Shown here: positions 1 to 64,000 of the stretch, piece by piece
How the letters are laid out: each line of letters begins with the position of its first letter
Numbering within the stretch: the stretch's first letter is position 1
Translations under genes and position numbers: made by a program
Source of the DNA: Leeuwenhoekiella nanhaiensis
GTDB taxonomy: Bacteria > Bacteroidota > Bacteroidia > Flavobacteriales > Flavobacteriaceae
Direction: 5' to 3'
Length of the DNA stretch: 64,000 nucleotides
Assembly: GCF_002744755.1 (NCBI RefSeq)
Contig: NZ_KZ319287.1
Span: forward strand, 496,001-560,000
The notes under the pieces: model-generated
What the model was told of the DNA's origin: nothing
Seen by the model: the letters and a program-made list of their open reading frames with translations, nothing else
The model's database searches: none

Positions 1-309
1 CACACTATCGGGCCCGTGTTTTTCGATAATGCTTTTAAAAACCTGAGCGGCACGGTCCAGAGCGGTGTCCCAGTCTACGCGCTCCAGCGGGTGTGAGCGG
101 CTCCAGCGCATCTGTGGGTACAGCAACCGGTCTGAAGTATCATTTACCACATAATGCAGGTTGCGGCCTTTAGAGCAAAGCATCCCGCGGTTTACAGGAT
201 GATCGGGATCACCGTCTACCTGAATGCGGTTTTTGGCGTCTTTGGTGATGAGCAGACCGCAGCCCACGCCGCAATACGAACAGGTAGATTTTAAGACTTT
301 TTCGGGCAT
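1..309 (-). CDS. nasC: Assimilatory nitrate reductase, N-terminal part (cut by window edge)
   Basis: Only the first 103 codons are in the window; the frame is open from the ATG (complement of 307-309) to base 1. The protein begins MPEKVLKSTCSYCGVGCG and has a later Cys in MLCSKGRN. This is the Cys-x2-Cys-x3-Cys...Cys binding pattern of the N-terminal 4Fe-4S cluster in molybdopterin oxidoreductases. There is no Tat signal, so the enzyme should be cytoplasmic, as expected for assimilatory nitrate reductase (nitrate to nitrite). Formate dehydrogenase alpha subunits share this motif, so the name rests partly on the adjoining narK and nirBD genes. It lies 192 bases after narK on the same strand and may be cotranscribed with it. 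Confidence 0.86.
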   Translation of the reverse strand, partial: MPEKVLKSTCSYCGVGCGLLITKDAKNRIQVDGDPDHPVNRGMLCSKGRNLHYVVNDTSDRLLYPQMRWSRSHPLERVDWDTALDRAAQVFKSIIEKHGPDSV

Positions 310-345
310 GGTTTGTGTACTTACAGGATATTTATAGAGCCTGAA

Positions 346-383
346 GGCTTCAGCAGCAGCTTTTCGCTTTGCCTGCTGAAGCC
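346..383. repeat. 11-bp inverted repeat between narK and nasC
   Basis: GGCTTCAGCAG (346-356) pairs with CTGCTGAAGCC (373-383) across a 16-base loop. Read on the minus strand, the way narK and nasC are transcribed, no clear U tract follows the stem. It may therefore be a weak terminator or an mRNA stability or processing hairpin that sets the narK:nasC ratio. Pairing is seen in the sequence; the role is inference. Confidence 0.55.
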
Positions 384-501
384 CCCGGCCAACTCTAAGT
401 TTATTGTTTTTTCCAGATAATCAAAGCAGCAGATTGTGATTTACGAAAAATGGAATCTGATTCAGAAAAAATGCAGAAAACGGATTTTAAGCAGGTGAAT
501 T

Positions 502-1932
502 TTATGCATTTGATGGCACTAACTGCTCGGGTAAATCGTAGCTGAGATCTTCGGCTGCAGATTTTTCGTCAGCGGTTGAAAAGCGTATGGCAAGTGCCAA
601 AACTCCGGCTAGAAATACTAAAATACCAATGAGAAAGTAACCGCTTGATACGGCTGTGGCTGCTGCTTCTGCCTGAGCCAGTTTTACCACTTCTTCAGCT
701 GCACCGGCATTGGCATTTATGGCTGCCTGCTCAGCCACGGCGGCTTTCGATTTTAAGAGCAGGGCGGCGAGAAATGCACCTACGTTACCCCCGGAACCAA
801 CAATACCTGAAATAGAACCTATAGCTTTTTTGTTGATAAACGGAACTACCGAGAAGGTTGCTCCTTCAGCCATTTGTACCGAAAGACTAAAGGCTACCAA
901 AAAGACAATACCCACAATTAAACTTGTGATGGCCGAAAAGGTAACCAGCATAACTCCCTCCAGGGCAAGAATAGCAACCAAAAAGAGCACCCGGCCGCGC
1001 AATCCCTTCAGCTTACCAAATTTATCTCCAAAATAGCCTCCCAACGTACGGGCAAATAAATTCATCAGAGCAAAGGAAAGCACGATATTACCGGCGGTGA
1101 TACGATCAAGGCTGAAGGTGTTTTGAAGGTAGTCATCCATAGTCCCGTAAACGGTTAATTCGATGCCAAAACAGGCGGCATAAACCACAAAGAGAATCCA
1201 CACCCGGTAATCTTTTAAAGCTTCCATAAAGCCTACTTCGTCCTTTTTACCGGCTTTTACTTTTTTACCGGCTGCGCGGAGTTCGCTAAAATTACCTTCG
1301 GGCGTATCCTGAGTAAAGAAATAATACACAATGCCCATCAGGAAGCAGATAATTCCTGCGATGATAAGCGAGTACCTCCAGGCATCTGCTTCAGCAACAC
1401 CCATACCGATCACGGCAGCTGCAATAAGCGGCATCCCCAGACGGTTTGCACCACCACCCAGATTACCCCAGCCTGCCGAAGTGGCGTTGGCGGTTCCTAC
1501 GATGTTAGAGGCAAACATAAGCGAGGTATGTACCTGTGTGATTACAAAGCTGGCGCCGATAAAGCCTATAAATAACCGGCAGATTAAAAACTGAAGCGGA
1601 GTTTGTACCAGCCCGCACAGGATAACGGGTATTGAACCCAGCAGGAGCAACCATGTATAGCACAATCTAGGGCCGTATTTGTCGCAAAGTTTACCTATTA
1701 GCAAACGGGCAAATACAGTACCTGCAACGGCCAGAATCACAGAATTCCATTTTTGATTGGGAGAAAGCCCCAGATCCCGCACGACATCGGGCATAAAAGG
1801 AACAATACCAAACCATGCGAAGAAGCATAAAAAGAATGCCACCGAAGTAATCCAAAACGTTCGCATAGGAACGCTGGTAAAATCTTTCAAATTAAGGCGG
1901 GTTGCCTTTGCGGAAGTGAATGTACGTGTCAT
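502..1932 (-). CDS. narK: NarK/NasA-type nitrate/nitrite transporter (MFS)
   Basis: A 476-residue major facilitator protein with about 12 hydrophobic segments, expected to import nitrate across the inner membrane. Family marks are the first nitrate signature GWGNLGGG near residues 154-161, a second Gly-rich signature GSGGNVGAF near 379-387, and arginines at about 76 (ARLLIGKLCDKYG) and 295 (ARTLGG) where NarK proteins bind the anion. A hydrophilic Ala-rich stretch of roughly 35 residues (about 394-430) separates the last two membrane segments; this is longer than usual. The gene sits between the response regulator and the nitrate reductase gene. It has its own promoter (1946-1986) that matches the nirB promoter. 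Confidence 0.94.
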   Translation of the reverse strand: MTRTFTSAKATRLNLKDFTSVPMRTFWITSVAFFLCFFAWFGIVPFMPDVVRDLGLSPNQKWNSVILAVAGTVFARLLIGKLCDKYGPRLCYTWLLLLGSIPVILCGLVQTPLQFLICRLFIGFIGASFVITQVHTSLMFASNIVGTANATSAGWGNLGGGANRLGMPLIAAAVIGMGVAEADAWRYSLIIAGIICFLMGIVYYFFTQDTPEGNFSELRAAGKKVKAGKKDEVGFMEALKDYRVWILFVVYAACFGIELTVYGTMDDYLQNTFSLDRITAGNIVLSFALMNLFARTLGGYFGDKFGKLKGLRGRVLFLVAILALEGVMLVTFSAITSLIVGIVFLVAFSLSVQMAEGATFSVVPFINKKAIGSISGIVGSGGNVGAFLAALLLKSKAAVAEQAAINANAGAAEEVVKLAQAEAAATAVSSGYFLIGILVFLAGVLALAIRFSTADEKSAAEDLSYDLPEQLVPSNA

Positions 1933-1945
1933 AATTAAGTGTTTA

Positions 1946-1986
1946 TACTTACAAAAGTAAGTAGTAATACTTAATTATAATACGTA
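1946..1986 (-). promoter_or_regulatory. narK promoter with NarL-like operator
   Basis: Read on the minus strand, TACTTTTG (complement of 1952-1959) fits the Bacteroidota -7 element TAnnTTTG. TAAGTA-N4-TACTTA (1958-1973) overlaps its upstream edge by two bases, and TACGTA (1981-1986) lies near the -33 position. A further half-site makes TACTTAC-N4-GTAAGTA (1946-1963), so half-sites start at 1946, 1957 and 1968, 11 bp apart. The half-site resembles the NarL heptamer TACYYMT of enterobacteria. The start codon is 26 bases from the operator, exactly as at nirB. Confidence 0.7.
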
Positions 1987-2067
1987 GTCTTGAAGAAATA
2001 CGAATATTAAAATTTCAATCCGTTTTATTATCAATTTCTGAAAATGCAGATTGAAATAGTTAGAGAT

Positions 2068-2739
2068 TTACATCAAATTGAATTCGGAAGCCTTGTTTGC
2101 CAGCTCCATAAGATTCTTAACCTCAAGCTTTTTCATCAAATTGAAGCGGTGAACTTCTGCCGTACGCTTACTGATGTTGAGGTCTTCGCCAATTTCCTTG
2201 TTGCTTTTGCCTTCAAGTACCAGTCCAAGGATCTGGTGCTCGCGTTTGGTAAGGCTGTAGGCATCAACAATAGAGGCTTTGGGTTTTTGAACCGGAGCTG
2301 CGGCCTTGCCGGTCACAAAATTGTTGATGATGATAGAAGACAGCTCCCCGGCAAAATACTTATCCCCCTGTTGTAAGGTGTGCAGGGCTTTTAAAAATTC
2401 CTCCTTGCTCGAACCTTTTAGCAAATACCCGTCTGCACCGGCCTGTATAGACTGTAGCACATACTCCTCACTTTCATGCATAGAAAGCACCAGGGTTTTG
2501 AGATCAAGTCCCTCATCGCGCAGTTGCTGCACGACTTCAATACCGTTAAGCCCGGGCATTCGGATGTCGACAATAAGTAAATCGGGTTTTTGCTTGCGTA
2601 CGACTTCGATGGCTTCCCTGCCGTCTGAAGCTTCATCAATTACCAGAATATCCTGCTGGTCTTCAAGCAGTGCTTTAATGCCGTCGCGTACCAGGACGTG
2701 GTCGTCTGCAAGTACGACTTTGAGCTTCTCGGTTTCCAT
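2068..2739 (-). CDS. NarL/FixJ-family response regulator
   Basis: A 223-residue two-component regulator. Residues 5-122 are a receiver domain with the acidic pair DD (12-13), phospho-acceptor Asp58 in LLIVDIRMPG, and a conserved Lys in YLLKGSS. Residues about 160-220 are a LuxR-type helix-turn-helix (LTKREHQILGLVLEGKSNKEIG), so it is a DNA-binding transcription factor. It starts 9 bases after the upstream sensor kinase gene and is the last gene of the nirB operon. By position and family it is the natural candidate to bind the NarL-like half-sites upstream of nirB and narK, which would make it autoregulatory. Nitrate as the signal is inferred from the partner kinase. Confidence 0.92.
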   Translation of the reverse strand: METEKLKVVLADDHVLVRDGIKALLEDQQDILVIDEASDGREAIEVVRKQKPDLLIVDIRMPGLNGIEVVQQLRDEGLDLKTLVLSMHESEEYVLQSIQAGADGYLLKGSSKEEFLKALHTLQQGDKYFAGELSSIIINNFVTGKAAAPVQKPKASIVDAYSLTKREHQILGLVLEGKSNKEIGEDLNISKRTAEVHRFNLMKKLEVKNLMELANKASEFNLM

Positions 2740-2748
2740 ATTGAGCGT

Positions 2749-4545
2749 TTAATCTATGGGGATGTTGAGCACAATGCGTGTTCCCTTTCCCGGCTCCGAA
2801 TTTACGAAAAGTCTTCCGTTAATGTAGTTCATACGCTCGTGCATAAAGGTCATACCCATTCCGCCGCCTTCGCGGTTCTCAAGGTCAATTCCGGAAGGGT
2901 CAAAACCTTTGCCGTCGTCGTCTATGGTAATGCTGAGCATGCTTTTGCTGTGCCTTACGCTTACCATAATAATTTTAGAGCCTGCGTATTTTAAGGCGTT
3001 GTTGATTGCTTCCTGGGTAATGCGGTAGGTGTTAATCTCTACCAGACTGTCTAGCCTCAGGTTAAAATCGGTCTTGTTGTGCAATTGGATGTGCTTGCCG
3101 GTGAGGTTGCTGAGTTCTTTTGTGAGTTTTGCCAAAGCGGGAATAAGCCCATGGTCTGTAAGCTCAGGCGGAGTAAGGTTAAACGTGGCGGTGCGTATGC
3201 CTTTAATAATATCCAGCGAAAGGTTTTTAAGATGGGTGATTTTGGCCTGTGCCTTTTCAGGGTCTTTAAGGTCTATGCTTTCGAGTGTAAATTTAAGCCC
3301 CGTAAGCATCTGGCCAATGCCGTCGTGCAGATCACGCGCAATGCGGTTTTGCTCACGCTCCTGGTTTTCTATGATTTGGCGCGAAACGTTTTTCTGCTGG
3401 CTGATGCGCTCTTCAAAGTGGGATTTGGTAAGCCGTTCAATCTCATCATGTGCCTCTTTTCGCTTGGTGATGTCTATAAAAATGATGAGTAACTGATGAT
3501 TTTCTTTATGTTTTAAAAACGGAAGCAATGACATTTCAAAATAACGGCGGTTCCCTTCTTTTGGGGTGGCGCTGATCTCTCCCTGCCAGCCGGTGCGTTT
3601 GTGTTCGTTTAAAAGTTGCTCCAGACGCTGCTTTTCGGGCTCGTGGGTAGAGATAACATCAGAAAGTCTGGATTGAGTTTCGAGATTTTTGGGTTTAAAG
3701 AGTTTGATAAAGGGGTCGCCCGCGTGCAGAATGTTTCCGTTGAGGTCTGTGCGTACAAAAAACAGGGTACGGTCCATCGCCTGGCTTAGTGCCTGGTATT
3801 CCCAAAGTAATTTTTCTTTAGATTCGGCTAAAGCGTCGGCGTCACGGGCCATTTTTTGAGCCTTTCGCTCTGCGGTAATAAGATCAAACATCCCGGTGCG
3901 TACCGCTTTCGCCGTAGGCCAAAAAATAAAAATGAATTCAGCCAAAAGAAGCAGTAAGGTAAGTCCCATTAGCAGGACCTCAAGGGTGCGCAACCGCTCA
4001 ATCTTGGCATCGGCCTCATATTGGTATTGATTTACAATACGGTCCATCAGCCTTAAAAACGGGGCTTCATTGGCCAAAATGGTGTTTAAAGCGCTGAGAC
4101 TGGTTACATCTGTAGTATTTTCTGCGGAAAGCAATTGTGCCGAAGCTGCGTAGACCGACTCAAAATACGGATTGATCTGATCAAAAAGCTGGTTGATGCG
4201 GGCTGTATTGACTGCCGGAATATGCAGGCTGTCACTGCCGTTTTGCAGCGCGAGATGGCTGTTGTGCCAAAGCGTGCGGGTGGCGCTCAGACTATCTTGC
4301 AGGGCCTGAATCTTCGCGCTGTCACTGGGGCGGGTGAGGAGCAGGGCTTCTTTGGTAATCTTTTGACTCAGCATACGCTGGCGCCCTGCGATGTTGATGA
4401 CGGTAGAGTCTGCCGTTTGATCGTTTAAAAATTTACGAACCAAAACCTGGCTTGCCACTACCGATAGCGCAATAAGGCTTAGTGCGATGATGTAAAGCTT
4501 CCGGAGTTTGGAAAAGGTTTTTTGGTCTAATGTGGCCATCTGCAA
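2749..4545 (-). CDS. Nitrate-sensor-like histidine kinase (PilJ/NIT-type sensor, PAS, HisKA_3)
   Basis: A 598-residue inner-membrane kinase. Two membrane segments (about 17-35 and 189-208) bracket a periplasmic helical sensor. Right after the first one comes DSTVINIAGRQRMLSQ (46-61), matching the P-box by which NarX-type sensors bind nitrate or nitrite, including the conserved Arg. A second related stretch lies near 163-185. A PAS-like domain spans about 255-365, and HisKA_3 carries RIARDLHDGIGQ with His407, followed by an HATPase domain (DDDGKGFDP, GGGMGM). The start is 3 bases after the DUF4202 stop. The kinase should phosphorylate the downstream NarL-type regulator. Nitrate sensing is a strong inference from the P-box and context. 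Confidence 0.9.
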   Translation of the reverse strand: MQMATLDQKTFSKLRKLYIIALSLIALSVVASQVLVRKFLNDQTADSTVINIAGRQRMLSQKITKEALLLTRPSDSAKIQALQDSLSATRTLWHNSHLALQNGSDSLHIPAVNTARINQLFDQINPYFESVYAASAQLLSAENTTDVTSLSALNTILANEAPFLRLMDRIVNQYQYEADAKIERLRTLEVLLMGLTLLLLLAEFIFIFWPTAKAVRTGMFDLITAERKAQKMARDADALAESKEKLLWEYQALSQAMDRTLFFVRTDLNGNILHAGDPFIKLFKPKNLETQSRLSDVISTHEPEKQRLEQLLNEHKRTGWQGEISATPKEGNRRYFEMSLLPFLKHKENHQLLIIFIDITKRKEAHDEIERLTKSHFEERISQQKNVSRQIIENQEREQNRIARDLHDGIGQMLTGLKFTLESIDLKDPEKAQAKITHLKNLSLDIIKGIRTATFNLTPPELTDHGLIPALAKLTKELSNLTGKHIQLHNKTDFNLRLDSLVEINTYRITQEAINNALKYAGSKIIMVSVRHSKSMLSITIDDDGKGFDPSGIDLENREGGGMGMTFMHERMNYINGRLFVNSEPGKGTRIVLNIPID

Positions 4546-4548
4546 TTT

Positions 4549-5127
4549 TTAAGTCAGGGCCTTGGTTACGAGTTCGCGGGTCTTTGGACTTAGGTCAAGG
4601 GAAAGCGCGGCTTTGTGCCCTGCCTCAGACATTTTGGCCCAGGTTTTCTGGAGGATGTCAATGACTTTTTCTTCCGGATGCCCTTTGGCAAAATCTTCAA
4701 AATAATAGTCCAGAAAAACCAGACAGATTACGTCTTCAAGTTTTTGAGAATCCTCATCTTTTTTGAGCAGTTTCTTGCGGATCAAAAAGGCCACGCGATC
4801 CCGGAATTCTTCAGTAAAACCAAGGTTTTCAAGAATACCCGTGGTGATAGAGGCGTGCATCTTTTTGAGGTCTTCGCGCCATTTGAGATATCCGGTACGA
4901 TTCATAGGATAAGAGTCCCGGGGTATCTGCCAGCGGCAAATATGCTGGGCGCGGGCTGCGATTTGCAAGGTTTCAGGAGCCTCGGGATCAAAATCCTGCA
5001 AACGTGCGCTCATACGTCTGGAGTAGAGCAGTTCTTTAGGAATTTCCTCTCCGTTTACGAGTTCGTAATTGGGATCTTCTGCGTTTTTAGCGTCTATGGC
5101 GGCAAATGCCTGCTCCAATACTGTCAT
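4549..5127 (-). CDS. DUF4202 domain protein in the nitrite reductase operon
   Basis: A 192-residue soluble protein with no signal peptide or membrane segment. The sequence (ARAQHICRWQIPRDSYPM, then RTGYLKWREDLKKMHA) matches my recollection of the DUF4202 family, whose biochemical function is unknown to me. Paired His, Arg and Asp residues in that block and in a later helical region recall HD-like folds, but I cannot assign a catalytic site. It lies 9 bases after nirD and 3 bases before the sensor kinase, so it is tightly embedded in the nitrite reductase operon. A role in nitrate or nitrite metabolism, or in assembling or regulating NirBD, is a context inference. Confidence 0.75.
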   Translation of the reverse strand: MTVLEQAFAAIDAKNAEDPNYELVNGEEIPKELLYSRRMSARLQDFDPEAPETLQIAARAQHICRWQIPRDSYPMNRTGYLKWREDLKKMHASITTGILENLGFTEEFRDRVAFLIRKKLLKKDEDSQKLEDVICLVFLDYYFEDFAKGHPEEKVIDILQKTWAKMSEAGHKAALSLDLSPKTRELVTKALT

Positions 5128-5136
5128 TGGCCTGGT

Positions 5137-5517
5137 TTATTTATCACTAAAACCAATATACACCATATTATCCTGAATTTTTACGGGATAGGTCGCAATT
5201 TGATAGCTTTCGCCATTAAGGTTAGAGCCGTCTTCAAGTGAAAAGGTTTTTTTGTGAAGCGGACAGGCCACTTTGGGTATGCCGTCTGTATCACCGGTCA
5301 TTCCCCGGGATAAGACCATCTCAAGTTTGTGCGGACACAAATTCTGACAGGCATACCATTTTGAGGTCAGGCTGAAATTGAAAACTGCGATCTGAAGTTT
5401 GCCATGTTTTACGCAGGCTCCTCCATTTTCGGGGAAATCTGAAGTATGACCTACCCTGACCCAGCTCGTGGCGGTGTCAGGAAAAACGCTGGTATAGTTA
5501 TTTAGTAATTCTTCCAT
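5137..5517 (-). CDS. nirD: Nitrite reductase (NADH) small subunit, Rieske type
   Basis: A 126-residue Rieske-fold protein that pairs with NirB in reducing nitrite to ammonium in the cytoplasm. It keeps the 2Fe-2S ligands: Cys61-x-His63 (NLCPHK) and Cys85-x2-His88 (ACPLHKK). The enterobacterial NirD is known to lack such a cluster, so this one may carry an extra redox centre. The stop lies 9 bases before the DUF4202 gene and the start 18 bases after nirB, consistent with one transcript. Confidence 0.94.
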   Translation of the reverse strand: MEELLNNYTSVFPDTATSWVRVGHTSDFPENGGACVKHGKLQIAVFNFSLTSKWYACQNLCPHKLEMVLSRGMTGDTDGIPKVACPLHKKTFSLEDGSNLNGESYQIATYPVKIQDNMVYIGFSDK

Positions 5518-5535
5518 GTTAAAAGCTTCAGGTTA

Positions 5536-8037
5536 TTACCAGGGGCGTGGCATTTTTTGATCCCGAAGCGACACAAATTCTACCGTGTCGTCTACGTCGT
5601 CTGAGTTTACAAAATGTTTAAATCGGGAGGCCAGTTTAGGATCTTCAATAGCCTGTTTCCACTCGCATTCGTATTTGTTTACAAGTCCCTGCATTTCGGT
5701 TTCGAGTTCTTCGGCGATGCCCAGACTGTCTTCAATAACTACCTGTTTCAGATACTCGATACCTCCGTCCAGTTTTTCAAGCCAGGGTGCTGTGCGCACT
5801 AAAGGACCTGACGTGCGTATGTAAAACATCAGGAAGCGATCAAGATATTTAATGCAGGTTGCATCATCCAGTTGCTCGGCCAGTAAAATGGCGTGTTTGG
5901 GAGTTGCCCCGCCATTACCGCATACGTAGAGATTCCATCCACCATCTACCGCAATGAGTCCAAAATCCTTGCCCCGGGCTTCGGCGCACTCGCGAATACA
6001 ACCGCTTACGCCGCCTTTCAGTTTGTGCGGGGAGCGTAAGCCACGATAGCGGTTTTCAATCTCGATAGCAAAGGAGACCGACTCGTGCATACCGTAACGG
6101 CACCAGGTTGAGCCTACACAACTTTTAACCGTACGCAGCGATTTTCCGTAGGCGTGACCACTCTCAAAGCCGGCGTCAATAAGTTCTTTCCAGATCAGCG
6201 GAAGCTCGTGAAGGCGCGCTCCAAAGAGGTCAATACGCTGACCGCCCGTAATTTTGGTGTACAGGTTGTATTTTTTGGCTACTTCACCCAAAACGATGAG
6301 TTTCTCGGGGCTGATCTCGCCACCGGCAACACGTGGAACTACCGAGTAGGTCCCGTTACGCTGTATATTGGCCAGAAAACGGTCGTTAGAATCCTGAATT
6401 ACCGGTTGTTTATTTGCCGTATCCATATAAACACTCGAGAAGATCGAGGCTATTACGGGTTTGCAAATTTCGCAACCGCAACCGCTACCCAGACGGGCAA
6501 GGGCCTCTTCGAAGGTCTTGATTAGTTTGATTTTGATCAGATCATAAAGCTCTTGGCGGTTGTATTTAAAATGCTCGCAAACGGTATCTTTTACTTCTTT
6601 ACCCAAAGCCTTAAGGGTCTCATTGACGAGGTCGACAACCATAGGCTTGCAGCCACCGCATCCGGTGGTGGCTTTGGTGCATTTTATTACGTCTTTAAGA
6701 TCAGAGCAGGTACCTTCTTCAATACTCTTGCATATACTTCCTTTTGAAACGCTTTCGCAGGAACAAATCTGAGCGGTATCGGGCAAATCGAGCACGCTGC
6801 CTAGGATATTGCTGTCTCCACCCCGGGAACCTAAAATAAGATCTTCGGGATTTAGGGGCAGCTTCATCGCATTATAGTAAATCTGAAACAGGCTGTTATA
6901 ATCGGAAGAGTCACCCACCAGAATACCACCGTACAAACGGGAACCATCGCGGGCAACATTGATGCGTTTATAAATGCCGTTGCGTTTGTTAACATAGGTG
7001 ATAGCTGCTACTTCTTCATTTTCTATAAAAGGATCTCCAAAGCTTGCCACTTCGGTGCCTATAAGCTTAAGCTGGGTAGACATATCAATTGAGGCAGCCA
7101 TACTTTTGCTGCCGTCTGTAAGTTGGTGTACTGCAACATCGGCCATTTCATATCCGGGAGCAACCAGCCCGTAAATACCATCATTATACAGGGCTACTTC
7201 GCCTATTGCATATACGTGTGAATCTGAGGTTTGCATTTTTTCATTGACTACAATGCCACCCCTTGGGCCAACCTGAATCCCACAGGCACGTGCCAGTTCA
7301 TCTCTGGGACGTATTCCTGCTGAAATGATTAGCATATCTACATCCAGATGGGTGTCATCTGCAAATTCCATACGTTCTATGGCTTCGTCCCCGGCAATTT
7401 GCTGGGTGGCTTTACTGAGGTGAATGCCTATACCCAGACTTTCTATTTTAGCCTGAAGTATCGCGCTTGCGGCATCGTCCAGTTGGCGTGGCATCAGGCG
7501 TGGTGCAAACTCAATCACATGGGCCTCAAGCCCCAGTTCTTTAGCGGCATTTGCGGCCTCAAGACCTAAAAGTCCACCCCCAAGAACAGCCGCTTTAGCA
7601 CCCGACTTAAGTTTGGCAGCGTAGGCCTTCATCGCATCGAGATCTTCAATGGTACGGTACACAAACACGCCCTTTTTATCTGCTCCTTTTATGGGTGGAA
7701 CAAATGGCGCTGAGCCTGTGGCCAGGATTAGGTTGTCGTATTCATATACGGCCTGCTTGTGAGTCGTTACCGTTTTAGCCTCCAGATCAATGGCGGTAAC
7801 CAGTTCTGAGGTGTGAAGTGCAATCCCTTTAGAGGCATACCAATCCCTGCCGGCGAGGAGGAGCTGGTCTGCGGTTTTATCACTAAAATATTCACTAAGG
7901 TGAACCCGGTCGTAAGCAGGACGCGGCTCTTCTCCAAAAACAACGACCTGAAAGGCCTCAAAATCAGGATGTGCAGCTAGTTTTTCGCAAAACTTATACC
8001 CTACCATTCCATTACCAATAACGATGACTTTTTTCAT
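5536..8037 (-). CDS. nirB: Nitrite reductase (NADH) large subunit
   Basis: An 833-residue enzyme (E. coli NirB is about 847) reducing nitrite to ammonium. Order of domains: an FAD/NAD-binding reductase (about 1-400; VIGNGMVGYKF, LATGSAPFVP, GGGLLGLEAA), a BFD-like 2Fe-2S domain with CSCESVSKGSIC and TTGCGGCKP (about 425-470), a second Cys motif GCGCEICKP near 520, a ferredoxin-like half domain, and the siroheme/4Fe-4S domain with CVGSTWC (C-x5-C) and SGCIREC (C-x3-C). It is complete and heads the nirB-nirD-DUF4202-kinase-regulator operon. Its promoter at 8057-8090 copies the narK arrangement. The electron donor is expected to be NADH. Confidence 0.96.
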   Translation of the reverse strand: MKKVIVIGNGMVGYKFCEKLAAHPDFEAFQVVVFGEEPRPAYDRVHLSEYFSDKTADQLLLAGRDWYASKGIALHTSELVTAIDLEAKTVTTHKQAVYEYDNLILATGSAPFVPPIKGADKKGVFVYRTIEDLDAMKAYAAKLKSGAKAAVLGGGLLGLEAANAAKELGLEAHVIEFAPRLMPRQLDDAASAILQAKIESLGIGIHLSKATQQIAGDEAIERMEFADDTHLDVDMLIISAGIRPRDELARACGIQVGPRGGIVVNEKMQTSDSHVYAIGEVALYNDGIYGLVAPGYEMADVAVHQLTDGSKSMAASIDMSTQLKLIGTEVASFGDPFIENEEVAAITYVNKRNGIYKRINVARDGSRLYGGILVGDSSDYNSLFQIYYNAMKLPLNPEDLILGSRGGDSNILGSVLDLPDTAQICSCESVSKGSICKSIEEGTCSDLKDVIKCTKATTGCGGCKPMVVDLVNETLKALGKEVKDTVCEHFKYNRQELYDLIKIKLIKTFEEALARLGSGCGCEICKPVIASIFSSVYMDTANKQPVIQDSNDRFLANIQRNGTYSVVPRVAGGEISPEKLIVLGEVAKKYNLYTKITGGQRIDLFGARLHELPLIWKELIDAGFESGHAYGKSLRTVKSCVGSTWCRYGMHESVSFAIEIENRYRGLRSPHKLKGGVSGCIRECAEARGKDFGLIAVDGGWNLYVCGNGGATPKHAILLAEQLDDATCIKYLDRFLMFYIRTSGPLVRTAPWLEKLDGGIEYLKQVVIEDSLGIAEELETEMQGLVNKYECEWKQAIEDPKLASRFKHFVNSDDVDDTVEFVSLRDQKMPRPW

Positions 8038-8056
8038 GAGCTACGTATTTAAAGTT

Positions 8057-8090
8057 CAAATATAAGTATAAATACTTATTTTAGTACGTA
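8057..8090 (-). promoter_or_regulatory. nirB promoter with NarL-like operator
   Basis: On the minus strand TATATTTG (complement of 8057-8064) is a perfect TAnnTTTG -7 element. ATAAGTAT-AA-ATACTTAT (8062-8079) contains TAAGTA-N4-TACTTA at 8063-8078, and TACGTA lies at 8085-8090. Every distance among -7 element, operator and start codon equals that of narK (each offset is 6105 bases). TACTTAT fits the enterobacterial NarL heptamer TACYYMT, although here the two heptamers diverge with a 4-base gap rather than the classical converging 7-2-7 layout. Confidence 0.72.
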
Positions 8091-8257
8091 TTGATTTCTA
8101 AAAAATTACGGACAGGTTTTACAGAATTGATAAGAAATCGGTCTGTAATTGAGTTTTTGGTGGAAGTATACCGCTTGAGGGCCTTATCTACTTAATTTGA
8201 AAACCTTCAGTTATAAGCACAAAGCTTCTAAGGGTTAAAAATAGCAGCTGTATTTTC

Positions 8258-8274
8258 CGGGTAAAATTTACCCG
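8258..8274. promoter_or_regulatory. Enhancer palindrome upstream of the sensor operon
   Basis: CGGGTAAA-A-TTTACCCG is a perfect 17-bp inverted repeat. Its centre (8266) is 129 bases before the GC of the -24/-12 promoter, a usual distance for an activator site of a sigma-54 enhancer-binding protein. A sister palindrome sits at 11543-11559, and the activator gene lies between them. The binding protein is inferred. Confidence 0.75.
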
Positions 8275-8381
8275 ATACGCATAGCAATTACCCGGTTGAT
8301 TATTCGGTATGGAAATGAGAATTTTTTTTAAATATATGATAGTCAGTATTTTATTCTAAATTTCAAATTCTTGCGATCTTT

Positions 8382-8397
8382 TGGAGGAATAGTTGCT
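8382..8397 (+). promoter_or_regulatory. Sigma-54 (-24/-12) promoter of the sensor operon
   Basis: TGG at 8382-8384 and TTGCT at 8393-8397 put the invariant GG (8383-8384) and GC (8395-8396) exactly 10 bases apart. This fits TGGCACG-N4-TTGCW in the key bases. The GGAGGA inside it could be mistaken for a ribosome-binding site for a TTG at 8393. As a promoter it predicts a transcript start near 8408, and so an ATG start at 8426. Confidence 0.7.
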
Positions 8398-8425
8398 AAC
8401 TAATGAGAAACTTAAATCTCTAGTA

Positions 8426-9052
8426 ATGGCTAAGTCTTTAAATACCGCCCGTCGTATTAATACCATTTTGGCACTGGCTGTGGTTTTTCTGCTCGTTTTG
8501 GCTACAAATCGCATTGATCAGCATCACTTTAAAACCGCTCAGGCCAACATGAATGAGGTGTTTGAAGACCGGGTGCTGGTGCAGGATTACATTTTTTCAA
8601 TTTCGCGGGAATTGCATACCAGGCAAATGAAACTCTACGGTGCTGTGCTGCAAACCACGAATTCAGGTTCTGAACAAACAGAGAACGTTTCTCAGATTCT
8701 TTCCAAATTTGAAGCGACCAAGCTTACACCGGCCGAATACAATCTGCTTAAACAGTTTAAAAGCGATTTCAGTACTCTGGAAGGGCTTGATCGAAACCCT
8801 TCAACACAGACTGATGTTCAACTCCGGAAACGAAAAAGTGACCAACTCGCTGCCCTTCAGCAAAATTTGCTGGAGCTGAGTGAAATTCAGGTACGCGAAA
8901 GCAGGCGTCTTACCCGAGAGTCCCAAAAATCCCTTGATGTAAGTAATCTGCTGGCGAACTTGGAGATTTTCTTTTTGATCGTCATCGGGATCGCCCTGCA
9001 GGTACTTATTTTTTATAAATCGAAAAAGCTCGCGAAACAAAGCGCTGCTTAG
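8426..9052 (+). CDS. Membrane four-helix-bundle sensor protein (MCP-like, no output domain)
   Basis: With the ATG at 8426 the protein has 208 residues. A membrane segment near 12-30 and another near 178-197 flank a helical periplasmic domain that looks like the four-helix-bundle sensor of chemoreceptors. Only a short basic tail follows, so there is no kinase or methyl-accepting domain. The frame extends upstream to a TTG at 8393, but that codon lies inside the -12 element and the predicted transcript starts after it, so I prefer 8426. The next genes encode a soluble kinase and its activator, suggesting this protein is the detached receptor. The ligand is unknown. Confidence 0.75.
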   Translation: MAKSLNTARRINTILALAVVFLLVLATNRIDQHHFKTAQANMNEVFEDRVLVQDYIFSISRELHTRQMKLYGAVLQTTNSGSEQTENVSQILSKFEATKLTPAEYNLLKQFKSDFSTLEGLDRNPSTQTDVQLRKRKSDQLAALQQNLLELSEIQVRESRRLTRESQKSLDVSNLLANLEIFFLIVIGIALQVLIFYKSKKLAKQSAA

Positions 9053-9138
9053 GATAGGAGCACACGGGTATTTTAAGGCTAAAGTTTTGGTCTTACACAA
9101 ACAGGATGTTTAACTTAGACGATCTCTAAGATCGGCTT

Positions 9139-10233
9139 ATGAACAGCATAGAAGCAGCTTTGAAAGAACGTATAAAAGAATTGACCTGCCTGTATGAGGT
9201 TTCTTCCATTTTGGTAAATGCTGATGAGACCAATCACGAGGAAACCTACAGCAGTATTGCGCAAAGTATCAAGATTGGATTTCAATATCCGGAAGATACC
9301 GAAGTGGTCATTGAACAGGGGACGTTTTCCGTAAAGACCGGAAGCATAAAAACCGATAAAAAGCTCAGCAGCGCCATTCAGCTTTTTAAAAAACAGGCCG
9401 GTTCCATCTGTGTATATCTCAACAAAACCGAACTTGATTTTTTACCGGAAGAGCAGCCGCTTATAGACAACATTGCTTTAAAAATAGGTGACTATCTCGA
9501 GCGTTTGGCGATCAAACAAAACGAGTTGCTGCTGCGGCAGCAGATGGAGCACGCAGACCGGCTTACGATTATTGGCGAACTCACCGCCGGTATTGCACAC
9601 GAGTTAAATACGCCGCTTGCAAATATTCTGGGCTTCGCCGAATTGTTACGCGATAACCTGAGTGATCACGATCCTGCTGTTTCCGACGTAGATAAAATCA
9701 TCAAAAACGCTATGTTTTCGCGTGAGGTGGTCAAAAAACTGATGTTTTTTGCGCACGCCATTCCACAGGAAAAAAGGGAAGTGAACATTATCCCGGTAGT
9801 ACGGGATGCACTCGATTTGCTCGATGCCGCTTTTAAGAAAGAACAGGTGCGATATGATTTTTATGCAGAACAGGACCCCATTAAGCTCAAGGTAGATGCG
9901 GTGCAACTGACTCAAATAATCATAAATTTGGTGATTAACGCGATCTACTTTTCCCCTAAAAAAGGCCTTGTGGGCATTAAGATTACACAGCAGGATGAAG
10001 ACGTGGTCTTTGAAATCAGCGATGAAGGACCGGGGCTCAGCCCGGAAGCGCTGGAGAAAGTTTTTCAGCCGTTTTTTACCACCAAGCCCACGGGTGAAGG
10101 CTCAGGTCTTGGTTTAAGTGTGGTGCACGGGATTGTAACCAGCCATAACGGAAGTATAACGGCTCAAAACAGGCCAGATCAGGGTGCGCTTTTTACCGTG
10201 CGCCTGCCCAAAGACGAATATGCAATTAAATAA
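9139..10233 (+). CDS. Soluble sensor histidine kinase (NtrB-like partner of sigma-54 activator)
   Basis: A 364-residue kinase without membrane segments. An N-terminal GAF-like region (about 1-125) is followed by a linker helix, then HisKA with GELTAGIAHELNTPLANILG (phospho-His near 154), and an HATPase domain with N-box NLVINAI, G1 DEGPGL and G2 GEGSGLGLSVV. It follows the membrane sensor gene by 86 bases and overlaps the activator gene by 14 bases, which points to translational coupling. The membrane protein upstream probably supplies signal input, since this kinase has no transmembrane sensor of its own; that link is inference. It should phosphorylate the receiver of the next gene product. 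Confidence 0.92.
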   Translation: MNSIEAALKERIKELTCLYEVSSILVNADETNHEETYSSIAQSIKIGFQYPEDTEVVIEQGTFSVKTGSIKTDKKLSSAIQLFKKQAGSICVYLNKTELDFLPEEQPLIDNIALKIGDYLERLAIKQNELLLRQQMEHADRLTIIGELTAGIAHELNTPLANILGFAELLRDNLSDHDPAVSDVDKIIKNAMFSREVVKKLMFFAHAIPQEKREVNIIPVVRDALDLLDAAFKKEQVRYDFYAEQDPIKLKVDAVQLTQIIINLVINAIYFSPKKGLVGIKITQQDEDVVFEISDEGPGLSPEALEKVFQPFFTTKPTGEGSGLGLSVVHGIVTSHNGSITAQNRPDQGALFTVRLPKDEYAIK

Positions 10234-11542
10234 AGAAAACATATTAATTGTAGACGATGATCTGCATATTTTAGAACTGATTCAGCGGCATCTGCACCGC
10301 TGGAATTACCATACCTATCGTGCAGTTTCGGTTAAGGAAGCGGTGAATATTCTTAGGGATTCGCAGGTCGATTTGTTGATCACCGATTTAAAAATGCCGC
10401 AGATTGACGGCTTTGAACTCATCAAATTTGTTTCTGAGCATTATCCCGATTTGCCCAAGCTTATCGTAACCGGTTTTCCTTCGGTACAGGATTCCCTCAA
10501 GGCTATTAAGTCTGGCGTGGCCGAATATCTGACGAAGCCTTTTACACGCGACGAACTCGAAGAGGCCGTTACCAAAGCACTTTCGGCTTCCCGTGCAAAA
10601 CCTAAAAAACCAACTCAACCGGTGCAGCGCGATGCGTATGGCGAAATCATTGGTTCTTCAGAAGAAATGAACGAGGTTCTTGAGGTGATCGACCGGGTTA
10701 AAGACAATAAGGCTACGCTCTACATTAGTGGCGAAAGCGGCACCGGAAAAGAACTGGTTGCCCGTGCCGTACATTATCAGGGTAAGTTTGCCGCGGCTCC
10801 CTTTGTGCCCGTGAATTGCGGTGGAATCCCAGAGACTTTACTGGAGGCTGAATTGTTCGGCTACAAAAAAGGAGCCTTTACCGGGGCAGAAAAAGATCGT
10901 AAAGGCGCATTTCAGTCCGCACAGGGTGGGACTATTTTTTTAGATGAAATCGGGAACGCTTCATTGGCTGTACAGGCTCGTTTGCTAAGGGTCTTACAGG
11001 AAAAGGAGGTGACTCCACTGGGTTCGCACAAACCCGAAAAAATTGATGTACGGGTCATCGCGGCTACAAATAATGATCTGGCCGAGATGATCAGAAAGGA
11101 AACCTTCCGGGAAGATTTGTATTACCGCCTGAGTGTGGTGGAGATTCATATTCCGTCCCTGCGCAAACGCATGACAGACCTGCCGCTACTGGTAGATAAG
11201 TTTTTGCTCAAATACGGTTTAGAATACAAAGACCGTTACCTGAAAATAGAACCCGAAGCCTTAGAAGTGCTGAAACGCTATTCCTGGCCGGGCAACATCA
11301 GGGAGCTTGAGAATGTGGTGCAGCGCGCGGTGATTATGTGTGATAAAAGCATACAGGTTAAAGACCTTCCCGATCATTTAAAGTATGCTATTGATATGCC
11401 GGAAGATACACTTACCTCTCTCGCTGAAATGGAGCATAAGTACATCAAAAAAGTGCTTCGGGCTACCGGAAACAACAAAACCAAAGCTGCAGAAATTCTT
11501 CAGATCACCCGAAAAACACTACGCGAAAAGCTTAAGGATTAG
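10220..11542 (+). CDS. NtrC-family sigma-54 activator (response regulator)
   Basis: Starting at the ATG at 10220 (MQLNKENILIVDDD) the protein has 440 residues; the frame runs further upstream but only inside the kinase gene. Domains: receiver (about 5-120, Asp in LLITDLKMPQ), AAA+ sigma-54 activator (about 145-365) with Walker A GESGTGKE, the GAFTGA loop that contacts sigma-54, Walker B GGTIFLDEIG, and a Fis-type helix-turn-helix at the C-terminus (NNKTKAAEILQITRKTLREKL). It should activate -24/-12 promoters. Two such promoters, each with the same palindrome upstream, flank this operon, making it the likely regulator of its own operon and of the gene at 11732. Confidence 0.95.
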   Translation: MQLNKENILIVDDDLHILELIQRHLHRWNYHTYRAVSVKEAVNILRDSQVDLLITDLKMPQIDGFELIKFVSEHYPDLPKLIVTGFPSVQDSLKAIKSGVAEYLTKPFTRDELEEAVTKALSASRAKPKKPTQPVQRDAYGEIIGSSEEMNEVLEVIDRVKDNKATLYISGESGTGKELVARAVHYQGKFAAAPFVPVNCGGIPETLLEAELFGYKKGAFTGAEKDRKGAFQSAQGGTIFLDEIGNASLAVQARLLRVLQEKEVTPLGSHKPEKIDVRVIAATNNDLAEMIRKETFREDLYYRLSVVEIHIPSLRKRMTDLPLLVDKFLLKYGLEYKDRYLKIEPEALEVLKRYSWPGNIRELENVVQRAVIMCDKSIQVKDLPDHLKYAIDMPEDTLTSLAEMEHKYIKKVLRATGNNKTKAAEILQITRKTLREKLKD

Positions 11543-11559
11543 CGGGTAATTCTTACCCG
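11543..11559. promoter_or_regulatory. Enhancer palindrome upstream of the small secreted gene
   Basis: CGGGTAA-TTC-TTACCCG is a perfect inverted repeat starting right after the activator's stop codon. Its centre (11551) is 131 bases before the GC of the -12 element at 11682, almost the same as the 129 bases seen upstream of 8382. The shared arms are CGGGTAA and TTACCCG. Confidence 0.75.
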
Positions 11560-11595
11560 GCCGGATCTTTTTTACGCACATGCTGTAAATTCTGT

Positions 11596-11626
11596 TTTCA
11601 GCTTATTTAAAAATAAGTTGCTGAAA
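11596..11626. other. Hairpin between enhancer and sigma-54 promoter
   Basis: TTTCAGC (11596-11602) pairs with GCTGAAA (11620-11626), and TTATTT (11603-11608) with AAATAA (11611-11616), leaving a 3-base bulge. It may end the activator transcript. There is no strong T run after it, so the terminator role is uncertain. Confidence 0.4.
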
Positions 11627-11668
11627 TTCAATAATTTATAATTTTATTCGGCTAAATGGCCCAGGTAG

Positions 11669-11684
11669 TGGCATACGGCTTGCT
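11669..11684 (+). promoter_or_regulatory. Sigma-54 (-24/-12) promoter of the small secreted gene
   Basis: TGGCAT at 11669-11674 and TTGCT at 11680-11684 place GG (11670-11671) and GC (11682-11683) 10 bases apart. This is a close match to TGGCACG-N4-TTGCW. The transcript would start near 11695, giving a leader of about 37 bases before the ATG at 11732. Confidence 0.82.
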
Positions 11685-11731
11685 CTTTAGATGGTATTAC
11701 ATCTAGTAAGTAACCTTAAAAAAATAGTCGT

Positions 11732-12100
11732 ATGAAAACATTTATAGCAATTGCCGCAATGGCACTGGGATTAACAACTCTACAGGCACAAAACACGTGT
11801 GAAACTCCGCAATTAAAAGCAGGCGATGTGATTAAGATCGCAAGCCCTTCGCACGCTACCTACTCGCACATCAACTTCCCCAAAAGTAATTTTATCATCA
11901 AGCGAGGGGGAATAGCCAATCATAAATCGCTAATCAACAAAGAGGTTGAGGTAACCGAAGTAAAAATGGAAAACGGATGCGTTGCTCAGATCGAAGTAAA
12001 ACTCAAGGACGGCAAGAAGTTTTTTAATGTGGTGCGTGAGGTAAGCATCGATGTGGAAGATGCCCTGGCTGCCGGAGAAATCAGGCTATTAAAATCCTAA
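11732..12100 (+). CDS. Small secreted protein under predicted sigma-54 control
   Basis: A 122-residue protein starting with a signal peptide (MKTFIAIAAMALGLTTLQAQ, cleavage likely after TLQAQ), so it should be exported. The mature part of about 100 residues has only two cysteines (CETPQ and ENGCVAQ), which could form a disulfide, and alternating beta-type stretches (VIKIASPSH, KEVEVTEVKM, IEVKLKDGKKF). I do not recognise the family. It has its own -24/-12 promoter and enhancer palindrome and is followed by a strong terminator, so it is a one-gene unit and the most likely output of the adjoining regulatory system. Its job is unknown; it may act in the envelope response that the membrane sensor monitors. 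Confidence 0.85.
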   Translation: MKTFIAIAAMALGLTTLQAQNTCETPQLKAGDVIKIASPSHATYSHINFPKSNFIIKRGGIANHKSLINKEVEVTEVKMENGCVAQIEVKLKDGKKFFNVVREVSIDVEDALAAGEIRLLKS

Positions 12101-12145
12101 CGAAAATTGGTGACGTAAAGTGATTAGTTCTTTGCGTATAATAGA

Positions 12146-12175
12146 AACCCGCTAATATTAGGTAATTAGCGGGTT
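12146..12175. terminator. Bidirectional terminator
   Basis: AACCCGCTAAT (12146-12156) pairs with ATTAGCGGGTT (12165-12175) over an 8-base loop and is followed by TTTTCTTGTTTT. It lies between the convergent genes at 11732 and 12193. Confidence 0.88.
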
Positions 12176-12192
12176 TTCTTGTTTTATAGCAT

Positions 12193-12702
12193 TTACTCTT
12201 TTAATCTTCGGGCTACATACCCGCGAATAACTTCGGTTGTTATACCAAAGGCAACATGCGCTATCAGTTCATTAATCTGAACGTTCAGGGGTATATCTGT
12301 GGGTTTATCTTTTAGTCCTAATAGAGGCAGCGAGGTCTCGTGGGTACCTATCCAGGTTGTAGCACCGTATGCAGCGCCTTCAAGAATACTTATTTCACCT
12401 TTATCCCTTTTGGCATAGCCGTAAGTAGCACCCAGACTGGCTCCAAAAGGTATGTTTACCAGTTGTTCTGCCAGTTCGTGATTGGTCTCACTGATGCGCT
12501 CACCGGTGAGTTTTACCGAAAGATCATCTACCAGCTTGACCTGAGCAGAGCGTGTATTGGGTTTACGCACAGGTAATACTTTTTCAATGGCGGTTTTAAC
12601 CAGTGTGCCTGCCAGCCCGCCTAAAACTCCCGAAATTAAGCCTCGGGTAACGTTTGAGGAGAACGAATCTTTTTCTAACCAGGCTTCTACAGCATTACTC
12701 AT
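12193..12702 (-). CDS. DUF1440/YagU-like membrane protein
   Basis: From the ATG at 12702 (MSNAVEAWLEKDSF) the protein has 169 residues. The frame stays open upstream to 12771, adding 23 residues, but the later start gives the more typical N-terminus. Gly/Ala-rich hydrophobic segments (GLISGVLGGLAGTLVKTAIE, IPFGASLGATYGYA, and a C-terminal HVAFGITTEVIRGYV) resemble the DUF1440 family of small inner-membrane proteins. In E. coli a member of this family (YagU) has been linked to acid resistance; function here is unknown. It is a single-gene unit converging on the small secreted gene. Confidence 0.6.
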   Translation of the reverse strand: MSNAVEAWLEKDSFSSNVTRGLISGVLGGLAGTLVKTAIEKVLPVRKPNTRSAQVKLVDDLSVKLTGERISETNHELAEQLVNIPFGASLGATYGYAKRDKGEISILEGAAYGATTWIGTHETSLPLLGLKDKPTDIPLNVQINELIAHVAFGITTEVIRGYVARRLKE

Positions 12703-12990
12703 AGTATTGAATTTTGATTTAAATTTATAAAGAGATGCGGTAGTAGTGTGCTGGTTTAACAGCTCTTTCACAGCAAATTATTTTAACATTTTAGAGGCAG
12801 TGTCTTTTTTAAAATTAGCTTTACTTATGTATTTAATGTTTTAGCATAAACTAAGTCTATTGCTTAATTCAAATATGTAATCTGAATGCGTATTAAAATT
12901 GCAAACTTAAAAGTATATTGCTCGATACAGATTTAATTTAAGGGATGTCGCACAACCGCCTTTAAACAAAATTGAATTACATCTAACCCT

Positions 12991-13473
12991 ATGTCTATGA
13001 ATTCTGAAACGCTCTTTAATGCCATACGCTCAGGTGATGGTGCACAGATCAACCAAATTTTAGAAGATCAGCCTCAACTTGTTGATGCTGTTGATCAACG
13101 CGGATCGAGTCCGCTTTTGCTGGCAAGTTATTACGGGCATCGGGATTTATGTGAACTATTAATTGCGCGTGGGGCCAAGATAAATGCCAAAGATGCCAGT
13201 GGTAACACGGCACTTATGGGGGTTTGTTTTAAGGGGTATACTCATGTGGCCCAATTGCTGGTAGAAAAAGGTGCTGATGTTAATGTTCAAAATTTTAACG
13301 GGGCCACGGCGCTTATTTATGCAGCCACGTTTAACCAGAAAGAATTAGTTGAATTGTTATTATCCTATAATGCAGACGTAAATCTCAAAGATGGTCGGGG
13401 GCTAAAAGCCGTTGATCACGCACGTATGCAGGGACTTAACCAGATCGAAAAAATTTTAGAAGATGCCTCGTGA
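12991..13473 (+). CDS. Ankyrin repeat protein
   Basis: A 160-residue soluble protein built of about four to five ankyrin repeats; typical repeat text is GSSPLLLASYYGHRDLCELL followed by IARGAKINAKDASGNTALM. There is no signal peptide. Ankyrin repeats mediate protein-protein contacts. Its last 11 bases overlap the start of the next gene in another frame, suggesting translational coupling and a joint function. A second ATG two codons in (12997) is also possible. The partner is probably the neighbouring product, but this is inference. Confidence 0.9.
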   Translation: MSMNSETLFNAIRSGDGAQINQILEDQPQLVDAVDQRGSSPLLLASYYGHRDLCELLIARGAKINAKDASGNTALMGVCFKGYTHVAQLLVEKGADVNVQNFNGATALIYAATFNQKELVELLLSYNADVNLKDGRGLKAVDHARMQGLNQIEKILEDAS

Positions 13474-14044
13474 TCCTCTAGATCAACTACATAGTATTCG
13501 TTTTAGAAAACCGGGCATTGGCTCAAAATCTGTACTCAACCCTGATCAGGAAAAGGATTTTTCAAGATTTTTGATCAACGCCTTAGGTCCTGATGTGTTT
13601 GTAATAAGCACCGGTCTGGGTCTCGATGTTTATTATACTTATAAACAGAATTGCTCTGCATTTATCACTAAAAACCTTTGGCTTTTTCAGGAAACACAAG
13701 AGAACAATAGACCTGTAATGCTTACTGAAGAAAACCACGGTCGGGATGTGTTGAACTATTTCGGTACCGTCGTAAATACGTTGGTTTCTTATCCGCTGTT
13801 ATTGCTATCTTGTTGTAAGAAGTTTATGAAGCAATACCACGGGATCCCACATAAATCAAGATTACATATCTTATTATATTCTTCCTTTCAGTATCATTTG
13901 CACGGCCTAATTACAGATGCTAAGGTGCCTTATGTGGAAAAAATCAAAAAGCTTTTAAACGAATCTGATGCTTTAGATTTTGAGAAGTTTGGTGACCATG
14001 AAAAACTGGTCAATCAGTATCGAAAATCACAAAACCTCAACTAA
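13463..14044 (+). CDS. Uncharacterised protein coupled to the ankyrin gene
   Basis: A 193-residue protein (MPRDPLDQLHSIRFRKPG). I do not recognise a family. There is no signal peptide; a hydrophobic stretch YPLLLLSCCKKF near residue 115 is too short and mixed to call a membrane segment. The composition is that of a normal soluble protein, with a double Cys and several His and Tyr. It overlaps the ankyrin gene by 11 bases at its start and the exonuclease gene by 4 bases tail to tail at its end. The compact coupling suggests an ankyrin-bound partner, possibly an enzyme or effector held in check by the ankyrin protein. Confidence 0.72.
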   Translation: MPRDPLDQLHSIRFRKPGIGSKSVLNPDQEKDFSRFLINALGPDVFVISTGLGLDVYYTYKQNCSAFITKNLWLFQETQENNRPVMLTEENHGRDVLNYFGTVVNTLVSYPLLLLSCCKKFMKQYHGIPHKSRLHILLYSSFQYHLHGLITDAKVPYVEKIKKLLNESDALDFEKFGDHEKLVNQYRKSQNLN

Positions 14045-14697
14045 CGGGTAAGATCTTTAAGGCGTTTGGGCTTTTTGAGGCGATTTAAGATTTTCAGAAA
14101 TGCCAATGCCGTGATATAAGCATCTCCAATGGCCTTATGACGGTCTGTACGTGCTATATTAAGTTCTTCGCAAAGCTCATCTAGAGAATAGACCTTGTCG
14201 GGATTGGTAATGTTGACCAGATGCACGGTGCGTTTAAATAAAACACCGGTATCGATGGTTCGGTTTTTCAATTTGGGAGCCCCAAGTCTTTTTAGCGCAT
14301 AATTGATTATTCCTACGTCAAAACCTATATGATGTCCTACCAGAACTGAATTCCCAATGTAACTGAGAAATTGCTTTACAGCTTCTTCTTCGCTGATTTT
14401 TTGGTATTTACTGTTTTCTTTCAGAATTCCGTGTATAGCGACTGCTTCTTTGTTGAAAACCTGCTGTTCTACATAAAGCTCAAGACTGTTTGACAGGTTT
14501 ATGCGGTTACCCTGTAGTTCTACAGCGCCCAGACTCAACATGCGATCAGTTTGCTTGTGGATTCCTGTAGTTTCGGTATCAAAAACAACAAAACGCGCGT
14601 CTTCAATCGCCGGTTCTTCGAAACCTGTAAACAGGACCGCATAGTCTTTGTAAAACTGAGGCGGTTCGGGTCTTTTGGTAAAAAAAGGAATTCTCAT
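14041..14697 (-). CDS. DnaQ-like 3'-5' exonuclease
   Basis: A 218-residue DEDDh-type exonuclease. Exo I is FVVFDTETTG (Asp40, Glu42), Exo II lies in VLVGHHIGFDVGIINYAL, and Exo III is TDRHKAIGDAYITA (His and Asp). It resembles the epsilon or PolC exonuclease domain and would remove nucleotides from DNA or RNA 3' ends. It lies 33 bases downstream of the DUF294 gene on the same strand. In many bacteria such a pair adjoins a sodium:solute (acetate-type) symporter, where the module is thought to be regulatory; no symporter is present here. Confidence 0.88.
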   Translation of the reverse strand: MRIPFFTKRPEPPQFYKDYAVLFTGFEEPAIEDARFVVFDTETTGIHKQTDRMLSLGAVELQGNRINLSNSLELYVEQQVFNKEAVAIHGILKENSKYQKISEEEAVKQFLSYIGNSVLVGHHIGFDVGIINYALKRLGAPKLKNRTIDTGVLFKRTVHLVNITNPDKVYSLDELCEELNIARTDRHKAIGDAYITALAFLKILNRLKKPKRLKDLTR

Positions 14698-14730
14698 TTC
14701 TTAGTGCAATCAAGTTTTACAGCTTCGGGA

Positions 14731-16638
14731 TTATTTGAGCTGGTAGCGTACAGTCAGAATTTCCTGAATATCCTGAATGGGTTTAAAACAGCGTTTCAGT
14801 TTTAATTTTTCGGCTTTGCTTAATGTTGCCAGTTCAATAAAGCGACCGGAATCCCCGTGCAAGATACCTTGCTTGGTACGAAACTTCAGCAAGGCTTTAA
14901 AGGCATACGAACAGCTTTCATAAATCTCCTTATTATTGGTTTCAATTTCTGCAAGGCGTTCAAATCGTGCAGCTGTATTGTTAATGTTGCGTAATTTGTG
15001 GTGCAGGCTCAATACGCGTGCGGCATCTATAAGTGGCATCAAAGCGCGGGACTTTATGTCAAAGAAATCTTTATGCTCACCGTCTTCCTCAACCAGAAAC
15101 TGCCTGAAAAACCCTAGAGGCGAAGGGCTGCGTATCGCATCTTTGGCCATAACCCGATAAAACATGTTGTTCTGGTCAAGAGTATCTAAAATATTATCTG
15201 AAAGGCTGGTGACGAGTTCGGTGTCACCATAAACATAGCTGTAATCAAAAAATATTGCTGAAAGCAACTGACTTTCAGGCGTAGGGTCTTTAATCCAGAT
15301 GTCGTATTGATTTTTCCACTCCTGAAGCGACTGGCACCAGCGCGGGTTACTGGCCATCATGTCTGCCGGGCAGTAATCATAACCTATTTTGTGCAGGGCA
15401 CGGGTGATGTGACGTGCCAGTTTAATAAAGTAATTTTGAGTAGCCTCGTAATCTTCAGGAGCTACATTTTCAAATACGATGGCATGATCCTGATCAGTAA
15501 GTAAGAGTTGCTCTTTACGCCCCTGACTTCCCAATGCCAGCCAAGCAAATTTACATGGAGGGGAAACATCCATTTTTTTGAGTGCAAGCTCAATGACGCG
15601 AACGGTTATGGCGTAGTTGATCTCGTTAAGAATATTGAGTATCTGGGACAGCGGAAGGTTTTGGCTCAAATATTTTTTGAGCAATTGGGAGACTTTAAGC
15701 CGCACATTGCGCAATCGTTTTGTTCGTTTGGCCAGCTTAACTTCCTTCATCAATACCACCGGATTATTTGCAAAAGAAACCACGATATCGTGCTCGGTGA
15801 TCAATCCCAGTAAATCAGAATCGGGAGTGCCATCTTCGGTAATGCAGAGATGGCTGATGTCGTTTTTGAGCATAATCAGCTGAGCCTGAGCGATGGTAGG
15901 ATCTTTATGAAAACAGCGAACCGGTCGGGTCATAATTTTGGTTACCGAATCACTTATTTGGAAGGCACCCGTTGCAATTTTATCGCGTAAATCTTTGTTG
16001 GTAATGATACCTTTAGGCTTGTTTTCTTCGGTGACGATGATAGAGCCTACGTTACGGTGACTCATTTTGGAAGCCGCGACTTTAATTAGTGTATCAGGCG
16101 TACAGGTAAGTATGTTTTTAGAATATTTTGCTTTTTGAAGATCGAAAATTTCGCTGTTGCGTTCTACAGAATATTCGGTAAATAATTTCCCGCTTTCTTC
16201 AAGCGAGTAGGGGTCCTGAACGTTTGACGCAAAAGAGGCGATAAGAAAATTACTAACCTCTTTATGTTCTAAGGCAATAGGCAGAAATAGTTCAATGGGA
16301 ATTCCGTATAAAATAGTCTCTTCATTTGCCGAAGCAGATAGTTCGTAGTCTTCTTTGGTAATTAAAGGACGCAGGCCAAACAGATCGCCTTCGTCACAAA
16401 TATCAACGATTTTGGGCTCCTGATTTTCGGTACGGTACAGGCGTACTGCGCCATCTTTGACCACATAAAAAACGCCTGTATTCTTCTCCCGTTCCTTAAA
16501 TATCGGCTTGTCTTTTTCATAATACAAAACCTGTACTTCTCCCGAAATTTTAAGCAAACTTGAAGAACTCAAAAACTGGAAAGGCGGGTAATCTTTTAAA
16601 AAATCGGCTACGCGTTCTGCAATGGTATTTTTCATCAA
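14731..16638 (-). CDS. cNMP-binding / CBS / DUF294 nucleotidyltransferase-like regulator
   Basis: A 635-residue soluble protein. Domains: a cyclic-nucleotide-binding fold (about 15-140; GDLFGLRPLI), a pair of CBS domains (about 165-300; GSIIVTEENKPKGIIT, DLLGLITEHDIV), a DUF294 nucleotidyltransferase-like domain (about 330-470) with GSQGRKEQ and TDQDHA near 369-383, and a helical C-terminal domain. The GS...D-x-D motif matches GlnD-type uridylyltransferases. The substrate is unknown. Cyclic nucleotide and adenylate binding suggest an energy or nutrient sensor. It forms an operon with the downstream exonuclease and starts 8 bases after tadA. Confidence 0.88.
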   Translation of the reverse strand: MMKNTIAERVADFLKDYPPFQFLSSSSLLKISGEVQVLYYEKDKPIFKEREKNTGVFYVVKDGAVRLYRTENQEPKIVDICDEGDLFGLRPLITKEDYELSASANEETILYGIPIELFLPIALEHKEVSNFLIASFASNVQDPYSLEESGKLFTEYSVERNSEIFDLQKAKYSKNILTCTPDTLIKVAASKMSHRNVGSIIVTEENKPKGIITNKDLRDKIATGAFQISDSVTKIMTRPVRCFHKDPTIAQAQLIMLKNDISHLCITEDGTPDSDLLGLITEHDIVVSFANNPVVLMKEVKLAKRTKRLRNVRLKVSQLLKKYLSQNLPLSQILNILNEINYAITVRVIELALKKMDVSPPCKFAWLALGSQGRKEQLLLTDQDHAIVFENVAPEDYEATQNYFIKLARHITRALHKIGYDYCPADMMASNPRWCQSLQEWKNQYDIWIKDPTPESQLLSAIFFDYSYVYGDTELVTSLSDNILDTLDQNNMFYRVMAKDAIRSPSPLGFFRQFLVEEDGEHKDFFDIKSRALMPLIDAARVLSLHHKLRNINNTAARFERLAEIETNNKEIYESCSYAFKALLKFRTKQGILHGDSGRFIELATLSKAEKLKLKRCFKPIQDIQEILTVRYQLK

Positions 16639-16646
16639 TTTCAGGC

Positions 16647-17102
16647 TTAATTTAGATTACGGCGTTCAATAAAAAAGCGTTTTAAAAGCGTTTCGGCTTC
16701 AGCTTCGAGCACACCACCGGTATAGACCGTTTTAGGATGTAACTGAGTGCCCATCTTTATAAATCCGCGATTAGGGTCTGGCGCGGCATAGACCACACGC
16801 GCCAGTTGGCTCCAGTAAAGGGCGCCGGCACACATCTGGCAGGGCTCTAATGTAACATATAGGGTGCAGTCGCGCAGGTATTTTCCGCCCAGATAATTAG
16901 CAGCGGCGGTAATCGCCTGCATTTCGGCATGTGCAGTAACATCATTGAGGCGCTCGGTAAGATTGTGAGCCCGGGCAATAATGGTATTATTGATGACGAT
17001 CACGGCTCCGACCGGTATTTCACCCTGATCAAAAGCAGCCTCAGCTTCCTGCAGAGCGCGTTTCATAAAATAGGTATCGTCAAAAGGATCTAATAAAGCC
17101 AT
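16647..17102 (-). CDS. tadA: tRNA-specific adenosine deaminase
   Basis: A 151-residue zinc deaminase converting A34 to inosine in tRNA-Arg(ACG). Zinc and catalytic motifs are HAEMQAI (His58, Glu60) and PCQMCAGAL (Cys88, Cys91). Length fits the family. It is divergent from dxs, with 111 bases between, and is followed after 8 bases by the DUF294 gene. Paralogous nucleoside or guanine deaminases share this motif, but the LEPCQMCAGA text and the FFIERR tail favour TadA. Confidence 0.9.
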   Translation of the reverse strand: MALLDPFDDTYFMKRALQEAEAAFDQGEIPVGAVIVINNTIIARAHNLTERLNDVTAHAEMQAITAAANYLGGKYLRDCTLYVTLEPCQMCAGALYWSQLARVVYAAPDPNRGFIKMGTQLHPKTVYTGGVLEAEAETLLKRFFIERRNLN

Positions 17103-17201
17103 TTAAATTTTTATTAGGATTATTGAAATACGGCGGTTTGTTAGGACAAGATATAAAGTTTTAAGGATTCATTTTAGGGCGTACCGACTAAATATTTCGG
17201 C

Positions 17202-17209
17202 TAACTTTG
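17202..17209 (+). promoter_or_regulatory. dxs -7 element close to the start codon
   Basis: TAACTTTG fits TAnnTTTG. It ends only 4 bases before the dxs ATG at 17214, so the transcript should begin at or within a few bases of the start codon, giving a nearly leaderless mRNA. No clear -33 TTTG is seen. Confidence 0.55.
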
Positions 17210-17213
17210 CCTT

Positions 17214-18983
17214 ATGAAGTATCCCTTGCTAGAAACCATAGATTTTCCTTCAGATTTACGTGAACTTCCTGTTGATAAGCTCGAAGCTCTTGCTGCCGAA
17301 ATGCGCCGGTTTATCATTGAAGCCGTTGCTGCAAAAGAGGGGCATCTGGGTGCGAGTCTGGGTGTGGTAGAACTTACATTGGCTTTGCATTATGCGTTTA
17401 ATACGCCTTATGACAAGCTCATTTGGGATGTGGGTCACCAGGCATACGGGCACAAGATCATAACCGGAAGGCGCAGCGTTTTTGATACCAACAGACAGTT
17501 TAAGGGCATTAGCGGATTTCCGAAAATGGCCGAAAGCGAATACGATGCTTTTGGTACCGGTCACAGTAGTACTTCGATCTCCGCAGCATTGGGAATGGCA
17601 ATCGCTTCAAGATTACAGGGCGATACAAAAAGAGAGCACATTGCGGTTATTGGAGATGCGTCTATCGCCAGCGGAATGGCCTTTGAAGCCCTCAACCACG
17701 CAGGGGACAGCAAAGCCAATATTCTGGTGATTCTAAACGATAATGCGATAGGAATTGACCCCAGTGTGGGCGCTTTAAAAAATTACCTGACTCAGGTTAA
17801 GACCGGAAGTCAGCGCAGTGTAAACATTTTTGAGGCATTAAATTTCAGGTATTTTGGTCCGGTTGACGGGCACGATATCGATAAGCTGCTGGAGATTTTT
17901 AAAACCCTAAAAAAGATCGAAGGGCCAAAATTTCTTCATGTGATTACCACAAAGGGAAAAGGTTTGAAGCAGGCAGAACGGGATCAGGTAAAGTACCACG
18001 CTCCCGGAAAATTTGACGCCCTAACCGGCGAGTTGAGTCCGGCTAAAGAAGCACCACAGCCTCCCAAATATCAGGATGTTTTTGGCTTAACTCTGGTTGA
18101 GCTGGCAAAAAAGAATCCAAAAATTGTCGGGATTACACCGGCAATGCCTACGGGGAGTTCTATGAAATATATGATGCAGGCTTTCCCTGAAAGAGCTTTT
18201 GATGTGGGAATTGCTGAGCAACATGCGGTAACCCTGGCAGCAGGAATCGCAGCTTCGGGAGGTATAGCTTTTTGTGCTGTGTATTCGACTTTTTTGCAGC
18301 GAGCGTATGACCAGTTGATTCACGATGTAGCCCTTCAAAAATTGCCGGTGGTGTTTTGTATAGACCGCGCCGGACTCGTAGGGGAAGACGGGGCAACCCA
18401 TCATGGAGTATTTGATTTGGCCTACTTGAGGTGTATTCCTAATCTTATAATTTACGCTCCGCGAAATGAAGAAAGCCTGCGCAACATTATGTTTACGGCT
18501 CAGGAAGGTCTCGATTTGCCGATTGCCATACGTTATCCTCGCGGAAGAGGTACCGTCATTGACTGGAAAAAACCTTTTGAAAAGATAGAATTAGGCAAAG
18601 CCGAAAAACTCACCGAAGGCGATCGGCTAGCCTTGATTGTGACGGGCCATTTTACCGAGAAGGCTTTAAAACTCGCAAAGATCTTCAGCGGAAGCATTGC
18701 AGTGTATTATTTCGGATTTATAAAGCCTTTGGATACCGAAACGCTTCAGGACGTTTTCAGCACCTATGACAAAATCCTTACCCTTGAAGACGGAGTTGTC
18801 AAAGGCGGTCTGGCTAGTGCTATAGCCGAAATAGCATTGTCTTCGAATTATAAAGGCAAAATTATCAGCCTTGGTATCCCTGACGAATTTATGGAGCAGG
18901 GAAGTACTGAAGAGCTTTATCAATCTATAGGGTTAACGGATGCTCAACTTCAATCCACAATCCACGAGTTATTAGCAGAATAA
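17214..18983 (+). CDS. dxs: 1-Deoxy-D-xylulose-5-phosphate synthase
   Basis: A 589-residue thiamine-diphosphate enzyme joining pyruvate and glyceraldehyde 3-phosphate in the first step of the MEP isoprenoid pathway. It has WDVGHQAYGHKI, the TPP/Mg motif GDASIASGMAFEALNHAG...NDN, and the transketolase central motif GIAEQHAVTLAAGIA. It is about 30 residues shorter than the E. coli enzyme (about 620) but all three domains are present. The M36 protease gene converges on it with a single base between the stops. The polyprenyl synthase at 39651 would use its downstream products. Confidence 0.96.
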   Translation: MKYPLLETIDFPSDLRELPVDKLEALAAEMRRFIIEAVAAKEGHLGASLGVVELTLALHYAFNTPYDKLIWDVGHQAYGHKIITGRRSVFDTNRQFKGISGFPKMAESEYDAFGTGHSSTSISAALGMAIASRLQGDTKREHIAVIGDASIASGMAFEALNHAGDSKANILVILNDNAIGIDPSVGALKNYLTQVKTGSQRSVNIFEALNFRYFGPVDGHDIDKLLEIFKTLKKIEGPKFLHVITTKGKGLKQAERDQVKYHAPGKFDALTGELSPAKEAPQPPKYQDVFGLTLVELAKKNPKIVGITPAMPTGSSMKYMMQAFPERAFDVGIAEQHAVTLAAGIAASGGIAFCAVYSTFLQRAYDQLIHDVALQKLPVVFCIDRAGLVGEDGATHHGVFDLAYLRCIPNLIIYAPRNEESLRNIMFTAQEGLDLPIAIRYPRGRGTVIDWKKPFEKIELGKAEKLTEGDRLALIVTGHFTEKALKLAKIFSGSIAVYYFGFIKPLDTETLQDVFSTYDKILTLEDGVVKGGLASAIAEIALSSNYKGKIISLGIPDEFMEQGSTEELYQSIGLTDAQLQSTIHELLAE

Positions 18984-18984
18984 C

Positions 18985-21681
18985 TTAGTTAATGATGAGC
19001 TTCCTGCTTGCAGAAACTTTATCATTCTTAACCTGCAGGATATAAACGCCTTGTGATAATGATGAGGTATTGATTTCAATCTGATCAGACAGCACGTGTT
19101 TTTGAGTCAGGACTTTGCGACCACTAAGATCAAAAACCGTGATGTTTCCTTCTCCGAAATTGCCATTGATAAATACATTAACCTGACCTCTGGAAGGATT
19201 TGGAAACAGGAAAAAAGCTTCACCTATATCCTCAATTTCACCAAGACTAAGTGTACAATTTCCCTGAAACTCTTCAGGTACATCAAAATTTTCTATTTGG
19301 TCTAAACGAGATGTGGCTTCGCCCTGACTTGCGTTCACACCAAGCCCTCTGCGCGCAAATGCTTTCCAGATAAGACATGCGTGTTTTCCATCATAAAGAA
19401 CTTCATCTGCAGCGAGAATGGCGTCACGACCATCTACAAAACCAGGTTGGCAGGGTTGCATTTTCATAGCTTGCATTACTAATTTTAAGGAGATGGTATT
19501 TCCGCCTTCACTCAAATAAACATCATTAGTAAACCCGTAAATATCTATAAGATCCCAGGTTAAATCCCAAAGCATGGAAGCCCAAACACTTCCTACGCCG
19601 TGTGGTGCTGAAAATTGAGTGTTATCATTAGTGTCGCCATAAGTTACCGGGTTTACAGATAAATCGGTACTATAGGGGAAGGGTCTTATACCGATTGTCT
19701 CATTTTCTCCCTGAACCACATAATTTCCAATTGGGCGTGACTGCTCAGGAGTATCTGAATCCTGCATAGTAAGGAGTAATCCTAAATAATCAGACCAGCC
19801 TTCTCCCATCTGTTCGGTATAAGTGATAGCAATACAATTGCCATCGTCATCACGCCGGGTACAGGTTTCTAAGCAATCAACCGTGTCTGGACCTCCTGTA
19901 AGACGCATAGAGACCCCGTGACCGTATTCGTGAACAATAATTACATTATCCAAGGAACCATCCTTTCTGTAAGGGCCCACATCAAACAGAGATCCATTAA
20001 TTGTAGTGCTTGCTCTAAGCGCCTCTATGATTTGATCTCCGTCTGCTTTAGAAATCATTATTGAAGGAATGGTTATTTCGGGATCGCTGCCTCCCATCTG
20101 GATTATAGGATCATCCACATTGTTGACAATAATTACGGCTAAGGCGCCTGCATTTTGGGCAAGTATCACTTTTTCTGTAAAATTACAGCCACCTCTTCTA
20201 AAAACTGCAATTTTATTGTTTAGTGCTGAAGCATTTGTTAGGGGATCACAACCATCAAAAGCATCTGCAGATTCACCGCTATTATCATCTCTGCCTAAGA
20301 CTAACGCTGCATTAATAGCTGCTTGAGGAAGTGAAGGTCCAAAGTCTGCGGGATAACCTGTATAGGGGCCTGCCAGTGCAGCGGGGCTGCTAATTGTTAG
20401 GGGTTGACCGGCATCACCAACAGCCGACCATAAAAACATTCTCATTATTGCAATGTCACCATCGGGATCAGTACCAAATGTTGCATTATTGAAGCCATTA
20501 ATATCCTGGCCCGATGCAAAAACAGGGTCGCCATCACCTATCGTTTCTGTATTTCCGTTGACTACTTCTGTGCGGCCTCTCCCATAATTGTTAGCCTGAA
20601 AGTTTCCGCCGGCTTCGTCAAACCCATAAAAATAAAGGATGTCGTGAACCTTATTATTAATGAAAAAGAGATTAGTGAGCGATGCATCGGTGTATTCCTG
20701 AGGTTGAGAGTCTGCCGCAAACGGGAAATCAAAATTTAAATCAGCACCGCCATTTGGAGAGTCGCCTATTGAAAAGTCAGGTTCTAATAGAAATGCATAC
20801 ACATTATTGCCTCTTGTGATGGTGTAATCAGCGCCCTCTTCACCATCGTCATCATGCCAGCCAAAAGGAGAAGCGGTCAGATTTTGAGGCTCAGTAACAA
20901 CCTGTTGATTGCCTTCCGCCGGACTTTCTAATGGCAGCGGGAAAACCAGATAGCGCTCTCCGGCAAGCAGCGAGTTTGCATTTGAGGATTTTGAAGTGTT
21001 AAGGCTAAGTTTTCTGGAGTTATTCTTATCTGAATGATGCGCAGTATGATTTCCAAAGTTACACGTAAGGAGGTGATCGTTTAAATTGAGCAAGTTTCCG
21101 GTGCCGGCATCAATTAAGGCACTCCACCAATGCTTCCCGTCTGGTGTATGAATGTTGATGGTATAGGCTAATTTAAGCGAGGAATTGTCAGAAGCAAAAA
21201 ATACTTTTTGAGCAGTAATAGGATCGAGCGATATCCCTGATGGACTTAGTTTGTAAGATTTGTTTTCAACTTGATCAAGTATCTCCAATTTCTTAGCAGA
21301 ACCTAAACGGAGTTGATTTGAAGCACTCTTAATTGCAGCAACAACACCTCGATCTGTTGTAATTGTTTTCTTTGTTGAAGTAGTCTGAACATAACTGTCT
21401 ATTGCGTAAACTACTTCTTTATTTTTTAGCGTATATGAACTAACCGCCTTAAATACCGGAAGTCCCTGGTGTATTTGTTGGCCAAATACCTGAACCAAAC
21501 CATTTGCAGCTGTAGAATAGGAAACGATTTGCCATTCCACATCCTTAGAATTATTTTTTCCCTGATTTTTTTTGAGGTGGTTATCAATTATAGATTTATA
21601 GTCCTTTGTTTGGGCATGAGAATAGGAGGCATAGAGAACAGTTCCTATTAAAATAAGAAGGTAGAGGTAATTTTTTTTCAT
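18985..21681 (-). CDS. Secreted M36 (fungalysin-type) metalloprotease with T9SS sorting domain
   Basis: An 898-residue exported protein. A signal peptide (MKKNYLYLLILIGTVLYASY, ending near SHAQ) is followed by an FTP-like propeptide (to about 215). The M36 catalytic domain holds HEYGHGVSMRL near 582 (zinc site HExxH) and GEGWSDYLGL with the third ligand Glu. A PA domain is inserted before the active site (about 445-545; NKIAVFRRGGCNFTEK). The last 75 residues (LFPNPSRGQVNVFI..., ending KLIIN) are a type A sorting domain for the type IX secretion system. It is likely a secreted or surface protease for protein degradation. Confidence 0.94.
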   Translation of the reverse strand: MKKNYLYLLILIGTVLYASYSHAQTKDYKSIIDNHLKKNQGKNNSKDVEWQIVSYSTAANGLVQVFGQQIHQGLPVFKAVSSYTLKNKEVVYAIDSYVQTTSTKKTITTDRGVVAAIKSASNQLRLGSAKKLEILDQVENKSYKLSPSGISLDPITAQKVFFASDNSSLKLAYTINIHTPDGKHWWSALIDAGTGNLLNLNDHLLTCNFGNHTAHHSDKNNSRKLSLNTSKSSNANSLLAGERYLVFPLPLESPAEGNQQVVTEPQNLTASPFGWHDDDGEEGADYTITRGNNVYAFLLEPDFSIGDSPNGGADLNFDFPFAADSQPQEYTDASLTNLFFINNKVHDILYFYGFDEAGGNFQANNYGRGRTEVVNGNTETIGDGDPVFASGQDINGFNNATFGTDPDGDIAIMRMFLWSAVGDAGQPLTISSPAALAGPYTGYPADFGPSLPQAAINAALVLGRDDNSGESADAFDGCDPLTNASALNNKIAVFRRGGCNFTEKVILAQNAGALAVIIVNNVDDPIIQMGGSDPEITIPSIMISKADGDQIIEALRASTTINGSLFDVGPYRKDGSLDNVIIVHEYGHGVSMRLTGGPDTVDCLETCTRRDDDGNCIAITYTEQMGEGWSDYLGLLLTMQDSDTPEQSRPIGNYVVQGENETIGIRPFPYSTDLSVNPVTYGDTNDNTQFSAPHGVGSVWASMLWDLTWDLIDIYGFTNDVYLSEGGNTISLKLVMQAMKMQPCQPGFVDGRDAILAADEVLYDGKHACLIWKAFARRGLGVNASQGEATSRLDQIENFDVPEEFQGNCTLSLGEIEDIGEAFFLFPNPSRGQVNVFINGNFGEGNITVFDLSGRKVLTQKHVLSDQIEINTSSLSQGVYILQVKNDKVSASRKLIIN

Positions 21682-21742
21682 AGCATAGCAATAAGCCTTG
21701 TAAATATCTAATATAGAATACTATTCTTATGTGAAGTTTAGA

Positions 21743-23077
21743 TTATTTAACATCCAAACCTTTGATTTTTTTATAGTTCCGTAGGGCTTTGCCATCAGTC
21801 ATTGTAGAGACGTGCAGGCAAATCTGGATGAGATTTTGATAGAGACTATTTTCCGGATTAAATTCATTAATCAGTAATTTTTGGATTAAGCGGTTGAAAT
21901 GATTGTCGCTGTCATCAAGGGCTTTACAGCCTGCTTCAAGTAGGGTTGAAAGGATTTCATAACCCGCGATCTCTTTTTCAATTACTTCCCTACTGTTATA
22001 AATGCGGTCAATACTCAGATTAATAATATCTGTAATTTGTGCCTGATAGGCACTTTTATCTAATAAGGAATGGTGAAAGTTTCCGGAAAGAATTTCATTT
22101 TCGTGCATCATAAACGTTTCCACCGCTTCATTAATTAAGGTATTAATTGCAAGAGCTCGTAAATAGCTAACCCGGTCTGAAGTTTGAGAAAGTGCGTTGT
22201 ACTTATTGCGGTCTATGGTTTTACCCACTAGTTTTACCATATATTCTAAAGCATACTCTTCAGGTATTAACCCCAAATTAATGCCGTCTTCAAAATCGAT
22301 AATCGTATAACAAATATCATCTGCTGCCTCAACAAGAAAAGCCAGAGGGTGACGGTACCAACTCAAATCCTGCCCTGTGCCTCGTGGCAACAGGCCTAAT
22401 TCTGCCGCGACTTCTTCAAAGAAGCCTTTTTCAGACTGAAAGAAACCATATTTCTTATCGCTGATGTCGCCGGTGGGTTTGTGAGGCAGGGATTCTTTGG
22501 GGTACTTCATAAATGCTCCAAGTGTCGCGTAGGATAGTCGTAGTCCGCCCGCCGCACCGGGTTTACTTTGGCTTAAAATCTTAAAACCGTTTGCGTTACC
22601 TTCAAACTTGATGAGGTCCTGATATTCTTTCGCCGTAAGGCTCTCTTTATACCGCTTTCCATATCCATTTTTAAAGAAATCACCAATGGCTTTTTCGCCA
22701 CTGTGTCCAAAAGGGGGGTTGCCTATATCGTGGGCAAGAGCGGCCGCGGCTACGATGGCCCCAAAGTCATTAAACTTATAACCATGAATTTGTGAAAGAT
22801 GCGGATGCTTTTTTAAGATACGCTTGCCCACCATACGTCCTAAAGAGCGACCTACAACTGAAACCTCGAGACTGTGCGTTAAGCGGGTATGTACAAAGTC
22901 GGTTTTTGACAATGGAATTACCTGAGTCTTGTCTTGCAGGCTCCTAAAAGCCGAAGAAAAAATGATACGATCGTAATCAACTTCAAAGCCCAAGCGTATA
23001 TCATCCTGCTCACTTCGTAAACGTTTTGAGGTGTCGCCAAACTTCTTTAAAGACAGGAGCTGCTCCCAGTTCATCAT
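21743..23077 (-). CDS. dgt: Deoxyguanosinetriphosphate triphosphohydrolase (dGTPase)
   Basis: A 444-residue HD-domain hydrolase releasing tripolyphosphate from dGTP. Motifs: FRSLQDKTQV, HTRLTHSLEVS (first His near 70), and AHDIGNPPFGHSGE (HD pair near 117). E. coli Dgt is about 505 residues; the shorter form is typical of other phyla. It stands alone: the protease lies downstream and the TonB-receptor promoter region upstream, divergent. A dNTP pool or phage defence role is possible from family knowledge but is not shown here. Confidence 0.93.
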   Translation of the reverse strand: MMNWEQLLSLKKFGDTSKRLRSEQDDIRLGFEVDYDRIIFSSAFRSLQDKTQVIPLSKTDFVHTRLTHSLEVSVVGRSLGRMVGKRILKKHPHLSQIHGYKFNDFGAIVAAAALAHDIGNPPFGHSGEKAIGDFFKNGYGKRYKESLTAKEYQDLIKFEGNANGFKILSQSKPGAAGGLRLSYATLGAFMKYPKESLPHKPTGDISDKKYGFFQSEKGFFEEVAAELGLLPRGTGQDLSWYRHPLAFLVEAADDICYTIIDFEDGINLGLIPEEYALEYMVKLVGKTIDRNKYNALSQTSDRVSYLRALAINTLINEAVETFMMHENEILSGNFHHSLLDKSAYQAQITDIINLSIDRIYNSREVIEKEIAGYEILSTLLEAGCKALDDSDNHFNRLIQKLLINEFNPENSLYQNLIQICLHVSTMTDGKALRNYKKIKGLDVK

Positions 23078-23251
23078 AATCTAAGTTTTACGGCAATTTA
23101 CATCTTTTGGTCGATAATCGGGATTAAATACAGCCGGGTAAGCCTTCTTCAAATTTTTAACAATGCGGTGCTGTTGTGGGCAGGCAATAGATTTAAGCTT
23201 CCGTTTTAGTCTCTTTTTAAACCTACTGAATTCGAGCTCACTGAAAATCTC

Positions 23252-23312
23252 TTAACATTTAGGTAACCATGAAGTAACCCCTAGCTTACGAATTGATAAC
23301 ACTGCATTAACC
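23252..23312 (+). promoter_or_regulatory. Six-unit 11-bp direct repeat array (PhoB/PhoP-like box)
   Basis: TAAC recurs at 23253, 23264, 23275, 23297 and 23308, and TTAC at 23286. All are spaced exactly 11 bases, so the six units are in phase. Units read TTAACA, GTAACC, GTAACC, CTTACG, ATAACA and TTAACC. PhoP of Bacillus binds TT(A/C/T)ACA direct repeats at the same 11-bp period, and PhoB boxes are also 11-bp direct repeats. The array ends about 20 bases before the -7-like CATCTTTG (23333-23340), a position suited to activation. OmpR-family binding is a strong inference; phosphate as signal is weaker. Confidence 0.8.
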
Positions 23313-23362
23313 CCCCGGCGAAACATTAGGGACATCTTTGCAGCGACAAATAAAAGCATGTA

Positions 23363-26194
23363 ATGAAACAACTATTTCCATTTTTTATCTTCTTATTTTC
23401 TCTAGCTGCAACGGGTCAAACCGGAACTATTGAGGGAACTCTTACAGATAAAGAGATGAACAATGAGCCACTTCCTTTTGCTAATGTGATTGTAAAGGGT
23501 ACTACCAAAGGCGCAACTACAGATTTTGATGGTAAGTATATTATAGAGAATGTTCCTGTAGGAACATACGAAGTAGAGTTTAGTTTTGTGGGTTATGAAC
23601 CGGTTAAGGTGCCCAATGTTGTTGTTGAGGCTGGAAAATTTACAAATGTAAGTACAGCTCTTGGTGCGAGCGCAGCGGCTTTGGACGAGGTGTTAATTCA
23701 GGTTCAAACAAGCAGAGAACGAGAAACAGCTCTTCTTTTAGATCAGAAAAAAGCAACTGAAATCAAAGAAAGTATTGGGGCTCAGCAACTTGCTCAGCAG
23801 GGGATTAGTGATGCCGCTACGGCAACCACTAAAATATCAGGAGTTACTAGTAGCGAGTCTAGTGGTGATGTATTTATAAGAGGTTTGGGTGATCGTTATT
23901 TATATACCACCTTTAATGGCCTGCCATTACCTTCAGATGATATTGAGCGTAAAAATATAGACCTTGGTCTTTTTAGTTCAAGTATTATTGAGAGTTTGAG
24001 TATCAGTAAAACATATTCCCCAACTGAGTCTGCAGACCAATCTTCGGGAACTGTAAATATTTCCTCAAAGCAATTAAGTGGTACTCAAGAACTAAGTGCA
24101 GGAGTTCGCGCAGGCATTAATACGAATGTCGCTCAAAGTGGTGTTTATGACAACTTCAAAGTAAGTCCTAATGCTTCTGATTATCAATTTGGATACCTAC
24201 AAAATCAAAACTTTACAAATGTAGTTGTTCCTGAGCAGGTGGTTAATCAAGTACCATATCAGGCATTTCCTCGTCTTACCCAACAAACTTGGAATCCTTC
24301 AGTCGTAAATACTCCTGTAAATACCAGGTATTCAGTAAGTCTTGGAAAAAAAATCGGAGAAAAGTTGAAAGTATTTGGAACACTATATCAGAGTACCGAT
24401 TTCAAATATCGTAAAGGTGTTTTTCGTCAATTTCGTTCTAACTTCTTAGAGGATTCTCTTACAGATGCTACAAATTATAATCGCACGGTGAATACCACTG
24501 CTATGGGAAATGTAGAGTATAGACTTGATGATGCTAATGAATTTAAATATGTTTCTCTTTTTATAAATAAGCTTTCTGATGAGGTTTTTGAAGGAGGTAG
24601 AAACGGTGAGGGTGCAATTTTTGAAGAAACAGATCCTCAGGAAGGATTAGGCCAATTCATAAGGGATCAGAATACCAAGCAAACGAGTATTTGGGTAAAT
24701 CAGGTTTTTGGAACTCACAGGTTTGGTGAAAAACATAAACTGGATTGGGGATTAGGCTATAATGTAGTTTTTGCAAATGAGCCAAACAGGATTAGGAATG
24801 AAGTAAACTTTAACGAATCAAATGTTCAATTAGGTAGAACAGGAGGTTTTCAACAACGGAAATCTGCTCAGTATATTGATGATAATGAATACGCAGGCTT
24901 GTTGAAAGATGAGATCACGCTTAGTGATACAGAAAAACTTAAAACTAAATTAGTTGTAGGTCTCAACTATAGAAATAAGCAACGAAACTTTAGATCTCAA
25001 TTTCTTGGTCTTGAGGAAAATACTTTGGGAGCAGTAAGACCTTCATCAATAGATGATTTGAGTTCGGTTTTCACTGCCGAAAATTTTGAAAACGACCTGT
25101 TGAAGTTTAATATTCAGCCAACAGATCTTTACACTGGTGAGTTAGACTCCAAATCTGCATTTGCTTCTTTCTCTTTAGAAAAAACAGCTTATAGTTTTTT
25201 TGTAGGAGCACGTTATCAAAGAGACGCTATAAATGTTGATTACAATGTGTCAAATATTCCAGGGAGGTTAGGTAGCTCTGTACAAGAATACGATAATCCG
25301 TATTTGACGGCTAATTTCAAGTATAATTTAAACGAGAAGCAAAGTTTACGTTTTGCAGCCAGCAGAACAATCACTTTACCTGAGTTTAAAGAAATCGCTC
25401 CATTTGAATACGTCTCAGCAGTTGGTCAGGTCACAAGAGGTAATCCAGATATTCAGGCTTCAACTAATTATAATTTTGATGTTAAGTATGAGTTTTTTCC
25501 AACTTCAGATCAATTACTTTCTTTAGCTGGCTTTTATAAGCTCATCGAAGATCCTATCAATAAGGTCCAAGATAGAGGTGCAGCAGGTATTTTTTCCTAT
25601 TTCAATGCAGGAAATCAGGCTGATATTTATGGTCTTGAATTGGAAACCCGAGTGAACCTTTTGAAGAATGATGCTAGTGAAGGACCCAATCTGCGTCTAG
25701 GATTTAATGCTACACGTATGTGGCATAAGCAGGATCTAAAAAATGTTTTTGATGAAAATGGAAATTTTGTAAAAACGTTTAGATTCAATAACAAGACAGA
25801 AGAAGGATTGCAAGGGGCATCTGACTGGATATTCAATGCTAACTTGAATTTTACTACAAATACAGAAAATCCTTTTGAAGCTACTCTTGTCGCAAACTAT
25901 GCTTCAGACAGTATTTTGGCTTTAGGTGCGCCTGAAGATCAATCACAGGCAGATACCAGATATAATGAATCTATTGTTGAAGAGGGTTATGTCACCCTGG
26001 ATGCAGTTTTTTCAAAGCGATTTGCTGAAAGATGGAGACTTCAATTACGAGCACAAAATCTATTAAATCCTGAAGTTCTAAGAAGCCAACTTATAAACCC
26101 GGGAACAGCAAATGATAATGTTGAAACTAAGAGAATCGTAAGATCCTATTCATTAGGTAGCACTTTTTCTCTCGGATTATCATTCGACCTATAA
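23363..26194 (+). CDS. TonB-dependent outer-membrane receptor
   Basis: A 943-residue outer-membrane transporter: signal peptide (about 1-18), a carboxypeptidase-regulatory-like beta-sandwich (about 20-105; GTIEGTLTDKE, TTDFDGKYIIENVP), a plug domain (about 130-235; GDVFIRGLGDRY) and a beta-barrel ending in an aromatic-poor LGLSFDL. It lacks the VVVGYG signature of SusC proteins, so it is not a SusC. It is preceded by the six 11-bp repeats and followed after 31 bases by a lipoprotein gene. The substrate is unknown; the predicted Pho-type control suggests a phosphorus-containing substrate. Confidence 0.93.
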   Translation: MKQLFPFFIFLFSLAATGQTGTIEGTLTDKEMNNEPLPFANVIVKGTTKGATTDFDGKYIIENVPVGTYEVEFSFVGYEPVKVPNVVVEAGKFTNVSTALGASAAALDEVLIQVQTSRERETALLLDQKKATEIKESIGAQQLAQQGISDAATATTKISGVTSSESSGDVFIRGLGDRYLYTTFNGLPLPSDDIERKNIDLGLFSSSIIESLSISKTYSPTESADQSSGTVNISSKQLSGTQELSAGVRAGINTNVAQSGVYDNFKVSPNASDYQFGYLQNQNFTNVVVPEQVVNQVPYQAFPRLTQQTWNPSVVNTPVNTRYSVSLGKKIGEKLKVFGTLYQSTDFKYRKGVFRQFRSNFLEDSLTDATNYNRTVNTTAMGNVEYRLDDANEFKYVSLFINKLSDEVFEGGRNGEGAIFEETDPQEGLGQFIRDQNTKQTSIWVNQVFGTHRFGEKHKLDWGLGYNVVFANEPNRIRNEVNFNESNVQLGRTGGFQQRKSAQYIDDNEYAGLLKDEITLSDTEKLKTKLVVGLNYRNKQRNFRSQFLGLEENTLGAVRPSSIDDLSSVFTAENFENDLLKFNIQPTDLYTGELDSKSAFASFSLEKTAYSFFVGARYQRDAINVDYNVSNIPGRLGSSVQEYDNPYLTANFKYNLNEKQSLRFAASRTITLPEFKEIAPFEYVSAVGQVTRGNPDIQASTNYNFDVKYEFFPTSDQLLSLAGFYKLIEDPINKVQDRGAAGIFSYFNAGNQADIYGLELETRVNLLKNDASEGPNLRLGFNATRMWHKQDLKNVFDENGNFVKTFRFNNKTEEGLQGASDWIFNANLNFTTNTENPFEATLVANYASDSILALGAPEDQSQADTRYNESIVEEGYVTLDAVFSKRFAERWRLQLRAQNLLNPEVLRSQLINPGTANDNVETKRIVRSYSLGSTFSLGLSFDL

Positions 26195-26225
26195 CTTTCT
26201 TAATTATAAATCAATTCCAAAAACG

Positions 26226-28175
26226 ATGAAAAAATTAGCAGTTTATTTAATGAGCGGTTTTGCACTAGTATTAGGCTCTTGCTCTAATGATGCAGGAGAC
26301 CTAATAATTCAAACAGGAGATAACGGAGGTACACCACCGGCAAGTTCAGAAGATTTGAGTGGTGATATTACAACCAATACTTCTCTTGATGCTAGTGTAA
26401 ATTATAACTTAACAGGAGCTCTTTCTGTAAAATCTGGGGCTACATTAACCATTCCTGCCGGAACCACTATTACAGCAAGTACAGGAACAAGTGTTTACAT
26501 TGTTGTAGAAAGAGGAGCTAAGATTGATATTCAGGGTACTGCCGCTAATCCTGTGACTATGACTTCTTCAAACAGAAACCCAGGTGACTGGGGTGGGCTT
26601 ATCCTTTTGGGAAATGCAGTTTCAACACAGGGAACAGGTGTAACAGCTGAAGTAGGAGGTTTTCAATATGGGGGAACCAATCCGGCAGATGACAGTGGTT
26701 CAATTAACTATTTGATCATTAATTACGCAGGAGCTCAGATTAACGCTGATTCTCAGTATAATGGTTTAACATTATATTCTGTAGGATCTGGAACCTCAAT
26801 TACCAATGTCGCTGTTTTGAACGGAACTGATGATGGTGTAGAATTTTTTGGAGGTTCTGTTTCTCCAACAAATATGTATTTTGAAAACAATGAGGATGAC
26901 TCTGTTGACTGGACAGAAGGATGGAATGGAACATTAACGAATGCCTATATTCTTCATACAAAGGCAGGTTTCTCTACGGCATTAGAGGGAGACGGTCCTA
27001 ATAACAACCCTAAATTTATCAACTTAACAGCTGTTTCAACAGTAGACGGAACAGCCTTACAGTTTAAAAAAGAATCTGGAGCTACCATTACGCGTCTTTC
27101 TTTAACCGGATATGAGAAATCCCTTGATTTCCCTAATAATGGGGCACTTACTAATGTTGAGATTGATGGAGAAACCGCTAATCCTGCCCTTACTTATATT
27201 GCACCTGCAACAGTTAACGTGAATAATTTTTCTTGGGTAAAATCAAATCAAAATGCACCACAGGTAGTTGCATTATCAGGAGAAGTTACTTCAAAAGTAA
27301 GTCTAGATCCTACCGTATCTTATCTATTAGAATCTTCATATATAGTAAAATCTGGTGGTGAATTGGTAATTCCTGCAGGAACTAAAATTACAGCTACTGA
27401 CGGTGGTACTTCTGTTTACATCGCTGTTCTTCAGGGAGGAAAAATTAACATTCAGGGAACTCCCAATAACCCTGTCGTTATGTCTTCTCAAAACGCTAAA
27501 CCAGGCGACTGGGGAGGTCTGACTATTTGTGGTTATGCAACTTCATCTCAGGGTACAGACGTGACCGCAGAAGTGGGTGGTTTTATCTATGGAGGTACAA
27601 ATGATGAGGACAATTCAGGAAGTATTAAGAATCTTGTGATTTTGGGAACTGGAGCTCAGATTAATGCAGATTCTCAATATAACGGTGTTTCTTTTTATTC
27701 TGTGGGCTCAGGTACTACAGTAGAAAATATTGCAGTTATAAATGGAGCAGACGATGGAGTAGAATTCTTTGGAGGTACAGTATCTGCAACTAATCTTTAC
27801 TTCGAAAATGATGAAGATGATTCTGTTGACTGGACAGAGGGATGGAATGGAACCTTAACCAATGTATACATTAGCCACTCTATTGCTGGTTTTTCTACTG
27901 CTTTAGAAGGCGACGGTCCTAATAATAATCCGAAATTCGTAAACCTTACTGCAATCTCATCAGTAGATGGAACGGCTTTACAGTTTAAAAAGCAATCTGG
28001 AGGGACCATTACAAACCTTTATCTTTCAGGATATGCGAAAAACTTAGATTTCCCAAATAACGGAGATTTAAGCAACGTAAAAATTGACGGGGAAGATGCT
28101 TCTTTGACAAAAGATTACAATGCAGGAACACAGGTAGATATTTCTACTTGGACCTGGAAAGATGCCAGACTTTAA
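26226..28175 (+). CDS. Surface lipoprotein with two tandem beta-helix-like domains
   Basis: A 649-residue lipoprotein: hydrophobic leader then the lipobox LGSCS, so Cys19 should be lipidated. After a short Gly/Ser/Pro linker come two homologous units of about 306 and 300 residues (44-349 and 350-649). Each has SVYIVVERGAKI/SVYIAVLQGGKI, GDWGGL, an AEVGGF-YGGTN block, INADSQYNG, DDGVEFFGG, DDSVDWTEGWNGT and LEGDGPNNNPKF. Repetitive beta-strands suggest a right-handed beta-helix; many Asp and Gly residues could bind cations. It is cotranscribed with the TonB receptor, so it may be its surface substrate-binding partner. Substrate unknown. Confidence 0.9.
   Translation: MKKLAVYLMSGFALVLGSCSNDAGDLIIQTGDNGGTPPASSEDLSGDITTNTSLDASVNYNLTGALSVKSGATLTIPAGTTITASTGTSVYIVVERGAKIDIQGTAANPVTMTSSNRNPGDWGGLILLGNAVSTQGTGVTAEVGGFQYGGTNPADDSGSINYLIINYAGAQINADSQYNGLTLYSVGSGTSITNVAVLNGTDDGVEFFGGSVSPTNMYFENNEDDSVDWTEGWNGTLTNAYILHTKAGFSTALEGDGPNNNPKFINLTAVSTVDGTALQFKKESGATITRLSLTGYEKSLDFPNNGALTNVEIDGETANPALTYIAPATVNVNNFSWVKSNQNAPQVVALSGEVTSKVSLDPTVSYLLESSYIVKSGGELVIPAGTKITATDGGTSVYIAVLQGGKINIQGTPNNPVVMSSQNAKPGDWGGLTICGYATSSQGTDVTAEVGGFIYGGTNDEDNSGSIKNLVILGTGAQINADSQYNGVSFYSVGSGTTVENIAVINGADDGVEFFGGTVSATNLYFENDEDDSVDWTEGWNGTLTNVYISHSIAGFSTALEGDGPNNNPKFVNLTAISSVDGTALQFKKQSGGTITNLYLSGYAKNLDFPNNGDLSNVKIDGEDASLTKDYNAGTQVDISTWTWKDARL
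26355..28172 (+). repeat. Tandem coding duplication, 918-bp period
   Basis: Unit one (26355-27272) and unit two (27273-28172) encode homologous blocks starting LSGDITTNTSLD and LSGEVTSKVSLD. The longest near-identical stretches are around the DDSVDWTEGWNGT and LEGDGPNNNPKF motifs. Divergence between units elsewhere shows the duplication is old. Confidence 0.88.
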
Positions 28176-28200
28176 GATTTATTTGAATTAGCCACTATAA

Positions 28201-28225
28201 AACCCCGAACCTAAGGTTCGGGGTT
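28201..28225 (+). terminator. Terminator of the TonB receptor-lipoprotein operon
   Basis: AACCCCGAACC (28201-28211), loop TAA, GGTTCGGGGTT (28215-28225), followed by TTTTGTTTT. The stem is perfect. Confidence 0.92.
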
Positions 28226-28256
28226 TTTGTTTTCCGCTAATTAGGCAGAAATAAAA

Positions 28257-28279
28257 AAAGCAGCCATCAAGGCTGCTTT
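28257..28279 (-). terminator. Terminator of aspS
   Basis: AAAGCAGCC (28257-28265) pairs with GGCTGCTTT (28271-28279) across ATCAA. Read on the minus strand the stem is followed by a run of T, as expected for the aspS transcript ending here. Confidence 0.88.
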
Positions 28280-28302
28280 CTCATTTAGATATACCGAAAG
28301 GG

Positions 28303-30051
28303 TTATAAGGTGATTTTCAAATTCAGCTCCTTTAGTTGGTCCTCGTCAATCTTAGCCGGAGCATCAATCATCACATCGCGGCCGGCGTTGTTTTTAGGGA
28401 AGGCAATAAAGTCACGTATAGTCTCCTGACCACCTAAGATAGCCACAAGTCGATCAAGACCAAAAGCCAGACCGCCGTGCGGTGGGGCGCCATACTGAAA
28501 CGCATCCATCAGGAAGCCAAACTGAGCCTGAGCTTCTTCTTTAGTGAAGCCGAGGTAGTCGAACATTTTAGACTGGGTTTCTTTATCGTGAATACGTATA
28601 GAACCACCGCCTATTTCATTTCCGTTTAAAACAAGGTCGTAAGCGTTTGCCTTTACATCACCGGGATTGGTATCCAGCAATTCCATCTGGCCGGGTTTAG
28701 GCGAGGTAAATGGGTGGTGCATTGCGTGGTAACGTTCGGTTTCTTCGTCCCATTCCAAAAGCGGGAAATCTACCACCCAAAGCGGAGCAAATTCGTCTGA
28801 CTTACGCAGACCCAGGCGATTGGCCAATTCCATACGTAAGGCGCTGAGCTGTGTGCGGGTTTTAAAGGTTTCACCTGAAAGTAGGCAGATGAGGTCGCCG
28901 GGTTTTGCACCTGTGACTGCTGCCCATTGCGCAAGGTCATCCTGATCGTAAAACTTATCAACTGAAGATTTAAAGCTTCCGTCTTCATTATATTTTACAT
29001 AGACCATTCCCAAAGCTCCTACTTGCGGACGCTTCACCCAGTCTACTAAGGCATCAATCTCCTTTCGAGTATAGGCTGCCCCACCGGGCATAGCGATACC
29101 TACAACCAATTCGGCCTCATTAAAGATTTTAAAGTCTTTATGTTGTGCCACAGCATTAAGTTCGCCAAACTCCATCCCAAAACGAATATCCGGCTTATCG
29201 TTACCGTACTTTGCCATAGCCTCGTCATAAGTCATTCTCGGGAAGTTTTCGATCTCAAAGCCAACCACTTCTTTGAGGAGGTGCTTGGTTAAGCCTTCAA
29301 AAACATTCAGAATATCTTCCTGCTCCACAAAAGCCATTTCGCAGTCAATCTGTGTAAATTCCGGCTGGCGGTCGGCACGTAAATCTTCGTCTCTGAAGCA
29401 TTTTACAATCTGAAAGTATTTATCCATTCCGCCTACCATAAGCAACTGCTTAAAGGTTTGTGGCGACTGGGGAAGCGCATAAAACTGACCTTCATTCATA
29501 CGGCTGGGCACCACAAAATCACGGGCACCTTCGGGCGTAGATTTGATGAGGTATGGGGTTTCCACTTCAATAAAGCCTTTTTCAGAAAGGTAGTTGCGCA
29601 CGGCAATGCTTACTTTGTGTCTAAAGATGAGCTTCTCCTTTACGGGATTACGACGAATGTCGAGGTAGCGGTATTTCATACGCAAATCTTCACCGCCATC
29701 TGTCGCGTCTTCAATAGTAAAAGGTGGCGTTTTGGCCTCGTTTAGAATGCTGAGTTCTTCTACCAACAGCTCTACATCACCGGTGGGCATTTTTGGGTTT
29801 TTAGATTCGCGCTCAATCACGTTGCCGGTCACCTGAATCACAAATTCGCGTCCCAGGGTTTTAGCACGTTCCATCACGTCTTTGGGAGTACGCTCTTCAT
29901 CAAAAATAAGTTGGGTGATCCCGTAGCGATCGCGCAGGTCTACCCAAATCATAAATCCCTTATCGCGGGTTTTTTGTACCCAACCTGCAAGGGTAACCGT
30001 TTCATTTATGTGATTGGCGCGTAATGCGCCATTGTTATGCGTTCTGTACAT
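28303..30051 (-). CDS. aspS: Aspartyl-tRNA synthetase
   Basis: A 582-residue class II synthetase charging tRNA-Asp. It has the N-terminal OB-fold anticodon-binding domain ([25 protein letters not shown]), motif 2 ([19 protein letters not shown]), the bacterial GAD insertion (about 290-410), and motif 3 ([15 protein letters not shown]). Length and the insertion fit the bacterial type. It is a single-gene unit with its own terminator (28257-28279). Confidence 0.97.
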
Positions 30052-30161
30052 GCTTGCTATTTTGAAGCTGCAAATTTAAGAAGATAAGCCTGTATTTAGA
30101 CTTAAATACACAAAAAATGGCTTGGCAGCGCCAAAAGAAAGACTGGGGTTCAGGCAAAAAA

Positions 30162-30189
30162 AATCAGGCTACTTAGGAGAAGCCTGATT
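30162..30189 (-). terminator. Terminator after the GMC dehydrogenase operon
   Basis: AATCAGGCT (30162-30170) pairs with AGCCTGATT (30181-30189), with A runs on the left and T runs on the right, so it can work in both directions. It lies just after the small-subunit gene that ends at 30219. Confidence 0.85.
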
Positions 30190-30218
30190 TTTTATATGAA
30201 TTTTTAAAAATGAAAGGA

Positions 30219-30932
30219 TTAGGTGATCAAATTCCCGTTCTCATCCCATTCGGCAATATCACCGGCTTTAGTGGGGTCTAGACACTTGGCCAGCCATTCT
30301 TCTTCATAAGCAACGCCATGCTGATCCAGGACATCCTGAGGCACGCCATCCCAAACATTAGGCTGATTCCCTTTATAGCCTATTTCTTTTATACCGATTT
30401 CTGAAGTGTAGAAACCGGTCATCGTGAGGTTGCGCACCAGCGAAAACCAGTTTACCTGAAACGAACGTTCGCTTTGCGGTTTGTTGGGGTCGTAAAAGGC
30501 GATATCATCCAGGATTTCTTTTTGCTGGTCTGCGGAAGCCTTTTTGAATTCGGCATCAAATCTTGAGTTCGACTCATGATCAAGCCACATCAAACCACCG
30601 CGCAGCGGGTTTTGCATTTCCGGAACGTCTAATGCTGTAAACTCGATAAATTCAACTACTTCTGCATCTGAAGCACTGGCAAATGCATCGCTTTTGGGTA
30701 AAATCAGATCGCAAAGCACACCCAGGCTTTCGCGTTCGTGCTCATTGAGAAATTCACCTTCCTTAACTTCTTCTATTCCCGCATTTTCTGCAGCGGTACG
30801 CCATTTAACGCCTTCTGCCGGCTCTGTTGCAACCGGTGCAGGAGCTTCCGCTTCCGGTTTGCAACCCTGTAAAGCAAGACCTCCCGCCAGAGAAGCCAGC
30901 ACCATAGATTTTATACTGTCTCTTCTATCCAT
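30219..30932 (-). CDS. Gluconate 2-dehydrogenase subunit 3 family lipoprotein
   Basis: A 237-residue protein starting MDRRDSIKSMVLASLAGGLA with lipobox LQGC. The twin Arg followed by a hydrophobic stretch indicates a Tat signal and lipid anchor, so it is exported already folded with its partner. The body (LCDLILPKSDAFASASDAEVVEFIEF) matches the Gluconate_2-dh3 family, the small chaperone-like subunit of membrane GMC dehydrogenases. It starts 3 bases after the GMC gene. The large subunit has no signal of its own and probably travels with this one through Tat. Confidence 0.9.
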   Translation of the reverse strand: MDRRDSIKSMVLASLAGGLALQGCKPEAEAPAPVATEPAEGVKWRTAAENAGIEEVKEGEFLNEHERESLGVLCDLILPKSDAFASASDAEVVEFIEFTALDVPEMQNPLRGGLMWLDHESNSRFDAEFKKASADQQKEILDDIAFYDPNKPQSERSFQVNWFSLVRNLTMTGFYTSEIGIKEIGYKGNQPNVWDGVPQDVLDQHGVAYEEEWLAKCLDPTKAGDIAEWDENGNLIT

Positions 30933-30935
30933 AGC

Positions 30936-32657
30936 TTAGAGATTTTGTTTTTGAAGTTGGTCAACAATATATTCAGAAGCGCGCATCGATAAAGCCAGAA
31001 TGGTCCAGGTACAGTTTTTATCTGCCTGCGAGACAAATACACCCGCATCTACCACAAACACATTATCCACATCGTGCAGCTGCTGAAATTTATTGGTTAC
31101 CGAAGTTTTAGGATCGTCACCCATACGCGTGGTTCCTACTTCGTGGATGATTCTTCCGGGTTTGTGCAAGCCGTAATCCTGCTCTTTCCCCGGTTTGTCA
31201 CCTAGAGGAATTCCACCCAGATTTGTAAGTACTTCCTCAAAAGTATCCTGCATATGCTTAGCCTGATTGCGCTCCTGATCAGACCATTTGTAGTGAAAAC
31301 GCAACACGGGAATACCGTATTGATCAACTACATTCGGGTCGATTTCGCAGTAGTTCTCATAACGTGCGATAGACTCACCACGGCCGCTCATTCCCACAAT
31401 GGCGCCATAATATTTCTTGGCATCACTGCGTAAAATATCCCCATAACCGCCGGCTTGAGTACCAAAGAATTTATTGAAATCGTTTACGTTAAAGCCAAAA
31501 CCATAGCTGGGCATTCCCATACCACCCCAAACTTCGATGTGGTAACCGCGGGCAAAATCGAGCTTGGAGTTATCGCCCCACCAGGGGGTGTACACGTGCA
31601 TTCCGCCCACACCGTCTTCGTTATAGGAGACTTTGCGGTTCATCAAATCGGGCACAAAAGCCATACGATCCCCGCCGGTCGAATCGTGTAGATAACGACC
31701 TACTAAGTTGCTGCTGTTGCCCAGGCCATTAGGATGCTGTTTGCTCTTGGAGTTGAGCAAAATACGCGCGGTACTACAGGCTGAAGCACCCAGAATTACC
31801 ACACGTCCCTTAAGTTTATATTCTTTGCGGTCTTCTTTATTGATGTACGAAACACCTGTGGCTTTCCCTTCTTCATTGGTGGTAACTTCACGCACCATAC
31901 AATTTACAAACAGGTCAACCTGACCTTTGCTTTTTTGCGCCGGAAAAACCAAACAGGTTCCGGCAGAGAAATCGGCATAGGCTGAACACGCCCGGTTACA
32001 TTGACCGCAGTAAAAGCATACCCCACGCTCGTTATTGATGCGTTTGGTAAGCATGGACATTCGAGACGGGTAAACCGGCAAATTGGTTTTACGAGCTCCT
32101 TTGATGTAAAAAAGTTCGTGAAGACGCGGTTTGGGTGGGGGTAGAAAGAAACCATCGGGATCGTTAGGCAGACCTTCATTAGTGCCAAAAACTCCGATGA
32201 GTTTATCTACCCGGTCGTAATAGGGTTTGATGTCATCGTACGAGATGGGCCAGTTTTCACCGTGACCGTCAACGTCTTTGTGTTTAAAATCTTTTGGGCC
32301 AAAGCGCAGCGAAATACGCCCCCAGTGGTTGGTACGCCCACCCAGCATATGCGACCGAAACCAGTCAAACTCAGTGCCGTCTTTGTGGGTGTAGGGTTCG
32401 CCTTCTATTTCCCAACCGCCGTAAGCAGCATCAAACTCCCCAAAAGGGCGGGTTTTTCCGCGACCGCGTCGCTGGGATTCGTAGGGCCAACGCAATTGGG
32501 TACGCTGATCGGGATCTGCAGGGTCAAAGAAGGGTCCCGCTTCAACAACGGCAATTTTAAGACCTGCTTCAGAAAGTATTTTGGTGGCCATACCGCCACC
32601 GGCGCCCGAACCTACGATTATTGCATCGTAGAACGTGGCATCTTCGATTATTTGCAT
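30936..32657 (-). CDS. GMC-family FAD dehydrogenase, large subunit
   Basis: A 573-residue flavoprotein oxidising a sugar, sugar acid or alcohol. Features: FAD motif AIIVGSGAGGGMATKIL (about 13-29), GRTNHWGRISLRFG, and a C-terminal GMC block with HEVGTTRMG. Cys214, Cys220 and Cys224 repeat the C-x5-C-x3-C spacing of the 3Fe-4S ligands in Burkholderia FAD-glucose dehydrogenase, with extra Cys217 and Cys235. The gene is paired with the subunit 3 gene. The cytochrome c subunit usual in proteobacterial three-subunit enzymes is absent nearby, so electrons must leave by another carrier. Substrate not determined. Confidence 0.92.
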   Translation of the reverse strand: MQIIEDATFYDAIIVGSGAGGGMATKILSEAGLKIAVVEAGPFFDPADPDQRTQLRWPYESQRRGRGKTRPFGEFDAAYGGWEIEGEPYTHKDGTEFDWFRSHMLGGRTNHWGRISLRFGPKDFKHKDVDGHGENWPISYDDIKPYYDRVDKLIGVFGTNEGLPNDPDGFFLPPPKPRLHELFYIKGARKTNLPVYPSRMSMLTKRINNERGVCFYCGQCNRACSAYADFSAGTCLVFPAQKSKGQVDLFVNCMVREVTTNEEGKATGVSYINKEDRKEYKLKGRVVILGASACSTARILLNSKSKQHPNGLGNSSNLVGRYLHDSTGGDRMAFVPDLMNRKVSYNEDGVGGMHVYTPWWGDNSKLDFARGYHIEVWGGMGMPSYGFGFNVNDFNKFFGTQAGGYGDILRSDAKKYYGAIVGMSGRGESIARYENYCEIDPNVVDQYGIPVLRFHYKWSDQERNQAKHMQDTFEEVLTNLGGIPLGDKPGKEQDYGLHKPGRIIHEVGTTRMGDDPKTSVTNKFQQLHDVDNVFVVDAGVFVSQADKNCTWTILALSMRASEYIVDQLQKQNL

Positions 32658-32765
32658 GGAATGCGGATTAAAATACCGTCATAATTTAAAATTATTTTAA
32701 GAAAAACGAAGCACTTTTCGACGAATACCATCTGCGGGTAGATAGAACCCTACATTTAAAACTAC

Positions 32766-32793
32766 AAATGCCCCGGAAACTACCGAGGCATTT
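32766..32793. terminator. Terminator after the RND efflux operon
   Basis: AAATGCC (32766-32772) pairs with GGCATTT (32787-32793), extended by CGG/CCG with one mismatch. It lies 22 bases past the RND stop and is flanked by A and T runs. Confidence 0.75.
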
Positions 32794-32815
32794 TGTTTAG
32801 ATCAGGATATAATTT

Positions 32816-35800
32816 TTAGTTTGAAGTTTCGGCTTTTGCCAGTCGCTTCTGTTCTTCGCGGGCTTTGCGCTTATCTGCAAACTTCACTTTGGCACGATTG
32901 GTCAGGTAGAACATAACCGGTACGATTACCAAAGTCAGGAAGGTTGCGAAAACCAGTCCGAAAATAACCGTCCACGCCAGTGGTCCCCAGAAAATCACGT
33001 TATCACCACCTATGTAAATTCCCGGATCGTAATCAGTAAATAAACCGAAGAAGTCAATATTAAGACCTACCGCTAGCGGAATCAAGCCCAATACCGTAGT
33101 AATCGCCGTAAGCAATACCGGTCTAAGACGTGATTTACCACCGGCCACAGTAAGTTTAAAGTATTCTTCACGGGTGAGATGCTCGTCATCTTCTACACCC
33201 AGTTCTTCTTTTTTACGGTCGATAAGAATCTGCGTGTAATCAATCAAAACAATCGCATTGTTTACCACAATACCTGCCAGCGAGATGATACCCATCATCG
33301 TCATCAGGATTACAAAGTCCATCTGGAAGATTATCAGACCCAGGAATACTCCAACCAAACTCAGAATTACCGCCATTAAAATGATAATGGGTTTTGAAAG
33401 GGAGTTAAATTGCGCAACAAGAATCAATAGAATAGATCCCATCGCAATGCCCAGAGCCATAAGCAGGAAATTCAGGTTGTCTGCCTGCTCTTCCTGTTCT
33501 CCGGTAAAGCTGTATGAAATACCCGCCGGAGTATCGTAACCGCTTAATTCTTCTTTAAGCTGGCCCACAATTTCAGTAGCGTTGTAACCCTGTTCGGTAA
33601 GCACGTTTGAATATAAAGTGATTACGCGTTTGAGGTCTTTTCGCTTAATCGCACTAAAGGCTGAAGATGCTTTTTTATCTACAAGTGCGGAAATAGGCAC
33701 CTGTACAATTTGACCCTGATTGTTTCTAAAGGTCACCGGCTGATTAAACAGCGCGCTTTCGTCATAACGGTATTCGTCATTAAAACGCACGTTGATTTCA
33801 TAATCATCATCTCCTTCTTTATAGGTCGAAGCTTCTTCCCCATAAACCGAACGTCTTAAGGTCTGGCCAATAGCAGCAGTTGAGATACCCAGTTGGCCTG
33901 CTTTTTCGCGATTAACCGTGACGCCAAGTTCAGCTTTAGAGCGGTTCACATCAAGTTTAAGTTCTTCAATACCACCTATACCCAAATCTTCAATATAGGT
34001 GCGCATATCTTCGGCAGCGAGAAGCATTTCCTCATAATCCTTACCGCTTATTTCAATATTGATAGGGTATCCTACCGGAGGACCAGCAGCATCTTTTTCC
34101 ACAATTACCGAAGCTCCGGGAAAACCTTTTACAGCATCACGCACTTCACTCAGCACCGTGCTACTTTTTACACCGCGGCGCAGTTTAAAATCGCGCATAG
34201 AGAGTGTGATTTTTCCTTTATGCGGCATCTCATTGCTTTGTCCGCCATCGGTTTGTGGGTTTCCGGCACCCTGACCTACCTGTGAGATGGCGCTTTCGAC
34301 CATAAAGTTATAGCCGTCAGGATCTTCATACTTTTTAATAGCGTCAAAAACACGTTGCTCAATTTCCTTGGTGAGCGCGTCTGTTTTTTCAATTGCGGTT
34401 CCTTCCGGATACTCGATGTACGTGATGATTTGATTGGGTTCATTTTCCGGGAAAAACAAGACTTTAGGCTGTACAATTCCCAGCAGCATAAACGATAGAA
34501 CCAGCATCAAAAGGGTTCCGAAGAAAAACACGTAGGCCCGTTTTCCGCGAAGCGCAAACTTTAAAAAGCGCTCATAAAAGTTCTCCAGATCTTTCAGGGA
34601 TTTATACTGAAAGTAGCGCACAGCACCGGCAAGAAAGTATTTATAAGCCCACAGTAATATTGCAAAAAGCAACATCAGGTTACCAATACCTCGCAGTCCG
34701 CCTGAATCGGTAATAAAGCCGCTAACCAAAGCGATAATACCCACACCGGCAAGAATTAAACTGTAGCGTATCAATTTTTTCTTGGTAAACTCTTCCTCTT
34801 CGGTTTTCATAAAACGCGAAGTAAGCATGGAGTTGATGATAAGGGCCACAAAGAGTGACGAACTCAACACTACTGATAGCGTTATGGGAAAGTAAATCAT
34901 AAACTTACCTATCGTACCCGGCCACAGACCCAGCGGGAAGAAGGCTGCCAGCGTAGTTGCCGTTGAGGCGATAATAGGCCAGGCGATCTCGCCCATACCT
35001 TGCTTGGCCGCTTTTATGCGAGACATTCCCTGATCCATCAGGGAGTACACGTTTTCTACCACTACAATCCCGTTGTCTACCAGCATCCCCAGACCCATTA
35101 CAAGGCCAAAAAGCACCATCGTATTGAGCGTAAAGCCTAAGGCTGAAAGAATAGTCAGTGACATAAACATAGAAAGCGGAATCGCAAAACCTACGAAAAG
35201 CGCATTTCTAAAGCCCAGGAAAAACATTAATACAACCACTACCAGGATTACCCCAAAGATGATGTTGTTGACCAGGTCATCAACCTGATTTTCGGTCTTT
35301 ACAGACTGGTCGTTAGTAAGGCTGATGTGGAGTGATTCGGGGTAGTAATTGTCCTCTTCCTCTTTTACAATTTTCTTGATCGATTCTACCGCTTCGATCA
35401 TGTTTTTACCGGCTCGTTTTTTAACGTCAAGCATCACCACAGGCTGGCCGTACTCCCGCGCAAAGGTGGTGGGGTCTTTTTCTTTAAAACGAACGGTAGC
35501 GATGTCTTTCAGGAAAATGTTTCCACCGTCGCGCTTAACTACAATGTCATTAAGCTCCTGCGGATTGTCAATTTCACCTAAAACGCGGATGTTTTTACGC
35601 AAACCGTCGGTAATCACGTTACCGGCAGAAATGGTATTGTTTTCAGCTCTGATCGCATTGAGAATGTTATCAAAACTAACCTTTGAAGCGGTCATTTTAT
35701 AAATGTCTACCGCGACTTCAACTTCCTGTTCTTCGGCACCGCGTATAGTTGCTTCTTTAATCTGCGGAAGCAATTCAATCTTATCCTGAAGGTGCTCAGC

Positions 35801-36310
35801 ATAATCTTTAAGCTGTTGCACCTGGAAGTCACCCGTTAAGTTGATGTTGAGAATAGGCTGCTCTTCTGAAATATTCAGGTCAAAAATATTGGGCTCAACC
35901 TTCGCACCGTTATCCAGGGTTGGCCAGGTGGTTTCGGCTTTAACTAAATCAACCTTATCCTTCACCTTGGTTTTGGCTACGTTAACGTCTACATCTTCCT
36001 CAAATTCTACAATGATGATGCTGTAATCCTGAAGGGTGGTAGAGGTAATTTCCTTAACCCCACCTATGTCGTTAAATTCTTCTTCAAGAGGTTCGGTGAT
36101 AAATTTTTCTACATCTTCGGCAGCATTACCGGGGTTTACTGAGCTTACATAAATCTTAGTCTCAATAATCTCAGGAAACGCCTCTCGGGGCATACTGTAA
36201 TAGGCTGCTAGACCGCTTATAAGGATGATGGCTGTGATTACATAGACCGTCATCCGGTTGTCTATCGCCCAGGACGAGATGCCAAATTCTTTATAATTGT
36301 TTTTTGCCAT
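32816..36310 (-). CDS. RND efflux transporter permease (AcrB/CzcA superfamily)
   Basis: A 1164-residue inner-membrane proton antiporter, about 120 longer than AcrB. It has TM1 (about 20-38), a large periplasmic loop, the TM4 motif GLGMLVDNGIVVVEN (Asp412, Asn413) and the repeated second half. AcrB has two Asp in TM4; here the second is Asn, as in several other RND groups. Extra length lies partly between the halves, where residues 500-570 add a pair of hydrophobic helices (about 515-532 and 541-560), and partly in a C-terminal periplasmic loop (about 1080-1110). It is the last gene of the TetR-TolC-adaptor-RND operon. The substrate is unknown. Confidence 0.93.
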   Translation of the reverse strand: MAKNNYKEFGISSWAIDNRMTVYVITAIILISGLAAYYSMPREAFPEIIETKIYVSSVNPGNAAEDVEKFITEPLEEEFNDIGGVKEITSTTLQDYSIIIVEFEEDVDVNVAKTKVKDKVDLVKAETTWPTLDNGAKVEPNIFDLNISEEQPILNINLTGDFQVQQLKDYAEHLQDKIELLPQIKEATIRGAEEQEVEVAVDIYKMTASKVSFDNILNAIRAENNTISAGNVITDGLRKNIRVLGEIDNPQELNDIVVKRDGGNIFLKDIATVRFKEKDPTTFAREYGQPVVMLDVKKRAGKNMIEAVESIKKIVKEEEDNYYPESLHISLTNDQSVKTENQVDDLVNNIIFGVILVVVVLMFFLGFRNALFVGFAIPLSMFMSLTILSALGFTLNTMVLFGLVMGLGMLVDNGIVVVENVYSLMDQGMSRIKAAKQGMGEIAWPIIASTATTLAAFFPLGLWPGTIGKFMIYFPITLSVVLSSSLFVALIINSMLTSRFMKTEEEEFTKKKLIRYSLILAGVGIIALVSGFITDSGGLRGIGNLMLLFAILLWAYKYFLAGAVRYFQYKSLKDLENFYERFLKFALRGKRAYVFFFGTLLMLVLSFMLLGIVQPKVLFFPENEPNQIITYIEYPEGTAIEKTDALTKEIEQRVFDAIKKYEDPDGYNFMVESAISQVGQGAGNPQTDGGQSNEMPHKGKITLSMRDFKLRRGVKSSTVLSEVRDAVKGFPGASVIVEKDAAGPPVGYPINIEISGKDYEEMLLAAEDMRTYIEDLGIGGIEELKLDVNRSKAELGVTVNREKAGQLGISTAAIGQTLRRSVYGEEASTYKEGDDDYEINVRFNDEYRYDESALFNQPVTFRNNQGQIVQVPISALVDKKASSAFSAIKRKDLKRVITLYSNVLTEQGYNATEIVGQLKEELSGYDTPAGISYSFTGEQEEQADNLNFLLMALGIAMGSILLILVAQFNSLSKPIIILMAVILSLVGVFLGLIIFQMDFVILMTMMGIISLAGIVVNNAIVLIDYTQILIDRKKEELGVEDDEHLTREEYFKLTVAGGKSRLRPVLLTAITTVLGLIPLAVGLNIDFFGLFTDYDPGIYIGGDNVIFWGPLAWTVIFGLVFATFLTLVIVPVMFYLTNRAKVKFADKRKAREEQKRLAKAETSN

Positions 36311-36311
36311 G

Positions 36312-37487
36312 TTACTGGTTGTTTGAATTTTGATTTTCTAAGGTCACTTCCTGCCCGTCTCTAAGGGTACGCACCCCTTCAATAATTAGCTGATCTCCGC
36401 TTTTTAAGCCCGAAACAATTTCGACCTGCTTGTCTGCGGTATAGCCTTTTTCAATTTGTACCTGTTTTGCTACAGCGCCGTCTCCTTCGCTTACATAGAT
36501 ATAGGTAATGCTGTTGCCGGCTGCATTTTGCTGAATGGTATTTTCAGGAATTACAATAGCATTCTCTGAAGTGTAATCGTTAACCATAACGGTAGCAATA
36601 AGGTTGGGTTTGATCGCACTGTCTGCGTTTGGCAATGCCACTTTCACGTCGAAAGTCCGGTTATCGGGGCTTACAAAATTACCAACCTGTCTGATCTTAC
36701 CCTCGTAGGTTTTACCTATGGAAGCCAGTCTGATTTTCACGTCGGTGCCTTCATTTACTTTGCCTAAATAAGCTTCAGGGATCGAAGCGTTGACGTACAT
36801 ATCGCTCAGGTTTATAAGTCTGATCACCGGAGTCTGACCGGCATTTACCACCTGTCCCTGATCTGCGATAAGATTGTCAATCACACCTGAAAATGGAGCG
36901 GTGATCACAGTTTTGCCGATACGTGATCGCATTTGGTTTGTAGCCGCCTGCATAGCTTCGTAATTGGTCTTGGCTTCCAGATAGCTGATTTCAGAACCAA
37001 TTTTCTGATCCCAAAGGCGTTTTTGACGCTCAAAAGTGGTTTTCGCCAAAGCAAGCTGAGCTTCCTGACGGGCGAGTTCGCTGCCCAAACCGCCATCATC
37101 TATGCGGGCCAGGCGTTGCCCTTTGGCAACACGTTGTCCTTCTTTTACATAAACCTGAGTCAAAACTCCGGTGTATTCAGGATAGAGTACAATATTCTGA
37201 TCGGTTTCCACATTGCCCTGTACTTCAAAATAATGCTCAAACAAAGTATCTTTTAGGGTAGTTGTGGTTACCAAAGCTGCTTTTTTGCTGGTGTCTTTAG
37301 CTTCAATAGCCGCTGTAAGCGAGTCAATGCTGGCTTTAAGCTTAGATTGCTCCTGAAGCAATTCGGTTTTCTTGGCTCGCATCTCACCAAGATTTCCGTT
37401 TTCAATGATATCGTCAACGGAGTCTTTTTTGTTTCCGCAGGAAAGCAACAAAAGGCTAACAGCTAAGAGAGTAAGTATATTTTTCAT
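36312..37487 (-). CDS. RND efflux periplasmic adaptor (membrane fusion protein)
   Basis: A 391-residue lipoprotein: leader MKNILTLLAVSLLLLSC with Cys17 as lipidation site. A coiled-coil hairpin (helix 1 about 30-65 and about 135-185), a split lipoyl-like domain (YPEYTGVLTQVYVKEGQRVAKGQRLARI; APFSGVIDNLIADQGQVVNAG), a beta-barrel and a membrane-proximal domain follow. It would bridge the RND pump and TolC. It starts 18 bases after tolC and ends one base before the RND gene. Confidence 0.93.
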   Translation of the reverse strand: MKNILTLLAVSLLLLSCGNKKDSVDDIIENGNLGEMRAKKTELLQEQSKLKASIDSLTAAIEAKDTSKKAALVTTTTLKDTLFEHYFEVQGNVETDQNIVLYPEYTGVLTQVYVKEGQRVAKGQRLARIDDGGLGSELARQEAQLALAKTTFERQKRLWDQKIGSEISYLEAKTNYEAMQAATNQMRSRIGKTVITAPFSGVIDNLIADQGQVVNAGQTPVIRLINLSDMYVNASIPEAYLGKVNEGTDVKIRLASIGKTYEGKIRQVGNFVSPDNRTFDVKVALPNADSAIKPNLIATVMVNDYTSENAIVIPENTIQQNAAGNSITYIYVSEGDGAVAKQVQIEKGYTADKQVEIVSGLKSGDQLIIEGVRTLRDGQEVTLENQNSNNQ

Positions 37488-37505
37488 AAATGACAGGTGT
37501 ATGAT

Positions 37506-38885
37506 TTAATCGTTTTTTGGTTGATAAAGTGAAGTGTCGAGCGCTTTTTCAAGAGCGGCTTTATTGGCAATAACTTCGTACATGGCTTGTAAATAATTTT
37601 GCTGCGCCTGGTAAAGTTGGGTCTGAGCCTCGCTAAGCTCAAAGCTTGAAGCGATACCTTCAAAAAATTTGACCGAATTTTTATTTTCGATACGCTCTGC
37701 GAGTTCCAGGTTTTTTTCCTGAGTGGCAAAATTGTCGAGAGCAAACTGGTAATCGTTGCGGGCTGAAGCGATTTGCAGTTTTGCCTGATTGCGTGCCTGC
37801 TCCAGATCTTCAAGACTCTGCTGGTAAGCCATTTCTTTTTGTGCTGTACGTGCAGCTCGCATGCCGCTGCTAAAAATGGGTACGGCAAGCGAAACTCCGG
37901 CGACCGACTGCTCAAAATAGCGTTGTTCGTTACTTAGAAACGTAAATTCATTGCTTGCACCGGCTGTTCCATAATTCACAAATGCGGTTAGGCGGGGCAG
38001 GGCTTTACTTTTCTCCAGTTTTACCTGAATTTCCGCCAGATTAGCCTGATCCTGAGCGATTCTAAAATCGATGGTGTTTTCAGGGTCTATGGTTTGTGAA
38101 AGCAGATTCAGATCGTAGTACTGCATCGCAAGATCTTGAAGCTGATCTGTAACCCTTAGTTTACTGTCAATAGGAATTCCTAAGGTAAGTTTCAACATAT
38201 CGTATGCAATAGCCAGTTGGCGTACCGTATTGTTGAGTTGGGTCTCCAGATCGAGTGCGGTGATTTGCAGCTGTTCTACGTTTTCTTCTTCGGTAAGTCC
38301 GTTTTCAAAAATCTTCTGTGTATCAGAAAGGTTTTTATTTACGGTCTCAAGGTTTTTCTGGAGAATGCGAACGCTTTCTTCGGCCAGAAGCACATTGCCG
38401 TAAGCTTCAATAATGCCCTGTTTGACTTCCAGGTCTGTTTTGACCTTGGCATTTTCAGAGATCTGTAAAAGCGTTTTCGCAGATTGAACCCCTACTATAT
38501 AGGAACCGTCAAAAATAAGTTGATTCCAGGTGGCAGTCGCCGAAGCATTTTGCTTGGGGCTAAATTGCACCGGAGCAAAAGTGCCGGGCTCAGCATCCGG
38601 ATCGAAAAACTGTGCAGGGATAAAGGATGTGGGCTGAATGAGCTGGTTTTGGTAATTGATCTCACCGCTTATCTGGGGCAAGCCCTGAGCGATGATTTCC
38701 CATTTTTGTTTAAGCGCAATGGCCACGTCTGTCTGTGCGTTTTTGGCACTGTAATTATTTTCCAGACCATATATGATGGCATCCTGCAGACTCAGCGCGT
38801 AGGTCTCAACTGCCGTGCTGTCCTGAGCATTAGCAAAAAAGCCCAGACTTAACAACAGGAGGAGAAATGTTGATTTTAATTGCAT
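37506..38885 (-). CDS. TolC-family outer-membrane efflux channel
   Basis: A 459-residue protein with a signal peptide (MQLKSTFLLLLLSLGFFANA) and two related long-helix repeats (EAYGNVLLAEESVRILQKNLETV and a C-terminal counterpart QAQQNYLQAMYEVIANKAALEKAL). It forms the outer-membrane part of the tripartite pump. Its start codon shares one base with the stop of the TetR gene upstream, so the repressor and the pump are on one transcript. Confidence 0.93.
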   Translation of the reverse strand: MQLKSTFLLLLLSLGFFANAQDSTAVETYALSLQDAIIYGLENNYSAKNAQTDVAIALKQKWEIIAQGLPQISGEINYQNQLIQPTSFIPAQFFDPDAEPGTFAPVQFSPKQNASATATWNQLIFDGSYIVGVQSAKTLLQISENAKVKTDLEVKQGIIEAYGNVLLAEESVRILQKNLETVNKNLSDTQKIFENGLTEEENVEQLQITALDLETQLNNTVRQLAIAYDMLKLTLGIPIDSKLRVTDQLQDLAMQYYDLNLLSQTIDPENTIDFRIAQDQANLAEIQVKLEKSKALPRLTAFVNYGTAGASNEFTFLSNEQRYFEQSVAGVSLAVPIFSSGMRAARTAQKEMAYQQSLEDLEQARNQAKLQIASARNDYQFALDNFATQEKNLELAERIENKNSVKFFEGIASSFELSEAQTQLYQAQQNYLQAMYEVIANKAALEKALDTSLYQPKND

Positions 38886-39490
38886 TAGTCTTCGTTTGAG
38901 TGGATTAGGTTATTAAGAATTTTACGTCCTTCGGGGGTGACAATACCTCTCAGGTGATATTCCAGATACGATTCATGAAGGCTTGCTGGAGCAAATTGCT
39001 CTAAAGGGAACAGGCTTTGGTCTTTAATCCCGGTAATGCCTAAAAAATAAATGCGGGCAACAAACTCCGGTTCAAGATTGCGTCGATAAAGCCCTTTTTC
39101 AAGACCGTTATTTAGATTTCTAAGTACACAGCGCTGCATAAACTCGTATTGATCGTTTTTGAGCTCGTCATAAATCCTGGGGTAATATTTTTGCATCTGC
39201 TGAATGGGATAACTGCGCTCACCTTTCAGGTAGTGCATCACATATTTTTTGATCTCATATAGTTCTTCTATGGGATTCATATGCTCACCCACAAGACATT
39301 CAATGGTTTGCTTTAAATCGGTAAGAATTTTCAAACCTACCTCGCGCACCAGTTCGGTCTTATTGGTGAAGCTGGTATAAATCGTCTTTTTAGATATGCC
39401 CATATGTGTGGCGATATCGTCCATTGTTACACTTTTAAACCCCTGGGTTAAAAAAAGTTCGCTTGAATGTTTTAAAATTTCGTCTTTCAT
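38885..39490 (-). CDS. TetR/AcrR-family repressor of the efflux operon
   Basis: A 201-residue regulator. The N-terminal helix-turn-helix (about 5-50; TQGFKSVTMDDIATHMGISKKTIYTSFTNK) is typical TetR; the C-terminal part is a helical ligand-binding domain. It is the first gene of the efflux operon and reads away from a large inverted repeat (39509-39538) that covers its promoter. It is therefore likely to repress itself and the pump until an inducer binds. Confidence 0.93.
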   Translation of the reverse strand: MKDEILKHSSELFLTQGFKSVTMDDIATHMGISKKTIYTSFTNKTELVREVGLKILTDLKQTIECLVGEHMNPIEELYEIKKYVMHYLKGERSYPIQQMQKYYPRIYDELKNDQYEFMQRCVLRNLNNGLEKGLYRRNLEPEFVARIYFLGITGIKDQSLFPLEQFAPASLHESYLEYHLRGIVTPEGRKILNNLIHSNED

Positions 39491-39497
39491 TGCGGCG

Positions 39498-39538
39498 CAA
39501 ATCTACTGCGGAAACTTTAAAAACTAAAATAGTTTCCG
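39498..39538 (-). promoter_or_regulatory. TetR-gene promoter and operator palindrome
   Basis: CGGAAACT (39509-39516) and AGTTTCCG (39531-39538) form a perfect 8-bp inverted repeat with a 14-base spacer. Read on the minus strand, TAGATTTG (complement of 39498-39505) is a perfect TAnnTTTG -7 element, so the palindrome covers the -33 region. The -7 element ends 7 bases before the ATG at 39490, leaving a very short leader. Confidence 0.75.
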
Positions 39539-39650
39539 TGGTTTATTTGACATTTAATGTTTTCTTAACAAAGCCTTTTTACGAGCTTCTTGAGGTATTG
39601 TCGTTTGTGTTCGCCAAGAGTGTGTTATTTTAGCGGAAAATAAATGGAGC

Positions 39651-40625
39651 ATGCTGCGTATTGATCAATACACCGAGATTTTTACCGAATACCTCAATCA
39701 AAAGATAACCCCCAGAGAACCGCATAACCTTTACGAACCGATAAGCTATATTTTGCAGTTAGGCGGTAAGCGCCTGCGCCCGGTACTTACCCTGATGGCG
39801 ACTTCGGTTTTTGAGGCTGATTATAAAAAGGCGCTTGATGCGGCTCTTGCTGTAGAGGTTTTCCATAATTTTTCATTGGTACACGATGATATTATGGATG
39901 ATGCGCCCCTGCGACGTGGTCAGGAAACCGTGCATGAAAAGTGGGACATCAATACCGGGATTTTATCAGGTGATGCGATGTTGATTAACGCCTATCAGCT
40001 TTTTGAGAATTATGAGGGCGAAACCTTTCGTAAACTGGCCAAATTATTCAGTAAAACGGCCATTGAAGTCTGCGAGGGACAGCAGTACGACATTGATTTT
40101 GAAAGTAGAGACGATGTGACGTTGCCCGAATACCTCAAGATGATTGAATATAAAACAGCTGTTTTGGTAGGTGCTGCTCTTAAAATGGGAGCGATTGTGG
40201 CAGAGACTACAGCGTCTAACTGCGAGCGTATTTACGAGTTTGGTCGCGATCTGGGCATCGCTTTCCAGCTTCAGGATGATTATCTGGATGCGTTTGGTGA
40301 TCCGGAAACCTTCGGTAAACAGGTGGGCGGCGATATTATTGAAAACAAGAAGACGTTTTTATACCTCACGGCTTTAGAAGATCTGGAGCCGGAGCAAAGC
40401 ATACAACTTCGGCATTTGTTCAGTATCAACCCGCAGGATCCTTCCGAAAAAATAGAAACCGTTAAGCAGTTATTTCAGGATTCTGGCGCTGCTGCTAAAA
40501 TTCAGCAGGAAATAGAAGCCTATACCCATCGCGCTCTTGAAGTTCTAAATTCTATGGAGGTTAAGGAAGAGGGCAAAGAGGTGTTGCGTAAATTTGCACA
40601 CGCATTGATGCGGCGCACGGTTTAG
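39651..40625 (+). CDS. Polyprenyl (farnesyl/geranylgeranyl-type) diphosphate synthase
   Basis: A 324-residue trans-isoprenyl diphosphate synthase. It has GGKRLRPVL, the first Asp-rich motif HDDIMDDAPLRRG and the second QLQDDYLDAFGD, which bind Mg-diphosphate. It extends allylic diphosphates with isopentenyl diphosphate, for quinone or carotenoid precursors. A GGAG lies shortly before the ATG. Its stop overlaps the start of the next small gene by one base (TAGTG). Chain length cannot be fixed from sequence alone. Confidence 0.93.
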   Translation: MLRIDQYTEIFTEYLNQKITPREPHNLYEPISYILQLGGKRLRPVLTLMATSVFEADYKKALDAALAVEVFHNFSLVHDDIMDDAPLRRGQETVHEKWDINTGILSGDAMLINAYQLFENYEGETFRKLAKLFSKTAIEVCEGQQYDIDFESRDDVTLPEYLKMIEYKTAVLVGAALKMGAIVAETTASNCERIYEFGRDLGIAFQLQDDYLDAFGDPETFGKQVGGDIIENKKTFLYLTALEDLEPEQSIQLRHLFSINPQDPSEKIETVKQLFQDSGAAAKIQQEIEAYTHRALEVLNSMEVKEEGKEVLRKFAHALMRRTV

Positions 40626-40960
40626 TGGAAACTTTAGCGATTTTAAAAAAGGCAAAAGCGGGCGGCTTGTATGAAGCGCTGATCACCCAACTCAATAAAG
40701 ATTTTCTGAGGGCGGGTCTTTCAGAACAGTTTGATGAGCAGATAACGCCTGAAGCTTTAGCGCGTAACCTGCGAGCGAGCTTATATGCGCAAATTCTTTC
40801 CGATTTTGAAGGTTACCTGACTTTGCTTTATACCATAGATGTTTCCGAAGCTAAAATCAAGGCTTTACCACCCATGGAACTTCACGAACTTACCGGGATC
40901 GTGAGTGCTCTAATTTTAGAGCGCGAGCTTTTAAAGATTTCATTTAAAAATAGACCCTGA
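40625..40960 (+). CDS. Small conserved hypothetical protein coupled to polyprenyl synthase
   Basis: A 111-residue soluble protein with a GTG start that shares its G with the upstream TAG stop, a mark of translational coupling. Predicted mostly helical (KKAKAGGLYEALITQLNKDF). There is no signal peptide, membrane segment or motif I recognise. It ends 17 bases inside the convergent barrel-protein gene. It may be a partner of the synthase or simply follow it in flavobacterial gene order. Confidence 0.72.
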   Translation: METLAILKKAKAGGLYEALITQLNKDFLRAGLSEQFDEQITPEALARNLRASLYAQILSDFEGYLTLLYTIDVSEAKIKALPPMELHELTGIVSALILERELLKISFKNRP

Positions 40961-41459
40961 CAAAGGGTTGAATGGCGCTGGTGTAAATGCTGTTAGTGTC
41001 ATCAAACAGCACATTATAACGGACGCCAAATGTCATTGGACCGCTCCGGTAACCGGCTCCCAGAAATAGCGCGGTATTCCAAAAGTCCCTGTTTCGGTTA
41101 CCACCGTCTAATTCCTGCTTTTGGCTCACGTATAATTCTTCCAGTTCGGCAGAAAGCTGTATCTGACTCAGGGGGTTGAAAAGCGCAATAACACTACCAC
41201 CGGTGATTGAAGTCTTAAAATCACCATTTTTTATGTAAGAGTAACTCAAGCCCGGCCCAAAAGCAAAATATTCGTTGAAGTTGTAAATGGCACTGGGTGC
41301 TACATTGAAGAAGAAATAATTATTCCCAAAACTGAGACCCAGCCCACCGCCGTATTGCACCTTGTCCCAAAATCCGGGTTGGATAGACTGGGCTTTGAGG
41401 CTTTGATTTGAAAGGAATAGGCAAAGTGCAAGTACGGGAACGAAATGGAAAATTTTCAT
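40944..41459 (-). CDS. Small outer-membrane beta-barrel protein
   Basis: A 171-residue exported protein: signal peptide (MKIFHFVPVLALCLFLSNQS, ending near LKAQ), then alternating amphipathic strands (GGGLGLSFGNNYFFFNVAPS, FGPGLSYSYIKNG) and a terminal aromatic FVRVYF. This is a small beta-barrel, probably of eight strands. Homologues next to the oxoglutarate dehydrogenase genes in Flavobacteriia have, to my recollection, been labelled alpha-ketoglutarate decarboxylase. The sequence holds no thiamine diphosphate or other enzyme motif, so that name would be an error copied from the neighbour. Confidence 0.82.
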   Translation of the reverse strand: MKIFHFVPVLALCLFLSNQSLKAQSIQPGFWDKVQYGGGLGLSFGNNYFFFNVAPSAIYNFNEYFAFGPGLSYSYIKNGDFKTSITGGSVIALFNPLSQIQLSAELEELYVSQKQELDGGNRNRDFWNTALFLGAGYRSGPMTFGVRYNVLFDDTNSIYTSAIQPFVRVYF

Positions 41460-41573
41460 AGTTCAAATTTTAGGAGAAGTCTTCTACGAAAAATTACGTT
41501 TTTTCTGACGTTCTTAAATGTTAAGGATATGTATAAATTGAAAATGCAGCACCTAAATGGATGGTAAATATTG

Positions 41574-41581
41574 TATTTTTG
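41574..41581 (+). promoter_or_regulatory. sucA -7 element
   Basis: TATTTTTG fits TAnnTTTG and lies 42 bases before the ATG at 41623. It also excludes the in-frame upstream ATG at 41557, which would lie before the transcript start. Confidence 0.6.
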
Positions 41582-41622
41582 CCCAATTATCGCTTAAAAA
41601 ATCGACAGATTTAATATATAAA

Positions 41623-44397
41623 ATGGATAGATTTTCATTTCTCAATGCAGCTAATACTGCATATTTCGCAGAACTTTACGATAAATACCTCCAACATCCT
41701 GACAGTGTGGAGCCTAGCTGGAGAGCTTTTTTCCAGGGCTTTGACTTCGGTATTGAAGAAAGCGGTATTGTCGCAGACTTCTCAGACTCGCAGCCTGATG
41801 CAGCTCCTGCACAGGAGGCAGTCTCCGATCGTTTACAAAAGGAATTTCAGGTTGTAAAACTCATTGATGGCTATCGCACACGCGGGCATTTGTTTACCAA
41901 AACAAACCCGGTTCGTGAGCGTCGCAAATATGAGCCAACTCTGGCTCTGGAAAATTTCGGACTTAGCGAAAACGACTTAGATACTACTTTTTCCGCAGGT
42001 GAAATTCTGGGAATAGGGAGTGCTACCCTGAAAGAAATCATTACGCATTTAGAGAAAATCTATTGCGAATCAATAGGTGTTGAATATATGTTTATCAGAA
42101 AACCTGAAGAGATTCAGTGGATTCAGGATAAGCTTAATATCAACGACAACCATCCTGATTTTTCTGCGGATACCAAGAAGAAAATCCTTAGAAAACTCAA
42201 CGAAGCGGTTTCCTTTGAGACCTTCTTACATACCAAATATGTAGGGCAGAAGCGCTTTTCGCTTGAAGGGGGAGAGAGCTTTATCCCTGCTGTAGATGCG
42301 ATTATTGAAGCTGCTGCAGACCGGGGCGTAAAAGAATTTGTGATGGGTATGGCTCATAGGGGTCGTCTCAATACACTTACCAATATTTTCGGCAAGAACG
42401 CAAAGGATATCTTTAGTGAGTTTGATGGTAAAGACTATGATCAGGAAATTTTTGACGGTGACGTTAAATACCACCTGGGTTGGACATCAAGCCGCAAGAC
42501 CGATAACGGAAAGGAAATCAACATCAACATCGCCCCAAACCCATCTCACCTGGAAACTGTGGGAGCAGTGGTAGAAGGGATCGCACGGGCAAAACAGGAC
42601 CGTCATCACTTTGAAAAACCCAATGAAGTACTGCCTATCGTGGTTCACGGGGATGCGGCCATTGCCGGTCAGGGTGTTGTGTATGAAATTATACAAATGG
42701 CACAATTGGATGGGTACACCACAAAAGGTACCATTCACATTGTGATTAATAACCAGATTGGCTTTACCACAAACTATCTGGACGCACGTTCTTCAACCTA
42801 TTGTACAGACGTGGCAAAAACTACGCTTTCACCGGTATTGCACGTAAATGCAGACGATGCTGAAGCGGTAGTTCACGCTTCCTTATTTGCATTAGATTTT
42901 AGAATGGAATTTGGTCGTGACGTATTTATTGATCTTTTAGGCTATCGTAAATACGGGCATAACGAGGGTGATGAGCCGCGTTTTACCCAGCCTAAACTCT
43001 ATAAGGCGATTGCGAAGCACGATAACGCACGCGACATTTACGCTCAAAAGCTTATTGAAGAAGGCATAATCGATGAGAATTATGTGAGTAAGCTTGAAGA
43101 GGAGTATAAAGAAAAGCTTGAAGAAAAGCTTGAAAAGTCACGTGAAGAAGACACAACGCGCATCACTGCAATTATGCAGGATGAGTGGGAAGGTTTTGAA
43201 CCTGCCACCGAAGATGAGATGATGCAGCCTATAGATACGACCTACGATCTGGACGCCCTTACCGAAATAGCCGAGACCATTACGCAGCTACCCGAGGGTA
43301 AAAAGTTTATGCGTAAGATCGTTAAGATTATAGAAGGGCGTCGCGCGATGTACTTTGATGATAATAAAATTGACTGGGGTCTGGCCGAATTATTGGCGTA
43401 TGGTTCTCTGTTGAAAGAAGGTTTTGATGTGCGTATGACCGGTCAGGACGTAGAGCGCGGTACCTTCTCGCACCGTCACGCGGTAACCAAAGTAGAAGAA
43501 AGTGAAGAAGAAATTGTACTGCTTAACAACCTGAAAGGGGAGCAGGGGCATATGTATATCTTCAACTCCCTTCTTTCAGAGTATGGCGTAGTAGGTTTTG
43601 ATTATGGTTATGCCATGGCAAGCCCACAAACCCTTCCTATTTGGGAAGCACAGTTTGGTGACTTTAGCAACGGTGCGCAGATTATGATAGATCAATACAT
43701 CTCTGCCGCAGAAGATAAATGGAAACTTCAAAACGGACTGGTGATGCTTCTGCCTCACGGGTATGAAGGTCAGGGAGCAGAGCACTCTTCGGCACGTATG
43801 GAGCGCTATTTACAGCTTTGTGCTGTTGACAATATGTACGTTGCAGATTGTACCACTCCGGCAAACTTTTACCATTTGTTACGCCGCCAGCTGAAAACCA
43901 ATTTTAGAAAACCGCTTATCGTGTTTACGCCAAAGAGTTTGCTAAGACATCCTAAAGTGGTTTCTACCAAAGAAGAACTGGCAAACGGAAGTTTCCAGAT
44001 GACCATTGACGATGATTCGGTTGATGTAGAAAAGGTGAAAACGCTGGTTTTCGTAACCGGAAAGTTTTACTACGACCTGCTTGCACAGCGTGAAGAACTG
44101 GGTCGTGAAGACGTGGCTTTGGTGCGTATTGAGCAATTATTCCCGTTGCCCAAAAATGAAATCAGAGCGACCATTGAAAAATACAAGAATGCAGATGATG
44201 TGGTTTGGGCTCAGGAAGAACCGCGCAATATGGGGGCTTACGGGCACTTGCTGATGCATTTACCGGAGGCTCAGAAATTCAGAATTTGCAGTCGTAAATT
44301 CTATGGTGCGCCGGCTGCAGGTAGTTCTGTACGCTACAAACGCAGACATCAGCGCGTTATCGACGACGTGTTTGACAAAAACTCAAATAACCAATAA
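41623..44397 (+). CDS. sucA: 2-Oxoglutarate dehydrogenase E1 component
   Basis: From the ATG at 41623 (MDRFSFLNAANTAYFAELYD) the protein has 924 residues, close to E. coli SucA (933). It decarboxylates 2-oxoglutarate with thiamine diphosphate and passes succinyl to the E2 lipoyl group in the TCA cycle. Motifs: the N-terminal YLQHPDSVEPSWRAFFQGF segment, GMAHRGRLNTL, HGDAAIAGQGVVYE (TPP and Mg site), GYRKYGHNEGDEP, and the C-terminal EEPRNMGAYGH. An upstream in-frame ATG (41557) precedes the predicted promoter and is rejected. It is followed by sucB after 48 bases. Confidence 0.96.
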   Translation: MDRFSFLNAANTAYFAELYDKYLQHPDSVEPSWRAFFQGFDFGIEESGIVADFSDSQPDAAPAQEAVSDRLQKEFQVVKLIDGYRTRGHLFTKTNPVRERRKYEPTLALENFGLSENDLDTTFSAGEILGIGSATLKEIITHLEKIYCESIGVEYMFIRKPEEIQWIQDKLNINDNHPDFSADTKKKILRKLNEAVSFETFLHTKYVGQKRFSLEGGESFIPAVDAIIEAAADRGVKEFVMGMAHRGRLNTLTNIFGKNAKDIFSEFDGKDYDQEIFDGDVKYHLGWTSSRKTDNGKEININIAPNPSHLETVGAVVEGIARAKQDRHHFEKPNEVLPIVVHGDAAIAGQGVVYEIIQMAQLDGYTTKGTIHIVINNQIGFTTNYLDARSSTYCTDVAKTTLSPVLHVNADDAEAVVHASLFALDFRMEFGRDVFIDLLGYRKYGHNEGDEPRFTQPKLYKAIAKHDNARDIYAQKLIEEGIIDENYVSKLEEEYKEKLEEKLEKSREEDTTRITAIMQDEWEGFEPATEDEMMQPIDTTYDLDALTEIAETITQLPEGKKFMRKIVKIIEGRRAMYFDDNKIDWGLAELLAYGSLLKEGFDVRMTGQDVERGTFSHRHAVTKVEESEEEIVLLNNLKGEQGHMYIFNSLLSEYGVVGFDYGYAMASPQTLPIWEAQFGDFSNGAQIMIDQYISAAEDKWKLQNGLVMLLPHGYEGQGAEHSSARMERYLQLCAVDNMYVADCTTPANFYHLLRRQLKTNFRKPLIVFTPKSLLRHPKVVSTKEELANGSFQMTIDDDSVDVEKVKTLVFVTGKFYYDLLAQREELGREDVALVRIEQLFPLPKNEIRATIEKYKNADDVVWAQEEPRNMGAYGHLLMHLPEAQKFRICSRKFYGAPAAGSSVRYKRRHQRVIDDVFDKNSNNQ

Positions 44398-44408
44398 AAA
44401 GATTTTTC

Positions 44409-44422
44409 GCTTTCGCGAAAGC
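44409..44422. repeat. GCTTTCGCGAAAGC palindrome between sucA and sucB
   Basis: A 14-bp perfect palindrome in the 48-base sucA-sucB gap. I recall this element as a frequent intergenic repeat in several marine flavobacterial genomes. It occurs once in this window, so repetition cannot be shown here. Confidence 0.6.
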
Positions 44423-44445
44423 ATAAAAGTTAACAAAGAAGAATT

Positions 44446-45738
44446 ATGGCTTTAGAAATGAAAGTCCCTTCACCGGGAGAATCGATCACCGAAGTTGAAA
44501 TTGCCCAGTGGCTTGTAGAAGACGGGGATTATGTTGAAAAAGATCAGGCAATTGCCGAAGTAGATAGTGATAAAGCAACCCTTGAGTTGCCTGCAGAAGC
44601 AAGTGGTATTATTACCCTAAAGGCGGAAGAAGGTGATGCGGTTGCCGTAGGTGAAGTGGTTTGCCTTATTGATACCGATGCTCCAAAACCGGGAGGTGGT
44701 GATAAGAAAGCTTCCGGAGATGAAGGTAGTGGCGGTGATGCCGAGAAAGAACTGGCCGAAAAAGATGCCAAAAAAGAAGATACAAACGAGAAAGCAGATG
44801 CTAAGAAGGAAGAGCCTTCAAAATCAAGCACTCCTTCTCAATCTCAGGATAAAAAGAGCTACGCGACAGGAACACCTTCGCCTGCCGCTAAAAAGACGTT
44901 GGATGAAAAAGGAATTGATCCTAAAGACGTTAAAGGCACCGGTCGTGATGGTCGTATTACCAAAGATGATGCGGTAAACGCCAAACCTTCTATGGGTACT
45001 CCGGGAACCGGAAGCCGTGGTGAGAGCCGTTCTAAAATGTCTATGTTGCGTCGTAAGGTAGCAGAGCGTTTGGTTACGGTGAAAAACGAAACCGCGATGC
45101 TTACTACGTTCAACGAGGTAGATATGTCTGCGATTTTTGCGCTTCGCGAAAAGTATAAAGAGGACTTTAAAGAAAAGCACGGTGTAGGTCTTGGTTTTAT
45201 GTCATTCTTTACTTTGGCTTGTGTACGTGCTTTAGATATGTATCCTGCGGTAAATTCGATGATTGATGGTAAAGAGATGATCACCTATGATTTTAAAGAT
45301 ATTTCTATTGCCGTATCAGGACCTAAAGGTCTTATGGTGCCTGTAATCAGAAATGCCGAAAACTTAAGTTTTCGTGGAGTGGAGTCTGAAGTTAAGCGTT
45401 TGGCACTAAGAGCTCGTGACGGTCAGATTACAGTTGACGAGATGACCGGTGGTACCTTTACCATTACGAATGGTGGGGTATTTGGCAGTATGCTTTCTAC
45501 ACCAATTATCAACCCTCCACAATCAGCTATTTTAGGTATGCACAACATCGTTGAGCGTCCTATCGCTAAAGACGGAGCTATCGCAATCGCACCTATAATG
45601 TATGTGGCACTTTCATACGATCACCGTATCATTGATGGTAAAGAATCGGTAGGTTTCTTGGTTGCTGTTAAAGAGGCGCTAGAGAATCCCGAAGAATTGT
45701 TGATGGATAATAATGTGCTTAAAGCTCTTGAACTTTAA
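44446..45738 (+). CDS. sucB: Dihydrolipoyllysine succinyltransferase (E2 of 2-oxoglutarate dehydrogenase)
   Basis: A 430-residue acyltransferase carrying a lipoyl domain (1-77; lipoyl Lys in [12 protein letters not shown] near 43), a long Lys/Glu/Ala-rich linker (about 80-140), a peripheral-subunit-binding domain (about 143-178; [19 protein letters not shown]) and a catalytic domain ending with [15 protein letters not shown], which holds the catalytic His and Asp. It transfers succinyl to CoA. It forms an operon with sucA and ends in a strong terminator. The E3 gene is not in the window. Confidence 0.96.
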
Positions 45739-45760
45739 GTTTAAGCACAGCTTAATAAGC

Positions 45761-45791
45761 AAAAACGGGTCTCAAATTGAGACCCGTTTTT
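45761..45791. terminator. Bidirectional terminator after sucB
   Basis: AAAAACGGGTCTC (45761-45773), loop AAATT, GAGACCCGTTTTT (45779-45791). Both strands show a T run after the stem; it serves sucB and the convergent gene ending at 45795. Confidence 0.93.
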
Positions 45792-45794
45792 TAT

Positions 45795-47282
45795 TTACTT
45801 AAGTATGGTTATAAACCTACTTGCGCTGTTGTGGCCTATTTGCCCATAGCCATTCGTGGTACGTGCGTGAGCGACAACATTAAAGGAATAAGCGCAGGTT
45901 ACCGGCGGTACATACACGCCACTTTGTGGGGCCATCAGATTATTGGCACCCTGCCAGAGCGCGATGCCTGAACCCGCATGTGTTTCACTACGTAGACTTT
46001 GTGTATGACCTTCTCCATATTTTGCATATACATTGTAGCTTAGTAAATTACCTTCACTGTCAAATGCATCAAATTTCACTTTAATACCGTCTGTTGTATT
46101 GCCGTTGAGATTTACAATTCCGCAGGCGTTTACTTGCTGCGATCCGTGCATAATAGCATCAATACTTACCTGCGGCACATTATTGTCTATATAAATAGTC
46201 AAGGTTTGAGCAGGGTTTGAAATTTTTGAGTACGTGCCCGAACCATAGGTGTAAAATTCTACTTGAAATTGATGTAAACCGGTTTTCAAAAGCCTGGAGT
46301 CAAACTGCATCAGTAACTCATCTATTGAAAAATCATAGCTAGACGGGTTGTACAAAAAGTAATATCCTGCATTATTTGGAGCAATGTTTACAGGGACGTA
46401 TTTAGTGCCTACAAGACGGTAATTAGTCCACCCTGAGGTAAAGTTTTCAAAACTTCCGCTGGTGCCTTCTCGGTGTAAAACACGATAGTATTGCGAACCT
46501 GCCATACCTGCCACAGCCTGCATTTTGAGTCGGTTGCCTATAAGATTTAGCGTTCCGCCAAATGCGTGATTATCTGTTTTGACATAATAGGTACTTGTTG
46601 TTGTTGCCCTTCCGGTAGTTGCATTTATTTGAGTGGAAGGGATGAGTCCAACACTACCAATCTCAGGTCCTTGTAATGACTGTGCAATTGTAGGTTTACG
46701 GGAAAACTGAATACGATGCAGATTGCTAAAGGATGTGTAGAAATTTGCCGGAGTATCGTAATTGAGTTTAGGAGCAGAGGAGTGGATACGCAAACCAAAA
46801 AAGGTGTAGGGTAAAAACCACCAGGTGGCCAGACTCACGTTCAGTTCGCTGAGGTCTAGTTTAAATTTCCAGATACGATGAGGCGTTGTCGAATTTGGTG
46901 ATGCGCCAAAGTCATACCGGCAAGCCGATTCGGAAGGGGTGTTGAGTAAACCCGTCCATCGACCCGGTCCTAAATACAGCTGTTTCCCCATTTTGTTGGG
47001 TTGATTGGGGTAAACTCCGTAATTGATATCCTTATTCGGAGTTATCGCACGATTGCGGTTGGTGTCAAAAGTCAGCCAGAAATAATCGCCGGTACCGGGA
47101 TCATTGTTGGTGTCCTCAACAAAATCAACAGCCAGGTATAAAAATTCTGCATCGTTCTTGGCCCAAAGGTATCCTCCGGGAATTTCCATTTGATTTTCAA
47201 AAGACCCGACCCAGATTTCGTCATTTAAAGGTTCAGTTAGATCCATGGGCTCTGGAGCCCAGCTCGATTTTAGTGTTGCCAT
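45795..47282 (-). CDS. CBM9/DOMON-like domain protein without signal peptide
   Basis: From the ATG at 47282 (MATLKSSWAPEPMDLTEPL) the protein has 495 residues; the frame continues upstream to 47348 but the extra 22 residues do not form a signal peptide. Residues about 15-160 (NDEIWVGSFENQMEIPGGYLW, FWLTFDTNRNRA, WKFKLDLSEL) look like a carbohydrate-binding CBM9 or DOMON sandwich. The rest is beta-rich with a possible Ig-like domain (about 355-490). I see no catalytic motif and no sorting domain. It is a monocistronic gene between sucB and polA. Its location and role are unclear. Confidence 0.72.
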   Translation of the reverse strand: MATLKSSWAPEPMDLTEPLNDEIWVGSFENQMEIPGGYLWAKNDAEFLYLAVDFVEDTNNDPGTGDYFWLTFDTNRNRAITPNKDINYGVYPNQPNKMGKQLYLGPGRWTGLLNTPSESACRYDFGASPNSTTPHRIWKFKLDLSELNVSLATWWFLPYTFFGLRIHSSAPKLNYDTPANFYTSFSNLHRIQFSRKPTIAQSLQGPEIGSVGLIPSTQINATTGRATTTSTYYVKTDNHAFGGTLNLIGNRLKMQAVAGMAGSQYYRVLHREGTSGSFENFTSGWTNYRLVGTKYVPVNIAPNNAGYYFLYNPSSYDFSIDELLMQFDSRLLKTGLHQFQVEFYTYGSGTYSKISNPAQTLTIYIDNNVPQVSIDAIMHGSQQVNACGIVNLNGNTTDGIKVKFDAFDSEGNLLSYNVYAKYGEGHTQSLRSETHAGSGIALWQGANNLMAPQSGVYVPPVTCAYSFNVVAHARTTNGYGQIGHNSASRFITILK

Positions 47283-47413
47283 GTTCTTAGATTTTTTGTG
47301 AATAGGGAAAGTAGCAACTTCAAAATCTAAAATAGTAAGGTAAAACACTGAAATTCAAGGGGTTTTTAGTGTTTTGGTGTTTGGGTGTTTTACCTGTAAA
47401 ATAAAAAGGGGAT

Positions 47414-47722
47414 TTAAGAACCTTCTTTAAGAACCTCGACAATTAAGTGTTTAAGCTCTTCTTTGGTCGACACTCGAGGATATGTTCTTCCCGCCTTCCG
47501 ATACCAGTATTTTGCATTCCAGTCGTCGCCTTCAACCCGGTGCAGATGTGCATGAATATGACTACCCATAGGGGTGTGCAGGTCCTGAGCGATATCATGG
47601 GAAGCTTCCCAATCTCCTTTGGCCATAAACCAAAGTGCTTTTAAAGGCTCAGGCCAGTTTGAGGGTGGTTTTGAAGCTTGAAAAGTATCTTCAAATTCAG
47701 TATAGGTTTCCGGTATTTTCAT
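47414..47722 (-). CDS. Small conserved hypothetical protein
   Basis: From the ATG at 47722 (MKIPETYTEFEDTFQASKPP) the protein has 102 residues. An upstream in-frame ATG at 47767 adds 15 residues but gives a less likely, basic N-terminus. The protein is His/Trp-rich in the centre (MAKGDWEASHDIAQDL, GSHIHAHLHRVEGDDWNAKY), which may be metal or heme binding, although I recognise no family with known function. It is a single gene divergent from polA. Confidence 0.75.
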   Translation of the reverse strand: MKIPETYTEFEDTFQASKPPSNWPEPLKALWFMAKGDWEASHDIAQDLHTPMGSHIHAHLHRVEGDDWNAKYWYRKAGRTYPRVSTKEELKHLIVEVLKEGS

Positions 47723-47784
47723 GGGCTTTCGGCTAAATTTTAAAATGCTTAAGATAACCAAACCCATATCAAAAGACTAATTCC

Positions 47785-47792
47785 TATTTTTG
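47785..47792 (+). promoter_or_regulatory. polA -7 element
   Basis: TATTTTTG matches TAnnTTTG and lies 35 bases before the polA ATG at 47828. The -33 TTTG is not clear. Confidence 0.5.
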
Positions 47793-47827
47793 GTATTCTA
47801 ATTTTTCGAACCAAACACATTCCATAT

Positions 47828-50680
47828 ATGTCCACTCAAAAACGTCTTTTTCTGCTTGATGCCTATGCTTTGATTTTCCGCGGTTATTATGCGCTTATTA
47901 AAAACCCAAGGGTAAACTCAAAAGGTCAGGACACCTCGGCGATTATGGGTTTTGTCAATTCGCTTTTTGATGTAATTAAACGCGAAAAGCCCGATCATCT
48001 TGCGGTTGCCTTTGATAAAGGTGGAAGCTCGGAGCGTGTGGAGCTGTATGAAGACTATAAAGCCAATCGCGACGAAACGCCCGAAGCGATACGGATTGCG
48101 GTTCCTATCATTCAGCAAATTCTTAAGGCGATGCACGTACCCTGTATCGAGATTGAAGGGGTAGAGGCAGATGACCTGATCGGTACGCTGGCCAAGCAGG
48201 CCGAAAAGGAGGGTTACCAGGTTTTTATGGTGACTCCTGATAAAGATTATGCGCAGTTGGTTTCTGAAAATATCTTTATGTACAAACCGGCCCGAATGGG
48301 TAATGGCATTGAGATTTGGGGAATCCCGGAGGTTCAGAAAAAGTTTGAGGTAGAACGTCCCGAGCAGGTGATTGATTATCTGGGAATGATGGGTGATTCA
48401 TCTGATAATATACCTGGATTACCGGGGGTGGGCGATAAAACCGCTAAGAAATTCATCAAAGAATACGGCGGACTCGAAGGTTTGCTGGCCAATACCGATG
48501 ATCTTAAGGGTAAGATGAAAGAAAAGGTGATCGAGAACGCCGAGCTGGGTAGACTTTCTTACAAGCTTGCGACGATTATGACCGATTGTGATGTGAAGTT
48601 CAATGCAGAATCTTACGAACTTTCTAAACCTGATGCAGACAAGGTGCAGGAAATTTTTGATGAACTCGAATTCCGAAGACTTAAAGATCAGTTTATTAAG
48701 ATATTTTCCGGCGAAGCCGATAGCGATACGGGTGCCGCTGTAAGCAATACCGAAACCGCTAAAAAACTGGTTTCTTCTTCTGAAAAAGCCGCCGCCGCAG
48801 GAGCCGGGCAATACAATTTGTTTGCAGACGGAAGCGATGGGATGGAAATCGAAGAGCGCAACACCCGCAAGACGATTAAGGATACCGAGCATTTTTACCA
48901 AAGTGTTGCTCCAGGAATGGCTCGGAAGCTTTTTATTCAAAATCTGATGAAGCAAACTTCGGTGTGCTTTGATACCGAAACGACTGATCTCGATCCGCTA
49001 CAGGCTGAGTTGGTTGGAATTGCCTTCAGCTGGGAAAAGACCAAAGGATTTTACCTTCCATTTCCGGCCGAAAAAGAGGAAGCTCAGGCTTTAATTGAAG
49101 AACTGCGTCCATTTTTTGAAGACGAGAACATTGAGAAAATTGGTCAAAACTTAAAGTATGATATCAAGGTTTTGGCGAAATACAACGTGGAGGTCAAAGG
49201 AGAACTCTTTGATACCATGATTGCGCATTACCTGATTAACCCCGATATGCGCCATAATATGGACGTTCTGGCCGAAACTTATCTCAATTACACCCCGGTT
49301 TCTATCGAAGAACTCATTGGTAAAAAAGGTAAGAATCAAAAGTCTATGGCAGACGTGCCGCTCGAAGAGCAGACCGAATATGCGGTGGAGGATGCAGATG
49401 TGACGCTTCAGCTTAAGGAGCATTTTGAAAAGGAACTAGGCGAGGCCAATACGCAAAAATTGTTTAACGAGATCGAAATTCCCTTGGTGCAGGTACTTGC
49501 CGATATGGAGCTTGAAGGAATCAATCTCGATGAAGCATTTCTCAATAGTCTGGCGGAAGAACTTAACAATGACATCCTTTCGCTGGAAGAAAAGATCTAC
49601 AAAGAAGCAGGCGAAGAGTTCAATATCGGTTCGCCGAAGCAATTGGGTGAAATCTTATTTGACAAACTTAAACTGGTGGATAAACCGAAGAAAACCCGTA
49701 CGGGGCAGTATTCAACCGCTGAAGATGTGTTGTCTTATCTGGCTCCTGATCACGAGATCATTCAGCACGTATTGGATTATCGCGGACTTTCAAAATTGAA
49801 AAGTACTTATGTAGACGCCCTGCCCGAACAGGTAAACCCTAAAACCGGCCGCGTACATACCGATTATATGCAGACGGTGGCTGCAACCGGTCGCTTGAGT
49901 TCAAACAACCCCAACCTGCAAAACATCCCTATCCGTACCGAGCGCGGGCGGCAGGTGCGCAAAGCCTTTATTCCGCGCAATGAAGACTATGTTCTGCTCG
50001 CTGCTGATTATTCGCAGATTGAATTGCGTATTATCGCAGCATTGAGCCAGGAGGAGACGATGATGGAAGCCTTTAAAAATGGTGAAGATATTCACGCTTC
50101 AACCGCGGCCAAAGTGTTTAATGTGCCTATCGAAGAAGTGACCCGCGAGCAGCGTAGCAATGCCAAGACGGTGAATTTTGGGATTATTTATGGGGTTTCG
50201 GCTTTTGGACTCAGCAATCAAACCGATTTATCCCGAAGCGAGTCAAAAGATCTGATTGACACCTATTACAAGACCTATCCCAAGTTGCGTAATTATATGA
50301 GCGAACAGGTAGATTTTGCACGTGAAAACGGTTATGTAACCACGGTGCTAGACCGTCGCCGCTATTTGAAGGATATCAACAGTAACAATGCTGTGGTGCG
50401 CGGTGCCGCAGAGCGAAACGCCGTAAACGCGCCCATACAGGGAAGTGCTGCAGACATCATCAAAATCGCGATGATCAACATCCACAGAAAGCTTAAATCT
50501 GAAAAATTAAAGACTAAAATGCTGCTTCAGGTGCATGATGAATTGGTCTTTGACGTCTACAAACCCGAATTGGAACAGGTAAAAACCATGATCAAAACGG
50601 AAATGGAAAATGCCTTTAAAATGGATGTGCCTTTAGATGTAGAACTGGGCGTAGGGGAGAACTGGCTTGAGGCGCATTAA
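47828..50680 (+). CDS. polA: DNA polymerase I
   Basis: A 950-residue repair and Okazaki-processing polymerase. Domains: 5'-3' flap exonuclease (about 1-290; LFLLDAYALIFRGYYAL, VEADDLIGTLA, GDSSDNIPGLPGVGDKTA); 3'-5' proofreading exonuclease (about 365-540) with its DEDDy residues intact (CFDTETTDLD, GQNLKYDIKVL, YAVEDADVT); and family A polymerase (about 560-950; LLAADYSQIELRIIAALS, RSNAKTVNFGIIYGVSAFGL, LQVHDELVFDV). Between the first two lies an Ala-rich linker (about 300-345). Proofreading should be active, unlike in some other phyla. Confidence 0.97.
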   Translation: MSTQKRLFLLDAYALIFRGYYALIKNPRVNSKGQDTSAIMGFVNSLFDVIKREKPDHLAVAFDKGGSSERVELYEDYKANRDETPEAIRIAVPIIQQILKAMHVPCIEIEGVEADDLIGTLAKQAEKEGYQVFMVTPDKDYAQLVSENIFMYKPARMGNGIEIWGIPEVQKKFEVERPEQVIDYLGMMGDSSDNIPGLPGVGDKTAKKFIKEYGGLEGLLANTDDLKGKMKEKVIENAELGRLSYKLATIMTDCDVKFNAESYELSKPDADKVQEIFDELEFRRLKDQFIKIFSGEADSDTGAAVSNTETAKKLVSSSEKAAAAGAGQYNLFADGSDGMEIEERNTRKTIKDTEHFYQSVAPGMARKLFIQNLMKQTSVCFDTETTDLDPLQAELVGIAFSWEKTKGFYLPFPAEKEEAQALIEELRPFFEDENIEKIGQNLKYDIKVLAKYNVEVKGELFDTMIAHYLINPDMRHNMDVLAETYLNYTPVSIEELIGKKGKNQKSMADVPLEEQTEYAVEDADVTLQLKEHFEKELGEANTQKLFNEIEIPLVQVLADMELEGINLDEAFLNSLAEELNNDILSLEEKIYKEAGEEFNIGSPKQLGEILFDKLKLVDKPKKTRTGQYSTAEDVLSYLAPDHEIIQHVLDYRGLSKLKSTYVDALPEQVNPKTGRVHTDYMQTVAATGRLSSNNPNLQNIPIRTERGRQVRKAFIPRNEDYVLLAADYSQIELRIIAALSQEETMMEAFKNGEDIHASTAAKVFNVPIEEVTREQRSNAKTVNFGIIYGVSAFGLSNQTDLSRSESKDLIDTYYKTYPKLRNYMSEQVDFARENGYVTTVLDRRRYLKDINSNNAVVRGAAERNAVNAPIQGSAADIIKIAMINIHRKLKSEKLKTKMLLQVHDELVFDVYKPELEQVKTMIKTEMENAFKMDVPLDVELGVGENWLEAH

Positions 50681-50703
50681 GTCTTGAGTTTTATAAAATT
50701 AAA

Positions 50704-50731
50704 AACCCGCTTTAGGTATCTAAAGCGGGTT
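50704..50731. terminator. Bidirectional terminator between polA and susD
   Basis: AACCCGCTTTAG (50704-50715), loop GTAT, CTAAAGCGGGTT (50720-50731), with a T run on each side. It sits between two convergent stop codons (50680 and 50775). Confidence 0.93.
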
Positions 50732-50774
50732 TTTTTGGCTAGTTCAAATTTATAATCTCAAAATCTTTGGGGGA

Positions 50775-52355
50775 CTACCACCCTGGATTTTGTTGAGCAG
50801 CAAGTGTAGGGTTGTTGTTGATTTCCTGTTGTGGAATAGGCCACAGAAATTTAAAATCAGTGTAGGGAATTGCATTTACGCCATAAGGGCCATTATAAGC
50901 GGTTCCTAAGGTGTAAGAATCAGCAGGAGGGGTTCCGTTAGCAACTTTTTGAGGAATGCCTGCAATAGGAGCTAGATCATCTTTTTGCAAACGATGAATA
51001 TCTGGCCAGCGTCTTCCTTCCATTACAAATTCAATTCTTCTTTCAGTTATGATGGCATTTACTAAGGCCGCAGGTGTTGCAAAATCTGCCGCTACATAAG
51101 CCTGTGTTGCTGGGTCTGCTAACGAGCGGTTTCTTACTCTATTAAGAGCTGTAAGTGCATTACCAGTCGCATTGGTGCGCGCATAGGCCTCGGCCATATT
51201 GAGAAGAACTTCTGCATAGCGAATTACGGGTGAGGGATCAGTGTAATTTACCGGGTCTTTGTATTTATTGGTATACTTCACGCCAGATCTTGTAGTTACC
51301 AATGTGCCTTCTCCTCTTCTCAAATCATCAGACAGCCACGCAGGATTTCTCCAGATGATGGGGCTAATAACTACAAGTCCGCGACGGTTGTATTGAGAAG
51401 CCAATGCAGCATTCACTCCGGGATTGTTTACGGCTGAGTTTTCAATAGAAAATATGGATTCAGTATTCCCATATCCGCTAGCAAATGGGCCGTTTGGAGA
51501 ATCAGTAAGATTAAATCTAGAATTGAGCTTTACACCTTCCTGAATTACCATTGGCCAATTGCGCATATGCAGATAAGCTCTGGTTTTGAAAGCTATTGCA
51601 GCTTCTTTGGTAGCGCGGGTAATGGCCTGACGCGCATCTGCACGTTCACCTACTGCAGGAAGAGCAGCTTCAGCATCATTTAAATCCTGAATAATACGCT
51701 GATAACACTCTGCGACTGTATTGCGACCTTGGGCTTCGGCAGCTGCTAAAGTTTCTGTACTGTTAATTGCAAAATCTCTATAGGGTACACCCAGGTGACT
51801 TGCATCTGGAGTGTCATTATAGGGTCTGGCAAAATGGAATAGGAGTTCAAGGTGTCCCGCAGCTCTTAAAAATTTGGCTTCGCCGGTATAAATTTGAGCA
51901 ACTTCGGGAGTTAAAATTCCATTTTCTAATGCTCTGGCAACACCTTCTATAACAATGTTGGTACGGTTGATCATTCGGTAAGTATCACTCCAGTAAAACA
52001 CGTTATTTGCAGTGGTGGGATCATAGGTCCCTGTATAGGTTAATTGGTAGAAGGTGGCTACGTTTACCACATCTTCACCGCGGTTGTCACCTTGCTGTAC
52101 AAAGGCTGCCCCAAAAGGATAACCTCTTCCCTGTCCATTATAATCTCCGCGTTGAGCACCGTTATACATACCGGTCACCGAAAGCGCCACTAGATCTGCA
52201 GTTGAAAATGCCGCATTTTCTGAGATGTCATTATAAGGCTCCAGGTTAAGCACATTGTCATCGTTACAACCGGCAAGCACTAACAGCAATCCAATGGCGA
52301 TGGAAATACTTTTCAATTTATACTTCATGTTCATTTTTGTTTTATTTCTTTTCAT
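50775..52355 (-). CDS. SusD/RagB-family surface lipoprotein
   Basis: A 526-residue lipoprotein that captures a ligand on the cell surface and hands it to the SusC channel encoded just upstream. The start at 52355 (MKRNKTKMNM) is ambiguous; an ATG at 52334 or 52328 gives the cleaner leader MKYKLKSISIAIGLLLVLAGC. The lipobox is LAGC. TPR-like helices (PEVAQIYTGEAKFLRAAGHLELLFHF) and the C-terminal ITERRIEFVMEGRRWPDIHRL are standard for the family. It starts 11 bases after susC; no glycosidase or regulator follows. Confidence 0.94.
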   Translation of the reverse strand: MKRNKTKMNMKYKLKSISIAIGLLLVLAGCNDDNVLNLEPYNDISENAAFSTADLVALSVTGMYNGAQRGDYNGQGRGYPFGAAFVQQGDNRGEDVVNVATFYQLTYTGTYDPTTANNVFYWSDTYRMINRTNIVIEGVARALENGILTPEVAQIYTGEAKFLRAAGHLELLFHFARPYNDTPDASHLGVPYRDFAINSTETLAAAEAQGRNTVAECYQRIIQDLNDAEAALPAVGERADARQAITRATKEAAIAFKTRAYLHMRNWPMVIQEGVKLNSRFNLTDSPNGPFASGYGNTESIFSIENSAVNNPGVNAALASQYNRRGLVVISPIIWRNPAWLSDDLRRGEGTLVTTRSGVKYTNKYKDPVNYTDPSPVIRYAEVLLNMAEAYARTNATGNALTALNRVRNRSLADPATQAYVAADFATPAALVNAIITERRIEFVMEGRRWPDIHRLQKDDLAPIAGIPQKVANGTPPADSYTLGTAYNGPYGVNAIPYTDFKFLWPIPQQEINNNPTLAAQQNPGW

Positions 52356-52366
52356 GATGTTGATTT

Positions 52367-55300
52367 TTAAAATCCAACGTTAAGTCCGAACGAAAATATA
52401 CTAGACCTTGGAGTTCCGTTTAAATCAACTCCCGCAGATTCCATTTCAGGATCTAGCCCGGAGTAGTCTGTGATAATCCAAAGGTTTTGCCCCTGTAAAT
52501 AAAGTCTGAATCTGGATAGGCCTATTTTTTCAACAACCTCAGAAGGGAACGTGTACCCAAGTGTGATGTTATCTAGTTTGATAAAATCGCCATCTTCTAA
52601 GAATCGCGACGTAGCCAAAGCGGTAAGGTTAGTGGTTGTGTTAGTGCTCGCATATAATCTGGGCGTCCAACCGTCTCCCGGGTTGTCAACACTCTGCCAT
52701 CTGCCTAGTATCTCAGTGCTATTATTCGTAAAGTTTTGGTTCAGTAAATCTCTTCGTGTTGCATTGAAAATCTTATTACCACCACTAAATCTAAATAAAA
52801 AGCCCAGGTCAAAATTTTTGTAATTCATATTTGAATTAAAACCTCCAAAATATTTAGGGAGTGACTGTCCTAATATAACCCGGTCGTCCGCAGCGCTTAA
52901 AGATGATGATTGAGAAACATCGGATGGATTGTTCGGGTCAAATATCGCGTAAGAACCACCAGGCAAAAGTCCCTGTACCAGTGTACCATCTGCCTTGTAA
53001 TAAACAGGGTTTCCGTTTTGAGGATTTGTACCATAGTATCTTATACCATATATAGAATTTATAGGCTCTCCTTCTCTAACTATAGTATTAGTGCCAATAC
53101 GATCTGCTCCATTCACTAAAGTGATTACCTCATTATCTACAAAAGAGATATTTCCTGATACTTCCCACTTAAACTCTTTATCAAGTAATCTGGCCGTAGC
53201 TGAAAATTCTAAACCACTGTTTTCAATATTTCCAATGTTTGCATTGTAATTATTACCCGGTATACCGAAGGATTGCGGTGTTTCTACTTGAAGTATTAAG
53301 TCTTCAGTTTTGTTTATAAAATAGTCTGCAGTTAAGGTAAATCTATTTTGAAATAGACCAAGATCAAGACCTGCATCATATTTAATACTCGTTTCCCATC
53401 TTAAATTATTATTACCAAACTGACTGTACGCAATCCCGTTATTATCTGCATAACGAGCAGGAGAGTATAGACCCAGATATGGATAGTTCCCAATGGAAAC
53501 GTTACCAACTTTACCATATGAGCCTCTTATTTTGAGATCTGATACCACATCGTTGTTTTTTAAGAATTCCTCATTGCTTACTGTCCAACCAAAAGAGGCT
53601 CCAGGAAAGGTTCCCCAGCGTGTTGTTGTAGGAAGTGATGATAACCCATCTCTTCGAAGTGTTCCTTGAAGGTAGTAGCGTTGTTTGTAGTTATAATTAA
53701 AACGGCCTGCAAATGAAATGAATCCATTTTCGGTCAAGCCTCCTCCAGATCCCTGAACTCCATATGAACCGCTTATTAAAGCCTTACCAAAGAACTCATT
53801 ACTTAAGTCAGTACCTGTGGCAAAAAAGTTTTGATTTCTTTCTTTTTGATATTCGCTTACGGCAGTAAGAGAGACATTGTGTGCATCGGCAAAAGTCTCA
53901 TTATAGCTTAAGATATTTTGCCAGTTCCAGCGTGTTAACTCGTTATTGTTACTCTGAACACGTCCGTTAGAGCCATTACCATCGCCATGTATAGGACTCC
54001 AGAATAGGAAGCCGTTTGTATTGGCTTTATCAATGCTTACCTGGGTTCTGAAATTAACAGAGGACACGGGTTTGATGTCAGCGTAAACATTACCAATTAA
54101 GCGGTTAATTTTTGAAAAATACTTGTTGTTCTCAATCGCAAAAATAATGTTAGGTATGTTGTCGCCTACCGTTTCCAGGTTTGATCCGCGGCCCATTCGA
54201 TCAGGGAAGGTGTCATCTAAATTATATCCTGTTGGGTCGTTGGAATCATAAGGAGATACGTTAGGATGCTGCCTTGTTGCATTAAATATGTTTCCGGAAA
54301 GCGAGTTTGTACCCGTATTCAAACCAAAATATTCTGATTGAGTAAGACCGGCATTGACACCTACGGAAACCCAATCCTGAATTTTTTGTTCCAGGTTTGC
54401 ACGATAGGTAAAACGCTTGAATTCGTTAGGCTTTGCAATACTTTCCTGTTCGGTGTAACCTATGGAAAGGTAATATTTCAGGAACTCTGTACCTCCTGTA
54501 AAAGACAGATTATGATCTTGCTGAAACGCATTGTCATTCAATACTAAATCTTGCCAGTCTGTATTAAAATCTGTGCCTGCTGCCCAGTCAGACTGTCCAC
54601 GATTAGATCGTTTCTCGTTTGAAATAGTTACAAAATCGGCAGCTCCTAATAAATCAAATTTGTTTACGGGTCTTGCGAAGCCGGTTGTTAGATTATAGTT
54701 TGTGGCAATACGACCTTCTTTTCCTTTTTTGGTGGTAATAAGAACAACTCCGTTTGCGGCACGTGAACCGTAAATTGCAGTGGCTGAACCATCCTTAAGG
54801 ATTTCTATTGATTCGATATCGGCTGGATTTATATCTCCCAGAGCATTAGTTGAAGCGTAACCCCCTACATCTCCAGTGTAGATTGGAACACCATCCACAA
54901 CAAATAAAGGGTATGTGCCTGATGTAATAGAGGCTATACCTCTAATTCTAAAGCGTGGAGTTTCTCCAATAATGCCAGATTGAGTAGTTACCTGAACACC
55001 CGCCGCACGACCTGCGAGTTGCTGATCAAAACTCGGAGTCACTAGGTTTGAGATATCTTCTCCTTTTACCTGCGAAATGGACGCAGTCAAATCTCTTTTG
55101 CGCTGTACGCCGTAACCTACAACAACAACTTCATCAAGTGCCTCGGTGTCCTCTTCAAGAGTTGCGTTAATCTGGTTTTGACCACCTACAGTAATTTCGC
55201 TTTTCTTGAAACCTACGTAAGTAAAAGCCAACGTTTGACCAGATTCAACCGAAATGGAATAATTACCATCAAAATCGGTCTGTGTACCGGTAGTTGTGCC

Positions 55301-55432
55301 TTTGACAACTACACTAACTCCCGGTAAGGGCATACCGGTAGCTGTAGTGACAGTTCCGGTAACGGTTTTTTGTTGAGCAGAAGCTGCCAGACTTAAGCTG
55401 AACAAAAGCATAAAAAATAAATTTTTTATCAT
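52367..55432 (-). CDS. SusC/RagA-family TonB-linked outer-membrane transporter
   Basis: A 1021-residue transporter: signal peptide (MIKNLFFMLLFSLSLAASA), carboxypeptidase-regulatory-like domain (about 22-100), the SusC signature LDEVVVVGYG (TonB box, about 103-112), plug (about 118-230) and a beta-barrel ending FGLNVGF. It forms the import channel for a glycan or peptide bound by SusD. There are no polysaccharide-degrading enzymes in the neighbourhood, so the substrate cannot be inferred. Confidence 0.95.
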   Translation of the reverse strand: MIKNLFFMLLFSLSLAASAQQKTVTGTVTTATGMPLPGVSVVVKGTTTGTQTDFDGNYSISVESGQTLAFTYVGFKKSEITVGGQNQINATLEEDTEALDEVVVVGYGVQRKRDLTASISQVKGEDISNLVTPSFDQQLAGRAAGVQVTTQSGIIGETPRFRIRGIASITSGTYPLFVVDGVPIYTGDVGGYASTNALGDINPADIESIEILKDGSATAIYGSRAANGVVLITTKKGKEGRIATNYNLTTGFARPVNKFDLLGAADFVTISNEKRSNRGQSDWAAGTDFNTDWQDLVLNDNAFQQDHNLSFTGGTEFLKYYLSIGYTEQESIAKPNEFKRFTYRANLEQKIQDWVSVGVNAGLTQSEYFGLNTGTNSLSGNIFNATRQHPNVSPYDSNDPTGYNLDDTFPDRMGRGSNLETVGDNIPNIIFAIENNKYFSKINRLIGNVYADIKPVSSVNFRTQVSIDKANTNGFLFWSPIHGDGNGSNGRVQSNNNELTRWNWQNILSYNETFADAHNVSLTAVSEYQKERNQNFFATGTDLSNEFFGKALISGSYGVQGSGGGLTENGFISFAGRFNYNYKQRYYLQGTLRRDGLSSLPTTTRWGTFPGASFGWTVSNEEFLKNNDVVSDLKIRGSYGKVGNVSIGNYPYLGLYSPARYADNNGIAYSQFGNNNLRWETSIKYDAGLDLGLFQNRFTLTADYFINKTEDLILQVETPQSFGIPGNNYNANIGNIENSGLEFSATARLLDKEFKWEVSGNISFVDNEVITLVNGADRIGTNTIVREGEPINSIYGIRYYGTNPQNGNPVYYKADGTLVQGLLPGGSYAIFDPNNPSDVSQSSSLSAADDRVILGQSLPKYFGGFNSNMNYKNFDLGFLFRFSGGNKIFNATRRDLLNQNFTNNSTEILGRWQSVDNPGDGWTPRLYASTNTTTNLTALATSRFLEDGDFIKLDNITLGYTFPSEVVEKIGLSRFRLYLQGQNLWIITDYSGLDPEMESAGVDLNGTPRSSIFSFGLNVGF

Positions 55433-55824
55433 TTAACAGTTTTATTGATTAATTCGCGCAATTTATATTAAATGACAATTGAAAATTAACAAGAATAAAC
55501 TGGTGAGTGATAATTACATAAAAGATACTTTTTGAAGTCTAGAGATTTCTCTTTTTTGAATGAAAATCAAATATTGCAGGGATATAGTGATTATTTAATA
55601 ATGTTTTAACAATATGCTCCTTCGTAAAAATGAGATATGCGATAGTGTTTTAGGCACAACAAGGATCTCAAAAGCGCATTTTTTAATAATTTCTGAATAA
55701 TAGGAAACACTTTGTCTGTTAATCAGGCCGGTTTCAACCTGTGGATATTTTGTGTATGTTAAGCTTTGTACGAGCTTTAAAAGAAGATAATCAAATCTAG
55801 TATAAACGAAGATTTAGGGGTTGT
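55433..55824. other. 392-base gene-free stretch upstream of susC
   Basis: AT-rich non-coding DNA between two minus-strand genes. It must hold the susC promoter, but I see no exact TAnnTTTG in the right orientation, no ECF-type motif that I can defend, and no hairpin, RNA or repeat. Any susC control signal here would need mapping. Confidence 0.5.
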
Positions 55825-58473
55825 TTAAAGCACAAAGCGATAGGTAGCCTTTATCAAAAAGGTGTTGCCGGGTCTTCGGTTTAAAATCTGATTGTTCCAG
55901 GCTTCAAAAAGTCCCTGAGCGGGGTCGTTAGCGCCGTTTAAACCTTGAGACCAGACAAAGAAGAGTTCTGAGCCCGGTATATACTCCCATCGGAACACGA
56001 GGTTGGTGCGTAGTTGCACAAATGAAAAGTCAGGATCCTGAAAAGTATAATCTATGCTTCCGTCCCGGTTTTCATCTATCTCGTACGTATTTCCGCTTTG
56101 CGAAATCTGATCCTCCTCATATAGGGTTATCCGGTTATTCAAATCTTCGGCTGTGGCATCTGCAACGTAGTTGAACTGCGAGTATAATCCTCGGGATACA
56201 AAAGGCTGACCATAATATTGAATGGTCATATTAGGTGTGATGTTGAAGTTTGCCCGTAAAGTGGCGCTCAAAGTCCGCTGGTCAATGGCTGCGGTGATGT
56301 AGCGTCGCGAGTCGCCGTAGTCTTTCTGGGTGACGTACTGCGTCTTATTGGGATTTTTCTCATATTCCGTACTTAAGGAAAGGCTTAGGGCGTTAAAGGG
56401 CTGGTAGTTTAAGCGCAATTCGTAGCGATCAAGGCTGAAGTTGTGCTGCGTTGCCCGGCTCATCACATAGCCGGCTACTAAACTGAGCTTTTTTCGGCGA
56501 TCGGTTCCGGCGAAAAGATACCAGAAGTTTTCTTCGTTAAACTTCCAGCGGGGACCGCCACGCAGGGTGGTATTGATGTAGATGCGCGGTTTGTGACTGG
56601 CGCCAAATTCGGTAAACCAGTTGTTAGCCCAGTTAATATCTCCGCCCACTTCATATTGCATGCGGTTGTAGTTCCCTTCAAAGTCATACGTAGAGCGCTG
56701 CTGAAAACTGTAAGACATTTGACGATACCAGTCTGTTGAATTTTGAAATACCCGTCTCACATTTACAGTCTGTACGATCTCATCAGCCTGTCGCAGGAAG
56801 CCCACATCATTGAGTTCAAGTTCGGGAGAGCGCCATACCACTCCGCCATTGTAGCTCCAGTTGCCATTACCCGCTTTGCCGATGCTGAAGTTACCTCCTG
56901 TTCCGGTAAGCGAAGTGCGCGTAGTGTCTACACGCACGTGTGTGGCATCAACCCGGTTAAATAAATGAGTAATACTGGCCTGAGTGTTCGTAATAGCTTC
57001 CCGGCTTCCGGTGACGTGACTGGCTGTAAATGTTCCCTGAGCAAAATAGGTGCGGTCTTTCCAGTTGTGTTTAAAATCAAGTCCCGCAGTAAAGGCATTT
57101 TCGTGGAGGAAATCCAGCTGAGGTACGAGTTTGCGGTTGGTGCTGGTAAAAATTCCGCCCACATACGAATTGCGGTTGTTGAAATCTTTCTGCACCCGGG
57201 CAACCGAATAATTGGTAAAGGGCTCTACAAGTTTTTCGCTTCGGGTACCGTTTGTATCAATACGTGTCGCAAATTCTTTCGCAGTAATGCTTTGTAAAAG
57301 GCCTATAGACCAGCCGTTTTTAGTTTTACCACTAAATTTTGCCGCGCCCAGAATGGTAGTGTTTTGAGGTTGGTCTACATACGCCGTGGCGGGACCAAAG
57401 CCATTGCCCTGCGGACTGCGCCCTATGCGACGGGAGTAGAATACATTGTCATTGCCGTTGCCTATTTCGTAGGTGAAAATATTCTTGTTCTCTACAAAGA
57501 ATGGCCGTCGCTCCTGAAAAAAGATCTGAAAGCCATCTAATGCGATTGCTGCAGGGTCTGCGTCGACCTGACCAAAATCAGGATTTATGGTAAGGTCTAA
57601 GGTGAGATCGTTAGTGATTCCTATTTTGGCATCCAGACCCCCGTTTAATTTGGCGTCGTTTCCGTCTCTAAAGGGATTGCCGGATTCCGCTTCATAGGTA
57701 TCCAGCTGGGTTACCACATAAGGCTGAATTTCAAGCTGTTTTTGAGGTTTCAGATTTTTGAGACCTCTCAGTTCACCAAAACCACTTACATATCCCGGAA
57801 AATTGGGTTCCAGTTCCTGCCACATTGAGCGTTCGGTATTTCTAAAATAGAACCGCTTGGCCTGTAAGCCCCAGATTTGTTCTTCGGCTTTGCCAAAGCG
57901 CAGCTGACTCAGCGGAATCTTTAATTCTGCAGTCCAGCCCAGGTCATCGCTACTTGTTTTGGTATACCAAATGGGATTCCAGCTGTCGTCAAAGCTGTTG
58001 CGCTCTGCAAAATCCCCGTTGTTTGAAATAAACTCGTCGCCTTTTACCCCGGCAGCCGTAATGGTAAATGAAAAGGCCGTGCGGTCGTCATTATAACTGT
58101 CAAAAGCGATTTCTACCCAATCGCCTTCAAAGCCGTCGCGGCGCGAGAGGCGTTTTACGATGCCCTCCGGGTCGCTGTCAAAACAGCGAAAAGCCACGTA
58201 AATGAATTTGTCATCGTAGAGTATTTTGAACTGGGTTTGCTCTGAAGGTTCTTCGCCAATATCGGGTTGCAATTGTTTAAACTCGCCCGTAAAAGGGACC
58301 AGGTCCCAGGCAGGATCATTTATTAAACCGTCTATCACAGGAGCCTGCGCGGTGTCAATAGCGCGGGTGGTATAACTCTTTGGTTTGATGTCATTATCGC
58401 CTTGTTGGGTGTAGGCCGTACTCCAAAGAAATAAGAGGAGGAATATAGAAACGCGCGAGACTAAAAATTGCAT
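55825..58473 (-). CDS. DUF5916 protein with CBM9-like N-terminal domain
   Basis: From the ATG at 58473 (MQFLVSRVSIFLLLFLWSTA, a signal peptide) the protein has 882 residues; a longer frame to 58578 adds 35 residues before the signal peptide and is rejected. Residues about 40-210 (ARAIDTAQAPVIDGLINDPAW; ILYDDKFIYVAFRCFDSDPEGI) are a CBM9-like sandwich. The remaining 650 residues form the DUF5916 beta-barrel-like region, ending with IKATYRFVL, an aromatic outer-membrane C-terminus. The family is common in Bacteroidota and its function is not established. It lies 392 bases upstream of susC on the same strand. Confidence 0.88.
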   Translation of the reverse strand: MQFLVSRVSIFLLLFLWSTAYTQQGDNDIKPKSYTTRAIDTAQAPVIDGLINDPAWDLVPFTGEFKQLQPDIGEEPSEQTQFKILYDDKFIYVAFRCFDSDPEGIVKRLSRRDGFEGDWVEIAFDSYNDDRTAFSFTITAAGVKGDEFISNNGDFAERNSFDDSWNPIWYTKTSSDDLGWTAELKIPLSQLRFGKAEEQIWGLQAKRFYFRNTERSMWQELEPNFPGYVSGFGELRGLKNLKPQKQLEIQPYVVTQLDTYEAESGNPFRDGNDAKLNGGLDAKIGITNDLTLDLTINPDFGQVDADPAAIALDGFQIFFQERRPFFVENKNIFTYEIGNGNDNVFYSRRIGRSPQGNGFGPATAYVDQPQNTTILGAAKFSGKTKNGWSIGLLQSITAKEFATRIDTNGTRSEKLVEPFTNYSVARVQKDFNNRNSYVGGIFTSTNRKLVPQLDFLHENAFTAGLDFKHNWKDRTYFAQGTFTASHVTGSREAITNTQASITHLFNRVDATHVRVDTTRTSLTGTGGNFSIGKAGNGNWSYNGGVVWRSPELELNDVGFLRQADEIVQTVNVRRVFQNSTDWYRQMSYSFQQRSTYDFEGNYNRMQYEVGGDINWANNWFTEFGASHKPRIYINTTLRGGPRWKFNEENFWYLFAGTDRRKKLSLVAGYVMSRATQHNFSLDRYELRLNYQPFNALSLSLSTEYEKNPNKTQYVTQKDYGDSRRYITAAIDQRTLSATLRANFNITPNMTIQYYGQPFVSRGLYSQFNYVADATAEDLNNRITLYEEDQISQSGNTYEIDENRDGSIDYTFQDPDFSFVQLRTNLVFRWEYIPGSELFFVWSQGLNGANDPAQGLFEAWNNQILNRRPGNTFLIKATYRFVL

Positions 58474-58729
58474 TATTCTTAAATGAGTTGGTATAGAGAT
58501 CCGTGTTTTTTGCAAAGTGTTACAGTTTCGTTCTAAAAAAACCGAATGTATTAATCTAAGCAGGGGGCAAGATACCATTTCCGTATAATTTGGGACACTT
58601 AAAAAATGGCTGGTCGGGAAGGATTTTGCTTAAATAGAAACAAGTTCTTTTATAGGAGTAATAGAAGTGTCTGAAGGGGTTGCGGGTTAACAAAATTTTA
58701 ATAATTTTCACCAACAAACCTAGTGTGAA

Positions 58730-59551
58730 ATGTTACCTGTAAATCAAATAACTTTTGAGCCCATAGACACCTGTCTCAACTGCGGCATGCAGTTTGACAA
58801 TGAAGATCATTTTTGCAGGGCTTGCGGAGCCAAGAAGATCGAAGAGCGTTTTACGCCAAGACGGGTGCTAAATGAAGCCGGAGAGCGCATATTCAACTTA
58901 GATAACCGCTTTTTGCGCACATTTAAAGATTTGTTCTTGAAACCGGAAGCTGTAATTGGTGGTTTTCTGGCCGGTCTGAGGAAGAGATATCTTAATGCCT
59001 TCAGTTATTTCACCATTTCGATTACCGTTTCGGGATTTCAGGTATTTGTGATGAAGCGCTTTTATCCTGATATTATGAAGGAGATGAGTTATTTGGACGG
59101 TCAGAATAACGCTTTAGCTGAAATGATTCAAAATTCAACGATGGAGTATCAACCTGTCGTGATGTTTGCAACAATACCGGTATTGGCATTTATGGGATGG
59201 CTTACCTTTCTTACTTTAAAAAAGCACAATTTCACAGAGCATTTCATAATTCAACTTTATTCGTATTCGCATTTGTCTATGATAGCATCTATTATGGGCA
59301 TTTTATTTCTGGTAACCGAGGCAAATTACCTGCTGTTTGGTGTGCTCAGTATTCCGTTATACATCGTTTATAACGCGTATATGTTTAAGCGGCTTTACAG
59401 TTTGAGCGTAAAAGGTATCCTGCTGAGAAGCCTGTTTTTTCTACTCATTTTAATGGTTGTATATGTTTTGGTTTCTTTTGTTATTGTCGCTATTGTAATT
59501 GCTACAGACCCTCAGGGCTTTATGGAAATGGTAAAACAAAACGCCAATTAG
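58730..59551 (+). CDS. DUF3667 zinc-ribbon membrane protein
   Basis: A 273-residue protein. An N-terminal zinc ribbon, Cys15-x2-Cys18 and Cys29-x2-Cys32, is followed by the typical DUF3667 motif (FTPRRVLNEAGERIFNLDNR; FLKPEAVIGGFLAG) and then four to five membrane segments (about 85-105, 137-157, 173-213, 225-255). The function of the family is unknown. It is not part of the following ribosomal operon, which has its own promoter. Confidence 0.88.
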   Translation: MLPVNQITFEPIDTCLNCGMQFDNEDHFCRACGAKKIEERFTPRRVLNEAGERIFNLDNRFLRTFKDLFLKPEAVIGGFLAGLRKRYLNAFSYFTISITVSGFQVFVMKRFYPDIMKEMSYLDGQNNALAEMIQNSTMEYQPVVMFATIPVLAFMGWLTFLTLKKHNFTEHFIIQLYSYSHLSMIASIMGILFLVTEANYLLFGVLSIPLYIVYNAYMFKRLYSLSVKGILLRSLFFLLILMVVYVLVSFVIVAIVIATDPQGFMEMVKQNAN

Positions 59552-59661
59552 ACCTCAAATTCCTTTTGGTTAAACTTCGGTTTTTAATCTTCTTTAAAAG
59601 GTGGTGCGTAGTGTCTTGACAATCAAACCGATTAAGGCTTAAAAATTAAGTCAAAGCCCCG

Positions 59662-59692
59662 TTTGTCAAATCAATATATAGTTGTACATTTG
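59662..59692 (+). promoter_or_regulatory. rplM promoter
   Basis: TTTG (59662-59665) and TACATTTG (59685-59692), separated by 19 bases, match the Bacteroidota -33/-7 promoter well. The leader to the GTG at 59759 is about 60 bases long. Confidence 0.75.
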
Positions 59693-59758
59693 CAGCCCTG
59701 TTTTCACGCGTGAGCGCGGGAGCAGGAAATGGAATGTTTAATAATTAAATAAAACAGT

Positions 59759-60214
59759 GTGGACACATTAAGTTACAAAACAGTATCTGCCAACAAAGAC
59801 ACCGTTAATAAGGAGTGGGTTGTTATTGATGCTGAAGGACAAACGTTGGGTCGCATGTCTACTATCGTTGCAAAATTTTTGCGCGGAAAGTACAAGCCTA
59901 ACTACACACCACACGTTGATTGCGGAGACAATGTAATTGTTATCAATGCCTCTAAAATCAACTTAACAGGAAACAAGTGGGATGCTAAATCTTACATCCG
60001 TCATACGGGTTATCCTGGTGGTCAAAGAAGCCTTACTGCAAAAGAAATGTACAGCAAAGACCCTGCGCGTCTTGTTGAAAATGCAGTAAAAGGTATGTTG
60101 CCTAAAAACAAATTAGGTGCAGCGATCTATCGCAATTTAAAGGTTTATGCCGGTGCAGATCACGGGCAGGAAGCGCAAAAACCTAAAGTAATCAACATTA
60201 ACGAACTCAAGTAA
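59759..60214 (+). CDS. rplM: 50S ribosomal protein L13
   Basis: A 151-residue large-subunit protein (WVVIDAEGQTLGRMSTIVAKFLRGK; PHVDCGDNVIVINASKI). The start is GTG: MDTLSYKTVSANK gives the usual length and no ATG is near. rpsI begins at the base after its stop, and the pair is a conserved operon. Confidence 0.96.
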   Translation: MDTLSYKTVSANKDTVNKEWVVIDAEGQTLGRMSTIVAKFLRGKYKPNYTPHVDCGDNVIVINASKINLTGNKWDAKSYIRHTGYPGGQRSLTAKEMYSKDPARLVENAVKGMLPKNKLGAAIYRNLKVYAGADHGQEAQKPKVININELK

Positions 60215-60601
60215 ATGGAAGTAATACACAAAATTGGTCGTAGAAAGACCGCCGTTGCTCGTGTTTATTTAGCTCCTGGTTCTGGTAACATCACCATTAA
60301 CAAGCGTGATCTAAAAGACTACTTCACTACAGGAACTTTACAGTACAAAGTACACCAGCCATTAGTAATGACTGAGAATGACAAAAACTTTGACGTAAAA
60401 GTAAATGTATACGGAGGTGGAATTACCGGTCAGGCAGAAGCTGTACGTCTTGCTCTTTCCAGAGCAATGTGCGAAGTAGACGCAGAGAACAGAGGTATCC
60501 TTAAGCCTGAAGGTTTATTGACCAGAGATCCGAGAATGGTAGAGCGTAAGAAATTCGGTCAGAAGAAAGCGCGTAAGAAATTCCAATTCTCAAAACGTTA
60601 A
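60215..60601 (+). CDS. rpsI: 30S ribosomal protein S9
   Basis: A 128-residue small-subunit protein with the N-terminal IGRRKTAVARVYL and the basic C-terminal tail ARKKFQFSKR that reaches the decoding centre. It directly abuts rplM with no spacer, as in most bacteria. Confidence 0.97.
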   Translation: MEVIHKIGRRKTAVARVYLAPGSGNITINKRDLKDYFTTGTLQYKVHQPLVMTENDKNFDVKVNVYGGGITGQAEAVRLALSRAMCEVDAENRGILKPEGLLTRDPRMVERKKFGQKKARKKFQFSKR

Positions 60602-60686
60602 GAAAACGTGTTTTTCAATCCTTGCGGACTTTATTTTCCGTTTGGTTTTTGAAAACAAAAAGAAATTAATTTAATAAATGTCCTTG

Positions 60687-60702
60687 TCCCGATACGTCGG
60701 GA
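60687..60702. repeat. TCCCGA-TACG-TCGGGA palindrome in the rpsB leader
   Basis: TCCCGA (60687-60692) and TCGGGA (60697-60702) form a perfect 6-bp stem with a 4-base loop. It lies in the 191 bases between rpsI and rpsB. It resembles the TCCCGA...TCGGGA palindromes spread through some flavobacterial genomes, or it could be part of an rpsB leader structure. Confidence 0.5.
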
Positions 60703-60792
60703 AATGAGTTTAGCATCTAAATAGGGAAGGCGCGGTTTAAAACCAACCACTTTACTATTGCTACTACAACGGGAACGTAAACGAATTTTAAA

Positions 60793-61581
60793 ATGGCAAA
60801 AACAGAAAATGTAAAGGATTTACTGGACGCTGGTGTACACTTTGGTCACCTAACCAGAAGATGGGATCCAAACATGGCACCATATATCTATATGGAACGC
60901 AATGGCATTCACATCATAAATCTGTACAAAACTGCTGCAAAACTTAGCGAAGCTTCAGAAGCCCTAAGTAAAATCGCAGCTTCAGGTAGAAAAATACTTT
61001 TTGTAGCTACCAAAAAACAAGCAAAAGAAATAGTTGCAGATCACGCAGGTCGTGCTAAGATGCCTTACATCACAGAGCGCTGGCCGGGTGGTATGTTAAC
61101 CAACTTCGTAACCATACGTAAAGCGGTTAAGAAAATGCAAACGGTAGATCGTATGAAACAAGACGGTCGTTTTGACAGCTTGTCTAAAAAAGAGCAATTA
61201 CAAATGAACCGTATGCGTGACAAGCTCGAGAAGAACTTAGGTTCTATCGAAGATATGACACGTCTTCCGGGAGCTTTATTTGTAGTTGACATCAAGCGTG
61301 AGCACATTGCGATTAAAGAAGCACAAAAATTAAACATTCCAATCTTTGCGATGGTAGATACCAACTCAGACCCACGTCAGGTTGATTATGCCATCCCATC
61401 TAATGACGATGCTTCAAAATCTATTGAAAAAATCATCGCTAACGTAGCAGACGCTATCGTAGAAGGTCTTTCTGAGCGTAAAGCAAACAAAGACAAAGAC
61501 GATAAGCCAAAAGCTAAAAAAGCTGACAAGCCTGCAAAAGCTAAAAAAGCTAAAGCAGTAGCTAGCGACGAAGAAGAATAG
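60793..61581 (+). CDS. rpsB: 30S ribosomal protein S2
   Basis: A 262-residue protein ([56 protein letters not shown]) with a Lys/Ala-rich C-terminal tail of about 35 residues. It is followed by tsf, the normal partner, but a strong hairpin lies between them at 61606-61649. Confidence 0.97.
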
Positions 61582-61605
61582 TATTTAACAATTTGATAAT
61601 AGCTG

Positions 61606-61649
61606 AAGTCGTTTAGTATACTGCAATTTTGCACTAAACTAAACGACTT
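61606..61649 (+). terminator. Hairpin between rpsB and tsf
   Basis: AAGTCGTTTAGT (61606-61617) pairs with ACTAAACGACTT (61638-61649), a 12-bp perfect stem with a 20-base loop, followed by TTGTTTT. It may attenuate read-through from rpsB to tsf. Confidence 0.72.
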
Positions 61650-61677
61650 TTGTTTTAACTCATAAAACGTAAATAAC

Positions 61678-62643
61678 ATGGCAAAAATAACAGCCGCAGA
61701 AGTAAATAAACTAAGACAGGCTACCGGTGCCGGTATGATGGATTGTAAAAATGCATTAGTAGAGGCAGACGGGGATTTTGACAAAGCAATTGCTGTACTT
61801 CGTAAGAAAGGTCAGAAAGTTGCTGAAAAGCGTGCAGATCGCGATTCAAGCGAAGGTGTTGTTGTGGCAAAAATCAACGACGCTAACAATAAGGGTGTGG
61901 TATTCTCTTTGAACTGTGAGACCGACTTTGTTGCGAAAAATGATACCTATGTAGAATTGGCTACTAAATTGGGTGAAATCGCAATCAACCACGACTCAAA
62001 AGAATCATTCCTTGAAGCAGATTTTGAAGGAATGACCGTTTCTGAAAAATTAATCGAACAAACCGGTGTTATTGGTGAGAAATTAGAAATCGATGGTTTT
62101 GAAGTGCTTGAGGCTCCTTTTGTAGGTTCTTACGTGCACGGAAACAAAATCGGTGCGTTGACCGGTCTTTCTAAAGCTACAGACAATGCTGAAGAAACTG
62201 CTAAGGTAGTATCTATGCAGGTTGCTTCTATGGGTGCAACAACTTTGTCTTACAAGGATTTTGATCCTGAATTTGTAGCTAACGAAACCGAAGCGCGTAT
62301 CGCAGCTATCGAAAAAGAAAATGAAGAGCTGGGACGTTTAGGTAAAACCAAAAAGAACGTACCGCTTTACATCTCTATGTCTCAATTAACTCCTGAAGTT
62401 ATGGCTAAGGCAGAAGCAGATATCAAAGAAGAGTTGAAAGCAGAAGGTAAGCCTGAGCAAATCTGGGATCGTATCGTTCCTGGTAAGCTAGAGCGTTTTG
62501 TTGCAGACAACACTACTCTTGATAACGAGAAAGCATTACTTGACCAGGTATTTATTATGGATGACAGCAAGAATGTTGCTCAGTACGTAAAAGATCAGGG
62601 TGATGCAGAAGTGGTAGGCTTTAAGCGCGTAAGCTTAGCTTAA
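61678..62643 (+). CDS. tsf: Elongation factor Ts
   Basis: A 321-residue nucleotide exchange factor for EF-Tu. The N-terminal UBA-like domain (VNKLRQATGAGMMDCKNALVEADGD) and the exchange core (VVFSLNCETDFVAKND, with the TDFV motif that contacts EF-Tu) are present. Length is longer than E. coli EF-Ts (283), as in other Bacteroidota, due to an extra segment near 215-255 (EARIAAIEKENEELGRLGKT). Confidence 0.97.
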   Translation: MAKITAAEVNKLRQATGAGMMDCKNALVEADGDFDKAIAVLRKKGQKVAEKRADRDSSEGVVVAKINDANNKGVVFSLNCETDFVAKNDTYVELATKLGEIAINHDSKESFLEADFEGMTVSEKLIEQTGVIGEKLEIDGFEVLEAPFVGSYVHGNKIGALTGLSKATDNAEETAKVVSMQVASMGATTLSYKDFDPEFVANETEARIAAIEKENEELGRLGKTKKNVPLYISMSQLTPEVMAKAEADIKEELKAEGKPEQIWDRIVPGKLERFVADNTTLDNEKALLDQVFIMDDSKNVAQYVKDQGDAEVVGFKRVSLA

Positions 62644-62670
62644 TTCGTTTTGACGAAATTGAATAATTAA

Positions 62671-62694
62671 AAAGGCTGCCAATGGGTAGCCTTT
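62671..62694 (+). terminator. Terminator of tsf
   Basis: AAAGGCTGCC (62671-62680) pairs with GGTAGCCTTT (62685-62694), with one G-U pair and the loop AATG, followed by a T run. Clear Rho-independent shape. Confidence 0.88.
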
Positions 62695-62737
62695 TTTTGT
62701 TTGTGATTTCCGCTTTTACCACAACCACATTTAACCG

Positions 62738-62745
62738 TATATTTG
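62738..62745 (+). promoter_or_regulatory. pyrH -7 element
   Basis: TATATTTG is a perfect TAnnTTTG, 19 bases before the ATG at 62765. With the tsf terminator upstream, pyrH is a new transcription unit. Confidence 0.68.
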
Positions 62746-62764
62746 CCCAAAATTTTCTACAGCC

Positions 62765-63472
62765 ATGCAATACAAACGCATTCTACTTAAATTATCAGGT
62801 GAAGCATTAATGGGAAAACGCCAGTATGGCATTGACCCCGATCGTTTAGCAGAATATGCAGATGAGATCAAAAGTGTTTTAGATAAAGGTGTAGAAGTGG
62901 CAATCGTAATTGGTGGCGGAAACATCTTTCGAGGCGTAGCCGGTGCCAGCCGAGGGATGGACCGCGTACAGGGCGATCATATGGGGATGCTGGCAACCGT
63001 GATCAACGGTTTGGCCTTACAAAGCGCTCTTGAAGAAGCCGGTATTCAAACCCGTCTGCAAAGTGCTATAAAAATAAATGAAGTGGCAGAGCCGTTTATC
63101 CGCCGTCGCGCGATACGTCACTTAGAAAAAGGTCGTGTGGTTATTTTTGGTGGGGGTACCGGTAACCCGTATTTTACTACAGATTCTGCTGCGGTATTGC
63201 GTGCTATTGAAATAAATGCTGACGTGATTCTTAAAGGAACTCGTGTAGACGGTATTTACACCAGCGATCCGGAGAAAGACAGCAAAGCCGTAAAGTTTGA
63301 CTTCATCAGTTTTGAAGATGTGCTGCAAAAAGGCCTGAAAGTAATGGATACCACAGCATTTACACTAAGCCAGGAAAATGAATTGCCTATCATCGTTTTC
63401 GATATGAACAAGCAGGGTAATCTGCTTAAAGTGGTTGAGGGCGAAAACATAGGCACCACCGTAAACCTCTAA
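62765..63472 (+). CDS. pyrH: UMP kinase
   Basis: A 235-residue amino-acid-kinase-fold enzyme phosphorylating UMP to UDP. Motifs: [54 protein letters not shown] and [14 protein letters not shown]. Full length. It precedes frr, the usual order tsf-pyrH-frr. Confidence 0.97.
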
Positions 63473-63582
63473 CGGGCTAAATCACGAATTAAAAACCGTG
63501 CATTTTTTTGCGCAGCGGTTATTACCAAAATGATTTTACTATTTTTGACTGGTTTTTTTAAAAAGCTAAAATTCTAAAAGCT

Positions 63583-64000
63583 ATGAACGAAGACATTCAA
63601 TTTATATTAGACGAGACTAAAGAAGCGATGGAAAATGCCATCGTTCACCTGAAGAAGCAATTTGCAAACATTCGTGCCGGTAAGGCGAGTCCGTCTATGG
63701 TAGGTAGTGTAATGGTTGACTATTACGGCAGCCAGACTCCACTTACGCAGGTGGCCAACGTTAACACTCCTGATGGTCGTACGTTGTCTATTCAGCCCTG
63801 GGAAAAGGCCATGATTCCTGAAATTGAAAAAGCGATTATGAACTCAAACCTGGGCTTCAACCCGATGAATAACGGAGAGAGTGTGATCATCAATGTACCA
63901 CCTCTTACTGAAGAACGTCGTAAAGATTTGGTAAAGCAAGCCAAAGCCGAAGCGGAAGATTCTAAAATCGGGGTGCGTAACGACCGCAAAAATGCTAACA
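63583..64000 (+). CDS. frr: Ribosome recycling factor, N-terminal part (cut by window edge)
   Basis: An open frame from the ATG at 63583 to the window edge, 139 complete codons of about 185 expected. It encodes MNEDIQFILDETKEAMENA, then FANIRAGKASPSMV, YYGSQTPLTQVANVNTPDGR and NVPPLTEERRKDLVKQAK, all diagnostic of RRF, which splits post-termination ribosomes together with EF-G. It follows pyrH after 110 bases. No downstream part is visible. Confidence 0.95.
   Translation, partial: MNEDIQFILDETKEAMENAIVHLKKQFANIRAGKASPSMVGSVMVDYYGSQTPLTQVANVNTPDGRTLSIQPWEKAMIPEIEKAIMNSNLGFNPMNNGESVIINVPPLTEERRKDLVKQAKAEAEDSKIGVRNDRKNAN

Follow-up and report, generated by a model that had tools for sequence, protein, structure and literature searches.

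In the NtrB-NtrC system, the activator uses tandem upstream sites at a -24/-12 promoter, and enhancers of the NtrC type are generally held to be movable. The ZraS-ZraR-ZraP system of Escherichia coli comprises a kinase and an NtrC-type activator with a small regulon, which includes their own operon and the gene of a small exported protein. According to excerpts of PMC7657598, ZraR binds upstream of zraSR and zraP, and mgtA is a further direct target. For Flavobacterium psychrophilum, a member of the same family as the organism studied here, excerpts of PMC9723704 report -24/-12 promoters derived from mapped starts, one of them confirmed by mutagenesis, and for this reason working promoters of this class are supported in Flavobacteriaceae. 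The F. psychrophilum sigma-54 regulon also shares the themes of envelope stress and exported proteins with the present locus, but neither an activator of this kind nor the palindrome or the target operon is mentioned in the excerpts. Glutamate dehydrogenase is a main sigma-54 target in Bacillota according to excerpts of PMC12316311, a study of predicted targets across phyla, and the same excerpts contain no description of the activator or site reported below for Flavobacteriia. Among the matches listed in a search of the open-access literature, no description of this activator, its site or its target set was found.

The window, that is, the whole stretch of 64,000 nucleotides of the Leeuwenhoekiella nanhaiensis genome that was analysed, carries the genes S (8426-9052), K (9139-10233), R (10220-11542) and P (11732-12100), all on the forward strand. 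The S product (208 aa) has two membrane segments recognised by eye and a 4HB_MCP_1-like domain (E 1.2e-5, 25.4 bits, with the Pfam gathering cut-off at 27); no transmitter domain was found in it by the Pfam domain search. K is a histidine kinase of 364 aa with HisKA and HATPase_c domains, in which no membrane segment was seen by eye and no PAS domain was found by the Pfam search. R, with 440 aa, belongs to the NtrC family by its Response_reg, Sigma54_activat and HTH_8 domains (PF00072, PF00158 and PF02954, all over cut-off) and by the GAFTGA motif in the Sigma54_activat domain. P (122 aa) begins with a signal-peptide-like stretch, as judged by eye. Its predicted structure, of low confidence (mean pLDDT 65), resembles SH3-like barrels weakly; none of the Foldseek matches reaches E 0.001, and the fold was dropped as a functional clue. 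P is probably a single-gene unit, since a terminator-like hairpin follows it (12144-12177, forward strand); no terminator-like site is listed on that strand between S and K.

The locus resembles ZraSR-ZraP in its kinase, its NtrC-type activator and its putative small regulon of the own operon and a gene for a small exported protein, and the circuit would work like that system, but it fails the curated score tests (153 against a cut-off of 479 for ZraS and 378 against 760 for ZraR), and its spacing constraint may be unusual. Unlike in ZraSR, the kinase and the membrane protein are two distinct products, K and S, and P, unlike ZraP, matches no Pfam or NCBIfam family at E up to 0.1. Glutamate dehydrogenase stands behind R in 67 of the 85 relatives of the locus, a difference from ZraSR but a point in common with NtrB-NtrC, which also shares the domain order of R and the tandem upstream sites at a -24/-12 promoter. 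However, R scores 404 against the 559 of the NtrC equivalog model, and K has no detectable PAS domain. AtoS gives the best NCBIfam score for K and AtoC the second best for R, but both are far below the cut-off (180 of 646 and 392 of 714, respectively).

The sigma-54 -24 consensus consists of GG followed by C and A. Both -24/-12 elements of the original prediction are present as GG-N10-GC on the forward strand: the S promoter at 8382-8397 (TGGAGGAATAGTTGCT), with a start expected near 8408, and the P promoter at 11669-11684 (TGGCATACGGCTTGCT), with a start expected near 11695. The latter is near consensus (promoter score 19.5), and the former keeps GG and TTGC without the C and A after GG (16.3). 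By the GG-N10-GC pattern, the consensus neighbours and the conserved upstream sites, both can be classed as sigma-54-dependent promoters, the S promoter being off consensus next to GG. RpoN is encoded in the same genome, about 10.6 kb past the end of the window (G000:C1:570559-571032). The strict -24/-12 pattern has five matches in the whole genome against 16 for the reversed control. One of the five is the P promoter. Three others (L113, L115 and L116) look coding or unassigned by eye and were rejected as targets. So was L117 (G000:C9:37794-37809), an element between genes upstream of a presumably SIMPL-like protein, but without the palindrome; this element may serve another activator.

Upstream of each promoter stands an exact CGGGTAA-N3-TTACCCG palindrome, at 8258-8274 for S (CGGGTAAAATTTACCCG) and at 11543-11559 for P (CGGGTAATTCTTACCCG), the first base of the second one directly following the R stop codon. 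The predicted distances of 129 and 131 bases hold when counted from the palindrome centre to the G of GC; with the first base of the palindrome as reference, the values become 137 and 139. Each palindrome is followed by a degenerate copy that had been overlooked: at 8278-8294 on the S side (3 mismatches, 20 bases downstream, centre 109 bases from GC) and at 11562-11578 on the P side (5 mismatches, 19 bases downstream). Seven matches with at most 3 mismatches occur in the window against 2.1 expected, and none of 100 shuffles reaches seven.

In the whole genome (4.37 Mb), the palindrome occurs twice without mismatch, never with one mismatch and 20 times with two, whereas the reversed control palindrome has 12 matches with at most two mismatches and 0.016 exact copies are expected by chance (arithmetic). 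The genome-wide search that had been proposed as a check thus returned, with 0-1 mismatch, the two window sites only. A joint enhancer and promoter test around the 20 two-mismatch sites (19 stretches; 159,638 bases, both strands) gave seven weak matches, none convincing as far as they were placed on genes: the best of the seven (L092), the one that was so placed, lies within a reading frame in antisense orientation, and these palindromes were rejected as further targets. Across 13 genomes of the genus, a broad consensus matched only the same two sites in the window genome and their two counterparts in G004, with no match in the remaining 11, so the strong form of the palindrome is confined to the closest species; outside them, it is degenerate. 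With two credible targets found, the window species offers a simple case and is therefore a good test object.

Relatives were collected from 299 sampled genomes of the family, 69 of which contain K (E up to 1e-60; 70 matches). Of these K loci, 56 were taken; the other 14 belonged to the window genus, to a genus represented by another member, or to the loci included before. Together with loci from two further searches, one of them of named records, this gave 88 loci with R, the window included; counts on 85 loci leave out the window and the two closest loci. The genome sets overlap in part (L032 is G004 and L033 is G002) and are only partly dereplicated. The closest named record is L. parthenopeia, whose R is 97% identical.

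In the 330 bases after R, a promoter score of at least 17 was found in 57 of the 88 loci, an enhancer with at most 4 mismatches in 58, and both in 41. Among 86 site-promoter pairs from 86 loci, 31 were spaced at 108-115 and 30 at 128-131 bases; a control of fourfold coding DNA yielded one pair. The two distance classes, near 109 and near 129, reflect a tandem pair of sites with an offset of 19-20 bases. The joint unit, an enhancer near 109 or 129 with a -24/-12 element, stands after R in 64/85 loci against 10/1700 shuffles, a count that describes more than it tests, since these loci had already been viewed when the relaxed consensus and both distance windows were fixed. With a consensus from the window only (at most 4 mismatches), and still with the same distance windows, it was found in 51/85 loci against 0/850 shuffles. 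At a loose cut-off, both tandem positions are occupied in 60 of the 64 passing loci. Among the 21 failing loci are two of the window genus, L063 and L068, in which R is followed by other genes, and some, for example L040 and L042, that have a good promoter with the site at a different distance. The loss of the palindromes from close relatives that keep the operon, which had been named as speaking against the original prediction, was not seen: exact copies of both are present in the nearest species (L032), and the species next to it (L033) has weaker ones at 128 and 131. RpoN is encoded in the genome and this geometry recurs after R in many genera, which supports the predicted sigma-54 circuit, an activator operon flanked by its own two matched enhancer/promoter units.

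An A+T-rich hairpin, possibly the terminator of the S-K-R transcript, lies between the enhancer and the P promoter (11584-11640, forward strand; z -3.4, the stretch having been picked by eye). Hairpins between enhancer and promoter, terminator-like, were also noticed in three relatives (L040:6392-6460, L042:6400-6465 and L034:6395-6455; stretches chosen by eye). Because of this position of the hairpins, the enhancer may sit inside the R transcript, parted from the promoter by a transcription stop. The same hairpins could be taken to mean that the palindromes are an RNA or terminator element or, palindromes also being typical of repressor sites, the operator of an unrelated repressor, with coincidental -24/-12 matches. 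The fixed distance to the -24/-12 element in many genera, the tandem phasing of 19-20 bases and the linkage to a sigma-54 activator make this very improbable.

The identity of the binding protein is suggested by linkage: the putative enhancers adjoin R in many genera. The helix-turn-helix core of R, NK-KAA-IL-I-RKT, is much alike in the orthologs, 34 of 88 matching the strict pattern and the remaining 54 being judged by eye; this pattern was used since conservation of the C-terminus without alignment was uninformative owing to differing lengths. The genome encodes four strong sigma-54 activators, R among them, plus five weak matches, so that one of the three other strong Sigma54_activat proteins might use these sites instead of R. 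However, the sites are absent before 40 P genes unlinked to K, and among the three others (L118, L120 and L121), L120, the one whose end was read, has a different helix-turn-helix; it is highly improbable that an activator other than R is responsible. The 40 unlinked P genes comprise 20 of the 22 listed in genomes with K and one from each of 20 genomes, out of 56 that contain P but give no K match at E 1e-60, and the joint unit was found in 0/20 of either set. They were read only after the joint criterion had been fixed and were rejected as extra targets.

It seems, with a probability of about 0.8, that the locus represents a ZraSR-like sigma-54 two-component circuit that is widespread in Flavobacteriaceae, with R acting on tandem sites at the S and P promoters. 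K would phosphorylate R, as its domains suggest. Active R would then bind the two tandem sites, approximately YGGGKAA-N3-TTMCCCR, whose centres lie about 129 and 109 bases before the GC of the -12 element, loop the DNA and open sigma-54 RNA polymerase at the -24/-12 promoter. In this genome, R would serve the two promoters found, before P and before S. The transcript from the latter would run through K and R, giving positive autoregulation, and the circuit would have S and P as its products, located in the membrane or exported.

The label of sensor, given to S in the original prediction, is not supported by the comparison, although those of a kinase and a GAFTGA activator for the rest of the operon are. 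S-like proteins (E up to 1e-8) occur in 35/299 genomes, 19 of them with K, and at this threshold S was not found in 50 of the 69 K genomes. At 200 bits or more, S is present in 16 genomes, 13 with K. S is associated with K (Fisher p 1.8e-5, uncorrected for relatedness). Its placement varies: it stands before K or before NhaA-K-R, forms a unit of its own together with NhaA, or follows P (6 loci). Of the 18 S loci, 9 have an S upstream region that passes a slightly looser joint test, including the window and its two nearest species; among these nine, L251 has no GG at -24, and L089 is below the promoter cut-off of the 85-locus test. Because of its absence from most K genomes at that threshold, its varying placement and the unit before it in half of the S loci, S is probably more like a target gene than a sensor; a feedback or accessory sensing role remains compatible with this pattern. 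S and P are not always targets: in G323 (L280), P and S form a pair that is unlinked to K, and no unit precedes P there.

Several observations concern the surroundings of S. An NhaA-type Na+/H+ antiporter gene lies between S and K in L058, L064, L238, L193 and L201, which hints at an ionic or pH signal. In L063 (G007), a partial second copy of R (3781-4248; residues 247-434, 37% identical) is placed between two S copies. A link to nitrogen through the divergent neighbour nirB (5536-8037) was weighed and then abandoned, there being no nirB match in the L033 locus; part of a nirB match was found near S in L239 (G003), so its absence from L033 is not decisive.

Positive autoregulation, the second element of the original prediction to need revision, would follow from S standing before K. 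In the window it requires the presumed co-transcription of S with K and R, and it is not general: the joint unit was found in 1 of 70 regions upstream of kinase-first operons, which had been viewed earlier with looser cut-offs. The remaining 69, the off-consensus -24 element of the S promoter (16.3 against 19.5 for P) and seven loci of the genus failing the joint test before S (L081, L082, L084, L086, L087, L088 and L090) would suit a different reading, in which the P unit is real and S-K-R is transcribed mainly from another promoter, the S unit adding little and autoregulation being weak or absent. We consider this unlikely: the distal S palindrome is exact and has the same distance as in the P unit, two of the nine passing S regions come from other genera (L251 and L255), and the window and its two nearest species all retain GG-N10-GC in the S promoter. 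In L250, tandem palindromes can be seen by eye before S, although the joint test is not passed.

The gene content behind the R-side promoter also qualifies the predicted dedicated output. P is alone there in the window, as predicted, but this is lineage-specific: within the stretches available for the 85 related loci, besides the frequent glutamate dehydrogenase, P was found downstream of R in 26, S in 6 and an ApbE-like protein in 5, and the 40 tested P copies unlinked to K lack the unit. A GreA/GreB-domain protein and two small family-less proteins often follow. The gene names ApbE and DUF3570 are those we presume from reading the sequences. In L062 and L058, a very short reading frame, Cys-rich in L062 as judged by eye, is located just behind the promoter. 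Glutamate dehydrogenase (E up to 1e-100) is present in 7 of 13 genomes of the window genus; no close relative of it was found in the window genome, where the best match is 33% identical. Compared with most relatives, the window locus is thus reduced: only P follows the promoter, glutamate dehydrogenase having been lost from this place.

By analogy with the logic of ZraSR and ZraP, the job of the circuit might be a response to envelope or ionic stress; this is the weakest step of the proposal, and we hold it only tentatively. Similarly speculative, with the odds somewhat against it, is the idea that the K-R system uses a rigid enhancer, in which the tandem R sites keep set distances of about 129 and 109 bases from the -12 GC across many genera and form a loop of fixed geometry, and that gene shuffling (S coming before K, glutamate dehydrogenase being lost) rewires a target operon into an autoregulatory loop. 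The strict spacing questions whether sigma-54 enhancers are always as free to move as is generally held. The predicted site, promoter, activator and targets together would constitute a testable regulon for Flavobacteriaceae.
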